This document shows positions 1-64,000 of a stretch of 64,000 bases of DNA, in pieces. Position numbers and translations under genes: made by a program. The DNA comes from Microbacterium sp. LWO14-1.2 (lineage in GTDB: Bacteria; Actinomycetota; Actinomycetes; Actinomycetales; Microbacteriaceae): NCBI RefSeq assembly GCF_038397715.1, contig NZ_CP151633.1, positions 2,046,001 through 2,110,000 of the forward strand. Reading direction: 5' to 3'. The notes beneath the pieces are model-generated. The model searched no databases. It was not told where the DNA came from and saw only the letters and a list, made by a program, of their open reading frames with translations. Within the stretch, counting starts at the first letter, position 1. Each line of letters starts with the position of its first letter.

Positions 1-641
1 GTCTCGCGGTCGCGTTCCTCTCGTCGCTGGGTCTCGCCGCCTCGATGTACGCGGCGCAGAACCTCGGCGGACGGCGGCCCGACCGCATCCGCCGTGGTGT
101 GATCGAGGGGACGTGGATGGCGATCGGCGCGGGTCTGCTGCTCGGCGTCGTGATCATCGCCTTCGGCGCCCCGCTCGTGCGCCTGTTCGTCGGGCACGGC
201 GTCGATGCCGACGAGGTGGTCGATCTCGCGCACGTGATGCTCATCATCAACGGGTGCGGGTACTGGGCGCTCGGCATCCTGTTCGTGCTCCGCGGGGCGC
301 TGCAGGGTCTCGGCCACACGCTCGTCCCGACGGTGACCGGTGTGATCGAGCTCGTGATGCGCGTGGGAGCCGCCGTGGTGCTCGGCGCGCTGATCGGCTT
401 CGAGGGCGTCGCGCTCAGCAATCCGCTCGCGTGGCTGGGCGCGATCCTGCTGCTCGTGCCCGCCTACGTCCGAGCGCACCGCGGACTCGCTCACCTCAAG
501 GTCGACCCGGTCGAGGCCACCGAGACGTCGACCATGGCGATCGTCGGCCCGACCGATGGATCCATGGTCGTGGATGCCGTCGTCACCCAGCCGATCCGCA
601 CGGTGCGCGGGTCGCGGTTCGGGTGGCTGACCCGACGTTGA
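1..641 (+). CDS. MATE-family efflux transporter, C-terminal part (5' truncated by window edge)
   Basis: The frame is open from the first bases and ends at TGA 639-641, so only about 213 C-terminal residues are present. The visible part has five or so hydrophobic segments and the MATE-like stretch AQNLGGRRPDRIRRGV, followed by segments such as FVLRGALQGLGHTLVPT. MATE proteins are Na+ or H+ antiporters in the plasma membrane that export cationic drugs or metabolites. The last 45 or so residues are a polar cytoplasmic tail. MurJ, another member of the wider superfamily, is a weaker alternative because the Q-N-x-G motif is MATE-like. The N-terminal half and any operon partner lie outside the window. 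Confidence 0.75.
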   Translation, partial: LAVAFLSSLGLAASMYAAQNLGGRRPDRIRRGVIEGTWMAIGAGLLLGVVIIAFGAPLVRLFVGHGVDADEVVDLAHVMLIINGCGYWALGILFVLRGALQGLGHTLVPTVTGVIELVMRVGAAVVLGALIGFEGVALSNPLAWLGAILLLVPAYVRAHRGLAHLKVDPVEATETSTMAIVGPTDGSMVVDAVVTQPIRTVRGSRFGWLTRR

Positions 642-744
642 ACGGCTCGTCAAGATTACGCAACATCATCCTGCAGATGGATGCCGGAGCGGCGCCTCCT
701 TCGTACTGTTGATGGTGCGGAGGGTCCGCTGACGGGGGGTCGTC

Positions 745-1167
745 ATGACGTCATCGAGGGTTGCGAGCGATCTGGCATCGGTTCTGGTGCCGATCGGAAT
801 AATGGGGGCCGTGCTGGCCGGGTTGTGCGCGCTGGTCGCGGCGATCGCCGTCATGCGCGGAGCGGCCGGTCTGGCCGGCGGCGCAGTGGGGGTCTGGATC
901 CCCGCCGCGGTGCTGAGCCTGGCCGCGTCGTTCGCGAATCAGTGGATGCCGGTCATCGTGTCGGGGGCGCTGCTGGTCGGGCTGCTGGTCATCGGCGCGG
1001 TGGTGCGCGGCATCGTCAACGCGGGAGAGCCCGCTCGGTCGACCGCGCGCGCCGCCCGCCTCGCCGCATCGACCGGAGAGGCGCAGGCGGGGGCCGCGGT
1101 CACGACGGCCGCGCCCGCCACGTCGTCGCCGCCTGCGACGGGCACCATCCCGGCGCTCGCCCGCTGA
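745..1167 (+). CDS. small integral membrane protein, unknown function
   Basis: This is a 140-aa protein with three predicted membrane segments (about residues 12-37, 46-64 and 70-92) and a hydrophilic Ala/Thr/Pro-rich tail of about 45 residues. A GGGGGG run just before ATG 745 serves as a ribosome binding site. I recognise no family. It starts about 100 bp after the MATE gene and is followed directly by a strong hairpin (1176-1213), so it is probably transcribed alone or as the last gene after the transporter. The basic residues around 95-105 suggest that the tail is cytoplasmic. Function cannot be inferred. Confidence 0.6.
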   Translation: MTSSRVASDLASVLVPIGIMGAVLAGLCALVAAIAVMRGAAGLAGGAVGVWIPAAVLSLAASFANQWMPVIVSGALLVGLLVIGAVVRGIVNAGEPARSTARAARLAASTGEAQAGAAVTTAAPATSSPPATGTIPALAR

Positions 1168-1175
1168 CGCGCCTG

Positions 1176-1213
1176 CTCCTTCGTCACCCCGTGGTCCACG
1201 CGTGACGAAGGAG
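1176..1213 (+). terminator. hairpin after the small membrane protein gene
   Basis: CTCCTTCGTCAC (1176-1187) and GTGACGAAGGAG (1202-1213) form a perfect 12-bp inverted repeat with a 14-nt loop, starting 9 bp after the stop codon. There is no T-run, as is common for actinobacterial terminators. The right arm is also the left end of the first family A palindromic repeat, so this may be part of the repeat rather than a dedicated terminator. Confidence 0.55.
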
Positions 1214-1275
1214 ATCACACGCAGCGAAGGACAGGATGCCGCGGCGCGTCCTTCATTACGTGCGATCCCCTGCGA
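1204..1275. repeat. family A palindromic repeat, copy 1
   Basis: This imperfect inverted repeat has a left arm with GAAGGAGATCACACG and GAAGGAC. The centre has GGATGCCG, and the right arm has GTCCTTC, then TACGTGCGATCCCC. The same arms recur at 2500-2578, 59912-59984 and 60981-61053. Copy 1 is less perfectly paired than copies 3 and 4. It sits between convergent genes, where it could act as a bidirectional terminator. Confidence 0.75.
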
Positions 1276-1749
1276 TCACAGCTTCGGCAGCGGAACCGTC
1301 CCGGTCACGAGCCGCTCCGTCGGCATCCGGTCGCGGTTGTAGGTGATGTCGCGGTACCCGTGCGGTGTCGGACGCCCGTTCTCGTCGAGGCTCACGAACA
1401 CGATCTTCTCGATCGTGAGGATGCGCTTCCGGGTGATCATGTTGCGGGCCACTGCGCGCATCGTGAGCGAGGTGACGCCGAAGTGCGTCGCCTGCAGTCC
1501 GAGTTCGACGAGGTCGCCCTGTACGGCCGAGGCCTCGAACGTGATCTCGGAGATGTGCTTCGTGACCGCGCGGTAGTTGCCCAGCTGCACGATCGCGTAG
1601 ATCGCCGCCTCCTCGTCGATCCACTTCAACAGGCTGCCGCCGAACAGCGAACCGTTGGCGTTCAGGTCCTCCGGGCGCACCCACTTGCGGGTGCGGAAGT
1701 TGATGCCGTCCTCCGACCACTGCCACTCGGGTGTCTGCTGCGTCGTCAT
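1276..1749 (-). CDS. acyl-CoA thioesterase, hotdog fold (YciA/BFIT type)
   Basis: This 157-aa protein is close to the usual length of single-hotdog thioesterases. The characteristic stretch is residues 22-50 or so: NANGSLFGGSLLKWIDEEAA, with the Asn/Gly-rich loop and acidic residues of the hotdog active-site helix. It should hydrolyse acyl-CoA thioesters in the cytoplasm; the natural chain length cannot be read from sequence. The ATG at 1749 is preceded by TAGCCT and a 7-nt spacer (complement), a -10 box placed so that the mRNA would be leaderless. A longer reading frame upstream exists only because of high GC and is not used. Family A repeat copy 1 abuts its 3' end. Confidence 0.85.
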   Translation of the reverse strand: MTTQQTPEWQWSEDGINFRTRKWVRPEDLNANGSLFGGSLLKWIDEEAAIYAIVQLGNYRAVTKHISEITFEASAVQGDLVELGLQATHFGVTSLTMRAVARNMITRKRILTIEKIVFVSLDENGRPTPHGYRDITYNRDRMPTERLVTGTVPLPKL

Positions 1750-1820
1750 GCGGTCGAGGCTACGTCCGTCATGAGTCGGCGATGTTACGCGCGTGCGAAG
1801 GATCGCGACGCCGGTACGCC

Positions 1821-2420
1821 CTACTCGGCCACCTCCTGCTCGAAGGGCAAGAGCGACCAGGGCACGCAGGAGTCTGCCGACACGTCGATGACGGGGGAGC
1901 CGGCGGTGTCTGGCTCGAGCTCGCGACGGAGGCAGTCCAGCAGGTCCGCGCCGGAGAACACCACGTCGGTCTGCCAGACCGAGAAGACGGGAGCGCCGGG
2001 GCCGGCCGGGGCGGCGGGCATGTACCGGTGCGCGAACAGGGGAACGAGCGTCGGCCACTGCCCAACCCGCTCCGTCACGACAGCGCTGCGCGCTTCAGCG
2101 TTCGGCGGCCTGACACCCCAGCCGGCGGGCCAGAACGCGTTGTTCTCGACGTCGAAAAGCACCCCCTCGCGGGGCCAGTCGAGGCGGGACCGGATGCTGT
2201 CCTCGCTGTCTCTCGTCCAGTGCAGCCACCGTTCGCCCGCCGGCTGGACCCGCGCGAGCAGGTGCCGATGGTCGGGGCTGAACACGAATCCGTAGCGGGC
2301 TTCGATCTCGGCGAGCTCGGCGGACTGCAGCCCGGGGTCGAGGGGCACTCCGTGAGCCTCGAGCAGGGCGATGCAGGCGTCGATGTCGACGCCCTCGCCG
2401 ACACCGTCGTGAAGGGGCAT
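1821..2420 (-). CDS. SMI1/KNR4 (SUKH)-like protein
   Basis: This 199-aa protein starts at ATG 2420, with a good GGAG six bases upstream; an in-frame ATG at 2498 lacks this. The N-terminal half has the SUKH-type pattern of a helix followed by ELAEIEARYGFVFSPDHRHLL, then WPREGVLFDVENNAFWP. In bacteria the SUKH fold is typical of immunity proteins against polymorphic toxins, but standalone members with no toxin neighbour are common. No toxin gene is adjacent here. The gene lies in the segment bracketed by repeats at 1204-1275 and 2500-2578, together with the thioesterase. Confidence 0.6.
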   Translation of the reverse strand: MPLHDGVGEGVDIDACIALLEAHGVPLDPGLQSAELAEIEARYGFVFSPDHRHLLARVQPAGERWLHWTRDSEDSIRSRLDWPREGVLFDVENNAFWPAGWGVRPPNAEARSAVVTERVGQWPTLVPLFAHRYMPAAPAGPGAPVFSVWQTDVVFSGADLLDCLRRELEPDTAGSPVIDVSADSCVPWSLLPFEQEVAE

Positions 2421-2499
2421 GGTGTTCTCCGGGTTCGTGGTGGACGAGCCCACCGTATTCCAGACACGCTCGGGCAGCGCGCACGGAACGACGGACACC

Positions 2500-2578
2500 C
2501 GTAACGAAGGAGATCACACGTTTTGCAGGAGCGGGGGCGAGAAAACCTCCTTCGCAGCGAGAGATCTCCTTCGTCACG
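2500..2578. repeat. family A palindromic repeat, copy 2
   Basis: CGTAACGAAGGAGATC (2500-2515) pairs with GATCTCCTTCGTCACG (2563-2578), 15 of 16 positions. The 47-nt centre differs from other copies and carries its own partial inverted repeat (CAGGAG/CTCCTT and GTTTTGC/GAAAAC). It lies between divergent genes, upstream of both the SUKH-like gene and clpP. Confidence 0.7.
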
Positions 2579-2704
2579 AGCGAGGAGTCACGAGCGACGA
2601 GCGCGGCACGGCTCCCCGCACGCGAAGGCATGGCTCTGCTCACGGCGGATCCGCCCCCGGCGGATTCCCGCGTGGACCGCGAGGGGGCGACGGATGCTGG
2701 GGGC

Positions 2705-3319
2705 ATGAGCGAAGACAACCCCATCCCGCAGTTCGGGCCAGAGGCCCGCCGCGCGCTGTTCCACGAGCGGGTGCTCGTGCTCGACGGCGCTCTCGACGAC
2801 GACAACGGCACGCTGCTCATGACGCAGCTGCTGACCCTGTCGGCCGAGGACCCGACCACCGACATCGCCCTGTGGATCCACTCCCCGGGTGGTTCGGTGC
2901 CGTCCATGCTCGCGATCCGCGACCTCATGACCCTGATCCCGAACGACGTCTCGACCCTGGCGCTCGGGCTCGCCTGCAGCGCCGGCCAGTTCCTCCTCTC
3001 CGCCGGGGCGAAAGGCAAGCGCCGGGCATTGCCGCACGCCCGTATCCTCATGCATCAGGGGTCCGCGGGCATCGGCGGATCCGCAGTCGAGATCGAGACC
3101 CAGGCCGGCGACCTGCGCCACATGCGCGACACGGTGCTGGGCCTCATCGCCGACGACACGGGGCAGCCGCCCGAGCGCATCTTCGAGGACTCGCTGCACG
3201 ACCGCTGGTACACCGCACAGCAGGCGCAGGACTACGGCTTCATCGACGGCATCCTCGATTCGGTCGCCGAGATCATGCCGCGCCGGCGTGCGCGGGTCGG
3301 ACTGGGGGTCGGCTCATGA
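2705..3319 (+). CDS. clpP: ATP-dependent Clp protease proteolytic subunit, catalytically complete
   Basis: This is a 204-aa ClpP protein. The serine-protease triad is intact, with spacing identical to E. coli ClpP: Ser92 in LACSAGQF, His117 in ARILMHQ (25 residues later) and Asp166 in LHDRWYTA (49 later). The family block SAGAKGKRRALPHARI is present. ClpP forms a tetradecameric barrel that degrades proteins delivered by ClpX or ClpC. ATG 2705 is chosen because the protein then begins at the usual ClpP N-terminus; SD-like G-runs precede it. Its stop codon overlaps the next gene's start (ATGA at 3316-3319), so the two subunits are translationally coupled. No clpX or tig is nearby, so this is probably an accessory pair, not the housekeeping operon. 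Confidence 0.92.
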   Translation: MSEDNPIPQFGPEARRALFHERVLVLDGALDDDNGTLLMTQLLTLSAEDPTTDIALWIHSPGGSVPSMLAIRDLMTLIPNDVSTLALGLACSAGQFLLSAGAKGKRRALPHARILMHQGSAGIGGSAVEIETQAGDLRHMRDTVLGLIADDTGQPPERIFEDSLHDRWYTAQQAQDYGFIDGILDSVAEIMPRRRARVGLGVGS

Positions 3320-3909
3320 GCAGCTACACGATCCCGAACGTCATCGCGCAGCATCCACGGGGCGAGCGCGTCATGGACGTGTACTCGCACCTGCTCGCGG
3401 AGCGCGTGATCTACCTGGGCACCGGCATCGACGCGGGCGTCGCCAACGCGCTCATCGCGCAGCTGCTGCACCTCGACGCCGACAGCCCGGAGTCGGCCGT
3501 GCAGTTCTACGTCAACAGCGAGGGCGGCGATCCCGGGGCGGCTCTGGCGATCTACGACACCATGCAGCACATCCGTCCTGCGATCGCGACGACGTGCGTC
3601 GGCCAGGCGATCGGCCCGGCGGCGCTGCTGGTGGCGGCGGGCGCTGCGGGGCAGCGGTCCGCGCTGACGCACGCGCGCATCGTGCTGCACCAGCCGGCCG
3701 GACAGTCGCGCGGTGCGATCCCCGATCTGATCCTCGCGGCCGACGAGGTCGTACGGGTGCGCTCCGACATGGAGTCCATCCTCGCCAGGCACTCCGGGCG
3801 CACGGTCGAGGAGCTGCGCGCCGACACCGATCGCGATCGGGTGTTCACCGCATCCGCAGCGCTGGGCTACGGCCTCATCGACACCGTGCTGGGGGAGCGG
3901 ACGGCGTGA
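3316..3909 (+). CDS. ClpP paralogue with catalytic Ser replaced by Gly (ClpR-like)
   Basis: This 197-aa ClpP-fold protein has FYVNSEGGDPGAALAIYDTM, VGQAIGPAALLVAAG, THARIVLHQP and DRDRVFTASAALGYGLID. Aligned on the family, the nucleophile position is Gly100 (GQA-I-G-P in place of QAASMG). His125 and Asp174 are retained at exactly the canonical spacings (+25 and +49). The subunit should therefore fold and assemble but lack peptidase activity, like the ClpR subunits of cyanobacteria and plastids. Overlap with the active clpP by ATGA suggests matched synthesis and a mixed two-ring or heteroheptameric complex. That assembly is inference. The gene ends 6 bp from the convergent ClgR-like regulator. 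Confidence 0.88.
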   Translation: MSSYTIPNVIAQHPRGERVMDVYSHLLAERVIYLGTGIDAGVANALIAQLLHLDADSPESAVQFYVNSEGGDPGAALAIYDTMQHIRPAIATTCVGQAIGPAALLVAAGAAGQRSALTHARIVLHQPAGQSRGAIPDLILAADEVVRVRSDMESILARHSGRTVEELRADTDRDRVFTASAALGYGLIDTVLGERTA

Positions 3910-3915
3910 GCTCGC

Positions 3916-4254
3916 TCAGGCGGCGAGAACGAACGCACCGCGGGCGGCGGAGACGGCAGCGGATGCCGGGGCGGCCGCCGTCCGCAGCTCGTCTGCCACC
4001 GCGCTCGTGAGCTCGATGAGCGAGATGTCGAGCGCTCCGGCGATCGCGGCGATCATCTCGCTCGACGGCTCCTTGAGCCCGCGTTCGACTTCGGAGAGGT
4101 ACTGCGGCGAGACGCCGGCGCGCTCCGCGGTCTCGGTGAGCGTCTCTTCGCGGTCGTGGCGGCGGCGCCGCAGCTGATCGCCGAGCAGGTGGCGCCAGAG
4201 CGGCTCGGGGTCGGCGGGGCGGGGTGCGCGGGAGAACGGGACGATGTCGGCCAT
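3916..4254 (-). CDS. ClgR-like XRE-family transcriptional regulator with ssrA-like C-terminus
   Basis: This is a 112-aa protein with a helix-turn-helix at about residues 30-85. The block AERAGVSPQYLSEVERGLKE, then PSSEMIAAIAGAL, closely resembles mycobacterial/corynebacterial ClgR, the activator of clp genes, which has the same length. The C-terminus is FVLAA, ending in LAA like the ssrA degradation tag. Mycobacterial ClgR also has an alanine-rich end that makes it a Clp substrate. Convergent position 6 bp from the ClpP pair supports a regulator/protease circuit. Two palindromes lie just upstream (4270-4280 and 4292-4312). TACCGT lies 5 bp before ATG, so it may be leaderless. Regulation of the neighbouring clp genes is inferred. 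Confidence 0.8.
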   Translation of the reverse strand: MADIVPFSRAPRPADPEPLWRHLLGDQLRRRRHDREETLTETAERAGVSPQYLSEVERGLKEPSSEMIAAIAGALDISLIELTSAVADELRTAAAPASAAVSAARGAFVLAA

Positions 4255-4269
4255 GACTCACGGTACGTC

Positions 4270-4312
4270 GCGCCAGGCGCGGGCATCGAGCGGTTCTGCT
4301 CAGAGCAGAACC
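4270..4312. promoter_or_regulatory. two perfect palindromes upstream of the ClgR-like gene (candidate operators)
   Basis: GCGCCAGGCGC (4270-4280) is a perfect 11-bp palindrome, 15 bp before the start codon. GGTTCTGCTC and GAGCAGAACC (4292-4301 and 4303-4312) are perfect 10-bp arms around one central base. Both fall where the promoter of the ClgR-like gene should be, as expected for autoregulation by a dimeric XRE protein. Neither matches a consensus I can state with certainty. Confidence 0.5.
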
Positions 4313-4769
4313 AGAGCGGAAGCAGAGACGAACCGGAGCAGAAGTGATCACCTGAATGGAACGTTCACACACCCGCGGCTCTTGCGTGAACGTCGCCTTG
4401 CTACGTTTCTGCCCGCCGGAGAGACGCCGATCAGGCCGAAGCCGGTTGCCACTGTAATTGGGAAAAGGGTGAGCGGAGAGCGGGGCGTGGGGTACGTCTC
4501 GCTCTCCGTACCCTCCCCGCGAGGATCGCGCGAGGGAGAGTCGGATGACGATCGACGACGACGCCATCTCCACGCGGAGACACCATCTCCGTCTGCTTCC
4601 CGCCCGCATCCCTCGCCCGCAGACCTCGGAGCTGCCGCACCCTCGGGGGCGCAGCTGACTTCCGAGACCCGCCGGCATCCCCGCCCCTCGAGCACGACGG
4701 GATGCCCGGGTGCGAGAGCCTTCGACGCCCCCTCCCTCCGGGGGCGGAGGTACAGCCTCGGCCTCGCAC
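4313..4769. other. intergenic region with several inverted repeats, no gene seen
   Basis: No reading frame here has protein-like composition on either strand. It holds CGTTCAC/GTGAACG (4362-4368 and 4386-4392), CGGAGAGCG/CGCTCTCCG (4474-4482 and 4500-4508), and a looser CCCTCCCCGCG/CGCGCGAGGG hairpin just after. The density of stems suggests either leader structure for the ClgR-like gene or an unrecognised structured RNA. No known RNA family was recognised. Confidence 0.35.
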
Positions 4770-4805
4770 GGATGGGGACGGATCGCTCCCGCTCCGTCCC
4801 CATCC
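4770..4805 (-). terminator. hairpin terminator downstream of the beta-helix lipoprotein gene
   Basis: GGATGGGGACGGA (4770-4782) and TCCGTCCCCATCC (4793-4805) form a perfect 13-bp stem with a 10-nt loop. It ends 11 bp beyond the stop codon of the minus-strand gene at 4817. No T-tract follows. Confidence 0.7.
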
Positions 4806-4816
4806 CCGAGATCGCG

Positions 4817-6151
4817 CTACCAGCGGACCGCGGAGTTCTCGGCGAGCAGGTCGGGCGACGGGATGCCGATGCCCGCGACGTCGATCTGCGGCACGTCTTC
4901 AGCGCCCTCCCACCGCTGCAGCGGAGCATCGACCGACCCGAGATCGGGCTGTGCCGGCGGCGCGGCGACCTCGGAGAACGGGATGCCGGCCGGCCCCGCG
5001 ACCGGCGCGAACACGACCGCGTCGACAGCGGCCGGGGCGGAGCAGGGCGACAGGGTCTGCAGGTCGGATGGCGCGCTGACGGCCCCCGCGTTGCCCTCCC
5101 AGCAGTTCTCGGCGCCCGGCGCCCGCGCGCTCGGCGAGTAGACCAGGTCGAGGCCGTTGCCGCGCAGGGCGTTGCCGGTGATCCGGTTGGCCTCCGGGCC
5201 GAGGTCCTCCGCGGAGGTGACGACGACTCCCGCTGCCGGATTCGCCTCGACGAGGTTGGCGGTCACCGCGTTCTCGGTGCCGCCCGCGATGCCGACCCCG
5301 ATCCCGAAGCCGCCCTCGGCCTGCTCGGGGGTCGCGACCTCGGCGTTCGCGGCGATGACGTTGCCGACCAGGGTGGCCGCCCGCTGGGGTACGTATGCCT
5401 CCTGGTAGTCCGAGGCGATGGTCGCGCCGATACGGTTGCCGACGAAGCGGTTGCCGGTGACGATCAGCCCGCCGCCCGCGTTGGCGATCTCGAAGCCCAC
5501 GGCGTTTCGCTCCGCGACGTTGCCGCTCACGACGATGTTGCACCGCTCGCACTGACCCACGTAGATGCCGGAGTCCGCGCCGCCGGAGGCGTAGGAGTCG
5601 GTGATGACGCCGTTCGCCGCGTTGAAGGCGTAGATGCCGTAGAGCCCGTTGTTCGAGGCCGTGACGTGGTCGACACGGAACCCGTCGAGCAGCGGGAAGT
5701 CGTCGGTGTCGATCGTCCGGTAGCCGTCGTGGCCGCCGGCCGGGGTGCCGTCGTCGCTGCGCATCCCGGTGACGAGCACGCCGTTCTGCGTGGCGTTGCG
5801 CACCGTGAGATTCTGCACGGTCACGCCGGGGGCGGAGACGACCACGCCGTTGCCGCGGCGCACCTCGCCGTCGATGACGACCTCGTCGCGGGCCTCGCCG
5901 CGCAGCGTGATGCCGGCCGTGGCGATCGCGACCGTCTCGCGGTACACGCCGGGGGCGACGAGCACGGTGTCGCCCTCGTCGGCGGCCTCGACGGCGTCGG
6001 TGATCGTGGGGTGGTCCGCAGGCACGCGCAGCAGCGCCGGGCCGTCGGCGACCTCGGGTGCGGGCGACGACGCAGAGCATCCGGACATCAGCAGTGCCGG
6101 GACGAGAACAGCGGATACGAGCAGGGTCAGAGGGGCGACTCGGGCGCGCAT
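4817..6151 (-). CDS. NosD-like right-handed beta-helix lipoprotein
   Basis: This is a 444-aa exported protein. The N-terminus is a signal peptide ending in a lipobox-like LLMSGC, so it is probably lipid-anchored outside the membrane. After TITDAVEAADEGDTVLVAPG and the YRE motif, the rest is parallel-beta-helix repeats rich in Gly/Asn/Val (ITLRGEARDEVVIDG, VTVQNLTVRNATQNGVLVTG, GLIVTGNRFVGNRIGATI), as in NosD/pectin-lyase-like proteins. A CERCN pair of cysteines sits near residue 210. Substrate is unknown; the fold often binds or cleaves polysaccharide. ATG 6151 is preceded by TATGAT and a 6-nt gap, a leaderless-type promoter. It is divergent from the DyP gene, 36 bp away. Confidence 0.75.
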   Translation of the reverse strand: MRARVAPLTLLVSAVLVPALLMSGCSASSPAPEVADGPALLRVPADHPTITDAVEAADEGDTVLVAPGVYRETVAIATAGITLRGEARDEVVIDGEVRRGNGVVVSAPGVTVQNLTVRNATQNGVLVTGMRSDDGTPAGGHDGYRTIDTDDFPLLDGFRVDHVTASNNGLYGIYAFNAANGVITDSYASGGADSGIYVGQCERCNIVVSGNVAERNAVGFEIANAGGGLIVTGNRFVGNRIGATIASDYQEAYVPQRAATLVGNVIAANAEVATPEQAEGGFGIGVGIAGGTENAVTANLVEANPAAGVVVTSAEDLGPEANRITGNALRGNGLDLVYSPSARAPGAENCWEGNAGAVSAPSDLQTLSPCSAPAAVDAVVFAPVAGPAGIPFSEVAAPPAQPDLGSVDAPLQRWEGAEDVPQIDVAGIGIPSPDLLAENSAVRW

Positions 6152-6187
6152 CGCCCCATCATAGGCAGCGCGCGGAGCGGGAGCAGT

Positions 6188-7351
6188 ATGAAGCAGGATC
6201 ACCATCTCGGCGAGCACGGGGAGCGCCCGCGGGGGCTGTCGCGGAGGGCTCTGCTCGGCTCGGGAGGCGCCGCGGCGCTCGGCCTCGCGCTCGCCGGAGC
6301 AGCCTCTCCCCGCGGATCGGCAACGGCTTCCGAGCCGGGTCGGACCCGAGTGGATGCCGCGGGCGCGCGCCAGGCGGGCGTCGCCCGACCGCGCATCGCC
6401 CAACCGCACCTGGCGCTCGCCGTCTACGACCTGTCCGGCGATCCCGCATCCGTGCTCGCCGATCTCGGCGCGCTGATCCTCGATCTCGTCGAGGGCCGTG
6501 ATCCGGCGCTCGTCGGCCTCGAGCCGGGCGACCTCACGGTGACGGTCGGCGTCGGGCCGCGCCTCGTCGCGGCCGCGCACCCGGGGGCCCCGGGTGCCGA
6601 GCCGCTGCCGAGCTTCCCCCGGGAGGACATCGACGAGCAGCACCGCGGGGGAGACGTGGTTGTGCAGGTGTGCGCTTCCGATCCGCTGCTGCTGCCGCTC
6701 GTGCTGGTGCGGGTGGCCGAGAAGACGACCGCGCTGCAGGAGCGGTGGCGACAGCGCGGGACACGCGGCCCCGACGAGAGGGTCCGTCGCGGGCATTCCG
6801 CTCCGCGCAACCTCCTCGGCTTCGTCGACGGCATCGCGGTGCCCACGACGAAGGAGGAGTTCGCGGCATCCGTCTGGATCCCCGACGGCCCCGCCGCCGG
6901 GGGCACGATCCTGGTCGTCCGCCGCATGGAGGTCGACGTGGCGGCGTTCCGCTCCCTGAGCGTCGGGGAGCAGGAGGCTGCGATCGGTCGCCGTCGCGCG
7001 AGCGGTGCGCCGCTCTCGGGCGGACGCATCGGCGACGACGTGGACCTGCAGGCGAAGTCCGCCGACGGCCGTTACCGCATCCCCGCCGACGCGCACGCGC
7101 GACGAGCCCACCCGCGACCGGCCGGTGTGCCGCTCATGCTGCGCCGGTCGTATTCGATGGAAGAGCCCCTCGGGCTGCTGTTCATCAGCATGCAGGCGGA
7201 GCTGTCGACCTTCACCCGCACGCTCGAGCGGATGTCGGAGGCCGACGCCCTCCTCGCGTTCGCTCGGACCACGGCATCCGGCTCCTTCCTCGTCCTGCCC
7301 GGGTTCGACCGTGACCGTCCGCTGGGGTCCTCGCTGTTCGGAGGGCGGTGA
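6188..7351 (+). CDS. Dyp-type peroxidase with Tat-like signal (EfeB/deferrochelatase type)
   Basis: This 387-aa protein has an N-terminal twin-arginine-type signal (LSRRALLGSGGAAALGLALA, residues about 16-36). The DyP signature is present: NLLGFVDGI (the GxxDG motif with the distal Asp, near residue 218), the proximal-histidine region DAHARRAHP, and the following LRRSYSM. These enzymes bind heme and use H2O2 to oxidise dyes or porphyrins; Tat-exported ones act outside the membrane. GGGAG lies a few bases before ATG. EfeU/EfeO partners are absent, so iron uptake is not implied. The next gene overlaps its stop codon, suggesting a two-gene operon. Confidence 0.88.
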   Translation: MKQDHHLGEHGERPRGLSRRALLGSGGAAALGLALAGAASPRGSATASEPGRTRVDAAGARQAGVARPRIAQPHLALAVYDLSGDPASVLADLGALILDLVEGRDPALVGLEPGDLTVTVGVGPRLVAAAHPGAPGAEPLPSFPREDIDEQHRGGDVVVQVCASDPLLLPLVLVRVAEKTTALQERWRQRGTRGPDERVRRGHSAPRNLLGFVDGIAVPTTKEEFAASVWIPDGPAAGGTILVVRRMEVDVAAFRSLSVGEQEAAIGRRRASGAPLSGGRIGDDVDLQAKSADGRYRIPADAHARRAHPRPAGVPLMLRRSYSMEEPLGLLFISMQAELSTFTRTLERMSEADALLAFARTTASGSFLVLPGFDRDRPLGSSLFGGR

Positions 7352-8112
7352 TGGTCGTGCTGCGTCGCGCGATGAGACGCCGCCTCTGGGGTGCCGCCGC
7401 GCTCAGTGCGGCCCTGATCGGCGGAATCGTCGCGACGGTGGCAGTCGCGGGGGCGGGGACTCCCGAACCCGTGCCGACGTCCACGGCCACGAGCGGGCCG
7501 CGCGCCCTCAGCACCGACGAGGCCGAGCGCCTCGCTGTCGCGCGCTTCCTCGCGTACCAGTCGGGGAGCACGCAGTTCCGCACGGAGGTGACCGCCGGCG
7601 GAGCTCCGGTCGCGCTGCGCGGACGGGTCGACCACCGGGCAGGAGTCGGGATCGCGGCGGCCGAGCTCGACGGGGACACCGCGATCGTGACCTGGAACGC
7701 CTCGACCTTCGTCGGCTGGGGCGGCATCGCGGCCGACCCCGGCATCCCCGCGGCACCACCCGCCGAGCCGGGGGGCGCGCGACCGCTCGACCCGTCGACC
7801 TCTTCCGTCGACGCGGTCCTGCTCCTCGTGCTGAGCCTGGGGATGGACCGTCCGGAGAACGCGCAGCTGCTCGCGCAGTCGGATGCCGCGTGGCTGCGCG
7901 CCGACGAGATCGACGGCGCCCCGGTCGATGTGATCGCCGGCCCGTCTGACGCGGACTCCGCCGAAAGGAAGGGCGGGAACACCCGCTTCTGGATCGACTC
8001 AGACGGGCGACTGTTGCGCTTCGAGGCGGATCTCCCCTCGCAGACCGTGACCGTCGATCTCACCCCTGAGCAGGGAGTTCCCGTGCCACTCGCCGCACAA
8101 CTGGCCGGGTAG
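7351..8112 (+). CDS. secreted or membrane-anchored protein of unknown function
   Basis: This 253-aa protein starts at ATG 7351, which overlaps the preceding TGA and has GGAGGG five bases upstream; GTG 7348 is too close to that site. A single N-terminal hydrophobic segment follows basic residues, then a Pro/Thr linker, then a soluble domain: AERLAVARFLAYQSGSTQFRT near the start and TRFWIDSDGRLLRFEADLPS towards the end. The latter resembles the strand pattern of LolA/LppX-like lipoprotein folds, but the match is weak. Coupling to the DyP peroxidase suggests a shared extracytoplasmic role. Confidence 0.65.
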   Translation: MVVLRRAMRRRLWGAAALSAALIGGIVATVAVAGAGTPEPVPTSTATSGPRALSTDEAERLAVARFLAYQSGSTQFRTEVTAGGAPVALRGRVDHRAGVGIAAAELDGDTAIVTWNASTFVGWGGIAADPGIPAAPPAEPGGARPLDPSTSSVDAVLLLVLSLGMDRPENAQLLAQSDAAWLRADEIDGAPVDVIAGPSDADSAERKGGNTRFWIDSDGRLLRFEADLPSQTVTVDLTPEQGVPVPLAAQLAG

Positions 8113-8130
8113 CCGGGAGTGGCTGCGTAG

Positions 8131-8151
8131 TATACCGGAATTCAAGACCGG
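8131..8151. promoter_or_regulatory. paired ACCGG site in the promoter region of the SdrD-like gene
   Basis: TATACCGG (8131-8138) is followed by a second ACCGG (8147-8151) in an unusually A/T-rich gap between 8113 and 8223. Similar ACCGG pairs with TATACCGG/ACCGGTAT occur before both paralogous helix-turn-helix genes (24106-24123 and 28106-28125). It is a candidate shared operator only. Confidence 0.3.
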
Positions 8152-8223
8152 AAATGCTAACGTTCTGCTGTTTGTTTGCTGTGGGCGCGCTGAGCGTGCC
8201 TCCCGTGAGGTCTTGGGGGATCA

Positions 8224-11200
8224 ATGGGACTGTTCGTGACGCATCGTCGACACCCGGAGAAGACGCCGCGGATGCGTGCGCTCGTCGCCGCCTCTCTCGC
8301 GGGCGCGATCGCGCTCACCGGAACCCTCGTCGGGGGCCAGGCCGCGACCGCTGCGGATGGCGCGGTGAGCGGCACCGTGTTCCAGGACTTCAACGACAAC
8401 GGTGTGCGGGATGCCGCCTCAGGCGACTTCGGCGGCGACACCGGACTGCGCGGCGTCTCGGTGACCGCGACGGATTCACGCGGGGTCGTGGTCGGCACCG
8501 CGACGACCGCGGCCGACGGCACGTACACGCTGTCGGTGGCCGGAGCGGCGACCGAGGCGGTGCGTGTCGAGTTCACCCTCCCCGCGCCGTTCCGACCCGC
8601 CCGCGTCGGTGCGAGCAACGGCAGCAGCGTGCAGTTCGTCACCCTCGGCGCCAGCGGCGTCAGCCTCGGCGCCACCCGCGAGGGCATGGTGCGTACGGAG
8701 GGCGGAACGCCGCAGGTGGTCGTGCCGACCCAGCGGTCGATGATCAGCACGAACTTCATGCAGACCACGGCGAATCCCACGCCGAACCACGGCGCGCTCC
8801 CCGCGCTGTACTCGATGCCCTACACGACGACCGGTTCTCCGGCCTCCGGGCGCACGGTGCTTGCGACGCAGGGTCAGATCGGAACCGTCTGGGGAACGTC
8901 CAACTACGGCACCACTCACGTCTTCAGTGCCGCCTCCTTCCGCCGCAGCACGCCCGTCGGTCCGCAGGGCCTCGGCGCGATCTACATCAGCGACACCACG
9001 TCCGGAGCGGCGAATGCCGGTCTCTTCGTGCAGATCCCGAACGCCGGAGCCGACCCGCGCGGCGTCATCGACCCGGCGACCTACGACTGGTTCCACGACG
9101 CTGCAGCGTTTCCGGCAGTGGGGAAGATCGGCCTCGGAGACATCGAGGTCTCGAGCGACGGGCGAACCCTGTACGCGGTCAACCTCAACGACAAGAACCT
9201 CTACGCCGTGCCCCTGACGCCCGGCGCGACTCCGACCGCGGCGCCCAGCGCGGGAGCGCCCGTGGCGATCCCGCTGCCACTGGGTTCGGTGAGCGGCTGC
9301 GCGCCCGCGAACGTCCGTCCGTACGGTCTCGGGACCTTCGACGGCACGGTGTACGCCACCCTCACCTGCACCGGCCCGACGGCAGCCGACCTGCGCGCTG
9401 TGGTGGTGCCGATGGACGAGGACACCCGGCAGTTCGGCGCTCCCGTCCTCAGCGTGCGACTCGACTACCCCCGGGCCACCGCCTACAACTCGTCGGGGCC
9501 GGCGGGATCGTCGCCCTACAGGCCGTGGTCGGACACGTTCGCCGTCTCGGGCCCGCGCTCCGCGGGTCCGTCGCCGGTGGCGTCGAGCGTCGCCTTCGAT
9601 TCCGGCGGCAACATCCTGCTGTCGATCAAGGACCGCTCGGGCGACCAGAACGGCGCAGCGCTCGGGAGCACGACGGCATCGGAATCGACCGTGCACACCT
9701 ACATCGGCGCCGGTGACCTCCTGCGTGCGTGCGTCGACCCCTCCGGTGGCTACACCCTGGAGAACGACGGCTCCTGCGGCGGTGCGACGTCCGGCATGGC
9801 CGCGCCCAACGACTGGGGCCCCGGCGGAGGCAAGTTCTATCAGACGATCTTCTCCCGGCTGGCGAGCCAGGTCGACTATCACGGCAACACCGCCCTCGGG
9901 TCCGCCCTCCAGATCCCCGGCTATGTGAACACCATGGCCACGGTGGTCGATCCGCTCGACCTCAGCTCCGACGGCGTCCGCGTGTACCAGCACTCCGACG
10001 GCACGACTCAGCGCGGAGCGATGATGTCGACCGGCTTCGAGACGAACAGCGGCAGCTTCGTGAAGGCCGGAGGTCTGGGCGACCTGACGACCCTGGCAGA
10101 CCTGCCCCCGGTCGAGATCGGCAACCGCGTGTGGCTCGACCTCGACGGCGACGGCATCCAGGAGGCGGGCGAAGACCCGATCGCAGGCGTCACCGTGCGC
10201 CTGTTCGACACCGCCGGGAACGTCGTGGCCTCGGCCGTCACCGACGCGCAGGGCACCTACATCTTCTCGAGCTCGCCCGGCACCTCGACGGGGTCGACGA
10301 TCTACGGTCTGCCGCTCACTCCCGACACCGACTACGAAATCCGTCTCGATCGCGCGGCCGACTACGCCGACGGCGGGCCGCTCGACGAGGTGGTGCCGAC
10401 CCTCACTGCGGCCGGCACCGACGAGGCCGTGGACTCGAACGGGGTGCGGCAGAGCGCGACGCTCGTCACCGCGGCCGTGCGGACGCCCGGTCCCGGTGCC
10501 GCCGATCACACCTTCGATTTCGGGTTCACCCCGAGCTACTCGCTGGGCAACCGCATCTGGTTCGACGACGGAGCGGGGGCCGATGCGAACAACGGACGCT
10601 TCGACACCGGGGAAGACCCGGTCGAGGGCGCGGTCGTCGAACTCCTCGACGGATCGGGCACCCCCGTCCGTGATGCGGGCGGCGACCCGATCACCGCGAC
10701 GACGAACGCCGCGGGCTTCTACCGCTTCGACGGACTCGCGCCCGGCACCTACCAGGTGCGCATCGCCGCCTCGAACTTCGCCGACGGCGAGGTGCTCCAG
10801 GACTGGGTCTCGTCGACCGGAGCCTCCGCCGTCTTCGACGCGACGAGCAACAACGTCGACAAGGGCCAGGATGCCGCGGACCCGGCGGCCACCGGCATCG
10901 TCTCCGCACCGATCGTCCTCGGGCCCGGCGTGACCGGCGAGGCCGACAGCGGAGCCACGGGTGCGGGAGCCAACGGTCCGAAGGGCGACCGGTTCGACAA
11001 CCTCACGGTCGACTTCGGGCTCGTGCAGCTCATCGATCTCACGCTCGACAAGGAGCTCACCTCGGGATCCGGCCCGTATCGGGTCGGCGACGAGGTGACG
11101 TTCCGCCTGACGCCCAGCAACAACGGCCCGGGCACGGCGCGGTCGGGCTTCACCGTCTCCGACCGTCTTCCCGCCGGTCTGGAGTACGTCTCGGCGACCG

Positions 11201-13857
11201 GGACCGACTGGTCGCCCGCGACCGTCACCGGTCAGGAGATCACGCTCACCTGGCAGGGTGCGGGACTCGACGCGACCGAGGCGGCCGAGCCGATCACGGT
11301 CACCGCGCGCGTGGCCAGCACCTCGGCGGGCGATCTCGTCAACGTCGCGGTGGTCGAACCGTCGCCGAACCAGCCGACCCCCGAGACCGTGCCGGTCGGA
11401 CGCACGCCCGACCGCTACGAGAACGGCGACCCGAACCCGTCGCCCGGCAACCCGTCGAACAATGATGATCGCGCGATCGTCACGGTCGCCGCACCGCCGC
11501 TGAGCCTCGGCAACCGCCTCTGGTTCGACACGGGCGCGGGCGCGAACACCGACAACGGACGCTTCGACGACGGTGAGACCCCGGTCGTCGGCGCTGTCGT
11601 CGAACTGCTCGACGCCGACGGCGACCCGGTGCTCGTGAACGGCACGCCGGTCACTGCCACGACCGACGCGAACGGCTTCTACCGCTTCGACGGCCTCGCC
11701 TCAGGGCAGTACGTCGTGCGCGTCGCCGCCGAGAACTTCGCCGACGGCGGTCCGCTCGCCGCGCAGCTCTCGAGCACGGGCAGCAGCTCCGCGTTCGACA
11801 GCGGGTCGAACAATGCGGACAAGGGCACCGACTCGCGGTTCCCCGCGAGCACCGGCATCAGCTCGGCCGTCATCACCCTGGCGCCCGGCACCACGGGCGA
11901 CGTCGACGCCGGCGCCACCGGCGCGGGGCGGAACGGCCCCTTCGGCGACACCTTCGACAACCTCACCGCCGACTTCGGATTCGTCCCGGCTCTCTCGCTG
12001 GGAAACCGGCTGTGGTTCGACAGCGGTGCGGGGGCAGGTCAGGCGAACAACGGTGCCTTCGACGACGGAGAGGACCCGGTGGTCGGCGCGGTCGTCGAAC
12101 TCCTCGACGGCGTGGGCGGAATCGTGCGGGATGCCGACGGAGACCCGATCACCGCGACGACCGACGCGAACGGCTTCTACCGCTTCGACGGTCTCCCGAC
12201 CGGCGACTACCGGGTGCGCGTGTCCTCGTCGAACTTCGAGGACGACGGGCCGCTGGCCTCGTGGTTCTCGTCGACGCCCACGTCCTCCGATGCCGCCGCG
12301 AACAACCGCGACAAGGGCGAGAACACGACCGATCCGTCGGCGACGGGCGTCACCTCGGGCGTGGTCACCCTGACCCGCACCAACCCGCTCGACGACGTCG
12401 ACGCGGGCGCGACGGGCGCGGGCGCACACGGGCCGAACGGCGATGCCGCCGACCTGTTGACGGTGGACTTCGGGTTCACGCAGGCCTTCGCGGTCGGCAA
12501 CCGGGTCTGGACCGACAACAACGGCAACGGGCGTCAGGACGACGGCGAGCCGTCGGTCCCCGGGGTGCTCGTCACGCTGCGAGACGGCTCGGGCAACCCG
12601 GTCACCGACCTCAACGGTCAGCCGGTGCCGCCGGTGCGCACGGATGAGAACGGGCGGTACGTCTTCGACAACCTCCCGCCGGGAACCTACACGGTCGCGT
12701 TCACCGAGACGCCTCCCGGCTTCCTCTTCACGACGCCGCGTCAAGGTGACGCCGCCGGCGACTCCACTCCGGACCCGAACGGCATCACCCCGCCCTTCGA
12801 GGTCGGACCGGGGCGCGACAACACGACCCCCGCCGAGGACGACGACGGCGTGACCGTGGCTCGGCGCATCGACCGCACCATCGACGCGGGAATCGTGCCC
12901 GTGCTCGCCGTCGGCGACTTCGTCTGGGTCGATTCCGACCGCAACGGCAGGCAGGATCCCAACGAGGCTCCTGTCGCCGGTGTCACCGTGACGCTGGTCA
13001 CCCCCGACGGCTCGCCGGCGGTCGACGCGAACGGCACCCCGGTGCCCTCCGTGAAGACCGACGCCAACGGTCACTACGTGTTCGACAACCTGCGTCCCGG
13101 CGACTACCGGGTCCGGTTCACCGACCTGCCCGCGGGCTTCATGCCGACCATCCAGTCGGCGCCCGGCGTCTCGACGGCGGCGGACTCCAACCCCGACGCC
13201 TCCGGCCTCACCCCGGTGTTCACGCTCTCCGGGGCTGGCACCGACACGCGGCCGGTCACTCCGGCGGACGGGACGACCCGCGCCGTGCGGATCAACCCGA
13301 CCATCGACCTCGGTATCGCGCAGCAGCTGTACGCCGTGTCGGACTTCGTCTGGTACGACGCCAACCGCAACGGTCGGCAGGATGCCGGCGAGAAGCCAGC
13401 GCCCGGCGTCACCGTGACGCTCTTCACCGCCGACGGCACGCCGGCTCTCGACTGGAAGGGCGCTCCGGTGCCGGCGGTGAAGACCGACGCGACCGGACGC
13501 TATCTGTTCGACGGTCTGCCGCCCGGCAGCTACTACGTGCAGTTCTCGGGAGTTCCTCGCGGGTTCGAGTTCACCCGTCAGGGCGGCGGAGGCGGCGACG
13601 ACTCCAACCCGAACCGGGCCGGGCGCAGCCCCGTGTTCACCCTCGGTCCCGGCGCCACCGACATGCGTCTCGTGGTCGGAGCCGACGGCAACCTCGTCGC
13701 CTCCTTCATCAACCCGACGATCGACGCGGGTCTCGTGGAGATCGAGCCCCCGCTGCCCGCCACCGGTGGGGCGGTGCCCTGGCTCATCCTCGTGCTCAGC
13801 CTCGCGCTGATCGGGGGAGGGGCGAGCCTGCTCGTCATCCGTCGCCGAAGGACCTGA
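8224..13857 (+). CDS. LPXTG-anchored giant surface protein with SdrD B-like repeats and a DUF11 domain
   Basis: This is an 1877-aa protein. The signal peptide lies at about residues 17-44. A first B-like unit (SGTVFQDFNDNGVRD) follows, then an N-terminal domain of about 500 residues with propeller-like pieces. SdrD-B/Cna-B-like units begin near 632, 773, 1093, 1258, 1423, 1562 and 1704, each opening with GNRVWxDxxGxGxxDxGE and ending in G(L/N)PPGTYxVxF. A DUF11 domain lies at about 936-1045. LPATG at 1844, a hydrophobic stretch and an RRRR tail form a sortase signal. The D-x-D-x-N/D-G loops fit Ca2+ sites. GGGGG precedes ATG 8224. It should be a rod-like, wall-linked adhesin. Eleven bases separate it from the next giant gene. 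Confidence 0.9.
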   Translation: MGLFVTHRRHPEKTPRMRALVAASLAGAIALTGTLVGGQAATAADGAVSGTVFQDFNDNGVRDAASGDFGGDTGLRGVSVTATDSRGVVVGTATTAADGTYTLSVAGAATEAVRVEFTLPAPFRPARVGASNGSSVQFVTLGASGVSLGATREGMVRTEGGTPQVVVPTQRSMISTNFMQTTANPTPNHGALPALYSMPYTTTGSPASGRTVLATQGQIGTVWGTSNYGTTHVFSAASFRRSTPVGPQGLGAIYISDTTSGAANAGLFVQIPNAGADPRGVIDPATYDWFHDAAAFPAVGKIGLGDIEVSSDGRTLYAVNLNDKNLYAVPLTPGATPTAAPSAGAPVAIPLPLGSVSGCAPANVRPYGLGTFDGTVYATLTCTGPTAADLRAVVVPMDEDTRQFGAPVLSVRLDYPRATAYNSSGPAGSSPYRPWSDTFAVSGPRSAGPSPVASSVAFDSGGNILLSIKDRSGDQNGAALGSTTASESTVHTYIGAGDLLRACVDPSGGYTLENDGSCGGATSGMAAPNDWGPGGGKFYQTIFSRLASQVDYHGNTALGSALQIPGYVNTMATVVDPLDLSSDGVRVYQHSDGTTQRGAMMSTGFETNSGSFVKAGGLGDLTTLADLPPVEIGNRVWLDLDGDGIQEAGEDPIAGVTVRLFDTAGNVVASAVTDAQGTYIFSSSPGTSTGSTIYGLPLTPDTDYEIRLDRAADYADGGPLDEVVPTLTAAGTDEAVDSNGVRQSATLVTAAVRTPGPGAADHTFDFGFTPSYSLGNRIWFDDGAGADANNGRFDTGEDPVEGAVVELLDGSGTPVRDAGGDPITATTNAAGFYRFDGLAPGTYQVRIAASNFADGEVLQDWVSSTGASAVFDATSNNVDKGQDAADPAATGIVSAPIVLGPGVTGEADSGATGAGANGPKGDRFDNLTVDFGLVQLIDLTLDKELTSGSGPYRVGDEVTFRLTPSNNGPGTARSGFTVSDRLPAGLEYVSATGTDWSPATVTGQEITLTWQGAGLDATEAAEPITVTARVASTSAGDLVNVAVVEPSPNQPTPETVPVGRTPDRYENGDPNPSPGNPSNNDDRAIVTVAAPPLSLGNRLWFDTGAGANTDNGRFDDGETPVVGAVVELLDADGDPVLVNGTPVTATTDANGFYRFDGLASGQYVVRVAAENFADGGPLAAQLSSTGSSSAFDSGSNNADKGTDSRFPASTGISSAVITLAPGTTGDVDAGATGAGRNGPFGDTFDNLTADFGFVPALSLGNRLWFDSGAGAGQANNGAFDDGEDPVVGAVVELLDGVGGIVRDADGDPITATTDANGFYRFDGLPTGDYRVRVSSSNFEDDGPLASWFSSTPTSSDAAANNRDKGENTTDPSATGVTSGVVTLTRTNPLDDVDAGATGAGAHGPNGDAADLLTVDFGFTQAFAVGNRVWTDNNGNGRQDDGEPSVPGVLVTLRDGSGNPVTDLNGQPVPPVRTDENGRYVFDNLPPGTYTVAFTETPPGFLFTTPRQGDAAGDSTPDPNGITPPFEVGPGRDNTTPAEDDDGVTVARRIDRTIDAGIVPVLAVGDFVWVDSDRNGRQDPNEAPVAGVTVTLVTPDGSPAVDANGTPVPSVKTDANGHYVFDNLRPGDYRVRFTDLPAGFMPTIQSAPGVSTAADSNPDASGLTPVFTLSGAGTDTRPVTPADGTTRAVRINPTIDLGIAQQLYAVSDFVWYDANRNGRQDAGEKPAPGVTVTLFTADGTPALDWKGAPVPAVKTDATGRYLFDGLPPGSYYVQFSGVPRGFEFTRQGGGGGDDSNPNRAGRSPVFTLGPGATDMRLVVGADGNLVASFINPTIDAGLVEIEPPLPATGGAVPWLILVLSLALIGGGASLLVIRRRRT

Positions 13858-13868
13858 ACGGAACAGCC

Positions 13869-16800
13869 ATGCACGCAGCGAAGAAGCGCCGGAACCGGTG
13901 GTCCAGGGTCCTCGCGGGAATCGCTGCGGGTGCGCTCGCTGCCGGGGTGCTGACGTTCGTCAGCGCCCCGGCCGCGCAATCGGCGACGGCGACCGGAGGC
14001 ACGGGCCGTTTCCTCTCCACCATCAACTGGTTCTCGTGGGGAGCGAACGGCGCGCCGCTCGCGAACAACACCACCCGCACCAACACCATCACCGTCGGCG
14101 GACAGCAGCTGGCGATCACCTGCACCATCTCCGACCTGCAGGGCACCGGTGGCCTCGCTTCCTACCGTCCGGGAGACTGGGGCGGTGACGGCCTCGACGA
14201 CATGTACAACATCGGCGGCACGGGAGGGAATAACCAGCTGATCGTGGGGCTGCGAGGTGGGCCCAGCGGGAACGCGAACTTCGACCTGGACTGCTCGGCC
14301 ACGTTCGATGGAGACCCCATCGAGCTCGCCGGGATGGTGATCGCCGATGCCGAGCAATCCGGAAACGCGGAGTACGTCGGGGCTACTGCGCCCCCCGGCG
14401 CGACGTGGCGCATCATCGACCGCTACCGCGACCCCGCATGCAACTTCTCGACGCTCGGATTCCGGCAAGGCGGTCGACTCGACCTCCGCACGAGCATGAC
14501 CGGCGGGTGTGGTGCGGGTCCGACTGCGGTCGCCTTCCTCGAAGACGCGACGTCGCTCGACGACGTCACGGTGCGCGGTGGCGGCATCAGCGCGGTCGCG
14601 GTCGGCGTCGCGGTGACGCTCGACTTCGGCGATGCTCCCGCGTCCTACGACGTGGCCGGCGCCGTGTCGCAGTTCCGCTATACGGGCGGCACCATCCCCG
14701 AGTCGACGGGGACCTGGAACCTGCAGACCAACCCCGGCGTCGATCTCTTCGGGTCCGGTTTCAGTCTGGCGTCCCCGGCAGCACCGCACATCCGCCTCGG
14801 CTCGAACACCGACATCGAGACCGCGCAGCCGTTCTCGGCCAACGCTCTCGGCGACGACGGCACGGGGCAGACGTTCTGGGGAGGTCCCGACGACGAGACG
14901 CTCGCGATCCCGTCGACGAACACCGTGCTCCCCGGGGGCACGTTCTCGCTGCCGATCGCCTGCTCGGGCACCTCGCAGCTCGCGGGCTGGATCGACTGGA
15001 ATCGCAACGGCACGTTCGACACGGCCGAGCGGTCAGCCGTCCGACGCTGCGCGACCGGTGCCTCCCTCACCTGGGATGTGCCGACCGACATCCCTGCCGA
15101 CGGCGCGACCTACCCGACCTTCGCCCGCATCCGCACGGGGAAGGCCGCCGGCGCATCGCCGACGGGATTCACGCCCGACGGCGAAGTCGAAGATCATCCC
15201 TTCGCCTTCACCACCGTCGCCGCGGACGCCGTCGACGACACCGCGAACACCCCCGCCGACACGGCGGTGACCGTCCCCGTGCTCGCGAACGACAACGCCG
15301 GCGCCGGTGCGACCATGCAGCCGAGCACCGTCGTGTTCACGAGCACCGACGCGACGGACTCCGGTCGTCGCCTCGACGTGCCGGGCGAGGGCGTCTACAC
15401 GATCGATCCCGCGACGGGCAGTGTCACCTTCACGCCCGCTGCCGGTTTCACGGGGCGAGCCACGCCCGTCGAGTACCGGGCCTTCAACAACACTGCGTCG
15501 GTCGGCCCCGGGTCGACGGCCCTCGTCACCGTGACCGTGGGCGGGCCGTCGACAGCGGCGGACGACGCGGCGACGACGCCGCAGAACGTCACGGTCGCTG
15601 TCGATCCCCTGGAGAACGATCGCGTCGGCGACGACGGTACCGGCGTCACCGGAACCTTCGACCCGCGCAGCGTCGTGCTCAGCTCCCCGGCAGCGGTCGA
15701 CGGCGGCAAGCGGCTCGAGGTTCCGGGCGAGGGAGTCTGGACCGTCGACCCGCAGACCGGCGTCATCCGGTTCGATCCCGAGCCCGCGTTCCGAGGTACG
15801 GCAGCGCCGGTGGCGTACTCGGTCAGGGACTCCTTCGGCAACACCGTCTCCGCCGAGGTGACGGTGCGGGTCACCCCGGTGACCCCACGCGCCGTCGACG
15901 ACGAGGTCACCGTGGCGTTCGACACCCCGCTCACGTTCGACGTGGTGTCGAACGATGAACCGGGGGCGCCGTCCACTCCGCTCGACCGACGCTCCGTCGT
16001 GTTCACGTCGCCGGACGCCACCGACGGCGGACGCAGCCTCGATGTGCCGGGACAGGGGTCGTTCTCGATCGCACCGACCACCGGCGACGTCACCTTCACT
16101 CCCGTCGACGGGTTCTCCGGTGCGGTCGATCCCGTCGCGTATCGCGTGAGCGACGAGAACGGCACGACGACGGATGCCGTGATCCGCGCCCGCATCACTG
16201 AACCGCCGACCGCCAACCCCGACACGCTCACCACCCCGCAGAACGTCACCGCGACCATCGATCCGCTCGGGAACGACGGGCCGGGCCGCACCGGCACGTT
16301 CGACCGCGGCAGCGTGGTGTTCACGAGCCCCGACGCGACGGCAGGTGGGCGACAGCTCGTCATCCCCGATCAGGGCACCTGGACGATCGATGCGACGACC
16401 GGCATCGCGACGTTCGATCCTCTCCCGGGCTTCGTGGGCGTCACGACCCCGGCGGCCTACAGCGTGAGCCTGACCGCCGGCACATCGGCGACGTCGACAC
16501 TCTCCGCTCGCGTCACGGCGGTCACCCCGACCGCCGTCTCGGATGCCGCGCGCACGCCGTTCCGGACGCCGGCCACGGTCCCGGTCCTCGACAACGACCG
16601 GGCGGGCGCCGACACCGCGCCTCTCGACAGCCGGTCGGTCGTGCTCACGAGCCCGAACGCGATCGACGGCGGGGCGGCGCTGGTCGTCGCCGGGCAGGGC
16701 CGGTACGACGTCACCGCCGCCGGTGCGATCACGTTCTCGCCCGAAGCGGGCTTCACCGGCTCCGCGACGCCCGTGTCGTACCGCGTTCTCGATGCGAACG

Positions 16801-19800
16801 GCACGGCGGCCACCGCGACGCTGACGGTCTCGGTCGACCTGCCCCCGGCCGCAGAGGCCGTCGCCGACATCGCTGCCACGACACAGAACATCGACGTCAC
16901 GATCGACGTGCTCGCGAACGACCGGCGTCCTGACGGCGTGACCGTGGATCCGGCATCCGTGATCTTCACCAGCGGCACCGCCACCGACAGCGGCCGACGT
17001 CTCGTGGTGCCGAACGAGGGCACCTACACGATCGATCCGGCGACCGCCGTCGTGACCTTCGATCCTCTGCCCGCGTTCACCGGCACCGCGACGCCCGTGT
17101 CGTATCGCATCACCGACAGCTTCGGACGCACGAGCACCGCGCCGGTCACGGTGACGGTACGGTCGGCGAACCCCGACGCCCGCGATGACTCCGCCCGCAC
17201 GGGCTACCGCGAGGCCGTGACGATCGACGTGCTCCGCAACGACCTCCGCGGTGCCGCGAACGCGGCTCTCGTGCCGTCGACCGTGCGGCTCACCAGTCCG
17301 CAGGCCACCGACAGCGGCCATCGTCTCGCCGTCGCGGGAGAGGGCGTCTGGACGGTCGACGCGGTCACCGGAGCCGTGACGTTCACCCCCGACACCGGGT
17401 TCTCCGGACCGGCGACCCCCGTCGGCTACCGCGTCGCCGACAGCAACACCGCGACCGACACGGCCACCGTCGACGTCACCGTCGACGCGCCGGCCGCCCC
17501 GACCGCCTCACCCGACACGGCCACCACCCCGCAGAACGTGAACGTCACGGTGAATCCCCTCGCGAACGATACCTCCGCCACGGGCGAGGCGCTCGCCGGG
17601 AGCCGCGTGCACTTCACGTCCGCCGATGCGACGAACGACGGACGCCGTCTGGTCGTCGCGGGTCAGGGCACGTACGTGATCGACCCCGTGTCGGGCGTCG
17701 TCACCTTCGACCCGCTGCCCGAGTTCACCGGCGCGGCGACCGCCGTCGGCTACGAGGTGACCGACTCCTTCGGATCGACCGCGTCGTCGACCATCACGGT
17801 CACGGTCACCCCGATCGCGCCCGTGGCCGTCGACGACACCGCGACCACCGCGTACAACACGCCGGTCACGGTGGACGTCAGCGCGAACGATCGCGCGGGT
17901 GCGGCATCCGCTCCCCTCTCTCGTCGTTCCCTCCTGCTCGTCGACCAGGGAGCGACCGACGCGGGCCGTCGCCTCGTCATTCCGGGGCAGGGCACGTACG
18001 AGCTCAACTCGACCAGCAGCGCGATCATCTTCACGCCCCTGTCGACCTTCACCGGCACGGCCACGGGAGCGCGCTACCGCATCCTCGACGCGAACGGGAG
18101 CGAGGCGAGGGCGACGCTCACGGTCACCGTGGCACTCCCGGCCGCGCCGGTCGCCCGCGCTGACACCGCGACCACGCCGCAGAACACCGACGTCACGATC
18201 GAGCCGTCGGCGAACGACTCCGGCACCGGCCTCGACCGCACGAGCGTGATCTTCACCGTGCCCGCGGCGACCGACGCGGGCAAGACGCTCGTCGTGACCG
18301 GGCAGGGGACCTGGCGCATCGATCCGACCACCGGTGCGATGACGTTCGATCCCGTCCCCGGCTTCGTGGGGGATGCTGTCGCCGCCTACCGCATCACCGA
18401 TGGATTCGGTCAGACCACGACATCGACCGCGACCGTCACGGTCACCGCCGTCACCCCGATCGCGGTCGCCGACTCGGCGTCGACCCCGTTCGGCACCCCT
18501 GTCACGGTGCGGATCCTCGACAACGACAGCGCGGGCGCGGCGTCCGCTCCTCTCGATCCGACGACCGTCGTGCTCACCGATCCGGCTGCGACCGACGGCG
18601 GCAAGCGCCTCGACGTGCCGGGGCAGGGGGTGTGGACGATCGACCAGACGACGGGTGCGGCGACCTTCACACCGTCGGCCGGGTTCGCGGGTGCGGCCAC
18701 GCCGGTGACCTACTCCGTGCGCGACGCGAACGGCACCACGGCATCCGCACCGGTCCGGGTGAGCGTCGAGCTCCCGGCCGCGCCGATCGCGCGGGCGGAC
18801 TCCGTGACGACGCCGCAGAACGTCGCCGTCACGATGCCCCTGCTCGACAACGACGAGACCTTCGACGGCAGGCAGCCCGATCCCGCGACGGTCGTCTTCA
18901 CCTCGCCCGACGCCACAGCGGGCGGCACTGTGCTCGTCGTGCCGGGAGAGGGAACGTGGCAGATCGACCAGGCGACGGGCGCTGCCACCTTCATCCCTGA
19001 GCCGCAGTTCACCGGAGCCGCGACCGCCGTCGAGTACCGGATGGCCGATGCGTTCGGTCGTCAGGCGACCGCGACCCTCGCGGTGCAGGTGGTCGCGATC
19101 ACGCCGATCGCGGTCGACGACGAAGCGGTCGGGCCGTTCCAGAACCCCGTGGCCATCGATGTGCTCGCCAACGACAGGGCGGGCGCCGACTCGGCCCCGC
19201 TGGTCCGCTCGAGCCTGCGGCTCACCTCACCCGATGCGACGGACGACGGACGACGCCTCGTCGTCGCCGGCGAGGGGACGTGGACGGTCGACCCGGTCAC
19301 GGGGGTCCTCACGTTCGATCCGGTCGACGGTTTCACCGGCGAGGCGACGGCGGTGGACTATCGCGTGACCGATGCGAACGGCACCCGCGCCACGGCCGAG
19401 GTGCGGGTCACGGTCGGCAGCATCCCGCGAGCGGACGACGACCCGTTCGACACCCCGCAGAACGTCACGATCACGGTGGATCCGCTCGAGAACGACGTCC
19501 CCGGCGACGGTGGAGCCGGGACTCCGGGAACCATCGACCGGACCTCGGTGGCGTTCACCTCGCCCGATGCGACCGCGGGTGGAAAGCGCCTCGTCGTCTC
19601 CGGCGAGGGCGTGTACACCATCGACCCGCAGAGCGGCCAGGTCACATTCGACCCCGACCCCGGCTTCAGCGGACGGGCGACTCCCGTCGGCTACACCTGG
19701 GTCGACAGCTTCGCCGGGCGCGCGAACGCCCGTCTGCTCCTGTCCGTCACGGCGGTGACACCCAGCGTCGTCGACGACACGAGTTCCACGCCTTTCGGAC

Positions 19801-22800
19801 GACCGGTGTCGGTGCCCGTGCTCGGCAATGATGCGCCGGGCGCTCCATCCGCGCCGCTCGACCCCGGGAGCGTGGTCTTCACCGACCCCGACGCGACCGA
19901 CGGAGGTCGCACCCTCGTGGTCCCCGACGAGGGGACGTGGTCGATCGACCCGGCATCCGGCGTGGTGACGTTCACGCCCGCAGAGGGATTCGCGGGTGTC
20001 GCGACCACCGTGCAGTACCGCGTGACCGACGCGAACGGCACCAGGGGCACCGCGGGGGTCACCGTCACCGTCGAGAGGCCGACACCGCCCGTGGCGGTCG
20101 ACGACGACGCCGTGACGCCGCAGAACGTGACCGTCACCGTGCCGGTGCTCGGCAACGACACGTCCCCCGCCGGATCGTCGCTCGTGCCGTCGTCCGTGCG
20201 GTTCACCTCGCCGACCGCGACCGACGCGGGCACGACCCTCGCGGTCGACGGACAGGGCACCTGGACCGTGACCGACACCGGAGCGGTCCGCTTCGATCCG
20301 CTGCCCGGTTTCACGGGCGCGGCGACGCCGGTCGCCTACGCGGTGTCGGACCCCTACGACCAGGAGGTCACCGCGACCGTCACCGTCACGGTGACCCCGA
20401 TCACACCGCGTGCCCAGGACGACAGCGGATCCGCCGCGTTCGATCAGCCGGCCACCATCGCCGTGCTCGACAACGACGCCGCGGGTGCGGCCTCCGCCCC
20501 GCTCGACCCGTCGAGCGTGGCCCTGACGTCCGACCGCTCGACGGCTGACGGCACGCGTCTGGCCGTCGACGGCGAAGGCGTCTGGACCGTCGACCGCGGC
20601 ACCGGAACCGTGACCTTCACCCCCGAGCCGGGATTCACCGGAGAGGCGACCCCTGTCGAGTACTCGGTCGCCGACGCCAACGGCACCAGGGCGGCGGCGA
20701 TCGTGCGGGTGGGCATCGCGCTGCCGGCGCCGCCGGCCGCGACCTCGGATGCCGTGACCACCGGTCAGAACGTCACGGTGACGGTCCCCGTGCTCGACAA
20801 CGACCGCGCGCCGGCCGGGTCGTCACTCGATCCGGCCTCGGTGCGGTTCACGGCGCCGGGAGCAGGCGACGGCGGCACGACTCTGGTCGTTCCCGGCGAA
20901 GGCACCTGGCGCGTCACGACCGACGGACGCATCGCCTTCGATCCCGAGCCCGCCTTCATCGGACCCGCCACGCCGGTTGCCTACGGTGTGAGCGACCCGT
21001 ACGGGCAGGAGAGCACCGCCACCGTCTCGGTCACCGTGACGGCCATCACCCCCACGGTGACCGACGACCGGGCGACCACCGCGTTCGACCGCTCGGCCAC
21101 GGTCGACGTGCTGGCGAACGATCGAGCGGGCGCTGCCACGGCGCCGCTCACGCCGACGAGCGTCGTGTTCACCGACCCCGCCGCGACGGACGGCGGAAAG
21201 CGGCTCGTCGTTCCGGGCCAGGGCACATGGACGGTCGATCCGCAGACCGGGACCGTCGGATTCGCGCCCGTCCAGGGCTACGTCGGCACCACGACGCCCG
21301 TGGGCTACTCCGTCGCCGACGGGAACGGCACGAGGGGGTCGGCGACGATCACCGTGACGGTCGCGCCGCCCGCCCCACCCGCGGCCGTGGACGATACGGC
21401 GAGCACGGCGCAGAACGTCACCGTCTCGATCGATCTGCTCCGCAATGACACGGTGCCGACCGGATCGGCACTCGACCCGGCATCCGCGCGCTTCACGGCT
21501 CCGGGGGCGACGGCGGACGGTCGGTCGCTCGTCGTACCCGGAGAGGGTGTCTGGACGATGGATGCCGCGGGCACGGCGACCTTCGACCCCGAGCCCGGGT
21601 TCACGGGCACCGCGACGCCGGTGGGGTACCGGGTGTCGGACCGCTACGGACAGCCCGCGACAGCGCAGGTCACCGTCACCGTGACGTCCGTCACGCCGAG
21701 CGCGACGGACGACGCGGCGTCGACGCCCTTCGACGCGCCGATCACGGTCGACGTCGTCGCGAACGACGCCGCTGGTGCGGCATCTGCCCCTCTCGTCCCG
21801 GCGAGCACCCGCTTCACCTCCGTCGACGCGACCGATGGCGGCACCCGTCTCGAGCGCGCCGATCAGGGGGTCTTCACGATCGACCCCGCGACCGGGCTCG
21901 TGCGGTTCGAGCCCGTTCCCGGATTCGTGGGACGCGCGGATGCCGTCTCCTATCGCGTCGCGGATGCCAACGGCACCACGGCGACCGCCGCACTCATCGT
22001 GACCGTCCTGCCTCCGGCTGCACCGGTCCCGGTCGACGATGCGCGCAGCACGCCGCAGAACGTCACCGTGACACTGCGGCCGCTCGACAACGACACGGCA
22101 GCGCCCGGTTCGCCTCTCGTCGTGGGCAGTCTGGCGTTCACCTCTCCGCAGGCGACGGATGCCGGGACCCGGCTCTCGATCCCCAGCGAAGGCGTGTACA
22201 CGATCGATCCGCTGAGCGGTCAGGTCGCGTTCGACCCGGAGCCCGCGTTCCGCGGCGCGGCGACGCCCGTCGAGTACCGGATCTCCGACCGCTACGGGCA
22301 GAGCGGCACCGCCAGGATCACGATCACGGTCGGCGAGATCTCACCGATCGCGCGCGACGATGAGGCCGCGACCCGCAACGCCCAGCCCGTGACGGTCGAC
22401 GTGCTCGCCAACGACGCCGCCGGTGCGGAGTCCGCGCCGCTCGACCCGGCATCCGTGCGCTTCACCTCGCCCGAGGCGACCGACGACGGACGCGCACTGC
22501 TCGTGCCGGGGCAGGGCGAGTGGCGCATCGATCCGGACACGGGCTCGGTCACCTTCTCGCCGGTCCCGGGCTTCGAGGGCCCGGCGGGCGTGGAGTACTC
22601 GGTCGCCGACACCAACGGCACCCGCGTGACGGCGGGCGTGCGCGTGCTCGTGGGCGAGACCCCGGTGGCGGAACCCGACCGGTCCTCGACGTCTTTCGGG
22701 CCGGTCACGCTCGATCCGCTCGCCAACGACCGTCCCGGTGACGGCGCTCCGCTCGACCGGCGCACCCTGCGGCTCACGCTCATCGGCATGCCGGGTGGAT

Positions 22801-23159
22801 CCCAGCTCAGCGACGAAGGTCGCACGCTGGTCGTGCCGTCGCAGGGCCGCTGGGTCGTGAACTCCGACGGCACCGTCACGTTCACGCCGAGCGCGGGATT
22901 CTCCGGCACCACGACACCGGTGACCTACACGGTGCAGGATGCCGACGGCACCGTCGTGAGCTCGACGATGTCGATCACGATGTCCGCGGCGCCGCCCGCG
23001 TCGGGCGTCGGACCGGGCGTGCTCGCGTGGACCGGCGCGGAGCCGACGGGGCCCGTGCTCACCGGGCTCGCGCTGCTGGCGCTCGGCGCCCTCGTGTTCA
23101 CGGTGGGGAGGCTGCGTCGTCCGGGCGTGCGTCGACGCTCGACCGGCGGGATGGGTTAG
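13869..23159 (+). CDS. CshA-like fibril surface protein with 24 tandem repeats and LAXTG anchor
   Basis: This is a 3096-aa protein: signal peptide (to about residue 40), a non-repetitive CshA-type region (about 40-255), and a GEVTD-like domain ending DGEVEDHPF (about 255-450). By my count it then has 24 repeats of 100-110 residues, each with SVVFTSPDATDGG, VPGEGTWTIDP, VTFxPxPGFTG and TPVxYRVxD. Repeats mostly alternate between two subtypes. The C-terminus has LAWTG near 3052, a membrane segment and Arg-rich tail, the LAXTG signal used by class E sortases. CshA of Streptococcus gordonii forms adhesive fibrils; the same role is inferred. The start has only a weak SD. Its stop overlaps the convergent regulator's stop by 4 bp. 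Confidence 0.9.
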   Translation: MHAAKKRRNRWSRVLAGIAAGALAAGVLTFVSAPAAQSATATGGTGRFLSTINWFSWGANGAPLANNTTRTNTITVGGQQLAITCTISDLQGTGGLASYRPGDWGGDGLDDMYNIGGTGGNNQLIVGLRGGPSGNANFDLDCSATFDGDPIELAGMVIADAEQSGNAEYVGATAPPGATWRIIDRYRDPACNFSTLGFRQGGRLDLRTSMTGGCGAGPTAVAFLEDATSLDDVTVRGGGISAVAVGVAVTLDFGDAPASYDVAGAVSQFRYTGGTIPESTGTWNLQTNPGVDLFGSGFSLASPAAPHIRLGSNTDIETAQPFSANALGDDGTGQTFWGGPDDETLAIPSTNTVLPGGTFSLPIACSGTSQLAGWIDWNRNGTFDTAERSAVRRCATGASLTWDVPTDIPADGATYPTFARIRTGKAAGASPTGFTPDGEVEDHPFAFTTVAADAVDDTANTPADTAVTVPVLANDNAGAGATMQPSTVVFTSTDATDSGRRLDVPGEGVYTIDPATGSVTFTPAAGFTGRATPVEYRAFNNTASVGPGSTALVTVTVGGPSTAADDAATTPQNVTVAVDPLENDRVGDDGTGVTGTFDPRSVVLSSPAAVDGGKRLEVPGEGVWTVDPQTGVIRFDPEPAFRGTAAPVAYSVRDSFGNTVSAEVTVRVTPVTPRAVDDEVTVAFDTPLTFDVVSNDEPGAPSTPLDRRSVVFTSPDATDGGRSLDVPGQGSFSIAPTTGDVTFTPVDGFSGAVDPVAYRVSDENGTTTDAVIRARITEPPTANPDTLTTPQNVTATIDPLGNDGPGRTGTFDRGSVVFTSPDATAGGRQLVIPDQGTWTIDATTGIATFDPLPGFVGVTTPAAYSVSLTAGTSATSTLSARVTAVTPTAVSDAARTPFRTPATVPVLDNDRAGADTAPLDSRSVVLTSPNAIDGGAALVVAGQGRYDVTAAGAITFSPEAGFTGSATPVSYRVLDANGTAATATLTVSVDLPPAAEAVADIAATTQNIDVTIDVLANDRRPDGVTVDPASVIFTSGTATDSGRRLVVPNEGTYTIDPATAVVTFDPLPAFTGTATPVSYRITDSFGRTSTAPVTVTVRSANPDARDDSARTGYREAVTIDVLRNDLRGAANAALVPSTVRLTSPQATDSGHRLAVAGEGVWTVDAVTGAVTFTPDTGFSGPATPVGYRVADSNTATDTATVDVTVDAPAAPTASPDTATTPQNVNVTVNPLANDTSATGEALAGSRVHFTSADATNDGRRLVVAGQGTYVIDPVSGVVTFDPLPEFTGAATAVGYEVTDSFGSTASSTITVTVTPIAPVAVDDTATTAYNTPVTVDVSANDRAGAASAPLSRRSLLLVDQGATDAGRRLVIPGQGTYELNSTSSAIIFTPLSTFTGTATGARYRILDANGSEARATLTVTVALPAAPVARADTATTPQNTDVTIEPSANDSGTGLDRTSVIFTVPAATDAGKTLVVTGQGTWRIDPTTGAMTFDPVPGFVGDAVAAYRITDGFGQTTTSTATVTVTAVTPIAVADSASTPFGTPVTVRILDNDSAGAASAPLDPTTVVLTDPAATDGGKRLDVPGQGVWTIDQTTGAATFTPSAGFAGAATPVTYSVRDANGTTASAPVRVSVELPAAPIARADSVTTPQNVAVTMPLLDNDETFDGRQPDPATVVFTSPDATAGGTVLVVPGEGTWQIDQATGAATFIPEPQFTGAATAVEYRMADAFGRQATATLAVQVVAITPIAVDDEAVGPFQNPVAIDVLANDRAGADSAPLVRSSLRLTSPDATDDGRRLVVAGEGTWTVDPVTGVLTFDPVDGFTGEATAVDYRVTDANGTRATAEVRVTVGSIPRADDDPFDTPQNVTITVDPLENDVPGDGGAGTPGTIDRTSVAFTSPDATAGGKRLVVSGEGVYTIDPQSGQVTFDPDPGFSGRATPVGYTWVDSFAGRANARLLLSVTAVTPSVVDDTSSTPFGRPVSVPVLGNDAPGAPSAPLDPGSVVFTDPDATDGGRTLVVPDEGTWSIDPASGVVTFTPAEGFAGVATTVQYRVTDANGTRGTAGVTVTVERPTPPVAVDDDAVTPQNVTVTVPVLGNDTSPAGSSLVPSSVRFTSPTATDAGTTLAVDGQGTWTVTDTGAVRFDPLPGFTGAATPVAYAVSDPYDQEVTATVTVTVTPITPRAQDDSGSAAFDQPATIAVLDNDAAGAASAPLDPSSVALTSDRSTADGTRLAVDGEGVWTVDRGTGTVTFTPEPGFTGEATPVEYSVADANGTRAAAIVRVGIALPAPPAATSDAVTTGQNVTVTVPVLDNDRAPAGSSLDPASVRFTAPGAGDGGTTLVVPGEGTWRVTTDGRIAFDPEPAFIGPATPVAYGVSDPYGQESTATVSVTVTAITPTVTDDRATTAFDRSATVDVLANDRAGAATAPLTPTSVVFTDPAATDGGKRLVVPGQGTWTVDPQTGTVGFAPVQGYVGTTTPVGYSVADGNGTRGSATITVTVAPPAPPAAVDDTASTAQNVTVSIDLLRNDTVPTGSALDPASARFTAPGATADGRSLVVPGEGVWTMDAAGTATFDPEPGFTGTATPVGYRVSDRYGQPATAQVTVTVTSVTPSATDDAASTPFDAPITVDVVANDAAGAASAPLVPASTRFTSVDATDGGTRLERADQGVFTIDPATGLVRFEPVPGFVGRADAVSYRVADANGTTATAALIVTVLPPAAPVPVDDARSTPQNVTVTLRPLDNDTAAPGSPLVVGSLAFTSPQATDAGTRLSIPSEGVYTIDPLSGQVAFDPEPAFRGAATPVEYRISDRYGQSGTARITITVGEISPIARDDEAATRNAQPVTVDVLANDAAGAESAPLDPASVRFTSPEATDDGRALLVPGQGEWRIDPDTGSVTFSPVPGFEGPAGVEYSVADTNGTRVTAGVRVLVGETPVAEPDRSSTSFGPVTLDPLANDRPGDGAPLDRRTLRLTLIGMPGGSQLSDEGRTLVVPSQGRWVVNSDGTVTFTPSAGFSGTTTPVTYTVQDADGTVVSSTMSITMSAAPPASGVGPGVLAWTGAEPTGPVLTGLALLALGALVFTVGRLRRPGVRRRSTGGMG
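15226..22990 (+). repeat. 24-copy CshA-type repeat array inside the fibril gene, alternating A/B subtypes
   Basis: Units are about 310-340 bp. Subtype A carries TPFxxPVTVDVLxND, AGAxSAPLD and a closing DANGT. Subtype B carries TTPQNVTVTV, ND, and a closing DSFG or DPYGQ. From unit 2 to unit 23 the subtypes alternate regularly, so the true period is about 640-655 bp. The first unit is A-like but divergent, and the last is a hybrid. Confidence 0.85.
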
Positions 23160-24028
23160 AGCTCCCAGACCATCGTCATCGTGCCGGGACCGAACCCGTA
23201 CTCGGCGTGGGTCACGCACGTGCCGTTGATCGGCACGGTGTGCGATCGCGACGACTCCTCGGAGTCGACGATCACGCGGCAGCGGCGCGGAGGAGCGGCG
23301 GGGTCGAAGACGGCGTGCAGCGCGACCTCCGCCTGGCGACGCGGGGCGACGAGCGTGAACGTCTCGTCGGGGGCGCTCCCCGGCGCGTTCGTCGACTCGC
23401 GTTCCGTCATCACGATCTCGCCCTGGCGGAGCGGGGCGTGCAGCCGCAGCGTCGTGCGCAGCAGCTGTAGGTCGAGGTCGACGACGGTGTCGACGAGGTC
23501 GCACCCGATGCTGCCGCGGATCTCGGGTGCGACCTCGTCGCGCAGACCGTAGAACACGGTGGCGTCGCGGGCCCCGTCGACCGCCGCCTGCCAGACGGTG
23601 CGGTTCACGGTGCGGGCGATCCTGCCCGCGCGGTCGAGGTGCAGCAGGATGGCGCCCGAGCGCTCGAGGAGTTCCGGCTGCGGCTCCTCGGTGAGCGGAT
23701 GCGCTGGCAGCTCCGACAGTGCGGCGTACGAGCGGTACCGGGTGGGGCGCACCCGCCGTGAGGGCCCGAGCGAGGCGGCGAGCTCGCCGTCGTCGAGGTC
23801 GAGTAGCCGTTCGAGCTCGGCGACGACGTCGAGGGAGGTGTCCTTCTCGGGGCGGCGGGCACCCGACTGCCACATCGAGAGCGTGGCGACGCTGATGTCG
23901 TGACCGCGGTCGCCCAGGCGGCGCTGCAGTGCGCGCAGGGAGACACGGCGGTGGGCGATCGCGGCGCGCAGCGCATCGGCGAAGGCGCTGACCGCGCACG
24001 TCCTCTCGGTGCCTGTGTCCGCTGTCAT
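23156..24028 (-). CDS. XRE-like helix-turn-helix protein with C-terminal ligand-type domain (paralogue 1)
   Basis: This is a 290-aa protein. Residues about 15-75 form a helix-turn-helix: FADALRAAIAHRRVSLRALQ, then VATLSMWQSGARRPEK and a Leu-rich helix. The C-terminal 200 residues are unrecognised, beta-rich, and end in YGFGPGTMTMVWEL. The gene at 27185-28093 has the same order and the same ending pattern (GFGPGALGLSWAY), so the two are paralogues. ATG 24028 is chosen over an upstream ATG because the protein then begins just before the conserved helices. It is convergent with the CshA-like gene (4-bp overlap of stops). A role in controlling the surface-protein genes is possible but not shown. 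Confidence 0.7.
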   Translation of the reverse strand: MTADTGTERTCAVSAFADALRAAIAHRRVSLRALQRRLGDRGHDISVATLSMWQSGARRPEKDTSLDVVAELERLLDLDDGELAASLGPSRRVRPTRYRSYAALSELPAHPLTEEPQPELLERSGAILLHLDRAGRIARTVNRTVWQAAVDGARDATVFYGLRDEVAPEIRGSIGCDLVDTVVDLDLQLLRTTLRLHAPLRQGEIVMTERESTNAPGSAPDETFTLVAPRRQAEVALHAVFDPAAPPRRCRVIVDSEESSRSHTVPINGTCVTHAEYGFGPGTMTMVWEL

Positions 24029-24105
24029 ACGATCCGGTTCCCTGCCGCGCGACGTGTCTCGCGTCGCGATCCACTGCGTTCTGGAACCGAATCCTATGGT
24101 TTTCA

Positions 24106-24123
24106 ACCGGTCTTACCGGTATA
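24106..24123. promoter_or_regulatory. paired ACCGG site before HTH paralogue 1
   Basis: ACCGGTCTTACCGGTATA lies 78-95 bp upstream of the start at 24028 and overlaps the 3' end of the MarR gene. On the complement it reads TATACCGG then AAGACCGG, which closely matches the order seen at 8131-8151. It is a candidate operator. Confidence 0.3.
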
Positions 24124-24613
24124 CGTTTGCCGCCCTGGTCTGCGGGGGAGAAGCGAGCGCCTCCGAGACCCCCGGCAGCAGCTTCGTCGCGATCCGACCG
24201 AGCTGCTCGCGCTCCTCCTCGGTGAGCGGATCGAGCACGAGCTCCCTGATCTGCGCGACGTGCACCGGGGCCGCCCCGCGCAGCAGCTCGCGCCCCTCGG
24301 GGGTGAGGGCAGCGGTGAGCGTGCGCTTGTCCCGGCCGCACGTCGTGCGGGTGACCCAGCCGCGCTCCTCCAGCACGTCGAGGGCGTGACTCAGCCGCGA
24401 CCTGCTGAGGCCCGCGATACCGGCGAGGTCCGTCATCGTGATGGCCGCGGCATCCTCCCTCGCGAGCGAGACGAGGATCGCGTAGTACGCGTGCTTGAGC
24501 CCCGTCTCGGCCTTGAGGGTGCGGTCGAGGACCTGGGGGAGCAGCTGCACGAAGCGGATCGTCGGCAGCCATGTCGCCATCTCGGCGTCGTCCAGCTGCC
24601 GCTCGCTCATCAT
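24113..24613 (-). CDS. MarR-family transcriptional regulator
   Basis: This is a 166-aa winged-helix protein. The MarR core is clear: LKHAYYAILVSLAREDAA, then MTDLAGIAGLSRSRLSHALD (recognition helix), LEERGWVTR and the wing CGRDKRTLTAALTPEGRELL. Most MarR dimers repress adjacent genes and release DNA on binding a small molecule. The start ATG at 24613 overlaps the TGA of ribA (ATGA), so it is the last gene of an EamA-ribA-marR operon. An inverted repeat at the start of ribA (25254-25265) is a candidate binding site. The inducer is unknown; a flavin or pterin-related molecule would fit the neighbours. Confidence 0.9.
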   Translation of the reverse strand: MMSERQLDDAEMATWLPTIRFVQLLPQVLDRTLKAETGLKHAYYAILVSLAREDAAAITMTDLAGIAGLSRSRLSHALDVLEERGWVTRTTCGRDKRTLTAALTPEGRELLRGAAPVHVAQIRELVLDPLTEEEREQLGRIATKLLPGVSEALASPPQTRAANVYR

Positions 24614-25269
24614 GCCGCCGACAGGTCGATGGTGTGCGAGGTGTGGTCGCGCTTGGCCTCGAGGTAGCGGTGGTTCGCCGTCGTCTCGTGCACGCCCGTG
24701 CGCACCTGCTCGACGACCTCGATGCCGAGCCCGGCGAGCTGCGCGGCCTTGTCGGGGTTGTTGCTCAGGAGGCGGATGCGGTCGACGCCCACCGCCTGCA
24801 GCATCTGCGCGGCGACGGTGTAGTCGCGCTCGTCCTCGCCGCGGCCGAGCGCGACGTTGGCCTCGTAGGTGTCGAGGCCGGAGTCCTGCAGCGCATAGGC
24901 GTCGAGCTTCGCGTAGAGGCCGATGCCGCGTCCCTCCTGGCGCAGATAGAGGAGGAAGCCGCCCTCGTCGGCGATGCGCTCCACGGCCTCGCGCAGCTGC
25001 GGTCCGCAGTCGCACCGCTCCGAGCCGAACACGTCGCCGGTGAGGCACTCGCTGTGCGGACGCACGAGCGGCGCGTCGCCGCCGTCCGCCGAACGCTCGA
25101 GAGCGCCTCGCCAGTCGCCGAGCCCGAGCAGCAGGTGCTCGCGCCCGTCGGCGAGGCCGTCGAAGGTGACCACGTCCGCCGTCGTGGAGTATCCGTCGCC
25201 GAAGCGCATCGGCACCCGTACGCGCGTCCGCTCGGTCGCGAGCGGGACGACGGTTGAAGTTTCAATCAT
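24610..25269 (-). CDS. ribA: GTP cyclohydrolase II (standalone)
   Basis: This 219-aa protein converts GTP to 2,5-diamino-6-ribosylamino-4(3H)-pyrimidinone 5'-phosphate, formate and pyrophosphate, the first step of riboflavin synthesis. The zinc motif is intact: HSECLTGDVFGSERCDCGPQ with its three cysteines. The catalytic stretch RQEGRGIGLYAKLDAYALQD and the following GLDTYEAN are canonical. Actinobacteria usually carry RibA fused to RibB in the rib operon. Here it is a single-domain copy outside that context, coupled to a MarR regulator and preceded by an EamA transporter. No SD is visible at ATG 25269; expression may depend on coupling to the upstream transporter 27 bp away. Confidence 0.93.
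   Translation of the reverse strand: MIETSTVVPLATERTRVRVPMRFGDGYSTTADVVTFDGLADGREHLLLGLGDWRGALERSADGGDAPLVRPHSECLTGDVFGSERCDCGPQLREAVERIADEGGFLLYLRQEGRGIGLYAKLDAYALQDSGLDTYEANVALGRGEDERDYTVAAQMLQAVGVDRIRLLSNNPDKAAQLAGLGIEVVEQVRTGVHETTANHRYLEAKRDHTSHTIDLSAA
25254..25265. promoter_or_regulatory. inverted repeat at the start of ribA (candidate MarR site)
   Basis: TTGAA and TTCAA flank two bases (TTGAAGTTTCAA), covering codons 2-6 of ribA. MarR-family operators are often short A/T-rich palindromes with TTGA/TCAA arms, and this is one of few such palindromes in very GC-rich DNA. It lies inside the coding sequence, so it could also be coincidence. Confidence 0.35.
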
Positions 25270-25296
25270 GTGGGGTGAAACGCGCGCCCCGCGCTT

Positions 25297-26217
25297 CTAT
25301 TCCCGCGACGTCGTCGCAGCTTCTCGCGTCGCCGCCGGACGCCGGCGACGCACCAGCTTCAGCTCGCTGGCGAGGATGCCGAACACGACCAGCGCCCCGC
25401 CGAGCAGAGCCGTGACGGGCAGGCGCTCGCCGGCGATGCGTCCGATGACCGCGGCCCAGACCGGCTCGCCCGCGTAGATGATGGTGGCGCGCGTGGGGGA
25501 GACCGACTTCTGCGCCCAGTTCATCGTGAGCTGGATGAGGCAGCTCGCTGCGCCCAGTCCGACCGCGCAGCCGACCCAGACCCACGAGAACGCGGGCAGC
25601 GACTCGCCGACGATCGGCATCGTGAGGAGTCCGAGGAGGCCGGCCGTGAGGAGCTGGACCACCGTGATCCGCCCGAGGTCGATGCGCCCGGCGAACAGCG
25701 AGATGAGGATGATCTCGGCGGCGATCGGCAGGGTGCTGATCATCGTGATGATCTCGCCGGAGCCGAGGCTCAACGCGAAGGCGTCGGGTCCCGCGATGAG
25801 CACGAGTCCCACGAACGCGAGTCCTGCGCCGACGAAGGCCATGACCGGAGGCCGACGCCGGAAGACCGCCCACTGCGCGAGCGGCACCAGCGGCACGTAC
25901 ATCGCCGTGATGAAGGCGGAGGTGCTGGAGTCGATCGTCTGCAGGCCCACGGTCTGCAGGCCGTACCCCAGGTGGATCATCACGCCGATCGCGACTCCGG
26001 CGCCGATGTCACGCCAGCGGATGCCGCGCAGCGCGCCCCGGAAGATGACGACGCTGATCGCGCCGGCGACGAGGAAGCGGAGACCGACGAAGAACCACGG
26101 CCCGGAGTGCTGCATCGCCCAGTGCACGAGCAGGAAGGTGCTGCCCCACACGGCGGTGATCGCGATGAGGGCGGTCTCCTGTGGGCGGAGCCGCATCCAG
26201 CGGAGTCGAGAGGGCAT
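25297..26217 (-). CDS. EamA/DMT-family transporter
   Basis: This is a 306-aa protein with ten hydrophobic segments in two EamA halves. Typical features are AITAVWGSTFLLVHWAM in segment 1, TSAFITAMYVPLVPL in the first half and ATIIYAGEPVWAAVIG in the second. DMT proteins export or import small metabolites such as amino acids, nucleobases or, in rhizobial RibN, riboflavin. ATG 26217 has a good AGGGA site upstream; an ATG 27 bp earlier does not. It is the first gene of a run with ribA (27-bp gap) and marR, which makes a flavin-related substrate plausible but unproven. Confidence 0.85.
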   Translation of the reverse strand: MPSRLRWMRLRPQETALIAITAVWGSTFLLVHWAMQHSGPWFFVGLRFLVAGAISVVIFRGALRGIRWRDIGAGVAIGVMIHLGYGLQTVGLQTIDSSTSAFITAMYVPLVPLAQWAVFRRRPPVMAFVGAGLAFVGLVLIAGPDAFALSLGSGEIITMISTLPIAAEIILISLFAGRIDLGRITVVQLLTAGLLGLLTMPIVGESLPAFSWVWVGCAVGLGAASCLIQLTMNWAQKSVSPTRATIIYAGEPVWAAVIGRIAGERLPVTALLGGALVVFGILASELKLVRRRRPAATREAATTSRE

Positions 26218-26318
26218 GCTGTCCCTTCCCGACGCGGCCTTCACGAGCCTACCGCCGCGGTGACGCGACGAACGTGACGGCGTGTGGCGCCCGCGACCCG
26301 ACCCCGCCGCGTGCTGGG

Positions 26319-26324
26319 TAGCCT
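26319..26324 (+). promoter_or_regulatory. -10 box placed for a leaderless transcript (rhodanese gene)
   Basis: TAGCCT lies six bases before ATG 26331 with no SD between them. The same arrangement recurs before at least eight other genes in this window. Confidence 0.5.
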
Positions 26325-26330
26325 CGCATC

Positions 26331-27167
26331 ATGAGCAACTTCGTGAGCGTCGCCGAACTGAACGAGCTGCAGGCCTCGGGGGCGCCGGTGCGCGTGATCG
26401 ACGTGCGCTGGCGGCTCGATCGGCCGGACGGCCGCGCCGACTACCTGTCCGGGCACATCCCCGGAGCCGTGTACGTGCCCCTCGACGCAGAGCTCTCGTC
26501 GCACGGCGAACCGGCCGACGGACGGCATCCGCTCCCGACGACCGAGCAGCTGCAGGATGCCGCGCGCCGCTGGGGTGTACACGACGGAGACGTCGTGGTC
26601 GCGTACGACGACGCGAAGGGAGTCGCCGCCGCGCGCGCCTGGTGGCTGCTGCGTCAGGCGGGTGTCGACGTGCGCGTGCTCGAAGGCGGGATCCGCGGCT
26701 GGCGCGACGCCGGGCACGACGTGACCACCGACGATGTGACGCCGGAGGCGGGCGACGTCACGCTCGCGGCGATCGGGGTCTCGGCGATCACGATCGACGA
26801 GGCGGCCGCGCTGCCGGCATCCGGGGTCCTGCTCGATGTGCGCGCGGGCGAGCGCTACCGCGGGGAGGTCGAGCCGCTCGACCCGCAGGCCGGCCACATC
26901 CCCGGCGCGGTCAACCTGCCGACCGTGCTGCACTTCGACTCCGCCGGACGCATCCTCGACCACGACACCGTGCGGGCGACCTTCGCCGCCGTGGGAGTGA
27001 CCCCCGGCACGGCCGTCGCCGCCTACTGCGGATCGGGCATCACGGCCGCGCACACCGCGCTCGTGCTCGATGAGGTCGGCATCGAGGCGAAGGTGTTCCC
27101 CGGTTCGTGGAGCCAGTGGTCGAACACACCGGGGCGTCCGGTCGCGGTGGGCGACCAGCCCGGCTGA
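26331..27167 (+). CDS. two-domain sulfurtransferase (thiosulfate/3-mercaptopyruvate type)
   Basis: This 278-aa protein has tandem rhodanese domains. The N-terminal inactive domain has VIDVRWRLDRPDGRADYLSG and GHIPGAVYVPLD. The C-terminal domain has GHIPGAVNLPT and the active-site loop CGSGITAAH, whose Cys (about residue 233) carries the persulfide. CGSGxT loops are typical of 3-mercaptopyruvate or thiosulfate sulfurtransferases. The enzyme is cytoplasmic and transfers sulfane sulfur to cyanide or thiols. It appears monocistronic and leaderless. The convergent HTH paralogue ends 17 bp downstream. Confidence 0.9.
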   Translation: MSNFVSVAELNELQASGAPVRVIDVRWRLDRPDGRADYLSGHIPGAVYVPLDAELSSHGEPADGRHPLPTTEQLQDAARRWGVHDGDVVVAYDDAKGVAAARAWWLLRQAGVDVRVLEGGIRGWRDAGHDVTTDDVTPEAGDVTLAAIGVSAITIDEAAALPASGVLLDVRAGERYRGEVEPLDPQAGHIPGAVNLPTVLHFDSAGRILDHDTVRATFAAVGVTPGTAVAAYCGSGITAAHTALVLDEVGIEAKVFPGSWSQWSNTPGRPVAVGDQPG

Positions 27168-27184
27168 ATCGCGTCGCCCGCTGG

Positions 27185-28093
27185 CTAGCGTCCGTCGTCG
27201 TACGCCCAGCTGAGGCCGAGGGCACCGGGGCCGAAGCCGCGTCTGATCTGCGCCACCGCGGTGCGCCCGCCGATCTCCGTCGTGGTCGTGGTGGTGCCCT
27301 GCGGGTTGTCGACGCGCTCGGTCACGTGGTCGGGGATCGCGTCCGGGTGGAAGCGCGTCCACACCAGCAGCTCGCGGCACTTCATCGCCACGGCGTGGCC
27401 GGTCTCGCGCTGCGGAGGGTAGTCGGGCGGGTAGTCGACCGCCCACTCGACGATCGTCGTGTCGGGGGCGGCGAGCGGCGCATCGAGCTCGAAGAGCACG
27501 CCGTGCACCTCGCCGTTCGGGTGCGAGTACCGCGCAGCGATCCGTCCACCCGCGATGGCGGTGATGATCGGCGCCGGCGTCCGCTCGCCAGGGGTGAGCT
27601 CGAGGAACGGGATCGACGTGATGGTGCCGACCGTCGACTGCACGATGCTGCGGGTCTCGCAGTGCGCCACGTTGCCCGCCGCGTCGACGTCGGTGACGGA
27701 ATGGGTGGTGAGCTCTCGCGCGGTGTCGGGGTACGCGGCGCCGAGAGCCGTGAACGCGTCGCGGACCGCGCGCTCGAGCTCCTGCTCGTTCATGGGGAAC
27801 TGATTGGGACCGATGGGACCGGTACGGTTGGTCGTTCCGAGCCGCACGGTCAGCTCGCCGGGGGCGAGGTGCAGGAGCCGCTCGATCTCGGTGATCGCGG
27901 CGAGAGACTGCACGCCCTCCGGTCGGCGCCGACCGGAACGCCAGTAGCTGAGCGTCGCCATCGACACGCCGTTGCCGCGTGCGCGCAGCATCTCGTGGAG
28001 ACGGGCCAGAGACAGACCGCGAGCGTTGATGGCATCGCGCAGAGCGCTGGAGAACTCGTCCGACGTACGCCGGATGCTTCTCTCGAAACTCAT
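27185..28093 (-). CDS. XRE-like helix-turn-helix protein with C-terminal ligand-type domain (paralogue 2)
   Basis: This 302-aa protein is organised like the one at 23156-24028. It has a helix-turn-helix at about residues 13-75 (FSSALRDAINARGLSLARLH, ATLSYWRSGRRRPEG, ITEIERLLHL). It is followed by a domain that includes GTITSIPFLELTPGERTPA and YPPDYPPQRETG and ends in GFGPGALGLSWAYDDGR. ATG 28093 has GGGGGTGG upstream. The last 15 residues, including the GFGPG turn, match paralogue 1 best and may form part of a ligand pocket. A 300-bp non-coding stretch precedes it, holding a paired ACCGG site. Targets are unknown. Confidence 0.7.
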   Translation of the reverse strand: MSFERSIRRTSDEFSSALRDAINARGLSLARLHEMLRARGNGVSMATLSYWRSGRRRPEGVQSLAAITEIERLLHLAPGELTVRLGTTNRTGPIGPNQFPMNEQELERAVRDAFTALGAAYPDTARELTTHSVTDVDAAGNVAHCETRSIVQSTVGTITSIPFLELTPGERTPAPIITAIAGGRIAARYSHPNGEVHGVLFELDAPLAAPDTTIVEWAVDYPPDYPPQRETGHAVAMKCRELLVWTRFHPDAIPDHVTERVDNPQGTTTTTTEIGGRTAVAQIRRGFGPGALGLSWAYDDGR

Positions 28094-28394
28094 CACACCA
28101 CCCCCACCGGTATGTGAACGACCGGCCCCTACAGTGAGCATACGACCACTCAGGCATCCCGAAGGGGACGAGGTGCCGTTTCTGGGGTCTACAGGGTTGT
28201 ATCGAGGCAGGCAGGGTACCCGACCTTGCACTCGATCGGCTCGACGCGGTGCCGCCCCCGTCACTGCGTATCACGTGGGGCCTGACGATCGATCTGGGGA
28301 GATCCGTCAGGCCTCACGGACGCTCCCGGCCGTCCGCACCCCCTGCGCCCCGCGCGTAGACTGGGGGGAACCACCCGGAGGACTCTGGATCGTC
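28094..28394. other. intergenic region between divergent genes
   Basis: No gene is seen here. The region holds the ACCGG pair at 28106-28125 and, near the other end, TAGACT (28357-28362), a plausible -10 box for the plus-strand membrane-protein operon starting at 28395. The middle part has no structure I can interpret. Confidence 0.4.
28106..28125. promoter_or_regulatory. paired ACCGG site before HTH paralogue 2
   Basis: ACCGGTATGTGAACGACCGG lies 13 bp upstream of the start codon. Two ACCGG half sites are 15 bp apart, about one and a half helical turns. Related pairs occur at 24106-24123 (9 bp apart) and 8131-8151 (13 bp apart); the differing spacing weakens the case. Confidence 0.3.
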
Positions 28395-29033
28395 ATGTCT
28401 GCCCCTGCTCGCGCGTTCACCCCGCGCCACGTCCAACTGCTGCGCGCGCTCTTCGCCGCGGCGGCGGCCGTGATGATCACCTTCTCTCCCGACCACTCGG
28501 CGGCCGTCGGCCTCTCGGTCTTCAGCGGGCTCGTGCTCACATCCTCGCTCGTCATGCTGCTCGCGGTGTGGCTCGTGTTCCCGGTCGGACAGCGCTGGTC
28601 GTGGGTCGTGCTCGCCCTGCTCGGATTCGCCGCCGGAATGACCGCCGGAGTGCCGGCCTGGCGCACCGAGGACCTCTTCTTCGTCGTCGTGATCGCCTGG
28701 GCGCTGACGACCGGCGTCGTCGAACTCATCGTCGGCCTGCGCGCACGCCGCGCCGGTGAGACGACCGCGCGCGACTCGATCACGGTCGGCGCCTTCGGCA
28801 TCCTCCTCGCCGTGCTGCTGCTGACCATCCCCGCCGGCTTCGTGCAGCCGTACGCCATCCAGGGCGCCGGCGAGTTCGAACTGACCGGCATCATCCTCGG
28901 CGTGGGCATGTTCGGCGGCTACGCGGCGGTCGTGGCCGTGTTCCTCGGCATCGCCGGGCTCACGCCGAAGCGCGTGGAGCCCGCCGCCGCGGCATCCGCC
29001 CCAGCCCCGGTCGAGCACGGAGGTGACCGATGA
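28395..29033 (+). CDS. six-segment integral membrane protein (HdeD/DUF308-like)
   Basis: This is a 212-aa protein with about six membrane segments and a short Ala/Pro-rich cytoplasmic tail. The segment pattern, with RTEDLFFVVVIAWALTTGVVE in the middle and paired short helices, resembles the HdeD/DUF308 group. Proteins of this kind are sometimes labelled acyl-CoA synthetase in databases; nothing here supports that. GGAGG lies 13 bases before ATG, rather far. A -10-like TAGACT is at 28357. The next gene overlaps its stop codon. Confidence 0.65.
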   Translation: MSAPARAFTPRHVQLLRALFAAAAAVMITFSPDHSAAVGLSVFSGLVLTSSLVMLLAVWLVFPVGQRWSWVVLALLGFAAGMTAGVPAWRTEDLFFVVVIAWALTTGVVELIVGLRARRAGETTARDSITVGAFGILLAVLLLTIPAGFVQPYAIQGAGEFELTGIILGVGMFGGYAAVVAVFLGIAGLTPKRVEPAAAASAPAPVEHGGDR

Positions 29034-29377
29034 GCGAAGAGAAGCCCACCCGGCGCGACATCCTGCGACCCCTGCACCTGCTGGGCATCGCGCTCGCGTG
29101 CGGAGTGTTCGCCGCGATCGTCACGCTCGTGTCGACCGGTGCGTTCACCGCCCGCGTGAACACGGCGATCGCGAACGGCAGCTACGAGGGGCTCACGCCC
29201 ATCGCGCTCGGCCTCGTCGTCGGCGGCGGCGCGTTCATCGTGACGCTGCTGTTCCTGGCGATGCTGATCCTCGTCGTCGATCCCGCCGACGTGACGAAGA
29301 CCGTCGACCGCCCGGTGCTCTACGACGCCGAGCCCGACGCCGACTCCGACGGGCCGGCGACGCGCTCCGAGTCCTGA
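29030..29377 (+). CDS. small two-segment membrane protein
   Basis: This 115-aa protein has two membrane segments (about residues 16-38 and 58-83) and a charged C-terminal tail rich in Asp. ATG 29030 overlaps the TGA of the preceding membrane protein (ATGA), so the two are translationally coupled and probably work together. No family is recognised. Confidence 0.7.
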   Translation: MSEEKPTRRDILRPLHLLGIALACGVFAAIVTLVSTGAFTARVNTAIANGSYEGLTPIALGLVVGGGAFIVTLLFLAMLILVVDPADVTKTVDRPVLYDAEPDADSDGPATRSES

Positions 29378-29441
29378 CCGCTCGCTCCGCGATTTCCCAC
29401 GTCTGCGGAATATCGGGGGTGCCGGGCGGCTTGTCCTCAGG

Positions 29442-30863
29442 GTGACAGCATCCATCGACCGCGCCTCCGTCGGACTCCGTTCGGAACGCGGGCCGGTGCT
29501 CGGCGCCCTCATGCTGTCGACCGGCCTCATCGCGATCGACGCGACCATCCTCGCCACCGCGGTGCCCAGCATCGTGCGCGACCTGGGCAGCTACGAGCAG
29601 TTCCCCTGGCTGTTCTCCGTCTACCTGCTCGCACAGGCGGTGAGCGTGCCGATCTACTCGCGCTTCGCCGACACCGTCGGACGCAAGCCGATCATCCTGC
29701 TCGGGATCGGGCTCTTCCTGCTCGGCTCGCTGCTGTCGGGCTTCGCGGGGAGCATGACCGCGCTCATCGTGTTCCGCATCGTGCAGGGGCTCGGCGCCGG
29801 TGCGGTCGCGCCCATGTCGATGACCATCGTCGGTGACATCTACACGGTCGCCGAACGCGCGAAGGTGCAGGGCTACATCGCCTCGGTGTGGGCGATCTCG
29901 TCCGTCGTCGGCCCCGCACTCGGCGGCATCTTCGCGCAGCTCGATGCCTGGCGCTGGATCTTCTGGATCAACATCCCGCTCTGCCTGATCGCGGCCTGGA
30001 TGCTGCTGAGGCGGTATCACGAGCAGAAGCAGACGCAGCAGCATCGCATCGACTACGCGGGCGCCGCGCTGCTCACGGTCGGTCTCACCGGACTCATCCT
30101 CGGGATGCTGGAGGGCGGCAACGCCTGGGACTGGATCTCGTGGCCGAGCGCCGTGTGCTTCGGGCTCGGTGCTGCAGCGCTCGTGGTGTTCGCCTTCGTC
30201 GAGCGCCGCGCCGCCGAGCCGATCGTCGACCTGCGGCTGGCCGCCCGGCCGCTCATCCTCACCACCACGGTCGTGTCGCTCGGCATCGGGGCCCTCATGA
30301 CCGGCGTCACGAGCTTCGCCCCCGCCTACCTCGAAGGGTCGATCGGCATCGCGCCGCTGCTGTCGGGCCTCGCGGTGGCGGCCCTCACCCTCGGCTGGCC
30401 GCTCGCCGCCGCGAACGCCGGACGCCTGTACCTGCGCATCGGCTTCCGGCGCACCGCCCTCACCGGGCTCGGGATCACCACGGTCGCCGCCGTCGCACTC
30501 GCCGTCGTCTCGCCCTGGCCGAACCCGTTCGCCATCGCCGGGGTGGCGTTCGTGCTCGGCTTCGGGCTCGGCTGGAGCGCCGCGCCCACCCTCATCGCCG
30601 CGCAGGCCTCGGTCGGGTGGGGCGAGCGCGGGGCGGTCACCGGCATGAACGCGTTCGCGCGATCAGCCGGCAGCGCGCTCGGCGTCGCGGTGTTCGGAGC
30701 CATCTCCAACGCGGTGATCGCGCGGGGAGCCGGGCCCGGCGACCCGGCGACGATCGTGAACGCCTCGTTCTGGGTGTTCATCGCTGCGGCGATCGTGGCG
30801 GTGCTGACTCTCGCCGCGGCGTTCTTCATGCCGCGCGACCCGGCCGGAGCGCAGTCGGGCTGA
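29442..30863 (+). CDS. MFS drug exporter, DHA2 (EmrB/QacA) type
   Basis: This is a 473-aa protein with 14 predicted segments. MFS motifs are clear: LIAIDATILATAVPSI in segment 1 (the DHA2 D-x-T-I motif), SRFADTVGRKPIILLG (motif A) and IVQGLGAGAVAPMSMTIVGD (motif B), then SSVVGPALGGIF (motif C of exporters). It should export cationic or amphipathic compounds using the proton gradient. The start is GTG 29442, giving MTASIDRAS. No SD is obvious, but it lies only 64 bp after the membrane-protein pair and could be co-transcribed. It is convergent with the DivIVA-like gene. Confidence 0.88.
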   Translation: MTASIDRASVGLRSERGPVLGALMLSTGLIAIDATILATAVPSIVRDLGSYEQFPWLFSVYLLAQAVSVPIYSRFADTVGRKPIILLGIGLFLLGSLLSGFAGSMTALIVFRIVQGLGAGAVAPMSMTIVGDIYTVAERAKVQGYIASVWAISSVVGPALGGIFAQLDAWRWIFWINIPLCLIAAWMLLRRYHEQKQTQQHRIDYAGAALLTVGLTGLILGMLEGGNAWDWISWPSAVCFGLGAAALVVFAFVERRAAEPIVDLRLAARPLILTTTVVSLGIGALMTGVTSFAPAYLEGSIGIAPLLSGLAVAALTLGWPLAAANAGRLYLRIGFRRTALTGLGITTVAAVALAVVSPWPNPFAIAGVAFVLGFGLGWSAAPTLIAAQASVGWGERGAVTGMNAFARSAGSALGVAVFGAISNAVIARGAGPGDPATIVNASFWVFIAAAIVAVLTLAAAFFMPRDPAGAQSG

Positions 30864-30901
30864 TCCGCAGCCGGGGCCCGACGCCGGTGGGTCGCCCCCG
30901 C

Positions 30902-31192
30902 TCAGCCGGCGAGCTCGCGCAGCCGCACCACGATGCGGTCGAGCAGGTCGTCGACCGCATCCGCGTCGTAGCCGGGCGTGAAGCCGCGCGGAGACCCGAA
31001 GGACGTCGTCACGACGTCGCCCGCACTCAGACCCGTCGCGGTCGCGCGCGCCCGCTCCCACGCCTCCAGCGTCGAGCGGCACTCGTCGAGGAAGTGGTCG
31101 ACGTCGTCGATGTCGTAGCGGGATCCGAGGCGTCGCACCGGAATGCGGGCGCCCGCGACCTCCGCCGCCGTGAGCCCGCCGCTCCCGGTCAT
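30902..31192 (-). CDS. DivIVA-domain-like small protein
   Basis: This 96-aa protein contains two copies of the DivIVA/Wag31 N-terminal signature: a Y-D-x-D-D-V-D-x-F-L-D motif near residue 26 (SRYDIDDVDHFLDECRSTLE) and a second near 70 (GFTPGYDADAVDDLLDRIV). In DivIVA this segment binds the membrane and starts the coiled coil; here no long coiled coil follows. Its ATG overlaps the TGA of purB (ATGA at 31192-31189), making it the last gene of the phosphatase-purB operon. A role in cell pole or division biology is inferred only from the motif. Confidence 0.75.
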   Translation of the reverse strand: MTGSGGLTAAEVAGARIPVRRLGSRYDIDDVDHFLDECRSTLEAWERARATATGLSAGDVVTTSFGSPRGFTPGYDADAVDDLLDRIVVRLRELAG

Positions 31193-32571
31193 CGTGCGAG
31201 CTGCTCGGCGATGCCGGTGTACGTCGCGGGCGTCAGCGCCAGGAGGCGCTGCTTCGCGGCATCCCCGATCTCGAGCGTCTCGACGAAAGCGGCGAGGTCC
31301 TCTGCCCCGACCCGGTGCCCGCGGGTGAGCTCCTTGAGCAGCGCGTACGGGTCCTGGATGGTGGAGCGGCCGGCGACGACCTCGGCGCGGATCACGGTCT
31401 GGATGGCCTCGGCGAGGACCTCCCAGTTGACGTCGAGGTCGGCGAGAAGCACGTCGCGCGACAGCGAGATCGCGTTGAGGCCGCGGCGCAGGTTGTCGAG
31501 CGCGAGCAGCGAGTGACCGAACGCGACGCCGATGTTGCGCTGCGTCGTCGAGTCGGTGAGGTCGCGCTGCAGCCGGCTCGTCACCAGCGTCTGGCCGAGC
31601 GATGCGAGCAGGGCGCCCGAGATCTCGAGGTTCGCCTCGGCGTTCTCGAAGCGGATCGGGTTGATCTTGTGCGGCATGGTCGACGAGCCGGTCGCACCGG
31701 CGACGGGGATCTGCGCGAAGTACCCGAGCGAGATGTACGTCCAGATGTCGGTCGCGAGATTGTGCAGGATGCCGCCGGCGTGCCGCACCCGGTCGTACAG
31801 CTCCACCTGCCAGTCGTGCGACTCGATCTGCGTGGTCAGCAGGTTGAACCCGAGACCCAGACCCTCGATGTACTCCCGCGCGATGGTCGGCCAGTCGGCA
31901 TCCGGATCCGCAGCGAGGTGCGCCGACCAGGTGCCGGTCGCGCCCGAGAACTTGGCGAGGTAGTCGGACGCCGCGATCTGCGCGCGCACGCGCTCCAGCC
32001 GCCATGCGAAGACGGCGAGCTCCTTGCCCATGGTCGACGGCGTCGCGGGCTGGCCGTGCGTGCGCGACAGCATGGCGGCGTCGGCGTGCTCGGATGCGAG
32101 TTCGCGCAGCTTCGCGATCACGGTGTCGAGCGCGGGCAGCCAGACCTCCTCGACGGCGCGCTTGACGGTGAGCGCGTAGGAGGCGGAGTTGATGTCCTCG
32201 CTCGTGCAGGCGAAGTGCGTCAGCTCGGCGATGCGGTCGAGACCCAGCGTGCTCAGGCGATCGCGTACGAGGTACTCGATGGCCTTCACGTCGTGCTGGG
32301 TGACGGCCTCCTTCTCGGCGAGCCAGTCGATCTCGGCCTGACCGAAGTCGCGGTAGAGGGCGCGGAGGCGCTCCTTGTCGGCATCCGACAGCGGGCTCGT
32401 CTCGAACAGCGACCGGTCGGTGAGGGCGATCAGCCACTCGACCTCGACCTCGACCCGCGCGCGGTTGAGTCCGGCCTCGGAGAGGAAGTCGGCGAGCCCG
32501 GTGACGGCGCCGCGGTAGCGGCCGTCGAGAGGGCTGAGGGGCTGCGGGGGGAGCGAGGGCGTGAAAGTCAG
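31189..32571 (-). CDS. purB: adenylosuccinate lyase, CTG start codon
   Basis: This 460-aa enzyme cleaves adenylosuccinate to AMP and fumarate, and SAICAR to AICAR, in purine synthesis. The fumarase/aspartase-superfamily signature GSSTMPHKINPIRFENAEAN is present, as are THFACTSEDINSASYAL and SRTHGQPATPSTMGKE. The N-terminus PLSPLDGRYRG matches the family only if translation starts near 32571. No ATG, GTG or TTG is suitable there. A CTG at 32571-32569 sits six bases after a perfect AGGAGG and overlaps the TGA of the upstream phosphatase gene (CTGA), which strongly favours CTG initiation by coupling. Confidence 0.95.
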   Translation of the reverse strand: MTFTPSLPPQPLSPLDGRYRGAVTGLADFLSEAGLNRARVEVEVEWLIALTDRSLFETSPLSDADKERLRALYRDFGQAEIDWLAEKEAVTQHDVKAIEYLVRDRLSTLGLDRIAELTHFACTSEDINSASYALTVKRAVEEVWLPALDTVIAKLRELASEHADAAMLSRTHGQPATPSTMGKELAVFAWRLERVRAQIAASDYLAKFSGATGTWSAHLAADPDADWPTIAREYIEGLGLGFNLLTTQIESHDWQVELYDRVRHAGGILHNLATDIWTYISLGYFAQIPVAGATGSSTMPHKINPIRFENAEANLEISGALLASLGQTLVTSRLQRDLTDSTTQRNIGVAFGHSLLALDNLRRGLNAISLSRDVLLADLDVNWEVLAEAIQTVIRAEVVAGRSTIQDPYALLKELTRGHRVGAEDLAAFVETLEIGDAAKQRLLALTPATYTGIAEQLAR

Positions 32572-33107
32572 GGGAGTCCTCCTGATCGGGCCCCGATCCC
32601 TCGGGGCGAGCGGGGCTGGCGAAGAGCCGGCTCGAGCTGGCGGAACAGCCCGCGGGTCGCCGTCTCGATCATACCGAGCACCGAATCGAACATCTCGGGG
32701 CCGGCGTAGTACGGGTCGGGCACATCGGGTGACGGCGCGGTCGGGTCGAAGGCGAGCAGCAGCGTGACCTTGCCCTCCTCGTCCTCGTCGCGCGCCCATT
32801 CGCGCAGCACCCGCTCGTGCGTGCGGTCGAGCGCGACGACGAGGTCGTTCTCGGCGAACGACGCGTACGTGAACTGCTTGGCCCGGTGCTGCGAGCCGTC
32901 GTAGTCGCGGCGGGCGAGGGCGTCGATCGTGCGATGGTCGGCGCGTTCGCCCACGTGCCAGTCGCCGGTGCCGGCGCTGCGCGACACGATGCGCGACCCG
33001 AGTCCCTGGCGTTCGGCGAGATCGCGGAAGACGATCTCGGCCATCGGGGAGCGGCAGATGTTCCCCGTACACACGAAGATCACGCGGAAGGGATCTTCAG
33101 ATGTCAC
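32568..33107 (-). CDS. low-molecular-weight protein tyrosine phosphatase
   Basis: This 179-aa protein has the P-loop CTGNICRSPMAE (C-x5-R-S, Cys about residue 13) and the DP loop VPDPYYAG that supplies the general acid. Family members remove phosphate from tyrosine, or in some bacteria from arginine. The C-terminus has an extra basic tail of about 25 residues. The start is GTG 33107, with a CAGAAT box six bases upstream suggesting a leaderless mRNA. It is first in the operon with purB and the DivIVA-like gene, each overlapping by 4 nt. Confidence 0.9.
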   Translation of the reverse strand: MTSEDPFRVIFVCTGNICRSPMAEIVFRDLAERQGLGSRIVSRSAGTGDWHVGERADHRTIDALARRDYDGSQHRAKQFTYASFAENDLVVALDRTHERVLREWARDEDEEGKVTLLLAFDPTAPSPDVPDPYYAGPEMFDSVLGMIETATRGLFRQLEPALRQPRSPRGIGARSGGLP

Positions 33108-33263
33108 CGGTCCATTCTGCCCGTCGGGAGCTGATCGCGCGACGCCGGGATGCCGCGGCCACCTGTTCTGCACCGCGCAGCTCACCGGGAAGATGCTCAC
33201 GGGCACCGGCCGCGGACGCCTGCGGTCGGCGCGGGCGTCGGCGGAGCGGCGGATGCTGGGTGC

Positions 33264-33539
33264 ATGCTCTCGCTCGCCCCGGCCGACCCCCTGAACTCCG
33301 CTCCCTTGACCTCTGACGCGCTGTGGGCGCTGCTGCAGGCGCTCGCCTCTGTTCGCGTTGCGCAGGACGCGCTCGACGCTGCTGCCGGCGACGTGCTCGC
33401 GCTGTCGCTCGACGCCAGCTGGCGCTCGGACGGAGTGGCGGCGCTCCGGGAGCTGCTGGGCGAGCTCGCGACCAGGACGCGGGTCGCGGCGGCCGACGCA
33501 GGACTGCACGAGGCGAGGATCGCGAGCGTGAGCGCATGA
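33264..33539 (+). CDS. small helical WXG-like protein
   Basis: This 91-aa protein is almost entirely alpha-helical by composition, in two helices separated near ASWRSDGVAALRELL. That Trp-x3-Gly turn resembles the WXG turn of ESX/WXG100 proteins, though the spacing is not classical. ATG 33264 follows a weak site; the reading frame could extend upstream without obvious homology. The stop overlaps the start of the next gene (ATGA), a hydrolase with its own helical N-terminus, the gene order seen in WXG-partner/effector pairs. No secretion genes are in the window. Confidence 0.6.
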   Translation: MLSLAPADPLNSAPLTSDALWALLQALASVRVAQDALDAAAGDVLALSLDASWRSDGVAALRELLGELATRTRVAAADAGLHEARIASVSA

Positions 33540-34816
33540 GCGGGATCGACGTCGGCCATGGCGGGGCGATCTCGGTCGACCCCGACGAGCTGCGGCAGCT
33601 GGCGGGTCGGATGGATGCCGCAGCGCTCCGCCATGACGAGGCGGCTCGGGCGCTGCGCACCGCCTATCAGCGGATCGTCGACACCCCGGGGCTCAGCGCC
33701 CTCGTCGACACGGTCGCGCTCTGGGGTCTCTGCCAGCGGTCATCGGTGCTGCACGGGGAGTGCGTCGACGCGGCCGCGAGCACCCGACTCATGGCCGACA
33801 CCTACGAGTACGTCGAGCTGCTGATCGAGGCTCGGGCACGGGGGTTCGGCGCGGTGGGAGATGAGGCGCGTGCCGGCATGCGGCGACTCGAGGAGTCAGA
33901 TCCGCGGATCCCGGACCTGGCGCGCGGGCTGATCGAGCGGTGGGAGGACGAGCGCTTCGCGGGGCTGATCACGCAGGTGCCGCTCGGTGGACTCCTCGGT
34001 CCTGTCGGCATCGTTCCGGCACTCGTGGGCGCCGGGTCGAGGCTCGGCGTGATCCCCCGCGGATCCCGGCTGCGCGGCGTGGCGGAACCGGTGACGGTGA
34101 CGCCTGTGAAGACCGCGACGCCGTCCGCCGCGCCCTCCGGGCTCGCGGGCGCGCTGAGCCGGATCCCCGAGAAGCGCGGAGCGCAGGTCGCTGTCGAGAA
34201 GTACTCGTTCGCCGGCGGCGCCGCGAAGTACGTGGTCTACGTGAAGGGGACCCAGACGTTCGCGCCCGGCGACATGGGCGGACCGGACCCGTGGGACATG
34301 AAGTCGAACTCGCAGCTGTACCTCGGTCAGACCTCCGCCTCGTACGAAGCGACGCTCGCCGCCGTCGAAGCGGCCGGTGCCCGGCCCGGCGACGAGGTAC
34401 GGATCGTCGCGCATTCGCAGGGAGGCATGGTCGCATCGCACGTCGCGATGCAGAGCGAGTACGACGTGCCCCTCGTCGTGACCGCAGGGAGCCCGGTCGA
34501 TCCGACCCTGGACGAGGATCAGACCCTCGTCGCGCTCGGCTACACCGACGATCCGGTGCGGGCGCTCGCGGGCGGCGGCTCGCCCGCGGGGACGGGCTCG
34601 CGGGACAGCGTCGTGGTCACCGCAGAGCACTCACCGGGTTTCGCGTGGGGCGACTTCGGCGAGCCGCACCTGCTCGCCGCGTACGTCGACCTGGCGGAGG
34701 ATGCCGACGCCGCAGCCGATCCCCGCATCGAGAGCGTCGAACGGCTGTGGGACGACCTCGACGACGCCGCAGTCATCGAGCGCACCGAGTACCGCGCCGA
34801 ACGAACGGCTCGGTGA
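33536..34816 (+). CDS. alpha/beta hydrolase with N-terminal helical (WXG-like) domain
   Basis: This is a 426-aa protein. Residues 1-120 are helical (ISVDPDELRQLAGRMDAAAL and following), resembling type VII-associated effector N-termini. Residues about 220-390 form an alpha/beta hydrolase: YVVYVKGTQTF before a long loop, then the nucleophile elbow VAHSQGGM (Ser about 303) and VVTAGSPVDPTLDED. A His near EPHLLAAY may complete the triad. Lipase or esterase activity is expected; the substrate is unknown. Overlap with the small WXG-like gene suggests complex formation. Whether it is secreted or acts on the wall cannot be told. Confidence 0.7.
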   Translation: MSGIDVGHGGAISVDPDELRQLAGRMDAAALRHDEAARALRTAYQRIVDTPGLSALVDTVALWGLCQRSSVLHGECVDAAASTRLMADTYEYVELLIEARARGFGAVGDEARAGMRRLEESDPRIPDLARGLIERWEDERFAGLITQVPLGGLLGPVGIVPALVGAGSRLGVIPRGSRLRGVAEPVTVTPVKTATPSAAPSGLAGALSRIPEKRGAQVAVEKYSFAGGAAKYVVYVKGTQTFAPGDMGGPDPWDMKSNSQLYLGQTSASYEATLAAVEAAGARPGDEVRIVAHSQGGMVASHVAMQSEYDVPLVVTAGSPVDPTLDEDQTLVALGYTDDPVRALAGGGSPAGTGSRDSVVVTAEHSPGFAWGDFGEPHLLAAYVDLAEDADAAADPRIESVERLWDDLDDAAVIERTEYRAERTAR

Positions 34817-34833
34817 TGCAGACGCCGGCGCGG

Positions 34834-35238
34834 TCAGTCCCGGCGGGACTTGCGGCGCTGCGGGCGCAGGATGAAGTTGAACACGCCGTTGATCACCGAG
34901 ATGATCAGCGCGGCGAGCACACCCCACCAGAACGAGCCGACCGTGAGGCCCCATCCGAAGCCGCTCGTGATCCAGGCGGTTAGCCACAGCAGGAAGCCGT
35001 TGATCACGAAGCCGATCAGCCCGAACGTGATGATGTACAGCGGGAAGGCGACGATCTTGACGACGGTGCCGATGATGGTGTTCACCAGCGCGAAGATCGC
35101 GGCGACGGCCAGCAGGGTCAGCACGAGCTGCAGCGTCTCGCCCGGAGGGAACGCCGTGATCGTGACCTGCAGCACGGGGATCAGCGTGACGACCCACAGG
35201 GCGAACGCGTTGACGACGACTCGGATGATGAAGCGCAT
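34834..35238 (-). CDS. phage-holin-4-family membrane protein
   Basis: This 134-aa protein has four membrane segments: FIIRVVVNAFALWVVTLIPV, LVLTLLAVAAIFALVNTIIG, FPLYIITFGLIGFVINGFLL and a last one before the basic tail RPQRRKSRRD. The pattern, including VNTIIGTVVKIVAFPLYIIT, is that of the widespread DUF360/phage_holin_4_2 group. Despite the name these are chromosomal proteins of unknown function and do not indicate a prophage. Convergent with the hydrolase gene, 17 bp apart. Confidence 0.85.
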   Translation of the reverse strand: MRFIIRVVVNAFALWVVTLIPVLQVTITAFPPGETLQLVLTLLAVAAIFALVNTIIGTVVKIVAFPLYIITFGLIGFVINGFLLWLTAWITSGFGWGLTVGSFWWGVLAALIISVINGVFNFILRPQRRKSRRD

Positions 35239-35302
35239 GGTCAGGCCAGTCTCGCACGAGGGTGCGCGGATGTCAGGAGGCGTGGGTCAGGCAAAGCGGT
35301 GC

Positions 35303-35671
35303 TCACCGGGATCGGACGTGCGCGGCAACGATCGCCGCAATCTGCTCCAGGTCGATCCGGCTCTGCGCGACGTCGAGCACGAAGTCGAAGGCTTCGTCGT
35401 TCGTGAAGGTCAGGTCGAACCCGTTCATGCGGATGAAGATGAAGGTCAGGACGAGGGGGATTCGCTTGTTTCCGTCGAACAGCGAATGGTTCTGGGCCAG
35501 CGAACTGATCAGCGCCGCCGCCTTGCCCTCGAACGTCGGATATGCGTCCGTGCCGAACATCCCGGCTGAGGGCCGCGCCAACGCCGAGAAGAGCAGGCCC
35601 TCGTCGCGGACGTGCAGACCGAGCTTCGCAATGACCGCGAGAGCCTGCTCGGGCTCTATGTACTCCGTCAC
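35303..35671 (-). CDS. Doc/Fic-family toxin of a type II toxin-antitoxin pair
   Basis: This 122-aa protein carries the Fic/Doc active motif HSLFDGNKRIPL (HxFx-D-GNKR) at about residues 62-73. Doc phosphorylates EF-Tu and blocks translation; true Fic proteins transfer AMP. The short length and GMFGTDAYPTFEGKAAALIS fit the Doc/death-on-curing branch. The antitoxin gene ends three bases upstream of its start, so they form one transcription unit. Confidence 0.88.
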   Translation of the reverse strand: MTEYIEPEQALAVIAKLGLHVRDEGLLFSALARPSAGMFGTDAYPTFEGKAAALISSLAQNHSLFDGNKRIPLVLTFIFIRMNGFDLTFTNDEAFDFVLDVAQSRIDLEQIAAIVAAHVRSR

Positions 35672-35674
35672 CGT

Positions 35675-35881
35675 CTATGCGTCTTCGAGTCGTCGGATGG
35701 TGTCGGCATACCGATCCGTGATCTCGTCGGTCAGCGACAACACGCGATCCGTCTTCGACTCGCTGTTGGCGAAGCGCGTCGCGGCCTCGATGAGCACCGC
35801 GTGCTTCGAGGTGTGCCGAGCGCGAGCGATAGCCTCGAGCTGCGCGTCGAGTTCTTCCGGAAGTCGCACCGTCATAGCCAT
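35675..35881 (-). CDS. ribbon-helix-helix antitoxin
   Basis: This 68-aa protein has the N-terminal ribbon-helix-helix pattern TVRLPEELDAQLEAIARARH followed by TSKHAVLIEAATRF, and a C-terminal tail (residues 48-68) that probably folds on the Doc toxin. Start ATG 35881 is chosen because the RHH strand then begins at residue 4; ATG 35875 is possible. No SD is visible. The palindrome TACCA-GAA-TGGTA covers the start (35881-35893), as expected for autorepression by an RHH dimer. Confidence 0.82.
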   Translation of the reverse strand: MAMTVRLPEELDAQLEAIARARHTSKHAVLIEAATRFANSESKTDRVLSLTDEITDRYADTIRRLEDA

Positions 35882-35893
35882 ACCAGAATGGTA
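35881..35893. promoter_or_regulatory. palindromic operator at the antitoxin start
   Basis: TACCAGAATGGTA has perfect 5-bp arms and overlaps the first base of the antitoxin start codon. Binding there would block both transcription and the divergent hisC-like promoter 40 bp away less directly. Confidence 0.45.
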
Positions 35894-35931
35894 CTGCCGC
35901 CTTCTCCTGGCCGCCACGGGCCTATGGATCC

Positions 35932-35937
35932 TAGAGT
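35932..35937 (+). promoter_or_regulatory. -10 box for leaderless hisC-like transcript
   Basis: TAGAGT lies six bases before GTG 35944, with no SD in between. Confidence 0.45.
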
Positions 35938-35943
35938 GGTGCT

Positions 35944-37011
35944 GTGACCGACCCGATCCTCCCGCGCATCCGCCCCGCCATCGCCGCCCTCGCGCCGTAC
36001 CGGCAGGGCAAGCAGGCCGGGCCCGATGCGTTCAAGCTCTCGAGCAACGAGAACCCCTTCGAGCCGCTCCCGTCGGTCGTCGAGGCTCTGCAGCACACGA
36101 CGCCGATCAACCGCTACCCCGATGCGACCGCTGGCCGCCTCCGCGAGCGCCTGGGAGCCCGGTACGGAGTCGAGCCCGACCAGGTGCACGTCGCGGCGGG
36201 CAGCGTGTCGATCCTGCACCAGCTGATCCTCGCCACGGCCTCCGTCGGCGACGAGGTCGTCTACGCCTGGCGGTCGTTCGAGGCGTACCCGAGTCTGCCG
36301 CTCGTCGCGGGCGCGACCGGCGTGCAGGTTCCGCTCACGGCCGACTCCCGCCACGATCTCGATGCGATGGCGGATGCCGTCACCGACCGCACCCGCGCGG
36401 TGATCCTGTGCACGCCCAACAACCCCACCGGTCCGATCATCACGCGCGCCGAGTTCACCCGCTTCCTCGAGCGGGTGCCGTCCGACGTGCTCGTGATCCT
36501 CGATGAGGCGTACGCCGAGTTCGTCACCGACGAGGACGCGATCGACGGTCTCGCCGAGCGCGTGTTCGAGCAGCATCCGAACGTCGTCGTGCTGCGCACG
36601 TTCTCCAAGGCCTACGGCCTCGCCGGCCTGCGGGTCGGCTACGCGATCGGCAACGAGAAGGTCCTCGACGCGGCGCGCACCACCGGCATCCCTCTGTCCG
36701 TCACCTCCGCCGCGGAGAACGCCGCGATCGCGAGCCTGGACGCCGAGTCCGAGCTGCGGGAGCGCGTCGCCGTGCTCGTCGAACGCCGCACCCGGCTCAT
36801 CGACGGTCTGCGGGCGCAGGGGTGGGACGTCCCGACCTCCCAGGCCAACTTCGTCTGGCTCCCAACGGGCGCGGAGACGGATGCCGCGGCTGCCGCGTTC
36901 GCCGAGAACGACCTCGTCGTCCGTCCGTTCTCGGGAGACGGCATCCGCATCTCGGTGGGCGAGGAGGCGTCGGTCGACCGCGTGCTGGCCGTCGCCGCCA
37001 TCCTGCGCTGA
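35944..37011 (+). CDS. hisC: histidinol-phosphate / aromatic aminotransferase (class I/II PLP enzyme)
   Basis: This 355-aa protein belongs to the HisC family: [19 protein letters not shown] near the start, [27 protein letters not shown] and the PLP lysine in [19 protein letters not shown]. It transfers an amino group between glutamate and histidinol phosphate or aromatic keto acids. Actinobacterial standalone copies outside the his operon often act as phenylalanine/tyrosine transaminases (Pat), and no his gene is adjacent here, so both remain possible. GTG start. It is divergent from the toxin-antitoxin pair and 86 bp upstream of the E1alpha gene. Confidence 0.88.
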
Positions 37012-37097
37012 CCGGCCGTTTCTTCGGATTCCCGGCAGTTACGAGGGCGTCCTAGGTATACGTGACCTGGCATGCGGCCGCGGGTAGCGTGGAGCGC

Positions 37098-38225
37098 GTG
37101 AGTACCCCCGAGACCCCCCTCGTGCGTGTCCTTGACGCCGACGGCAGCTTCGCCCCGAGCCCCGCAGCCGAGCAGTATCTGCCTCTGATCGAGGCGATCA
37201 GCGACGCCGAGCTCGAGCAGTTCTACCGAGACATGGTCGCCATCAGGGCGATCGACACCCAGGCGACCAACCTGCAGCGGCAGGGGCAGCTCGCCCTGTG
37301 GCCGCCGAGCCGCGGGCAGGAGGCGGCGCAGGTCGGCTCCGGTCGGGCGGCCCGCGCGCAGGACACGATCTTCCCCTCGTACCGCGAGCACGTCGTCGCC
37401 CGCATTCGGGGTGTCGACCCCGTCGACATCATCAAGCTCATGCGCGGGGTGTCGCACGGCGGATGGGACCCGACCGACCCGAAGAACGGCAACACCCGGC
37501 TCTACACGCTGGTGCTCGGCTCGCAGACCCTGCACGCCGCCGGCTTCGCGATGGGCCTCTCGTTCGACGGACGCACCGGCACCGGCGACCCTGAGCGCGA
37601 TGAGGCGGTGATCGTCTACTACGGCGACGGTGCCTCCAGCCAGGGCGACGTCCACGAGGCCATGGTCTTTGCCGCGAGCTATCAGGCCCCGGCGGTGTTC
37701 TTCCTGCAGAACAACCACTGGGCGATCTCCGTGCCCGTCACGACCCAGTCGCGGGTGCCGCTCGTCGAGCGGAGCGCAGGCTACGGCATCCCGAGCGTCC
37801 GGGTCGACGGCAACGACGTGCTCGCCAGCTACGCCGTCTCGCGCGTCGCACTCGACGAGGCGCGCGCCGGCGGCGGACCCCGCGCCATCGAGGCCGTCAC
37901 CTACCGCCTCGGCGCGCACACCACCAGCGACGACCCCACGAAGTACCGCGGGTCTGACGAGGAGGAGTCGTGGGCGCTCCGCGACCCCATCGTGCGCATG
38001 CGCGCGTTCCTCGAGAACCGCGGCGCCTCGGCGCAGTTCTTCGCCGACACGGATGCCGAGGCGGCCGACGCCGCGGAGGATCTGCGTGCTCGCACGGTCG
38101 AGCTCGGTCCGCCCAGCGCCGACAAGATGTTCGACCACGTGTACAGCGACCCGCATCCGCTCATCGCCGAGCAGAAGGCGTGGCGCGCCCGCTACGAGGC
38201 GTCGTTCGAGGGAGGCCAGGCATGA
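37098..38225 (+). CDS. 2-oxoacid dehydrogenase E1 component, alpha subunit (branched-chain type)
   Basis: This is a 375-aa protein. The thiamine-diphosphate motif is GDGASSQGDVHEAMVFAASY followed by NNHWAIS. The upstream FPSYREHVVARIRGVDPVDI and RLGAHTTSDDPTKYR are typical of heterotetrameric E1 of branched-chain 2-oxoacid or pyruvate dehydrogenases. It decarboxylates the 2-oxoacid and passes the acyl group to lipoyl-E2. GTG 37098 is preceded by TAGCGT at seven bases and by GGAG at three, so it may be leaderless. The original stop/start overlap with the beta gene appears to have been split by a 119-bp insertion. Confidence 0.93.
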   Translation: MSTPETPLVRVLDADGSFAPSPAAEQYLPLIEAISDAELEQFYRDMVAIRAIDTQATNLQRQGQLALWPPSRGQEAAQVGSGRAARAQDTIFPSYREHVVARIRGVDPVDIIKLMRGVSHGGWDPTDPKNGNTRLYTLVLGSQTLHAAGFAMGLSFDGRTGTGDPERDEAVIVYYGDGASSQGDVHEAMVFAASYQAPAVFFLQNNHWAISVPVTTQSRVPLVERSAGYGIPSVRVDGNDVLASYAVSRVALDEARAGGGPRAIEAVTYRLGAHTTSDDPTKYRGSDEEESWALRDPIVRMRAFLENRGASAQFFADTDAEAADAAEDLRARTVELGPPSADKMFDHVYSDPHPLIAEQKAWRARYEASFEGGQA

Positions 38226-38347
38226 CTCGGGACGCGCACCTTCTGCGGCCATCCGCACCTTCTGCGGCCTCCACCCTCGGCCAGGGCCGCAGAAATTGCT
38301 CATGGCCGCAGAACTTCACGACGTCGAGGATGGTGCAGGCATGACTC
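38217..38347 (+). repeat. 119-bp palindromic insertion with 12-bp direct repeats between E1alpha and E1beta
   Basis: CAGGCATGACTC occurs at 38217-38228 and again at 38336-38347. Between them are nested inverted repeats: TTCTGCGGCCAT (38241-38252) with ATGGCCGCAGAA (38302-38313), and TTCTGCGGCC (38260-38269) with GGCCGCAGAA (38285-38294). The left copy carries the E1alpha stop (TGA 38223-38225), and the right copy carries the E1beta ATG (38341). Without the insert the genes would overlap as ATGA. Confidence 0.75.
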
Positions 38348-39321
38348 TCGAGACGATGCCGTTCAGTAAGGCGTTGAACGCCGGTCTGCGCAAGGCGATG
38401 GAGGACGACGCGAAGGTCCTGCTCATGGGCGAGGACATCGGCAAGCTCGGCGGGGTCTTCCGCGTGACCGAGCATCTGCAGCGCGACTTCGGCGACCGCC
38501 GGGTGCTCGACACCCCGCTCGCCGAGTCGGGGATCGTCGGCACGGCCATCGGTCTGGCCATGACCGGCTTCCGCCCGGTGATCGAGATCCAGTTCGACGG
38601 TTTCGTGTTCCCGGCGTTCGACCAGATCACGACGCAGCTCGCCAAGCTCACCAACCGGCACGAGGGCTCGCTGAGCCTGCCGATCGTGATCCGCATCCCG
38701 TACGGCGGCCACATCGGCGCGGTCGAGCATCACCAGGAGAGCCCCGAGGCGTACTTCACGCACACTCCCGGTCTGCGGGTGGTGTCGCCGTCGACGCCGA
38801 ACGACGCGTACTGGATGATCCAGGAGGCCATCGCGTCGAACGACCCGGTGATCTTCATGGAGCCGAAGAGCCGCTACTGGCCCAAGGGCGAGGTCGAACT
38901 GGATGCCTCCGCCGCGCCGCTGCACGCCTCGCGCGTGGTGCGCACCGGAACCGACGTCACACTCGTCGGGCACGGCGCGATGGTCACCACGCTGCTGCAG
39001 GCGGCGGCGCTCGCCGAGTCGGAGGGCACGAGCTGCGAGGTCGTCGACGTGCGGTCGCTGTCTCCGATCGACTACGAGCCCATCCTCGGGTCGGTGCGCA
39101 AGACCGGGCGCATGGTCTACGCGCAGGAGGCGCAGGGCTTCACGAGCCTCGGCTCCGAGGTGGCGGCGACCGTCATGGAGCGCGCGTTCTACGCGCTCGA
39201 AGCCCCGGTGCTCCGGGTGTCGGGGTACGACACCCCCTTCCCGCCCGCGAAGCTCGAGGGCGCATACCTGCCGGATGCCGACCGCATCCTCGAGGCCGTC
39301 GACCGGTCCCTGGCCTACTGA
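38341..39321 (+). CDS. 2-oxoacid dehydrogenase E1 component, beta subunit
   Basis: This 326-aa transketolase-like subunit has LLMGEDIGKLGGVFRVTEHL, RVLDTPLAESGIVGTAIGLA, YGGHIGAVEHHQESPEAYF and a transketolase C-domain (VRTGTDVTLVGHGAMVTTLL, YDTPFPPAKLEGAYLP). It contributes to the thiamine site and to E2 binding. The final TPFPP-x-LE pattern is usual for branched-chain and pyruvate E1beta. ATG 38341 lies in the right copy of a 12-bp duplication, and only a weak SD-like sequence precedes it. The insert may therefore have weakened coupling to E1alpha. Confidence 0.93.
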   Translation: MTLETMPFSKALNAGLRKAMEDDAKVLLMGEDIGKLGGVFRVTEHLQRDFGDRRVLDTPLAESGIVGTAIGLAMTGFRPVIEIQFDGFVFPAFDQITTQLAKLTNRHEGSLSLPIVIRIPYGGHIGAVEHHQESPEAYFTHTPGLRVVSPSTPNDAYWMIQEAIASNDPVIFMEPKSRYWPKGEVELDASAAPLHASRVVRTGTDVTLVGHGAMVTTLLQAAALAESEGTSCEVVDVRSLSPIDYEPILGSVRKTGRMVYAQEAQGFTSLGSEVAATVMERAFYALEAPVLRVSGYDTPFPPAKLEGAYLPDADRILEAVDRSLAY

Positions 39322-39346
39322 TGCGTGCCGCAGTCGCCTTCCCCCG

Positions 39347-39422
39347 GGTCATTGAGCGAGGAGCGCAGCGACGAGACGAAATGCCTCACCGCGTTTCGTC
39401 TCGCTCCGCTCGCTCAACGACC
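39347..39422. repeat. family B palindromic repeat (GTTGAGCGAG type)
   Basis: The left arm begins GGTCATTGAGCGAG and ends GAGACGAAATGC. The right arm (39391-39422) is nearly its reverse complement, GCGTTTCGTCTCGCT, then CCGCTCGCTCAACGACC. It lies in the 122-bp gap between E1beta and E2. A degenerate half copy is found inside a coding sequence at 56710-56750. Confidence 0.75.
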
Positions 39423-39443
39423 GCGAACGAGTAAGGATCAATC

Positions 39444-40787
39444 ATGAGCACGCAGAACTTCAACCTCCCGGACGTGGGCGAGGGCCTGACCGAGGCCGAG
39501 ATCGTCGCGTGGAAGGTCGCCCCGGGTGACACCGTCGCGATCAACGACGTGATCTGCGAGATCGAGACGGCCAAGTCGCTCGTCGAGCTGCCGTCGCCGC
39601 ACGCGGGGGTCGTCGGTGAGCTACTGGCGGCCGAGGGCACGACGGTCGAGGTCGGATCGCCGATCATCACCTTCGTGACGGATGCTCGCGACGACGCCGG
39701 ACCCGGTGTGATCGCGACGGCCGAGGCGCCCGCTCCCGAGGAGGGCTGCGGATCCGTGCTCGTCGGCTACGGCTCCGGCGGTGGCGCGACCTCGCGGCGC
39801 AAGCGCCCCGCGGAGCGCCCCGTGCGCTCGTCGGTGGGTGTGATCGCGAAGCCGCCGATCCGCAAGCTCGCCCGCGATCTCGGTGTCGACCTGACGACCG
39901 TCGCCCCGAGCGGCGCCGACGGCGAGGTCACCCGCGACGACGTCGTGAAGCACGCCGAGCAGGCGAGCGTCTTCCGCAACATCCAGACGCCGGAGTGGGG
40001 CGATGTGCGCGAGGAGACCGTGCCGGCGCCGCAGTCCGCCCCGGCCGGGCTGGCCCGCGGATTGGCGCCGGCTCCGGCATCCGACGATCGCACCGAGTCC
40101 ATCCCGGTGAAGGGCGTGCGCAAGGCGACGTCGTCGGCGATGGTGCAGAGCGCGTATTCGGCGCCGCACGTCACCGTGTGGAAGGAGATCGACGCCTCCC
40201 GCACGATGGAGCTCGTCAAGCGTCTGAAGGCGTCGCCCGACTACGCCGACATCCGTGTCTCGCCGCTGCTGATCATGGCTCGCGCGGTCATCTGGGCTGC
40301 TCGCCGCACTCCCCTCGTGAACGCCGCGTGGATCGACACCGAGGACGGCGCCGAGATCGCCGTGCGCCACTACGTGAACCTCGGCATCGCCGCGGCCACT
40401 CCGCGTGGTCTGCTCGTGCCGAACATCAAGGACGCGCAGGACCTCAGCATGAAGGATCTCGCACGGGCACTGAACCGGCTGACGCTCACGGCCCGCGAGG
40501 GCAAGACGCCGGTCGCCGACCAGCAGCACGGCACCATCACCATCACCAACATCGGCGTGTTCGGGATGGATGCCGGGACGCCGATCATCAACCCCGGCGA
40601 GTCGGGGATCGTGGCGATGGGCACCATCAGCCAGAAGCCGTGGGTCGTCGACGGCGAGGTGCGTCCGCGCTGGGTCACGACGGTCGCGGGATCCTTCGAC
40701 CACCGGGTCATCGACGGCGACGGCATGAGCCGCTTCATCGCCGACGTCGCGAGCGTGCTGGAGGAGCCGGCGCTGCTCGTCGAGTGA
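39444..40787 (+). CDS. 2-oxoacid dehydrogenase E2, dihydrolipoyl acyltransferase
   Basis: This 447-aa protein has one lipoyl domain (residues 1-77; lipoylated Lys in [14 protein letters not shown]), a linker, a peripheral-subunit-binding domain (about 132-170, [20 protein letters not shown]), and the catalytic domain (about 215-447) ending with the acyltransferase motif [15 protein letters not shown]. One lipoyl domain and close spacing to E1 favour a branched-chain type complex feeding branched fatty acid or valine/leucine/isoleucine metabolism. No E3 (lipoamide dehydrogenase) gene is present, so it must come from elsewhere. Its 3' end overlaps the convergent 2H phosphoesterase gene by 53 bp. 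Confidence 0.93.
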
Positions 40788-41325
40788 GTGCCTCGGTAGC
40801 TGGGGCCAGCACGGACGTGACCCCGGCATCCGCGTCCCAGTGCCGCACGACGCCGGCCCGTCCGTGAATGTCCTCGCCGAGGCGCTCGAGCGCGGCGGGC
40901 AGGTCGGCGACGCGGATGCGACGGGCGAGGGCGACGTGCGGCATCCACTCTCCCGGCGCGGTGTGCGGCGCGTCGTCGCCGGGACCGGCGGCGGACAGCA
41001 CCGCGTCCCGGAGCGCGAGCAGCTCCGCGGTCGGCACGACGCTGCGCGCCAGAACCCGTCGCTCCCCGGTCCCGAAGAGCAGCGGAGCCCCGAGCGTGAT
41101 CGGGAAACCCGTCATCGCGGCGAAGACCTCCGGAGCGACCGGCGCGAGACCCACGCGCGCGACCAGGGTGATGTGCGGACGGTTGCTCGGCGCCGTGTGC
41201 GCCGCGAGACTCGACACCCCGAGGTCGGCGAGTGCCTGCCACTCGACGCGCACGGCGGACTCGGTCTCGGGGTCGAGCAGCAGCTCGATCGCTGAGGGGG
41301 AGCGCCGCGGCTCGGAATCCTGCAC
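40735..41325 (-). CDS. 2H phosphoesterase / 2'-5' RNA ligase-like protein
   Basis: This 196-aa protein has two H-x-T/A-like motifs of the 2H superfamily: [10 protein letters not shown] near residue 50 and [10 protein letters not shown] near 128. The second has Ala in place of Thr. Enzymes of this fold hydrolyse or ligate 2'-5' and cyclic phosphodiesters in RNA. The C-terminal 17 residues (Arg/Ala/Pro-rich) are read antisense to the end of the E2 gene and look low-complexity. The start is GTG 41325, with GATAAT six bases upstream (leaderless pattern). Confidence 0.75.
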
Positions 41326-41370
41326 GGTGCGATTATCCCGTGACGGTGACGATGCCTCTAGCCTCGTCGT
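41326..41370. promoter_or_regulatory. compact divergent promoter pair
   Basis: On the minus strand GATAAT lies six bases before GTG 41325. On the plus strand TAGCCT (41359-41364) lies six bases before ATG 41371. Both genes would make leaderless mRNAs from a 45-bp gap, with each promoter's upstream region lying in the other. Confidence 0.5.
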
Positions 41371-42426
41371 ATGACCGACTCACCGCTGACCGATCCATCG
41401 CCGGCCGGACTCATCGACGGACACAACGACCTGCCCTGGGCGGCGCGCACGCTCGCCGGCTACTCCGTCGAGGGGCTGGATGACGCCGCGGTGCTCTCCC
41501 CGTTCCAGACCGACCTGCCTCGGATGCAGGAGGGTGGCGTGCGAGGTCAGTTCTGGTCGGTCTACGCGGAGGACGAACCGGAGGTGGATGCCGTGCAGTA
41601 CACCCTGGAGCAGATCGACTTCGTGCACCGCCTCGTGCGACGCTATCCGGACCGACTCGCCCTCGCGCACACGGCCGCCGACGTCGAACGCGCCGGGCGA
41701 GAGGGACGGATCGCCAGCCTGCTCGGCGCCGAGGGCGGCCACAGCATCGGCGGATCGCTCGCGACGCTGCGGATGTTCGCGCGGCTCGGTGTGCGGTACA
41801 TGACCCTCACGCACAACAACAACACGCCCTGGGCCGACTCCGCGACCGACGAACCGCAGCACGACGGGCTGAGCGCGTTCGGCGAGTCGGTCGTGCGCGA
41901 GATGAACGCCCTCGGCATGCTCGTCGATCTCTCGCACGTGTCGGAGGCGACGATGGACCACGCGCTGCGCGTCACCGACTCGCCCGTCATCTTCAGCCAC
42001 TCGTCGTGCCGGGCGATCACCGACCATCCGCGGAACGTGCCCGACGGCATCCTGCAGCGGCTGGAAGGCAACGGCGGTGTGATCATGGTCTCGTTCGTCC
42101 CCGTCTTCGTGTCGCGCGACTGGGCCGACTGGTTCGCCGCCGGACAGGAAGGCGACGCGCCGCCGGTGACCATCGACCACGTCGTGGCGCACCTCGACCA
42201 CGCCCGAGAGGTCGCCGGCATCGACCACGTGGGCATCGGCAGCGACTTCGACGGGTTCGACCACTTCCCCGAGGGACTCGCAGACGTCACGGGGTTCGCA
42301 CGGCTGCGCGAGGCCCTCTCGGTGTCCGGATGGTCGGATGCCGACATCGACAAGGTCTGGTCGGGCAACATCCTGCGGGTGCTGCGCGCGACGGACGACC
42401 GGTTCGCGGCGCAACTGCCCGCGTAG
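41371..42426 (+). CDS. membrane-dipeptidase-type peptidase M19
   Basis: This 351-aa protein belongs to the renal dipeptidase family. The metal ligands are recognisable: [12 protein letters not shown] (His, Asp), [13 protein letters not shown] (bridging Glu), [12 protein letters not shown] (His), [10 protein letters not shown] (His) and [10 protein letters not shown] (Asp). Such enzymes cleave dipeptides, often with a D-residue at the C-terminal side, using two zinc ions. No signal peptide is seen, so it is cytoplasmic. A LysR regulator follows 49 bp downstream on the same strand. Confidence 0.93.
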
Positions 42427-42475
42427 CACCCGCACCGGCCGGCCTTCAGGCGCCCACTGATACGTTGGCATACTG

Positions 42476-43345
42476 ATGTCCCGCCCCTCGCTCGGCCAGA
42501 TGGAGGCCCTGGTCGCCCTCGCAGACCACGCATCCGTCACCGTCGCGGCCGACGAACTGGGCGTCTCCCAGCCCTCCCTCACCAGACGGCTGCAAGGGCT
42601 CGAGCAGGCCCTGGGCGTCGCGCTCCTCCGTCCCTCCGGCCGGGGCGTCGAGCTCACGCACGCAGGAGTGGTGGCAGCCGCCGCGGCCCGCCGCGCGCTC
42701 ACCGAGGTCTCGGTGATCGATGCGCTCGCCGAATCCGTGCGAACCCTCGCCGCCGGATCCCTCCGCATCACCGGCCTGCCGTCGCTGATCTCGTCGCTGG
42801 CTCCCGACCTCGTGGGCCCCTTCCACCTCGCGCACCCCGGCGTGACCCTCAGCATGACGACCGAGGAGGACCCGGCGGCGGTCGTGGCATCGCTCCGCGA
42901 GGGACGCGCCGACCTCGCGCTGTGCGCGCTCGACGGCGTGCCGGGCGACCTCGTCGCGGTCGAACTGCCGTCGCAGCGTTTCATCGCGGTCGCTCCGGAT
43001 GCCGTGGGCGACCGCCCGCTCCGCGAGCTGCTCGCCGATTCGACGCTGGTGACCCTTCCGACGGGCACGTCGATGCGCGCGACGACCGAAGAGGTGTGCC
43101 GCCGGCTCGGCGCGCGCCCGGCTCGGGTCGTCACCACGACGCAGCGCGACGGCCTGGTGCGGCTCGCCCTCGCGGTCGGCGGCGTCACGGTCGTCCCCGA
43201 TGCCTTCGCCGAGCTCGCCGTCGCCCTCGGCGGACGCTGCATCGCCCTCGACGACCAGCCCGCACGGCCCATCGGGCTGCTGCACACCGCCGACGCGCTG
43301 CGGAATCCCGCCGTCGCGGGCCTGCTTCAGACGCTGCGGGGCTGA
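42476..43345 (+). CDS. LysR-family transcriptional regulator
   Basis: This 289-aa protein has an N-terminal helix-turn-helix (VTVAADELGVSQPSLTRRLQ, residues about 20-40; then LEQALGVALLRPSGRGVELT) and a substrate-binding domain typical of LysR regulators (residues about 90-285). It usually acts as a tetramer that regulates a nearby gene on sensing a metabolite. The upstream dipeptidase on the same strand is a possible co-transcribed partner. A TACT-rich sequence immediately before ATG may be its promoter, but this is uncertain. Five 11-bp tandem repeats follow the stop codon. Confidence 0.92.
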   Translation: MSRPSLGQMEALVALADHASVTVAADELGVSQPSLTRRLQGLEQALGVALLRPSGRGVELTHAGVVAAAAARRALTEVSVIDALAESVRTLAAGSLRITGLPSLISSLAPDLVGPFHLAHPGVTLSMTTEEDPAAVVASLREGRADLALCALDGVPGDLVAVELPSQRFIAVAPDAVGDRPLRELLADSTLVTLPTGTSMRATTEEVCRRLGARPARVVTTTQRDGLVRLALAVGGVTVVPDAFAELAVALGGRCIALDDQPARPIGLLHTADALRNPAVAGLLQTLRG

Positions 43346-43346
43346 A

Positions 43347-43401
43347 CCGCGCTCACGCCGCGCTCACGCCGCGCTCAGGCCGCGCTCACGCCGCGCACAG
43401 G
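43347..43401. repeat. five tandem 11-bp repeats
   Basis: The unit CCGCGCTCACG is repeated at 43347, 43358, 43369 (one change), 43380 and 43391 (two changes). The array starts one base after the LysR stop and runs into the 3' end of the LCP gene, whose TGA at 43388-43386 comes from the fourth unit. Every unit with CTCA can supply TGA on the minus strand, one per 11 bp in changing frames. Confidence 0.85.
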
Positions 43402-44831
43402 TCGGTGTCGGCGCTCCGGCTGACCGCGTCGACGGGACGCGGCGGCACGTGCACCTCGGCGGCCCGATCGGGGAAGTCGGCGCCGAGGACGAGCTGCACG
43501 CCGGAGCCGCTGCCGGTGCGCACCTCGATGCCCCCGCCGAGGTCGGCGACGAGGCTCGCGGCAGTGGCCTGCGCCTCGGCATCCTCCCCGGCGACGATGA
43601 CGGTGGTCTCGGTGCGCTCCGCGTTCGACAGCCCCTGCACGGTGTACCCGAGCGCGCGGACGTCGTCGGCGACACGGCCGGCGAGCCCGCCGACGCCGGC
43701 GCCGTTCGAGACCGTGAGCGGTGTGGCCCGCACTGCGGCATCCGGCGCCTCTTCCTCAGCGGGAGGGGCGTCGGCAGCCAGCTCGATCGGCACGTCGTCC
43801 CGGATGGCCTGGAACACGACGGTGGCGTCTGCGGCCGGCACGACCCTGTTGCGGTCCTGCGGCGCGGGCGTCCACGGCATCGTCAGGAACGTGACGTCGC
43901 TCAGCGGCACTCGGGCGAGCCGAGCCGCGAGACCGGCGAGGTCGGTCAGTGCGCCGAGCCCCGGATCGACGGTCATCGACGAGGTCGCGGCGTCGAGGAA
44001 CGCGTACAGGCGATCGGGCCGAACGAGCACATCGCTCTTGGTGGCCTTCTGCACGATCGCCGACAGCACCATCTGCTGATGGCCGAGTCGGGCGATGTCG
44101 CTCTCCTCGGCGAGGGCATGCCTGGTGCGGGCGAGCGCCAGAGCCTGTGCCCCGTCGACGGACTGCGGGCCGGCCGGCAGGTCGAGACGCGCGTGGCCGT
44201 CCTGCAGCGGCTCCGGCAGGCAGACGTCGATGCCGCCCAGGGCGTCGACCATCCCGATGAAGCCCTCGAAGTCCATCTGCACGAAGTGGTCGATGCGCAC
44301 TCCCGTGAGCTTCTCCACCGCGGCGACGGAGCAGGCCGGGCCGAGGTTCAAGGCCGAGTTCAGCATCCCCGATCCTCCCCTCGACGACCCGCGACCGGTG
44401 TCCTCGCAGGCGGGCAGGTCCATGAGCGTGTCGCGGGGCAGCTGCACGGCGTCGATGCGGCTGTTGTCGTCGGCGATGTGCGCGAGCACCATCGCGTCGC
44501 TGCGCTGGGTGCCGTCGTCGTCGCCGAACTCGTCGGACGCGAGCGCGCGCGCATCCGAGCCGAGGAGCAGGATGTTCACGGCGCCGGTCGCCGGCTCGTC
44601 CTCGACCGGATCGTCTTGACCGCCGACCGAGGCGCGGATCGGCGCGGTCGTCACGTTGCCCTGCAGCTGGGCGACCGCCACGACGCCGGTCGCCACCAGG
44701 CCGACGATCAGCACGCCGGCGGCCAGCGCGATCGCCCGGCGTCTGCGCCTCCGACGGGGGAGGGAAGCGGCGGGGGCGGCGGAATCGACGGAATCGGCGG
44801 CGGGCGAAGGCGGGGTCTCGGGGCGTCTCAC
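43386..44831 (-). CDS. LytR-CpsA-Psr family glycopolymer transferase with LytR_C domain
   Basis: This is a 481-aa protein. The cytoplasmic Arg-rich N-terminus (RRRRRRR) leads into one membrane segment (about residues 33-54). The LCP domain follows (about 85-310): NILLLGSDARAL, RSDAMVLAHIADDNSRIDAV, QLPRDTLMDLP, MLNSALNLG and the Arg/His stretch ALARTRHALAEESDIAR. LCP enzymes attach teichoic acids, arabinogalactan or other polymers to peptidoglycan outside the membrane. A LytR_C domain (about 370-460) begins at TPLTVSNGAGVGGLAGRV. The start is GTG 44831 with poor SD; an upstream start cannot be excluded. Its last codons lie in the tandem repeat. Confidence 0.9.
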   Translation of the reverse strand: MRRPETPPSPAADSVDSAAPAASLPRRRRRRRAIALAAGVLIVGLVATGVVAVAQLQGNVTTAPIRASVGGQDDPVEDEPATGAVNILLLGSDARALASDEFGDDDGTQRSDAMVLAHIADDNSRIDAVQLPRDTLMDLPACEDTGRGSSRGGSGMLNSALNLGPACSVAAVEKLTGVRIDHFVQMDFEGFIGMVDALGGIDVCLPEPLQDGHARLDLPAGPQSVDGAQALALARTRHALAEESDIARLGHQQMVLSAIVQKATKSDVLVRPDRLYAFLDAATSSMTVDPGLGALTDLAGLAARLARVPLSDVTFLTMPWTPAPQDRNRVVPAADATVVFQAIRDDVPIELAADAPPAEEEAPDAAVRATPLTVSNGAGVGGLAGRVADDVRALGYTVQGLSNAERTETTVIVAGEDAEAQATAASLVADLGGGIEVRTGSGSGVQLVLGADFPDRAAEVHVPPRPVDAVSRSADTDLCAA

Positions 44832-44934
44832 CGATCCACGTCATCACGGCCGCCGGACGACCACAAATAGCACCCAAGCCCTCACCCATGCATCCGCTGC
44901 ATGAATGGACGCGAACGGATGCTGTGGCGCGCCG

Positions 44935-46170
44935 CTACGCGAGCGCGGCGAGTCGTCGCTCGGCGAGCAGCGGCACGGCCCGCTCGCGCGCCGCACGCCG
45001 GGCGGTGGTGACCGCGCCGATCGAGACGACCTCGGCGCCGAGCGTGGAAGCGAGGATCTCGGGTGCGGGCAGGTGCAGCTGCGCGGGGAGCACCTCGCGG
45101 GCCGCGGCGAGCACGGGTTCGATGCTCTCGGCGACGGCGCCGCACACCACGACCCGCGCCGGGTCGTACATGCTGCCGAGCACGCCGACGACGCGGGCGA
45201 GGGTCTCGCCGACCCGGGCTGCGGCGAGGAGCGCGTCGGCATCGCCGGATGCCGCGGCCATCAGCACGACCCGCGGGTCGACCTGCTCGGCATCCGCCAG
45301 TCGGCCGATCGCCGTGTCGTGCGCGATCTCGCCGCTCTCGACGGCCGCGCGCACCTGGTCCTGCAGGGCGTAACGGAGGCCGACGGCCGATCCGACGCCG
45401 ATGATGTGGTCGAAGACCACGCCCTCGCCGACGCCGCCGTGCGCGCCGCGCAGCACATGGCCGTCGACCACGACGCCGCCGCCGAACCGTTCGCTCGCGA
45501 GCAGGGCGACGTAGTCACGGCATCCGACCGCGGCGCCCGACGAGCCCTCCGCGATCGCGGCGAGCTGGGCGTCGTTCTTGATCTCGACCACACGGGCCCA
45601 GTCGGACAGGGCGGCGGCGAGGCCCGGATTGGTGCGCTCCCAGAAGCCGTCCGGGTGCGGCGGGGAGATGCCGTCGCGGTTGACGGGCGCGGCGACGCCG
45701 ACGCAGATCGCGAGGATGTCGTCTCGCACGGCATCCGCCTCCTCGAGCGCCCGCGCCATCTGTCCGAGGATCGTGTCGCGCCTCGCGCGACCGGACTGGG
45801 TGGGGTCGAGAGCGGTGCGGTGATGCACGAGAGTGCGGTCGAGCACGTCGGCGACGGTCACGGTGAGGTGGGTGTCGCCCGCGTCCACGCCGATGACGAC
45901 GCCGAGGTCGGGCGCGAGCACGAAGCGCCGCGCCGGTCGGCCGGAGCGGTAGCTGCCGGCCGCCCTGGCGTTGGGCAGCTCGCGCAGCACCTGCGCGCTG
46001 ACGAGCGTGTCGATCGCGTCGATCGCCGTCGAGCGGGTCAGCGAGGTGCCGGCCATGACCTCGGTCGCCGTGAACTCTCCGCCCGTCCAGGCGAAGTCGA
46101 GCACCGCGCTCACGCTGGCGCGACCGGTGCCGAGGCCGGCGCTGGCTTCTGTCACGGGTCTTGACCTCAC
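44935..46170 (-). CDS. ROK-family transcriptional regulator
   Basis: This is a 411-aa protein. The N-terminal winged helix-turn-helix lies at about residues 15-75 (TEVMAGTSLTRSTAIDAIDT, then RSGRPARRFVL). The ROK domain begins at VIGVDAGDTHLTVTVADVLD. The zinc-binding and kinase motifs of true sugar kinases are not evident, so it is a NagC/XylR-type repressor. GTG 46170 is taken as start; GTG 46155, fifteen bases on, is an alternative with an AGG upstream. It is divergent from the alpha-glucoside operon, and A/T-rich repeated elements lie in the 86-bp gap. It probably represses that operon until a sugar binds. Confidence 0.88.
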   Translation of the reverse strand: MRSRPVTEASAGLGTGRASVSAVLDFAWTGGEFTATEVMAGTSLTRSTAIDAIDTLVSAQVLRELPNARAAGSYRSGRPARRFVLAPDLGVVIGVDAGDTHLTVTVADVLDRTLVHHRTALDPTQSGRARRDTILGQMARALEEADAVRDDILAICVGVAAPVNRDGISPPHPDGFWERTNPGLAAALSDWARVVEIKNDAQLAAIAEGSSGAAVGCRDYVALLASERFGGGVVVDGHVLRGAHGGVGEGVVFDHIIGVGSAVGLRYALQDQVRAAVESGEIAHDTAIGRLADAEQVDPRVVLMAAASGDADALLAAARVGETLARVVGVLGSMYDPARVVVCGAVAESIEPVLAAAREVLPAQLHLPAPEILASTLGAEVVSIGAVTTARRAARERAVPLLAERRLAALA

Positions 46171-46202
46171 TCTCGCTCAGATGAGAGAGTACCGGTCATC
46201 GA

Positions 46203-46239
46203 AGTAAATTCGCTCACTAGATTTAGTCTGCTGATTTAC
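46203..46239. promoter_or_regulatory. A/T-rich inverted repeats between ROK gene and sugar ABC operon
   Basis: AGTAAAT (46203-46209) and ATTTAGT (46221-46227) form an imperfect inverted repeat, and a further ATTTAC lies at 46234-46239. These stand out in DNA of about 70% GC and sit in the divergent promoter region, where a ROK dimer would bind. Confidence 0.55.
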
Positions 46240-46256
46240 AGGACGAAAGGACGACG

Positions 46257-47600
46257 GTGTCTGACAGATCCCCACGCCCGGCCCGCATCGCGGCCGGGGT
46301 CGCAGCGCTCGCGCTCGTCGGCGCAGCGCTCACCGGATGCTCCTCGGCGGGCGGCGCCGAGACCATCCGCTTCACGTTCAACAAGCGTGAGGCCATCGAG
46401 TTCATGACCGAACTCGTCGCGCAGTACAACTCCTCCCAGGACAAGGTGCACGTCGAGGTCGACACATCGGGAGTCGATGTGATCTCGGCGAGCTTCGTCC
46501 GAGGCAACCCGCCCGACATCATGCTCGCCAACTACAACTACGAGGTCGCCCGCTTCGTGCAGCGCTGCGCACTCACCGACCTCTCCGGCACCGAGGCCGC
46601 CGGCCAGATCCGCGACGACCTCGGCCCGCTCATGGACCAGTACGGCTCGTGCGAAGGGCGCACGAGCGCCCTGCCCTACTCGGTGATGGCCGCATCCGTC
46701 ATCTACAACAAGGAGATCTTCGAGCAGCAGGGTCTCGAGGTCCCGACCACGTGGGACGAGCTGATCGCCGTGTGCGACCAGCTCAAGGCCGCGGGCATCG
46801 ACCCGTTCTACGCGACGTTCAAGGACGACTGGACGGTCGCGCAGGGCTGGTACGACTACACCGCCGGCGGCTCGGTCGACGTGATCGACTTCTTCGACGC
46901 CATGGCCACCGAGGGCACAGAGGTCGGCCCGGACTCGTCTGTCTCGTTCGAGAAGGACTTCGCCGAGCCGATGGACAAGATGCTCCAGCTCGCGAAGGAC
47001 TACACGAACGCGGATGCTCCCAGTCGCGGCTACGGCGACGGAAACCTCGCCTTCGCGAAGGGCGAGGCCGCCATGTACCTGCAGGGCCCGTGGGCGTTCA
47101 GCGAGATCGCGAAGACCTCTCCCGACCTGGCCCTCGGCACGTTCCCGCTGCCGATGACGAACGATCCGTCCGAGCTCGGGGTCCGCGTCAACATGGACCT
47201 CGCGGCCATGATCCCCGAGGGCTCCCGACACCAGGAGGCCGCCCGCGACTTCCTCGAATACCTCTTCCTGCCCGAGAACATCCAGGCGTACAACGAGTCG
47301 CAGCTCGGCTTCACTCCGACCACCGACGCCCCCGCACCCGACGACCCGCGCATCGAGGGGATGATCGAGTACTACGACAGCGGGCAGATCTACCAGGGCC
47401 CGTCGGTGCTCGTGCCGAAGACGCTGCCGCTCAACAACTACGTGCAGGCCATGGTGCTCGGAGCCTCTCCCGCATCGACGCTCCGCACCATGGACGCGGA
47501 CTGGGCGCGCATCGCGTTCCGCGCGCCCATCCCCAGCACGGAGGACAACGCGTCCGCCGATGCCCCCGCATCCGGCGAGACAGAGGAGTCCACGCCATGA
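46257..47600 (+). CDS. sugar ABC transporter substrate-binding lipoprotein
   Basis: This 447-aa extracellular solute-binding protein has a signal peptide ending in the lipobox ALTGCSS (Cys about residue 28). The family-1 solute-binding core is clear: RGNPPDIMLANYNYEVARF, ASVIYNKEIFEQQGLEVP with TTWDELIAVCDQLKAAGIDP, and the C-lobe GYGDGNLAFAKGEAAMYLQG. It captures oligosaccharides; the GH13 enzyme in the operon suggests alpha-glucosides. The start is GTG 46257 with AAAGGA five bases upstream. The next gene overlaps its stop (ATGA). Confidence 0.92.
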   Translation: MSDRSPRPARIAAGVAALALVGAALTGCSSAGGAETIRFTFNKREAIEFMTELVAQYNSSQDKVHVEVDTSGVDVISASFVRGNPPDIMLANYNYEVARFVQRCALTDLSGTEAAGQIRDDLGPLMDQYGSCEGRTSALPYSVMAASVIYNKEIFEQQGLEVPTTWDELIAVCDQLKAAGIDPFYATFKDDWTVAQGWYDYTAGGSVDVIDFFDAMATEGTEVGPDSSVSFEKDFAEPMDKMLQLAKDYTNADAPSRGYGDGNLAFAKGEAAMYLQGPWAFSEIAKTSPDLALGTFPLPMTNDPSELGVRVNMDLAAMIPEGSRHQEAARDFLEYLFLPENIQAYNESQLGFTPTTDAPAPDDPRIEGMIEYYDSGQIYQGPSVLVPKTLPLNNYVQAMVLGASPASTLRTMDADWARIAFRAPIPSTEDNASADAPASGETEESTP

Positions 47601-48565
47601 CGAACGCCGCCACGACGCGCTCCGCGTCGAACCTCACCAAACCGAACACCCCGACCACCGACACGACCGCGATCGTCACGGGCAGCGCCCGCGGCCTCCG
47701 ACGCCACCGCAAGCGGGTCGAGCCCATCTACTACCTGTTCCTGCTGCCGACGCTCGTGATCTTCACGCTCGCGATCACGGTGCCGGGCGTCATGGGCATC
47801 TTCTTCAGCTTCACCGACTCGATCGGCCTGGGGGAGTGGAGCTTCAACGGCTTCACGAACTACATCGCGATGTTCAGCGATCCGTCGATCCTGCAGAGCT
47901 ACCTCTTCACGTTCGGCTTCTCGATCGCGACCGTGATCGTCGTCAACGTGATCGCGTTCCTGCTCGCGGTCGGGCTGACGTCCCGCATCCGCTTCAAGAC
48001 CGGGCTCCGCACGATCTTCGTGATCCCCATGGTGATCTCGGGCATCATCATCGCCTACGTCTTCAACTTCCTGTTCTCGAACTCCATCCCCGCGGCGGGC
48101 GCAGCCACCGGCATCCCATGGTTGGAGACGAGCCTGCTCGCCAACCCCGACCTCGCCTGGGTCGCGATCGTGATCGTGACCGCCTGGCAGGCCACGCCGG
48201 GCACGCTCCTCATCTACATCGCCGGTCTCCTGTCGGTGCCCGGCGAGGTGTACGAGGCGGCGAGCATCGACGGTGCGAGCAAGACCCAGCAGCTGCTGCG
48301 GATCACGGTCCCGCTCGTGGCCGGCTACGTCGTGATCAACGTGATCCTCGGTTTCAAGGGCTTCCTCAACGCCTACGACATCATCGTCGGACTCACCAAC
48401 GGCGGACCCGGCACTGCGACCCGCAGCGTCGCGATGACGATCATCGCCGGGTTCAACGGCGGCGACTACGCCTACCAGATGGCCAACGCGACGATCTTCT
48501 TCATCGTCGCCGTGCTCATCTCGCTGCTGCAGCTCTCGCTGACCCGCGGAAGGAACGCCCTCTGA
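47597..48565 (+). CDS. sugar ABC transporter permease, MalF/LacF type
   Basis: This is a 322-aa permease with six membrane segments after a basic N-terminal tail. The ABC-contact EAA loop is EVYEAASIDGASKTQQLLRI, followed by TVPLVAG; the MalF-like LTNGGPGTATRSVAM precedes the last segments. It overlaps the binding protein by ATGA and the second permease by one base (TGATG), so the three are tightly coupled. Confidence 0.92.
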   Translation: MTNAATTRSASNLTKPNTPTTDTTAIVTGSARGLRRHRKRVEPIYYLFLLPTLVIFTLAITVPGVMGIFFSFTDSIGLGEWSFNGFTNYIAMFSDPSILQSYLFTFGFSIATVIVVNVIAFLLAVGLTSRIRFKTGLRTIFVIPMVISGIIIAYVFNFLFSNSIPAAGAATGIPWLETSLLANPDLAWVAIVIVTAWQATPGTLLIYIAGLLSVPGEVYEAASIDGASKTQQLLRITVPLVAGYVVINVILGFKGFLNAYDIIVGLTNGGPGTATRSVAMTIIAGFNGGDYAYQMANATIFFIVAVLISLLQLSLTRGRNAL

Positions 48566-49443
48566 TGTCCACGCAGACACTCACCACCGTCACCGCCGAC
48601 GGCAAGAAGCCGCGCATCCGCATGGAGCGCGTCAACTGGTCGGGCACCGTCATCCTCATCCTCTGCGCGGTCACCGTGCTGCTGCCGCTGTACGTCACCA
48701 TCTCGATGGCGTTCAAGACGACCGGCCAGGCCGTCGACGGCAACGCGTTCTCGCTACCGGCGCCGTTCAGCATCGACGGGTTCGTGCAGGCGTGGAACCT
48801 CACGAAGTTCCCCGTCGGCGCCGGCATCTCGCTGCTCGTCACCGCAGGCACCGTGGCGGCCACGATCATCCTCGCGGCGTTCGCCTCGTACGCGATCGTG
48901 CGCAACTGGGACCGCAAGCTGTTCCGCTGGTCGTTCTTCTACCTGCTCGCGGCGATGTTCATCCCGTTCCCCGTGGTGGCGCTGCCGCAGATCCAACTCA
49001 CCGGACGCGTCGGCCTCGACAACCCGTTCGGCGTCATCATCCTCGCGACGATGTTCCAGCTGAGCTTCAGCGTGCTGCTGTTCACCGCGTTCCTCCGCTC
49101 GATCCCGATCGAGCTCGAGGAGAGCGCCCGCATCGACGGTGCGTCGACGTGGCAGACGTTCTGGCGGCTCATCTTCCCCCTGCTCGCACCGATGAGCGCG
49201 ACCGTCGGCATCTTCGCCTTCCTCTATGCGTGGAACGACTTCATGATGCCGTCGCTCATCATCTCCGACCCCGCCCTGCAGACCCTGCCGGTGCGGCAGA
49301 ACCTCTTCCAGAACCAGTTCAGCAACAACTACAACGTCGCCTTCGCGTCGTACCTCATGGCCATGGCCCCGGCGATCCTCGCGTACCTGTTCACGCAGCG
49401 CTTCGTGATGGAGGGCGTGACGCAGGGCGCCGTCAAGGGCTGA
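48565..49443 (+). CDS. sugar ABC transporter permease, MalG type
   Basis: This 292-aa permease has six segments. The EAA loop is ELEESARIDGASTWQTFWRL, then IFPLLAPMSA, and the MalG-like FLYAWNDFMMPSLII lies near the C-terminus. It pairs with the MalF-type protein. No ATPase gene is in the operon or nearby, so ATP hydrolysis probably depends on a shared MsiK-like ATPase encoded elsewhere, as in other actinobacterial sugar systems. Confidence 0.92.
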   Translation: MSTQTLTTVTADGKKPRIRMERVNWSGTVILILCAVTVLLPLYVTISMAFKTTGQAVDGNAFSLPAPFSIDGFVQAWNLTKFPVGAGISLLVTAGTVAATIILAAFASYAIVRNWDRKLFRWSFFYLLAAMFIPFPVVALPQIQLTGRVGLDNPFGVIILATMFQLSFSVLLFTAFLRSIPIELEESARIDGASTWQTFWRLIFPLLAPMSATVGIFAFLYAWNDFMMPSLIISDPALQTLPVRQNLFQNQFSNNYNVAFASYLMAMAPAILAYLFTQRFVMEGVTQGAVKG

Positions 49444-49480
49444 CCATCCGAACCACCGAAAGAAGGAGCACCACCCTCTC

Positions 49481-51172
49481 ATGACCGATGCGACTCTCAC
49501 CGAGACCCGCAACGACCACTCCGACGTCACGGCGGCCTGGTGGCGTCAGGCGATCGTGTACCAGATCTACCCCCGCAGCTTCGCCGACGCGAACGGCGAC
49601 GGCCTGGGCGACATCCCCGGCATCGTCTCTCGCGCCGACTACCTCGCCGAGCTCGGGATCGACGCCGTCTGGCTCAGTCCGTTCTACCCCTCGGCGCTCG
49701 CCGACGGCGGATACGACGTGGCGGACTACCGCGACGTCGACCCGCGGCTGGGCACGCTCGCCGACTTCGACGAGATGGTCGCGGCACTGCACGAGCGCGG
49801 CATCCGCGTCGTCGTCGACATCGTGCCGAACCACAGCTCCGACCTGCACGAGTGGTTCCAAGAGGCGCTCGCCGCCGGACGCGGATCGGCCGCGCGGGAG
49901 CGGTACATCTTCCGCGAGGGCTCCGGGCCGGACGGCGACGAGCCGCCGACCGACTGGACCGCCGCGTTCGGCGGGTCGGCGTGGGAGCGCGTCGAGGACG
50001 GCCAGTGGTACCTGCACAGCTTCGCGCCGGAGCAGCCCGACCTGAACTGGGATCACCCGGAGGTGCGAGCAGACTTCCTCACGACGCTGCGCTTCTGGTC
50101 GGACCGAGGGGTGGACGGCTTCCGCATCGACGTGGCGCACATGCTGACCAAGGATCTCAGCGAGCCGCTGCCCAGCACCGCCGAGCTCGACGCACTGCCG
50201 CACGACGGCAACCACCCGCTGCACGACCGCGACGACGTGCACGAGATCTACGCCGAGTGGCGGCGAGTGTTCAACGAGTACGACCCGCCCCGCACGGCTG
50301 TCGCCGAGGCGTGGGTGAGCACCCCGGAGCGCCGCGCGCGCTACGCCTCGGCCGAGGGTCTGGGCCAGGCGTTCAACTTCGACCTGCTCGTCGCCGACTT
50401 CGACGCGGAGCAGTTCCGCACGGTCATCACCGACAACCTCGCGCAGGCGCGCATCACGGGGTCGTCGACGACGTGGGTGCTGTCGAACCACGACGTCACG
50501 CGTCACGCCACCCGCTACGGCCTCGCTCCGCTCAACGGGCGCAAGGGCGTCAAGCAGGGTGTCGAGTGGGTGGCCGCGGGCGGACCGGCCGATCAGCTCG
50601 ACCGCGAGCGCGGGCTGCGTCGGGCGCACGCCGCGACGCTGCTGCTGCTCGGTCTGCCCGGCAGCACGTACCTGTACCAGGGTGAGGAGCTCGGGCTGCA
50701 GGAGGTCGCGGAGATCGGACCGGAGCAGCGCCAGGATCCGTCGTTCTTCCGCGGCGCCGATTTCGACGGCCTCGGAAGGGACGGATGCCGCGTGCCGCTG
50801 CCGTGGACGGCATCCGGTCCGTCGTTCGGCTTCGGCGCCGGCGACGCGCATCTGCCGCAGCCGGAGTGGTTCGCCGAGTACGCCGTCGACGTCGAGGAGA
50901 CGGATCCGTCGTCGACCCTCGCGCTGTACCGTGAGGCGCTGCGGCTCCGTCGCCTGCTGCAGACGGACGAGAGCCTGGAGTGGGTCGAGACAGGGCGTGC
51001 CGACGTCCTGCGCTTCGCGCGGCCGAACGGCTGGCAGATCGTGACGAACTTCGGCTCGGAGCCGTTCGACCTGGGCGCGGAGGCCGACGACCTCGTCCTG
51101 GGCACGCTCGTCGAGGGGGCCGTGCCCGCGGACTCGACGGTCTGGCTCGCGCCGCAGGGTGTCGTGGTCTGA
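49481..51172 (+). CDS. GH13 alpha-glucosidase
   Basis: This 563-aa glycoside hydrolase of family 13 (oligo-1,6-glucosidase/alpha-glucosidase type) lacks a signal peptide, so it acts in the cytoplasm on imported sugars. Conserved regions are in order: QIYPRSFADANGDGLGDIPG (region of the first strand), VVDIVPNHSS (region I), GFRIDVAHM (II, nucleophile Asp about 220), AVAEAWVS (III, acid/base Glu) and LSNHDVTRH (IV, transition-state Asp). It follows the permease gene by 37 bp with an AGAAGGAG site and completes the ROK-linked alpha-glucoside operon. Confidence 0.93.
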   Translation: MTDATLTETRNDHSDVTAAWWRQAIVYQIYPRSFADANGDGLGDIPGIVSRADYLAELGIDAVWLSPFYPSALADGGYDVADYRDVDPRLGTLADFDEMVAALHERGIRVVVDIVPNHSSDLHEWFQEALAAGRGSAARERYIFREGSGPDGDEPPTDWTAAFGGSAWERVEDGQWYLHSFAPEQPDLNWDHPEVRADFLTTLRFWSDRGVDGFRIDVAHMLTKDLSEPLPSTAELDALPHDGNHPLHDRDDVHEIYAEWRRVFNEYDPPRTAVAEAWVSTPERRARYASAEGLGQAFNFDLLVADFDAEQFRTVITDNLAQARITGSSTTWVLSNHDVTRHATRYGLAPLNGRKGVKQGVEWVAAGGPADQLDRERGLRRAHAATLLLLGLPGSTYLYQGEELGLQEVAEIGPEQRQDPSFFRGADFDGLGRDGCRVPLPWTASGPSFGFGAGDAHLPQPEWFAEYAVDVEETDPSSTLALYREALRLRRLLQTDESLEWVETGRADVLRFARPNGWQIVTNFGSEPFDLGAEADDLVLGTLVEGAVPADSTVWLAPQGVVV

Positions 51173-51235
51173 CGCCCGCCCGGCCGCCCGGCGCCGCCGC
51201 CCCGCGGCCGCCCCGCCCCGCCCCCCGCGCGGCGC

Positions 51236-51313
51236 CGAGACCCATCACCCCCGTCGAGACCCACCACCCCGGACGCCGCGGGTGGTGGGTCTCGGCGCGC
51301 GAGGTGGGTCTCG
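51236..51313. repeat. nested palindromic repeat after the alpha-glucoside operon
   Basis: CGAGACCCACCACCC (51255-51269) and GGGTGGTGGGTCTCG (51280-51294) are perfect 15-bp arms with a 10-nt loop. A second, weaker pair lies outside: CGAGACCCATCACCC (51236-51250) and GAGGTGGGTCTCG (51301-51313). It may terminate the GH13 transcript and insulate znuA. The rest of the 51173-51400 gap upstream is C/G-rich with no gene. Confidence 0.75.
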
Positions 51314-51365
51314 ATGCCAACAGGGCAGGCCCGGGCGTGCGGAACGCCCCCGCAGCGGCGCGATT

Positions 51366-51394
51366 TGATAATGGTTCTCATTAGCGCTTAGAGT
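51366..51394 (+). promoter_or_regulatory. Zur box and leaderless-type promoter of znuACB
   Basis: TGATAATGGTTCTCA (51366-51380) matches the Zur-type pattern TGANAATNATTNTCA at all but one fixed position. TAGAGT (51389-51394) is a -10 box six bases before ATG 51401. The operator covers the -35 region, so Zn-loaded Zur would block RNA polymerase. Confidence 0.75.
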
Positions 51395-51400
51395 GAAAGC

Positions 51401-52426
51401 ATGAAGAAGCCCGTCGTCGCCCTCGCCCTCGCATCCGTCGCCGCCCTATCGCTGGCCGGATGCTCCACCACCCCGGCCGCGGGAGAGGGCGGCGACGACG
51501 GCATCACGGTCGTCGCGAGCACCAACGTCTACGGCTCGCTGGCCGCGCAGATCGGCGGCGATCGCGTCGAGGTCGAGTCGATCATCACGTCGGCCACGCA
51601 GGACCCGCACTCGTACGAGGCCTCGGCGCGCGACCGCCTCACGGTGCAGAAGGCCGACCTCGTGATCGAGAACGGCGGCGGATACGACTCCTTCATCGAC
51701 ACGCTGCTGCAGGACGCGCAGGATCCGCACGTCGTCACGGCCGTCGAGTACTCGCACGACTACCCGGGCAACGAGGGCCATGACCACGCCGACGACGAGG
51801 AGAGCCACGACCACGGCGACGAGGCCGCCACGGAGGACGAGGGCCACGACCACGAGCACGCCGACGGGAAAGAGGGCCACGAGGGTCACAACCACATCGA
51901 GGGCTTCAACGAGCACGTCTGGTTCGACCCGCACACGATGGTGCACGTCGTCGAGGCGATCGCCGACGAGCTGTCGGAGCTCGACCCCGACGGCAAGGAC
52001 GACTTCACCGCGAACGCCGACAAGATCGTCGCCGACCTCGAGGGGTTCGAGGCCGACCTCGAGACCCTGAAGACGGATGCTGCGGGAGCGAACGTCATCA
52101 TCACCGAACCGCTGCCCGGCTACATCGCCGCGGCGGCCGGCCTCACCGACGTCACGCCCGAGGGCTTCGCCGAGTCCGTGGAGGAGGGCACCGACGTGGC
52201 CCCGGCCACGCTGCTCGCGACCCTCGACGTGATCTCCGCGGGAGACGTGCGCGCGGTGCTGACCAACGCGCAGACGGGTGGCGCCGAGACGCAGCGCGTC
52301 GAGGATGCTGCGACGGATGCCGGTATTCCGCTCGTCGCGTTCACGGAGCTGCTGCCCGAGGGATCGTCGTACTCTGAGTGGATGAGTGACGCGATCCAGA
52401 GCCTCGCCGACGCGCTCCAGTCGTGA
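51401..52426 (+). CDS. znuA: zinc ABC transporter substrate-binding lipoprotein
   Basis: This is a 341-aa cluster A-I solute-binding protein. The signal peptide ends in the lipobox SLAGCST. Typical metal-protein elements follow: VVASTNVYGSLAAQIGGDRV, TSATQDPHSYEASARD and NEHVWFDPHTM with zinc-binding histidines. A His/Asp/Glu-rich loop of about 45 residues (about 122-166) is the flexible loop characteristic of zinc rather than manganese transporters. It captures Zn2+ outside the membrane. A Zur box lies 21 bp upstream. GTG of znuC overlaps its TGA. Confidence 0.93.
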   Translation: MKKPVVALALASVAALSLAGCSTTPAAGEGGDDGITVVASTNVYGSLAAQIGGDRVEVESIITSATQDPHSYEASARDRLTVQKADLVIENGGGYDSFIDTLLQDAQDPHVVTAVEYSHDYPGNEGHDHADDEESHDHGDEAATEDEGHDHEHADGKEGHEGHNHIEGFNEHVWFDPHTMVHVVEAIADELSELDPDGKDDFTANADKIVADLEGFEADLETLKTDAAGANVIITEPLPGYIAAAAGLTDVTPEGFAESVEEGTDVAPATLLATLDVISAGDVRAVLTNAQTGGAETQRVEDAATDAGIPLVAFTELLPEGSSYSEWMSDAIQSLADALQS

Positions 52427-53265
52427 GCGGCGCCGCCGACACGACCGCAGGCCCCGCGCCGCGCACGCCCGTCCTGGAGGTGCGCGGCGCCGCCCTGCAG
52501 CGCGGCGACCGCGAACTGTGGTCCGGTCTCGACCTGACCGTCGAGCCGGGCGAGTTCATCGCCGTGCTCGGGCCGTCGGGGTCGGGCAAGACCACGCTGC
52601 TGCGCAGCATCCTGGGCCTGCAGCCGCTGTCGGCCGGAGAGATCCGCGTCTCGGGCGGGCCCGTGCGCAAGGGCAATCGCCGCATCGGCTACGTGCCCCA
52701 GCAGCGCACCCTCGCTCCCGACACCAGCATGCGGGCGCGCGACCTCGTCGCCCTCGGCGTGCAGGGCAGCCGGTTCGGATTCCCCGTGCCCCACCGCGGC
52801 GACAAAGCCAAGGTCGACGAGCTGCTGCGCGCGGTCGGCGCCTCGCACTTCGCCGGCCGGCGGGTGGGGCTGCTCTCGGGTGGAGAGCAGCAGCGCCTCC
52901 GGGTCGGACAGGCGCTCGCCGACGAGCCGTCGCTGCTGCTGTGCGACGAACCGCTGTCAAACCTCGACCTCGCGAACCAGGTCGCCGTGACCGACATCAT
53001 CGACCGGCAGCGCCGTGAGCGCGACGCCGCCGTGCTGTTCGTCACCCACGACATCAATCCGATCCTCGGCCGCGTCGACCGCATCCTCTACATCGCCGGC
53101 GGCCGCTTCGTGCTGGGCACCCCCGAGGAGGTGCTGCAGACCCGCGTGCTCACCGAGCTCTACGGCACACCCGTGTTCGTGCTGCGCGCCGGCGACCGGC
53201 TGGTCGTCGTCGGAGTGCCGGATGCCGAGCCCCACCACGACCACGATCACGAGGCCCACGCATGA
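52423..53265 (+). CDS. znuC: zinc ABC transporter ATP-binding protein
   Basis: This 280-aa ATPase has Walker A GPSGSGKTT (about residue 50), Q-loop YVPQQRT, signature LSGGEQQRLRVGQALADEP, Walker B LLLCDEPLSNLDL and switch His in FVTHDINP. The C-terminus is His-rich (HHDHDHEAHA), perhaps a metal sensor or chaperone tail. The GTG start overlaps the znuA stop and its own TGA overlaps the znuB ATG. Confidence 0.93.
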   Translation: MSGAADTTAGPAPRTPVLEVRGAALQRGDRELWSGLDLTVEPGEFIAVLGPSGSGKTTLLRSILGLQPLSAGEIRVSGGPVRKGNRRIGYVPQQRTLAPDTSMRARDLVALGVQGSRFGFPVPHRGDKAKVDELLRAVGASHFAGRRVGLLSGGEQQRLRVGQALADEPSLLLCDEPLSNLDLANQVAVTDIIDRQRRERDAAVLFVTHDINPILGRVDRILYIAGGRFVLGTPEEVLQTRVLTELYGTPVFVLRAGDRLVVVGVPDAEPHHDHDHEAHA

Positions 53266-54140
53266 CCGCCGTCACCGGCATCGTCCAGACCGTGGACTGG
53301 AGCGACGTGTTCTCGTTCCAGGACTACGGCGACCTCGTCGCGCTGCTCGCCAACTCGATCGTCGCGGGCGCGGTGCTCGGCATCGTCGGCGGACTCATCG
53401 GCGTCTTCGTGATGCAGCGCGACCTCGCGTTCGCCGTGCACGGTGTCAGCGAGCTGTCGTTCGCGGGCGCCGCCGCGGCCCTGCTGTTCGGCGGCAGCGT
53501 CGTCGCCGGCTCGCTGGGCGGAGCGCTCGTCGCGGCCGTTCTCATCGGCATCCTCGGCGCGAAGGCGAGGGACCGCAACTCGATCGTCGGCGTGCTGATG
53601 CCGTTCGGTCTCGGTCTCGGCATCCTGTTCCTGTCTCTCTACGACGGCCGCAGCGCGAACCGCTTCAGCCTGCTGACGGGGCAGATCGTCTCCGTCTCGA
53701 GCCCCGACCTGGGCTGGCTGCTCGGCATCAGCATCGTGGTGCTGCTCGGTCTGCTGCTCATGTGGCACCCGCTGCGCTTCGACTCGCTCGATCCTGAATC
53801 GGCCGCGGCGCGCGGCGTGCCCACCCGCGCGGTGAGCCTGCTGTTCATGGTGCTGCTCGGCCTCATCGTCGCGGTCAGCGTGCACATCATCGGCGCGCTG
53901 CTCGTGATGGCTCTGCTCGTGACGCCGGCCGCCGCCGCGATGCGCGTGACCGCCGGACCCGTCGCGGTGCCGCTGCTCGCGGCGCTGTTCGGATTCGTGT
54001 CGGCGGTGGGCGGCATCCTGCTCGCGCTGGCCGGCACCCTGCCGGTGAGCCCGTACATCACGACCCTGTCGTTCACGATCTACGTCGTGTGCTGGATCAT
54101 CCAGCGGGTGCGCGGAGGGGTGCGCCGGGTCCGGACATAG
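53262..54140 (+). CDS. znuB: zinc ABC transporter permease
   Basis: This 292-aa ABC-3 family permease has about eight membrane segments. Family features are VMQRDLAFAVHGVSELSFAG (the cytoplasmic loop that contacts the ATPase) and ARGVPTRAVSLLFMVLLGL. It forms the Zn2+ channel with ZnuC. It is the last gene of znuACB, followed by a long palindrome (54152-54210) and then zur. Confidence 0.93.
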   Translation: MTAVTGIVQTVDWSDVFSFQDYGDLVALLANSIVAGAVLGIVGGLIGVFVMQRDLAFAVHGVSELSFAGAAAALLFGGSVVAGSLGGALVAAVLIGILGAKARDRNSIVGVLMPFGLGLGILFLSLYDGRSANRFSLLTGQIVSVSSPDLGWLLGISIVVLLGLLLMWHPLRFDSLDPESAAARGVPTRAVSLLFMVLLGLIVAVSVHIIGALLVMALLVTPAAAAMRVTAGPVAVPLLAALFGFVSAVGGILLALAGTLPVSPYITTLSFTIYVVCWIIQRVRGGVRRVRT

Positions 54141-54151
54141 TCTCCTCCGCT

Positions 54152-54210
54152 TTCGAATCGCTTGACTGGCAACGATCCGACCCCCGAAATTGCCAGTTGA
54201 GCGATTCGAA
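54152..54210. repeat. 59-bp near-perfect palindrome between znuB and zur
   Basis: Two 21-bp arms, 54152-54172 (TTCGAATCGC...CTGGCAA) and 54190-54210 (TTGCCAG...GCGATTCGAA), match at 19 of 21 positions around a 17-nt loop. It begins 11 bp after the znuB stop. It resembles the other short palindromic families here but shares no sequence with them. Confidence 0.8.
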
Positions 54211-54254
54211 TGCGTCCCGCAGCGGCTCCCAGCCCCCGACAAGGGCCGCGCGCC

Positions 54255-54260
54255 TAGAAT
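54255..54260 (+). promoter_or_regulatory. -10 box for leaderless zur transcript
   Basis: TAGAAT lies seven bases before ATG 54268. No Zur-like palindrome is seen here, so zur may be expressed independently of zinc. Confidence 0.5.
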
Positions 54261-54267
54261 CGTGGGT

Positions 54268-54684
54268 ATGGCTCAGCGGAACACCTGGCAGCGCGAACGC
54301 GTGCGCGAAGCGCTCGCCGACGCGCGCGGATTCGTGAGCGCCCAGAGCCTGCACGCTTCGCTGCGCGACGACAACACGGGAATCGGCCTCGCCACCGTGT
54401 ACCGCGCGCTCGCCGGCCTCGCCGCTTCCGGCGACGCCGATTCGCTGCAGAGCCCCGAGGGCGAGGCGCTGTACCGCGCCTGCACGACGCAGGGTCATCA
54501 CCACCACCTGATCTGCCGCAACTGCGGTCTCACCGTCGAGATCGAGGCGAAGGACGTCGAGCAGTGGGCGCATCGCACGGCAGCCCTGCACGGATTCACG
54601 GACGCCGCGCACGTGGTCGACATCTTCGGACTGTGCGCCCCGTGCACCAACAAGCGCGCCGCAGAAGAGGCAGCGATCGCGTGA
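54268..54684 (+). CDS. zur: Fur-family zinc uptake regulator
   Basis: This is a 138-aa Fur-family protein. The DNA-binding winged helix is at residues about 10-70 (FVSAQSLHASLRDDNTGIGL, then ATVYRALAGLAASGD). The dimerisation domain has HHHHLICRNCGLTVEIEAKD and FGLCAPCTN, the two CxxC pairs that hold the structural zinc, and His/Glu ligands for the sensing site. The position directly after znuACB, with a Zur box before znuA, makes Zur far more likely than Fur. Its TGA overlaps the next gene's GTG. Confidence 0.92.
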   Translation: MAQRNTWQRERVREALADARGFVSAQSLHASLRDDNTGIGLATVYRALAGLAASGDADSLQSPEGEALYRACTTQGHHHHLICRNCGLTVEIEAKDVEQWAHRTAALHGFTDAAHVVDIFGLCAPCTNKRAAEEAAIA

Positions 54685-55715
54685 CGGCGCAGGCCCCGAC
54701 CCGGACGGCGCACTCGCACGGGCCCGTCAGGCCGCCGCGGTCGCCCTGGATCGGCGTCGCCCTCGGCGCCGGCATCGTCGCGGCGCTGTTCCTCGTCGAC
54801 GCGTTCCTCCCGAACCTCTACGACGCGGCGCTGCCCAGCCGGGCACAGGACGGCCTGACCCTCGCGCTCAGCGTGCTGATCGAGGCGCTGCCCTTCGTCA
54901 TCCTCGGCGTGCTGCTGTCGATCGTGGTGCAGGTGTGGCTGCCGTCCGACGTCATCCACCGCTGGCTCCCGCGACGCGCGTGGGCGCGCCGCGCCGTGCT
55001 GTCGCTGCTGGGCATGCTGATCCCGGTCTGCGAGTGCGGCAACGTGCCCTTCGCCCGCGGACTCATGATGCGCGGGCTCGCCCCGGCCGAGGCGCTCACA
55101 TTCCTCATCGCGGCTCCGATCGTGAACCCGATCGTGATCCTCACGACGCACGCGGCGTTCGGGTTCGACGACGGCATCCTCGTCGCCCGTCTCATCGGCG
55201 GATACCTCATCGCGAACCTCATCGGCTGGATCTACAGCCGACACCCCTCGCCCGACTCGCTGCTGACGCAGCGCTTCGTCGACACGTGCGAGCGGGTCAC
55301 GCACGAGCCCGGCACCCCGGTGCGCCGCAGCCTCACGCAGTTCCTCGTCGAACTGCGCGCGGTCATGCCGGCGCTCATCATCGGATCCGCCCTGGCCGGT
55401 GCGGTGCAGGTGCTCATCCCACGGGAGCTGCTCCTCGCGATCGGATCCAACCCCGTGCTGTCGATCGTCGCGATGATGGCGCTCGCCATGACCGTCGCGA
55501 TCTGCTCGAACGTGGATGCGTTCTTCGCCCTCTCGTTCGCCTCGACGTTCTCGTCGGGAGCGATCGTCGCGTTCCTGCTCGTCGGGCCGCTCGTCGACGT
55601 GAAGATGCTCGCGCTCATGCGCACCACCTTCACGACCCGTACGCTCGCCGGAATCGTCGGCGTGGTCGTGCTCGCCGCCTTCGCCATCGGGATCGGGGTG
55701 AACGTCTTTGTCTGA
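54681..55715 (+). CDS. permease, COG0701 (YraQ/DUF318) family
   Basis: This is a 344-aa membrane protein with about eight segments in two related halves. The family motif PVCECGNVPFARGLMMRGL (with CxCGN) is in the first half. The second half has the corresponding AICSNVDAFFALSFA. A short His-containing N-terminal tail precedes segment 1. These proteins are commonly paired with a TIGR03943 partner and placed beside zur genes. The transported species is not established. GTG 54681 overlaps the zur stop, so it belongs to the zinc region's transcription unit. Confidence 0.88.
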   Translation: MTAQAPTRTAHSHGPVRPPRSPWIGVALGAGIVAALFLVDAFLPNLYDAALPSRAQDGLTLALSVLIEALPFVILGVLLSIVVQVWLPSDVIHRWLPRRAWARRAVLSLLGMLIPVCECGNVPFARGLMMRGLAPAEALTFLIAAPIVNPIVILTTHAAFGFDDGILVARLIGGYLIANLIGWIYSRHPSPDSLLTQRFVDTCERVTHEPGTPVRRSLTQFLVELRAVMPALIIGSALAGAVQVLIPRELLLAIGSNPVLSIVAMMALAMTVAICSNVDAFFALSFASTFSSGAIVAFLLVGPLVDVKMLALMRTTFTTRTLAGIVGVVVLAAFAIGIGVNVFV

Positions 55716-56505
55716 GCAGTCCGTCTCGCGCCGCCGAGCCCTCGGCACCCGCTGGCTGGGTGTGGGGCTCGCGACCGTCGTCTCCATCGTCACGCTCGGC
55801 CTCGGCGTGACCGGACGCCTCACCCTCTACATCAGCCCCGAGTCGGTGTGGTTCGCCTGCGCCGCCGCCGTCGTGACCCTCGCCGCCGCGATCTGGTCGT
55901 GCACGCTGCCGCTCGGCGCCGAGACCGACCACGGACACGATCACGGATCTCACGATCACGGATCGGACAATGCGGATGCCGAGGGGGCGCGGCCCTCCGC
56001 CCGCCGCGCTTTGGCGACGGCCGGCACGGTCGCCGGCGGCGTGATCGCGTCGGGTGTCGTGGTCGCCGCACTCGTGCTCCCTCCCGCCTCCCTGTCGGTC
56101 GAGCTCGCGATGTCGCGCGCGGGGGAGCAGACCGCGCTCTTCGTCGGTGCCGACGACGTGACGCTGGGCGTCGCCGACACCTCGACGTTCGGCGTGGGCG
56201 ACTGGGCGAGCGTGTTCGCGTCCGCCACGAACACCGCCGCCTACGACGGCAAGGCCGTGTCGCTCACCGGGTTCGTCACCCCGGCGGATGCCGACGGCGT
56301 GAACCTCACACGGCTCGTCATCACGCACTGCGTGATCGACGCGCAGACGGCGACGCTGCCCGTCACGATCGACGCGGGCGAGTTCAAGACCGGACAGTGG
56401 GTGCAGGTCGAGGGCACCGTGAAGGCGGATGCCGACGGCCGTCTGCACGTCGACCCGACCTCGGTGCAGCCCATCGACGAGCCCGGGGACCCGTATGAGT
56501 ACTGA
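55708..56505 (+). CDS. TIGR03943 (DUF1980) family protein, partner of the COG0701 permease
   Basis: This 265-aa protein begins with TTG 55708, overlapping the permease by 8 bp. Three membrane segments (about residues 16-38, 45-65 and 99-122) enclose a His/Asp-rich loop, DHGHDHGSHDHGSDNAD. The extracytoplasmic C-terminal domain has YDGKAVSLTGFVTPADADGV and the Cys in TRLVITHCVIDAQTA, the family signature. The His-rich loop suggests metal binding. The permease/TIGR03943 pair is a recurring module in Gram-positive Zur neighbourhoods. Exact function is unknown. Confidence 0.88.
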   Translation: MSEQSVSRRRALGTRWLGVGLATVVSIVTLGLGVTGRLTLYISPESVWFACAAAVVTLAAAIWSCTLPLGAETDHGHDHGSHDHGSDNADAEGARPSARRALATAGTVAGGVIASGVVVAALVLPPASLSVELAMSRAGEQTALFVGADDVTLGVADTSTFGVGDWASVFASATNTAAYDGKAVSLTGFVTPADADGVNLTRLVITHCVIDAQTATLPVTIDAGEFKTGQWVQVEGTVKADADGRLHVDPTSVQPIDEPGDPYEY

Positions 56506-58219
56506 CGAGCCGCCCGTCCCGCGCACCCGCGCCGAGATGCGCGCCGCCCGCGAGGCGGCCGCCCGCGAGGCGGAGGCCCGCGAGGCGGAGGCCCGCGAGG
56601 CGGAGGCCCGCGAGGCGGAGGCCGGCGAGGCGGAGGCCGGCGAGGCGGAGGCCCGCGAGGCGGCCGCCCGCGAGGCGGAGGCCCGCGAGGCCGACGTCAC
56701 TTCCCGCGGGTCGTTGAGCGAGGACGGCGCAGCCGACCGAGACGACACGCACGGGGTTCCGCCCGACGCCGCCCCGTCGCCGGAACCGCGTGTCTACTCA
56801 CCTCCGCCGCCCGCGACGACCGACCGTCCGACCCCCGCCGAAGCACCGCCCCGCAATCGCCGCTTCCTCGTCGCGCTCGGGGCCGTGCTCGGCATCCTCG
56901 TCCTGGTGGGCGCGGGCCTCGGCTTCGTGAGCCTGACGCAGGGCCCGCGGATCACCGAGGTGCAGGTGAACCCCGAGCAGGCGATCGAGACGTCGGGCAG
57001 TCGTGTGATCCTCACCACGAACCAGGCGCTGTCGGCGATCGACGAGTCGCAGGTGACGGTCGAACCGGCTGTTCCGTTCACGCTCGATGCGGCAGGGCGC
57101 GGTGTCGGCATCCGCTTCACGGTCCCCCTCGACGACGCCACCGAGTACACGGTGCGCATCGCCGACGCGACCGGAGCCGGCGGCGGTCCGTCGACGACGC
57201 TGACGACGAGTTTCACGACGCCGTCGTCGAGCATCTTCCTGCTGCGGCGCGATGCCGACGGCGACGACACGATCTTCCGCACCGATCTGACGGGTGAGAA
57301 CGCCGTGCCGGTGTACGCCGCCGACAAGATCAACGACTTCCGCGCGACGTCGACGCAGCTGGTCGTCTCGGTCGAAGAGGACGAGGGGTCGAAGCTCCTC
57401 GTCATGAAGCGCGACGGTTCCGATCCGCGTGAGCTGAAGCTCCCCGGTGACGGATACGTCGGCGCGATCCAGGTCTCCGACCGCGGCGGGTACGTCGGCT
57501 ACAGCTACTCCGACCGCGAGCTCAGCGACACCGAGGGGCGAGCGAGCGTCCTCGTCACCCAGTCGCTCAGCGGCGACGACGACCCGGTGGTGACCGAGGT
57601 CGGCGGCAAGGAGGCGAACATCTTCGTCTGGCAGTTCGTGCCCGACAGTTCGGCGGTGCTGTTCATCGACTTCGACGGGGCGCTGTCGCTCGTCGACCGC
57701 TCGACGGATGCCGGTGTCCAGTCCCTGGGGCTGGCGACGACCATCCAGGGCATCAGCCGCGGCACGTACACGGCGATCGTCGAGCGGCTCGACGGCTCGG
57801 TCGTCGAGCTCAACCTCACGGACGGATCGGAGCAGCCGCTCGCCGCCTCGAACCCCGACTACGGCACGGCGACGACGATCACGCCCTATCCGGGCGGCAC
57901 GCTGCGGCACGTCGTGGCGCGTGATGAGAACGGCATCCCGTCCGGCCAGGCGATCATCACGGTCGACGACGAGGGCACCGCGATCCCCCTCGTCGAGGTG
58001 GGGCCGACCGATTCGATCCTGCAGGCGTGCGCGTCGCCCAGCGGCCAGTACGCCGCTGTCGTGATCGCCCCCGACCTCACCGACAATCCGTACGACCGCA
58101 TGCTGCTGCCGCTGCCCGAGAAGATGGAGACGCATCTGCTCGACCTGCGCACGGGCGACGAGATCGTGGCCCTCACCGGGTTCGACGCCTCGTGGTGCCA
58201 GACGGCGCCGCAGTTCTGA
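56495..58219 (+). CDS. membrane-anchored protein with charged repeat N-terminus, Ig-like and propeller-like domains
   Basis: This is a 574-aa protein. Residues 18-67 are ten AREAE-type pentapeptides, probably a charged helix. Residues 69-85 derive from a family B repeat. A Pro-rich stretch leads to one membrane segment (about 125-147). Outside, an Ig-like domain (about 155-245, ITEVQVNPEQAIETSGSRVI) precedes a beta-propeller-like region (about 245-570) with blades such as IFLLRRDADGDDTIFRTDL and DSILQACASPSGQYAAVVIA. No enzyme motif is seen. It could sense or scaffold at the cell surface. The start overlaps the TIGR03943 gene by 11 bp. Confidence 0.75.
   Translation: MSTDEPPVPRTRAEMRAAREAAAREAEAREAEAREAEAREAEAGEAEAGEAEAREAAAREAEAREADVTSRGSLSEDGAADRDDTHGVPPDAAPSPEPRVYSPPPPATTDRPTPAEAPPRNRRFLVALGAVLGILVLVGAGLGFVSLTQGPRITEVQVNPEQAIETSGSRVILTTNQALSAIDESQVTVEPAVPFTLDAAGRGVGIRFTVPLDDATEYTVRIADATGAGGGPSTTLTTSFTTPSSSIFLLRRDADGDDTIFRTDLTGENAVPVYAADKINDFRATSTQLVVSVEEDEGSKLLVMKRDGSDPRELKLPGDGYVGAIQVSDRGGYVGYSYSDRELSDTEGRASVLVTQSLSGDDDPVVTEVGGKEANIFVWQFVPDSSAVLFIDFDGALSLVDRSTDAGVQSLGLATTIQGISRGTYTAIVERLDGSVVELNLTDGSEQPLAASNPDYGTATTITPYPGGTLRHVVARDENGIPSGQAIITVDDEGTAIPLVEVGPTDSILQACASPSGQYAAVVIAPDLTDNPYDRMLLPLPEKMETHLLDLRTGDEIVALTGFDASWCQTAPQF
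56546..56695 (+). repeat. ten tandem 15-bp units encoding AREAE pentapeptides
   Basis: The unit is close to GCCCGCGAGGCGGAG. Variants change Glu to Ala (units 1 and 8) or Arg to Gly (units 6 and 7). Units are in frame, so copy-number change would lengthen or shorten the N-terminal charged helix without a frameshift. Confidence 0.85.
56710..56750 (+). repeat. degenerate family B repeat half inside a coding sequence
   Basis: The segment starts GTCGTTGAGCGAGGA and ends CGAGACGACACGC. It follows the left arm of the repeat at 39347-39422 with a few single-base insertions. It encodes SLSEDGAADRDDTHG in the linker before the membrane segment. Confidence 0.6.
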
Positions 58220-58224
58220 GCACC

Positions 58225-58920
58225 ATGCCGTCGGATGCCGTGCACCGGGCGACCCGCGCCGAGCTGTCCGGCCTGCCGGTCGACGTCGCCCCGTCGTTGC
58301 TGGGCGGAGAGCTGCGCACCCTCGTCGCCGGCTCCGCGGTGCACCTGCGGATCACCGAGGTCGAGGCATATCACGGGCAGGGCACCGGGCCGCATGCCGA
58401 CCCCGGTTCGCACGCCCGCATGGGCCGCACGGCACGCAACGCCACGATGTGGGGCGAGCCGGGGCACCTGTACGTGTACCTCAGCCACGGCATCCACTCC
58501 TGTGTGAACGTCGTCTCGGGCGCCGAGGGTCAGGCGGGCGGGATCCTGCTGCGCGCCGGCGAGGTGGTGCACGGTGTGGATGCCGCCGCCATCCGCCGTC
58601 GTGCCGAGCCGCCGCTCACGTCGCGCCTGCTGCGCGACCTCGCCCGCGGGCCAGGGCGTTTCGGGCAGGCGGCCGGGCTGCGGCATCCGCTGCACGACGG
58701 CATCGACGCGGTCACCGGGTCCGAGCTGGAGGGCGCGCGGGCGGAGCTGTGGCTGCGCGACGAGCCGGTGCTCGACGTCGCGACGGGGCCTCGTGTCGGC
58801 GTCGCCGGTGTCGCGGGTACCGACGCCTTCCCGTGGCGGTTCTGGATCGCCGGCGATCCGACCGTCTCGCCGTTCCGCTGGGGGAGGGGTGCGCAGGCCG
58901 CGTCGATCGGGCGAGCCTGA
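58225..58920 (+). CDS. DNA-3-methyladenine glycosylase (AAG/MPG family)
   Basis: This is a 231-aa AAG-fold glycosylase. The motif ITEVEAYHGQGTGPHADPGS carries the catalytic Glu (EVEAY, about residue 47). ARNATMWGEPGHLYVYLSHG and the intercalating Tyr/His region IHSCVNVVSG match the family. It excises alkylated purines and hypoxanthine, starting base-excision repair. It starts five bases after the previous stop codon, so it is probably co-transcribed with the propeller-like gene, though the functions seem unrelated. The rpmB promoter lies just downstream. Confidence 0.92.
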   Translation: MPSDAVHRATRAELSGLPVDVAPSLLGGELRTLVAGSAVHLRITEVEAYHGQGTGPHADPGSHARMGRTARNATMWGEPGHLYVYLSHGIHSCVNVVSGAEGQAGGILLRAGEVVHGVDAAAIRRRAEPPLTSRLLRDLARGPGRFGQAAGLRHPLHDGIDAVTGSELEGARAELWLRDEPVLDVATGPRVGVAGVAGTDAFPWRFWIAGDPTVSPFRWGRGAQAASIGRA

Positions 58921-58926
58921 CCGTGC

Positions 58927-59048
58927 TAGACTGACTCTTTGTCTGCGCACACTCCTGTGCGCAGTTCGCGTGCTACAGGGTTCCCGAGCTTGTCGACGGG
59001 CCCGTGGCGTGCAGACAAGGGATCTTGGGTGAGGCCGTCCGGCCTCAC
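58927..59048 (+). promoter_or_regulatory. rpmB promoter and structured 5' leader
   Basis: TAGACT (58927-58932) with TGC before it looks like an extended -10 box. CTGCGCAC/GTGCGCAG (58943-58950 and 58957-58964) is a perfect 8-bp hairpin at the RNA 5' end. GTGAGGCCG/CGGCCTCAC (59029-59037 and 59040-59048) is a 9-bp stem seven bases before the AAGGAG site of rpmB. The second stem could limit ribosome access. No Zur-like box is visible. Confidence 0.55.
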
Positions 59049-59069
59049 GGTAATGAAGGAGTCACCATC

Positions 59070-59306
59070 ATGGCAGCAGTGTGCCAGGTGACCGGTGCTG
59101 TTCCCGGCTTCGGTCACAACGTCTCGCACTCGCACCGCCGGACGAAGCGCCGCTTCGACCCGAACGTGCAGAAGAAGACCTATTTCGTCCCGTCGCTCGG
59201 TCGTAAGATCACGCTCAACGTGTCCGCCAAGGGCATCAAGGTGATCGACGCCCGTGGCATCGAGAACGTGGTCAAGGACCTCCAGGCGAAGGGTGTGAAG
59301 CTCTAA
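59070..59306 (+). CDS. rpmB: 50S ribosomal protein L28, cysteine-poor (zinc-independent) type
   Basis: This 78-aa protein is clear L28: [20 protein letters not shown] followed by [10 protein letters not shown] and a C-terminal [13 protein letters not shown]. The zinc form of L28 has CxxCGK-type pairs; here only one cysteine remains (CQVTG), so it needs no zinc. AAGGAG lies nine bases upstream of ATG 59070. It is first in the rpmB-rpmG-rpsN operon, with rpmG starting on the last base of its stop codon. Confidence 0.95.
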
Positions 59307-59476
59307 TGGCCAAGAAGGCTCAGGACGTCCGTCCGATCATCAAGCTGCGTTCGACGGCAGGTACGGGTTACACGTACGTGACGAAGAAGAACCGCCGCAA
59401 CACCCCCGACCGTCTCGTGCTCAAGAAGTACGACCCGGTCATCCGTCAGCACGTCGAATTCCGAGAGGAGCGTTGA
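59306..59476 (+). CDS. rpmG: 50S ribosomal protein L33, cysteine-free type
   Basis: This is a 56-aa protein beginning [20 protein letters not shown], with [20 protein letters not shown] next. It has no cysteine, unlike zinc-ribbon L33. Its ATG overlaps the rpmB TAA by one base (TAATG), so the two are translationally coupled. The gene is short and easily missed. Confidence 0.95.
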
Positions 59477-59479
59477 TCC

Positions 59480-59785
59480 ATGGCTAAGAAGAGCAAGATC
59501 GCTCGCAACGAGCAGCGCAAGGCAGTCGTGGACCGCTACGCGGAGCGTCGTCTCGAGCTGAAGAAGACCCTCGTCGACCCGAACGCGTCGGACGAGGCCC
59601 GCGAGGCCGCTCGCGTCGGCCTGCAGAAGCTGCCGCGCAACGCGTCGCCGGTCCGCCTGCGCTCGCGCGACGTCATCGACGGCCGCCCCCGTGGTGTCCT
59701 CACGAAGTTCGGCATCTCGCGTGTCCGCTTCCGTGACATGGCGCACCGCGGCGAGCTGCCCGGCGTGACCAAGTCGAGCTGGTAA
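59480..59785 (+). CDS. rpsN: 30S ribosomal protein S14, long zinc-free type
   Basis: This 101-aa protein is the long S14 form: [17 protein letters not shown], then [20 protein letters not shown] and [20 protein letters not shown]. The short zinc form has CxxC pairs of about 61 residues; none are here. It starts three bases after rpmG. In many actinobacteria such L28/L33/S14 sets are Zur-controlled spares, but here no Zur box was found, and these may be the working copies. Confidence 0.95.
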
Positions 59786-59802
59786 GCCACAGCATCCAGT
59801 CG

Positions 59803-59836
59803 GAAGGGGCGAGGATCTTCGGATCCTCGCCCCTTC
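59803..59836 (+). terminator. rho-independent-type terminator of the rpmB-rpmG-rpsN operon
   Basis: GAAGGGGCGAGGATC (59803-59817) pairs perfectly with GATCCTCGCCCCTTC (59822-59836) around TTCG, giving a C(UUCG)G tetraloop. It lies 17 bp after the rpsN stop; no long T-run follows. Confidence 0.9.
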
Positions 59837-59911
59837 TGCATCCCCGGGCTCTGCCTCGCCCGCGTCCTGTCCCCCGCACGTGCTCCTCTCCCCCCCCGGG
59901 CGCGCACGCGC

Positions 59912-59984
59912 AACGACGGAGATCGCACGTATCGAAGGATCGGATGCCGCATCCGGTCCTTCGATACGTGCGATCTCCTTCGTT
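59912..59984. repeat. family A palindromic repeat, copy 3
   Basis: 35-bp arms (59912-59946 and 59950-59984) match at 33 of 35 positions around a 3-nt centre CCG. Arm elements are GGAGATCGCACGTATCGAAG and GGATG. It lies between the rpsN terminator and the DUF559 gene. The rest of the 59837-60079 gap holds no other recognisable feature. Confidence 0.9.
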
Positions 59985-60079
59985 CCATTCCTTCTGCACC
60001 AGTACGCCCGAGGCTCTCCCGACCCTCGAAGCCTGTGGAGACCGCGGATGCCCCGTGTTCGGCGTCGCAGAATCGGACG

Positions 60080-60904
60080 ATGGATCCGCTCGCAGAGTTG
60101 TCCCGCCGCGGCGGTGTCGCTCGCACCGCATCGCTCGTCTCGGCCGGCGTCAGCGCCCACGCGCTTCGCCGAGCGAAGGAGGTCGGCGCCGTCCGCCGCA
60201 TCCGTCGCGGGTGGGTGGCGCTTCCTGATGCGGATCCGCTCCTCGTTGGGGCCGCCTCGCGCGGTATCGTGCTGAGCTGTCTCACCGCGGCTGTTCGGTA
60301 TGGCCTCTGGGTGCCCGATGCGAGGCCGATCCACGTGGCCGCGCGCCCGAACGCCGCGCGCCTGGCCGTGCCCGAGGGGGTGGTCGTGCACTGGGCCGTT
60401 CCGCTCGTCGAGCGGGATCCGGATGCCGTCGTCGACGGCATCCTCAATACGCTGTCCCTCGTGGCTGCGTGCCAACCGACGGAGACCGCGCTCGTCGTGT
60501 GGGAGTCCGCGCTCAACCGCGGCGCCGTCGATCGGGAGCAGCTGGAGCAGTTCGCGCTCTCTCCGGCAGCGCGGGAGCTCCTCGGCCGCGCTCGTCCGTA
60601 CTCCGACTCCGGTCTGGAGACGATCTTCATCTTTCGCCTCCGATGGCTGAGGGTGGCCATGGTCCCTCAGGCGTGGGTGCTCGGACACCGGGTCGACGTC
60701 CTCATCGGCGAGAGACTCGTGATCCAGATCGACGGGGCCAGCCACACGGGCGCGCAGCGCACGCGCGACATCGAGCACGACGCGAGGCTGATGCTCCGCG
60801 GCTATCACGTGCTGCGTTTCTCATACGAGCAGGTCATGGAACGGTGGCCGGAGGTGCAGGCCGTCGTGATGGAGGCCGTGGCCCAGGGGCGACACCGGGC
60901 GTAG
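60080..60904 (+). CDS. AbiEi-like/DUF559 domain protein
   Basis: This is a 274-aa protein. Residues 1-50 form a winged-helix-like domain as in AbiEi antitoxins (LSRRGGVARTASLVSAGVSA, then LRRAKEVGAVRRIRRGWVAL). The C-terminal part (about 180-270) resembles DUF559, a Vsr-like nuclease fold: SGLETIFIFRLRWLRVAMVP, GHRVDVLIGERLVIQIDGAS and a final VLRFSYEQVME. The D-x-L and Q-I-D-G acidic positions fit a metal-dependent nuclease. Actinobacteria carry many such proteins with unproven roles. It is bracketed by family A repeats 95 bp upstream and 77 bp downstream. Confidence 0.75.
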   Translation: MDPLAELSRRGGVARTASLVSAGVSAHALRRAKEVGAVRRIRRGWVALPDADPLLVGAASRGIVLSCLTAAVRYGLWVPDARPIHVAARPNAARLAVPEGVVVHWAVPLVERDPDAVVDGILNTLSLVAACQPTETALVVWESALNRGAVDREQLEQFALSPAARELLGRARPYSDSGLETIFIFRLRWLRVAMVPQAWVLGHRVDVLIGERLVIQIDGASHTGAQRTRDIEHDARLMLRGYHVLRFSYEQVMERWPEVQAVVMEAVAQGRHRA

Positions 60905-60980
60905 TGCGCCCGCTCCACCCCACCCGCGCCCGCCCGCCCCGCCCACGCAGCCCCGCCCGCACGACCGCCCGCACGCACGC

Positions 60981-61053
60981 AACGCAGGAGATCACACGTA
61001 TCGAAGGACTGGATGCCGCATCCGGTCCTTCGATACGCGTGATCTCCTTCTTT
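60981..61053. repeat. family A palindromic repeat, copy 4
   Basis: 35-bp arms (60981-61015 and 61019-61053) match at 31 of 35 positions around CCG. GATCAC/GTGATC replaces the GATCGC/GCGATC of copy 3, a paired change that keeps the stem. Confidence 0.9.
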
Positions 61054-61116
61054 ACGCGCCGCGTGATCGCCTCGTCGCGGAACGGTACGACGGATGCCAC
61101 GATGAGAGGGATCACC

Positions 61117-61701
61117 ATGGACACCACGACTCACCGGCGGCCGAGTGCCGCGCGCACCCGCCTGATCGACACGGCGACACGCCTCTTCTACGAGGAGGGG
61201 ATCCATGCGGTCGGCGTCGACCGCATCATCGAGGAGGCGGAGGTCACGCGCGCCACCCTCTACAAGCAGTTCGGCGGCAAGGAGAACCTCGTGCTCGCCT
61301 ATCTCCGCAACGAGGACGGAATGCTCCGGTCGCTGTTCGACGAGGCGGGGGCGGATGCCGCGGACCCGGCGACCCTCGTCGACGCCGTCATCCGCGGGAT
61401 CGCCGCCGACATCCGCCAGCGGCACACGAGAGGGTGCCCCTTCATCAACGCGGCGGCGGAGTATCCCGACGCCGAAGGACCGGTGCGCACGCTGATCGCC
61501 GAGCACCGCGACTGGTTCCGCTCGACCCTCGAAGAGGTCGCGGCGGCGGCGGGTCTGCGGCAGCCCTCGGAGGTCGCGGCTTCCCTCGTCCTGCTCCGCG
61601 ACGCGGCGCTCGTCGGCGGCTATCTCGACGGCGAGGACCGCGTCGCTCCGGCCTTCGAACGCACTGCCCGGGCGGTGGTCGACGATCACCGAGGGGCGTG
61701 A
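61117..61701 (+). CDS. TetR-family transcriptional regulator
   Basis: This 194-aa protein has the TetR N-terminal domain: RTRLIDTATRLFYEEGIHAV, then GVDRIIEEAEVTRATLYKQF and GGKENLVLAYL. The C-terminal ligand domain (about 75-190) contains RGCPFINAAAEYPD, seen in the YxaF/LmrA-like subgroup that senses drugs or fatty acids. ATG 61117 is chosen for its AGAGGG site six bases upstream; ATG 61102 is in frame but lacks one. No target gene is adjacent. Confidence 0.9.
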   Translation: MDTTTHRRPSAARTRLIDTATRLFYEEGIHAVGVDRIIEEAEVTRATLYKQFGGKENLVLAYLRNEDGMLRSLFDEAGADAADPATLVDAVIRGIAADIRQRHTRGCPFINAAAEYPDAEGPVRTLIAEHRDWFRSTLEEVAAAAGLRQPSEVAASLVLLRDAALVGGYLDGEDRVAPAFERTARAVVDDHRGA

Positions 61702-61811
61702 GCGAGCCCGTCACGGGACGTCCTCAGGCGTCACATTCGTCACATCTGCACCACGACACGCCAAGGAAAAGCCCAAAACCCGCGAAATGACGCGGAAATG
61801 TGGGTCGTCGT

Positions 61812-61820
61812 TGGTACATT
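61812..61820 (+). promoter_or_regulatory. extended -10 promoter of the HU gene
   Basis: TGGTACATT combines an extended TGG with a TACATT -10 box, 80 bp before ATG 61901. A small CGGCAG/CTGCCG stem follows in the leader. Confidence 0.45.
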
Positions 61821-61900
61821 CAAGGCGGTCACACGACCAACGGCAGGCGCCCGTCTGCCGAACCACAAACGATGCGACGGATCCGTCGCTGGAGGATGAC

Positions 61901-62188
61901 ATGGCTGACAAGTCCATCACCAAGACCGAGCTCGTCGCGAGCATCGCTTCCGCCACTGGCCAGAGCCAGGCCACCGTCTCGGGCGTTCTCGACGCGCTGT
62001 TCTCCTCGGTCTCCGACGCTGTTGCCAAGGGCAGCAAGGTCTCGATCCCGGGCTGGATCTCGTTCGAGCAGGTCGCGACCGCCGCTCGCACGGGCCGCAA
62101 CCCGCAGACCGGTGCCGAGATCAAGATCCCGGCCGGCAAGCGCGTCAAGGTGACCGCCGGTTCCAAGCTCAAGGCTGCCGTCAAGTAA
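61901..62188 (+). CDS. hup: DNA-binding protein HU
   Basis: This 95-aa HU/IHF-family protein starts MADKSITKTELVASIASATG. The beta-arm region is RTGRNPQTGAEIKIPAGKRV, followed by VKVTAGSKLKAAVK. It is a short HU without the long Lys/Ala tail found in mycobacterial and streptomycete HupB/HupS. It bends and compacts DNA as a dimer. GGAGG lies five bases before ATG. A strong terminator follows 12 bp after the stop. Confidence 0.95.
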   Translation: MADKSITKTELVASIASATGQSQATVSGVLDALFSSVSDAVAKGSKVSIPGWISFEQVATAARTGRNPQTGAEIKIPAGKRVKVTAGSKLKAAVK

Positions 62189-62200
62189 GACCGCACCTCT

Positions 62201-62236
62201 CGAAGGCCGCTCCCGATCCGTCGGGGGCGGCCTTCG
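62201..62236 (+). terminator. terminator after the HU gene
   Basis: CGAAGGCCGCTCCCGA (62201-62216) pairs with TCGGGGGCGGCCTTCG (62221-62236) at 15 of 16 positions (the other a G-U) around TCCG. Confidence 0.88.
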
Positions 62237-62272
62237 GCGCGTCCTCCTCGGCACGCGGCTTAGGCTGGAGGG

Positions 62273-64000
62273 GTGAGTTCCCGCGCCGTGTCAGCCCCGA
62301 CGAGCCCTGCCTATCGTGCAGTCGGCGTCGGCATCCTGCTCGCGGGCGGACTCGTCGCCGTGGTCGTCGCCCTGATCCTCGGCGGCGGTGCGGCCCCGCT
62401 CCTGCTCCAGGACCCCGGACCCTTCGTGCGCTGGGCGATCCCCGTCGTCAAGCTCGTCATGAACATCGCCGCCGCTGCCATGCTCGGCTCGCTCGTGCTC
62501 GCCCTCTTCGCGCTGAGGTCGGAGCAGAAGTCCTTCGAGGTCGCGCTCAACACGGCATCCGTCGGCGCAGCCGTCTTCACGGTCTCCGCCGGCATCAGCG
62601 CCTTCCTCACCTTCATGGCCGCGTTCAACCCGCAGCTGAGCGCCGAGCGGGAGTTCGGGGCGCAGCTCGGCCGTTTCCTGCTCGAGACCGCGCTCGGCCA
62701 GTCGTGGCTGATCACGACGATCATGGGGTCCGTCATCACGGTGCTCGTGTTCGCCTGGCGCAGCTGGCTGCCCACCCTGCTCACGGCCGTGCTGGCCGCG
62801 GCATCCTTCCTCCCCCTCGCCACGCAGGGGCACTCCGGCGAGCTGTCCGGTCACAACGTGGCGGTGAACTCGATCCTGCTGCACACGATCGGCGCAGCGG
62901 TCTGGCTCGGCGGCCTGCTGCTCGTGATCGTGCTGCGCGGTCGCTCCGACATCGGTACGGCGAAGCTCGTCGCCCGCTACTCGAGCCTCGCGATCGCCGC
63001 GTTCGTGGTCGTCGCCGTCTCGGGACTCGCCCGCTCGGTGGTCGCCCTCGGCGACATCACGCAGCTCATGACGCCGTACGGCGGCATCCTCATCGCCAAG
63101 GTCGTGCTGCTCGTCGGCATGGGGCTGTTCGGGGCCTGGTACCGCATCCGTCTCATCCCGCGCCTCGACGGCGCGCAGGCGGCGCGCTGGTTCTGGATGC
63201 TGGTGCTCGGCGAGATCGCGCTGATGGGCCTCGCGTCCGGTGCCGCCGCGGCGCTCGCGCGCACGCCCCCTCCCACCGGGGAGGAGGCGGCTTTCGTGCA
63301 GACGCCGGCGGAGAACCTCACGCGCTCGCCGCTGCCGCCCGAGTTCACGATCGACCGCTGGTTCACGGCCTGGGACATCGACATCCTCTGGCTCGTCGCG
63401 GCCGGGTTCGGTCTGTTCTTCTACCTCGCCGGCGTCCGCCGCCTGCAGAAGCGCGGCGACCGCTGGCCGATCCACCGCACGGTGTTCTGGGTGCTCGGCG
63501 TGCTCATGCTCGTGTGGGTGACCGGTGGGCCGATCAACGCGTACCAGGAGTACCTCTTCAGCGTGCACATGCTCGGGCACATGATGCTGTCGATGGCGAT
63601 CCCGCTGCTGCTGGTCTCGGGCGCGCCGATCACGCTCGCGCTGCGCGCGATCCACAAGCGCGACGACGGCACCCGCGGCGGTCGCGAGTGGATCATGTGG
63701 GCCGTGCACTCACCGTTCGCGAAGGTGGTCACGCACCCGTTCGTCGCGGCGGCGATCTTCATCGTGTCGCTCTGGGCCTTCTACTTCACCGACCTCGTGC
63801 GCTGGTCGATGTACGAGCACCTCGGTCACGAGTGGATGGTCGCGCACTTCCTCATCTCGGGCTACCTGTTCGTCATGAGCCTCGTCGGGGCCGACCCCGT
63901 GCCGTACCGCCTGCCGTACCCGGGACGTCTCATCACCCTCATCGCCGTCATGGCCATGCACGCGTTCTTCGGCATGGCGATGATGATGCAGGAGGGTCTG
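62273..64000 (+). CDS. CopD-CtaG fusion: copper-resistance D domain plus caa3-type oxidase assembly domain (3' truncated)
   Basis: The frame is open for 576 codons from GTG 62273 to the window end. The N-terminal half has about nine segments with a CopD domain (NSILLHTIGAAVWLGGLLLV, then RYSSLAIAAFVVVAVSGL). After a linker (TPPPTGEEAAFVQTP) comes a caa3_CtaG domain: WFTAWDIDILWLVAAGFGLF, YLFSVHMLGHMMLSMAIPLL and YEHLGHEWMVAHFLISGYLF, with conserved His residues likely to bind copper. The protein probably delivers copper to cytochrome c oxidase. TAGGCT lies six bases before GTG, a leaderless pattern. The C-terminus is outside the window. Confidence 0.88.
   Translation, partial: MSSRAVSAPTSPAYRAVGVGILLAGGLVAVVVALILGGGAAPLLLQDPGPFVRWAIPVVKLVMNIAAAAMLGSLVLALFALRSEQKSFEVALNTASVGAAVFTVSAGISAFLTFMAAFNPQLSAEREFGAQLGRFLLETALGQSWLITTIMGSVITVLVFAWRSWLPTLLTAVLAAASFLPLATQGHSGELSGHNVAVNSILLHTIGAAVWLGGLLLVIVLRGRSDIGTAKLVARYSSLAIAAFVVVAVSGLARSVVALGDITQLMTPYGGILIAKVVLLVGMGLFGAWYRIRLIPRLDGAQAARWFWMLVLGEIALMGLASGAAAALARTPPPTGEEAAFVQTPAENLTRSPLPPEFTIDRWFTAWDIDILWLVAAGFGLFFYLAGVRRLQKRGDRWPIHRTVFWVLGVLMLVWVTGGPINAYQEYLFSVHMLGHMMLSMAIPLLLVSGAPITLALRAIHKRDDGTRGGREWIMWAVHSPFAKVVTHPFVAAAIFIVSLWAFYFTDLVRWSMYEHLGHEWMVAHFLISGYLFVMSLVGADPVPYRLPYPGRLITLIAVMAMHAFFGMAMMMQEGL

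Follow-up and report, generated by a model that had tools for sequence, protein, structure and literature searches.

Gene content of the locus

The window, the whole stretch of 64,000 nucleotides of Microbacterium sp. LWO14-1.2 that was analysed, carries two overlapping genes for ClpP-family proteins, A and B, together with a gene for a regulator, R, and a candidate operator (Table 1). Both ClpP-like proteins match the Pfam CLP_protease family strongly (178.9 bits for A and 198.0 bits for B) and align without gaps to the best solved ClpPs, so that Gly100 of B occupies the exact position of the nucleophile. The initial annotation of this DNA, which saw here one intact ClpP and one lacking its nucleophile, is borne out by the residues, Ser92/His117/Asp166 in A as opposed to Gly100/His125/Asp174 in B. 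Its view that nothing but the nucleophile had changed in B proved too narrow, as the oxyanion strand reads SEGG instead of SPGG and the nucleophile elbow IGP instead of AS-M/A. A sequencing error at Gly100 can be dismissed, since glycine is found there in most loci of the genus (164/183) with all four glycine codons in use. B is, by its residues, a ClpP fold without a complete Ser-His-Asp triad, which is a ClpR-like feature. The reported ATGA overlap of the two genes is present as well and suggests translational coupling of A and B rather than their equal synthesis.

Table 1. Features of the A/B/R locus, in window coordinates
Feature	Position	Strand	Remarks
Candidate PopR operator TCTGCT-CAC-GGCGGATCCGCC-CCC-GGCGGA	2635..2664	+	70 to 41 bases ahead of A start
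A, ClpP3-type catalytic subunit, 204 aa	2705..3319	+	Ser92/His117/Asp166 intact; without predicted N-terminal hairpin
A nucleophile codon, Ser92, AGC	2978..2980	+	
A His117 codon, CAT	3053-3055	+	
A Asp166 codon, GAC	3200-3202	+	
ATGA stop/start overlap A-B	3316..3319	+	4-base overlap in 159/183 genus loci
B, ClpP4-type subunit without nucleophile, 197 aa	3316..3909	+	Gly100/His125/Asp174; predicted N-terminal beta-hairpin
B codon at nucleophile position, Gly100, GGC	3613..3615	+	
B His125 codon, CAC	3688-3690	+	
B Asp174 codon, GAT	3835-3837	+	
R, PopR/ClgR-type helix-turn-helix regulator, 112 aa	3916..4254	-	Convergent with B, separated from it by six bases
C-terminal Leu-Ala-Ala of R, candidate ssrA-like ClpP degron	3919..3927	-	LAA end in 229/253 R proteins

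Single-chain AlphaFold2 models of the two subunits were described from their own secondary structure. The model of A (mean pLDDT 87.9) is without the axial N-terminal hairpin. That of B (mean pLDDT 92.0) has this hairpin, formed by strands 8-13 and 16-21, and places Gly100 between strand 90-99 and helix 101-107.

The genome also has the separate housekeeping locus that the initial annotation had proposed to look for, an ordinary clpP1P2 pair (C1:3384460-3385672; both genes 247 bits) with a gene for a 442-aa ClpX about 4.6 kb beyond it. A private ATPase beside A and B was ruled out, as the three matches of the genome to the ClpB_D2-small domain (ClpX and two other proteins) all lie outside the window. 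A phage origin was likewise rejected, all ClpPs of a phage collection (507 records) being less than 60% identical to A. A fifth ClpP-family match (C1:283992-284378, 103.7 bits) falls within a minus-strand open frame of 923 residues and is, we presume, possibly a phage-type head-maturation protease.

Also present in the window is a short inverted repeat, ACGAAGGAGATC ... GATCTCCTTCGT, about 70 bases end to end, at 2504-2574, 59913-59983 and 60982-61052, with further copies at C1:1166019-1166089 and 1972920-1972990. With at most one mismatch it has 8 matches in the window against 0.31 expected, and a longer form has 19 matches in the genome against 0 for a reversed control. It has the look of a palindromic element, small and dispersed, and one of the copies lies about 60 bases ahead of the candidate operator.

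Occurrence and triad states of the second subunit

B is carried by 183 of 366 genomes of the genus (best match at E < 1e-50, by a hand count of the match table, after which the 183 loci were read). The best match of the remaining genomes lies mostly at 1e-42 to 1e-46, is weaker in a few incomplete genomes and is absent from three. Glycine at position 100 is well conserved among these relatives (Gly 164, Ala 7, Ser 12), the full triad of B being G-H-D in 158 of the 183 copies. For A the count is 181 copies with S-H-D and two fragmentary ones. Among all genomes examined, accessory B is fragmentary in G025 (L309, G025:C16:195000-199000), and split into two frames at G269:C1:2750638-2751218 and G297:C1:2814626-2815209, where the triad of A is intact in both cases; these copies reflect either decay or assembly errors.

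Samples outside the genus were picked by their similarity to B, so that the proportions found in them are not prevalences. Among 53 named loci, the actinobacterial share of the 80 best retained from at least 513 relatives, of which those up to 98% identical are from Microbacterium, B is G-H-D in 28, A-H-D in 20, S-H-D in 4 and truncated in 1. An intact A is present at 51 of them, the two exceptions being one fragmentary copy and one locus where no A was found. At 73 accessory loci of other genera and families, a part of the accessory-type rows found there, the triad of B is S-H-D at 24 and departs from this at 49, and A is S-H-D throughout (73/73). Database records annotate such B proteins as proteolytic subunits. 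Overall, an S-H-D triad is seen in B of 39 of 309 accessory rows, which are not independent because the named and the other loci overlap in organism, or of 46 of 316 when seven S-H-D rows from the housekeeping side are added. As a control, the ClpP1/ClpP2 ORFs of 41 housekeeping loci were read, namely our own locus and 40 more, taken from genomes that carry an accessory B, and 81 of the 82 are S-H-D. The exception is a ClpP1-type ORF of genome G049 (L403, G049:C32:18250-19700) with Leu for the catalytic His; the same genome has the accessory B with the triad A-T-E (L024).

Excluded from the 309 rows were L028-L035, L113-L139, the G025 remnant and the seven S-H-D rows just mentioned (L344, L350-L354 and L357). 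Five of these seven (L344, L350, L351, L353 and L357) group with housekeeping ClpP2 in the tree described below, and L352 and L354, which are outside the tree, share 90% identity with L350. These rows cannot simply be called housekeeping, as L350 has an operator match of 22/24 and L352-L354 have a regulator-like gene without LAA. L350-L354 (from G641, G656, G610, G457 and G473) are S-H-D pairs of a single family, f36, on the housekeeping side of the tree and are possibly an early-branching or a separate regulated pair.

The way in which the triad of B is lost differs by lineage. Serine is replaced by Ala or Gly, or by Trp, mostly together with Asp to Thr; elsewhere Asp has changed to Asn, His or Ser, also with an added change of Ser to Glu, or His has changed to Asp, and in the A-T-E copy of G049 all three residues are changed. 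A Streptomyces-like family, 14 of whose 27 genomes had such a match, keeps the serine and has Gly for His at all 14 loci (S-G-D 13, S-G-E 1). The pair was also found on four large records of a plasmid collection (L361-L364), from Streptomyces fungicidicus, Tsukamurella tyrosinosolvens, Embleya and Prescottella equi, with a helix-turn-helix regulator annotated alongside in three of them, the Embleya stretch being without annotation. B is S-G-D in S. fungicidicus and A-H-D, A-H-D and G-H-Q in the other three, in which A is intact. Carriage on such records would fit the patchy presence of the pair in the genus.

Could B nevertheless be a peptidase, by another nucleophile or water-mediated chemistry, so that the pair is an ordinary ClpP3P4 with two active rings? 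His125 and Asp174 are retained in most genus copies (the 158 of 183 with G-H-D), and 12 of the 183 keep the serine. However, none of the replacements Gly, Ala, Trp and Glu commonly serves as a nucleophile in this place, it is His or Asp that has gone in other lineages, with all three lost in one, and Ser-to-Ala is said to abolish ClpP activity in all known cases in the available part of PMC6508832. We therefore hold this explanation to be most unlikely.

Serine at position 100, to which the initial annotation had pointed as evidence against its reading, does occur. Twelve of the 183 genus loci have it, as do Gordonia, Aeromicrobium and Microbacterium halotolerans. Such homologues show that serine is ancestral or can be regained, and we do not take them to refute the inactivation of B; together with several other lineages that keep the serine, they mean that inactivity of B is not universal. 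Moreover, S-H-N copies of B may still be active, given that ClpP1 of Listeria functions in a heteromer despite its Asn (PMC9765437). One published result counts against an inactive B. ClpP1, ClpP3, ClpP4 and ClpP5 of S. cattleya, of which ClpP4 and ClpP5 are an adjacent gene pair, each shortened the half-life of RelB when combined with ClpX in E. coli; the accessible part of that paper makes no mention of a deletion of the host ClpP (PMC4989188).

History and constraint of the second subunit

A tree was built from 101 B-type sequences with the triad columns removed (left out were the short L112, L307 and L308, most outgroup rows, rows at least 86% identical with the same triad, and 8 further rows). 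The accessory B sequences form one clade that includes the Streptomyces-like ClpP4 (support 100/95) and stands beside the clade with housekeeping ClpP2. For B none of the NCBIfam models reaches its own cut-off. At least 11 unordered changes between intact and lost triads are needed, and 31 between triad states; for Ser, His and Asp the counts are 8, 6 and 6. With regain disallowed, the number of losses becomes 21. Several inner branches of the tree are weak. In the genus, the serine codons at this position (TCG or TCC) and the alanine codons (GCG or GCC) are single-base steps apart and their carriers are mingled on the tree, which allows for repeated loss and for regain alike. Separate branches (support 99-100), away from the Ala/Gly clades, carry the loss of His in the Streptomyces-like family and the losses of Asp in another family, so that B was probably inactivated more than once.

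The loss of serine might also be drift without function in a decaying gene that is held only by its operon. Some copies are indeed broken (those of G269 and G297 in two frames, that of G025 fragmentary, L112 truncated). Against this, the median dN/dS of B (0.25) is near that of A (0.24) over 5989 pairs from 178 loci, a crude Nei-Gojobori estimate at high synonymous divergence; long-diverged copies without the serine remain full length; and 21 columns are invariant over 69 diverse rows, housekeeping and outgroup sequences included. Drift in a decaying gene thus seems quite unlikely, and B appears not to be plainly decaying but to be under about the same constraint as A.

The regulator and its candidate operator

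The neighbour that had been annotated as ClgR-like is related to ClgR, but with 68.5 bits against the ClgR model (NF041677), under the curated cut-off of 170, it is a ClgR paralogue at most; its score against HTH_3 is 44.8 bits. None of 14 control genomes passes the cut-off of 170 bits either. The best ClgR candidate of the genome (C1:303952-304185, 101.7 bits), also below the cut-off, is probably the housekeeping paralogue of R.

PopR of Streptomyces is a ClgR paralogue that activates clpP3clpP4 and whose two C-terminal alanines are very likely recognised for degradation by ClpP1P2 (PMC9775585); it is reported to build up once ClpP1P2 fails (PMC9765437, PMC12607617). R was found at 253 accessory loci, a count that misses loci whose flank is too short, and terminates in LAA at 229 of them; for L310, L312 and S. 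fungicidicus this end was confirmed by eye. The PopR target of S. lividans is printed as TCTGCC-3N-GGCGAATCTGCC-3N-GGCAGA (PMC9775585), and the candidate operator has 20 of the 24 fixed bases in common with this region. When the genome was scanned with a relaxed pattern, the candidate was the sole site with 0 mismatches, and one further site had two. At up to two mismatches a reversed control pattern gave 7 matches per strand in the genome as compared to 2 for the operator pattern, so that only the exact match is telling. Across the 312 loci with at least 120 bases upstream, a few of which are not accessory (e.g. L350), the best upstream match reached at least 18/24 in 209, but in none of 1560 dinucleotide shuffles, and the -70 and -80 bins hold 172 of the 183 genus rows tested. 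The published region is matched 24/24 at 5 of the 14 Streptomyces-like loci and also on plasmid p1 of S. fungicidicus, which carries the trio of clpP3, clpP4 and a regulator that ends in LAA.

Taken together, the second clpP pair, the candidate operator, the neighbouring ClgR paralogue with its Ala-Ala end and the ClpP4 clade show, at the level of the genes, that this locus matches the actinobacterial popR-clpP3-clpP4 "backup Clp" module. The trio is widespread and corresponds to the PopR-controlled clpP3clpP4 module, and the notion that such a pair is unusual for an actinobacterium finds no support.

A proposed division of labour

The gene pair, its triad states, the operator match, the LAA end, the conservation and the constraint can all be read from the sequences. 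On this basis we consider it likely that the locus encodes a PopR-controlled backup Clp core whose second subunit is a non-catalytic, ClpR-like partner, with A cutting, B docking and gating, and the pair being induced on failure of ClpP1P2. ClpP1P2 would keep R scarce by way of its C-terminal LAA. Upon failure of ClpP1P2, R would accumulate, bind the operator ahead of A and turn on A and B together; it is the operator match and the LAA end from which we infer this induction. A and B would then assemble into a mixed double ring in which B, itself presumably inactive, docks a shared ATPase (ClpX or ClpC) by its N-terminal hairpin and ClpP2-like face and gates entry, and A provides all serine active sites.

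Several features bear on this assignment of roles. By its sequence A falls on the ClpP1 side, in that its best PDB matches after 6pbu are chains named subunit 1 (e.g. 4u0g and 2ce3), and at the docking-patch position Ec112 it has Arg in 176 of 184 genus rows, where the ClpP1 of this genome has an aromatic residue. The patch of B is partly ClpP2-like, with Gln, Thr and Ser as compared to Thr, Val and Leu in the ClpP2 of the genome. The genome's ClpP1 also has a good docking patch and the comparison of hydrophobic patches is not clear-cut, so that docking of the ATPase on B is a soft inference. The predicted hairpin in B and not in A, and the Arg in the patch of A, lend the division of labour soft support. 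A precedent exists in ClpP1P2. In S. hawaiiensis and S. lividans the triad of ClpP1 is needed and the serine of ClpP2 is not, the docking face being on ClpP2; a Ser-to-Ala mutant of S. hawaiiensis ClpP2 is fully active, ClpP1 cutting and ClpP2 docking (PMC9765437). Only the ClpP2 face is used by ClpX and ClpC1 in M. tuberculosis (PMC4416901). By analogy, the natural reading of the accessory pair is that it takes the division of labour of ClpP1P2 to its end.

Alternatively, A and/or B might be a decoy or modulator that mixes into the housekeeping ClpP1/P2 core and alters it, without forming a protease of their own. A precedent for such mixing is ClpP_ADEP of S. hawaiiensis, which breaks up the ClpP1 complexes that ADEP has activated and joins ClpP2 in an active complex (PMC12607617), and the pair has no private ATPase beside it, all three ClpB_D2-small proteins being encoded outside the window. 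Yet almost all loci with sufficient flank have A next to B, and S. lividans requires clpP1P2 or clpP3P4 to be present (PMC9765437), so that ClpP3P4 seems to work as a protease. A decoy role is therefore unlikely.

But why would a backup core contain an inactive subunit? One possible answer, which we regard as rather doubtful, is that across Actinomycetota the subunit on the ATPase side lost its catalytic site repeatedly and through different residues because selection prefers an inert docking ring and does more than tolerate it. Such a ring would not be acylated by serine-reactive Clp inhibitors of the natural-product type and its altered faces would escape ADEP, the backup that is induced on poisoning of ClpP1P2 thereby resisting the same poisons. 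This reading of the inactivation draws on two reports, and on those alone: ClpP3P4 is ADEP-insensitive (PMC12607617), and beta-lactones kill S. coelicolor without clpP3 and clpP4 (PMC9775585).

Dead ClpP subunits (ClpR) and the ClpP3P4 module were both known before. In the open literature we found no report of an inactive ClpP4 in actinobacteria, which older subscription papers may mention, and in the available parts of the backup-core papers ClpP3 and ClpP4 are treated together and the ClpP4 triad is not discussed. What appears to be new is the separate and recurrent origin of ClpP/ClpR-like pairs in actinobacteria, which apparently took place several times, as judged from the gene sequences. 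Little is known of the advantage of having multiple ClpP paralogues (PMC9753991). The backup core, which occurs in many soil bacteria, appears to combine an active with a dead subunit, the latter having seemingly decayed repeatedly and in different ways, and is thus a natural test of why such mixed machines exist. Close relatives that differ by a Ser/Ala switch (e.g. L156 and L157) are natural pairs in which cause and effect become testable. As for Streptomyces itself, a ClpP4 without the catalytic His (14/14 loci and one named species) leads to the prediction that the backup core owes its activity to ClpP3 alone.

Comparison with known systems

The closest known system is PopR-ClpP3P4 of Streptomyces. 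Gene order, the convergent LAA-ended regulator and the operator are common to the window locus, the 14 Streptomyces-like loci and S. fungicidicus. The difference lies in the triad of B, which there keeps Ser and has Gly for His, whereas here Ser is lost and His and Asp are kept. Housekeeping ClpP1P2 of Streptomyces and Mycobacterium resembles the pair in the proposed roles, the first subunit cutting and the second docking the ATPase, and the ClpP2 serine of S. hawaiiensis is reported to be dispensable in vitro; it differs in that its triads are intact (81/82 ORFs at 41 loci). Listeria ClpP1 is likewise a ClpP with a deviant triad (Asn) paired with a normal one, but it is active in the heteromer (PMC9765437), and in B it is the nucleophile itself that is gone.

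In Synechococcus ClpP3/ClpR and plastid CLPPR, an active subunit works with a ClpP-fold subunit that lacks the triad (PMC4673316, PMC6508832), as would be the case for A and B. ClpP and ClpR of the apicoplast seem to oligomerise separately (PMC6508832). As to descent, B groups with actinobacterial ClpP2/ClpP4 in a tree built without cyanobacterial ClpR. Finally, the rings of Synechococcus ClpP3/ClpR are mixed (3:4), while for ClpP1P2 of Streptomyces and M. tuberculosis a hetero double ring has been described (PMC9765437, PMC4416901).
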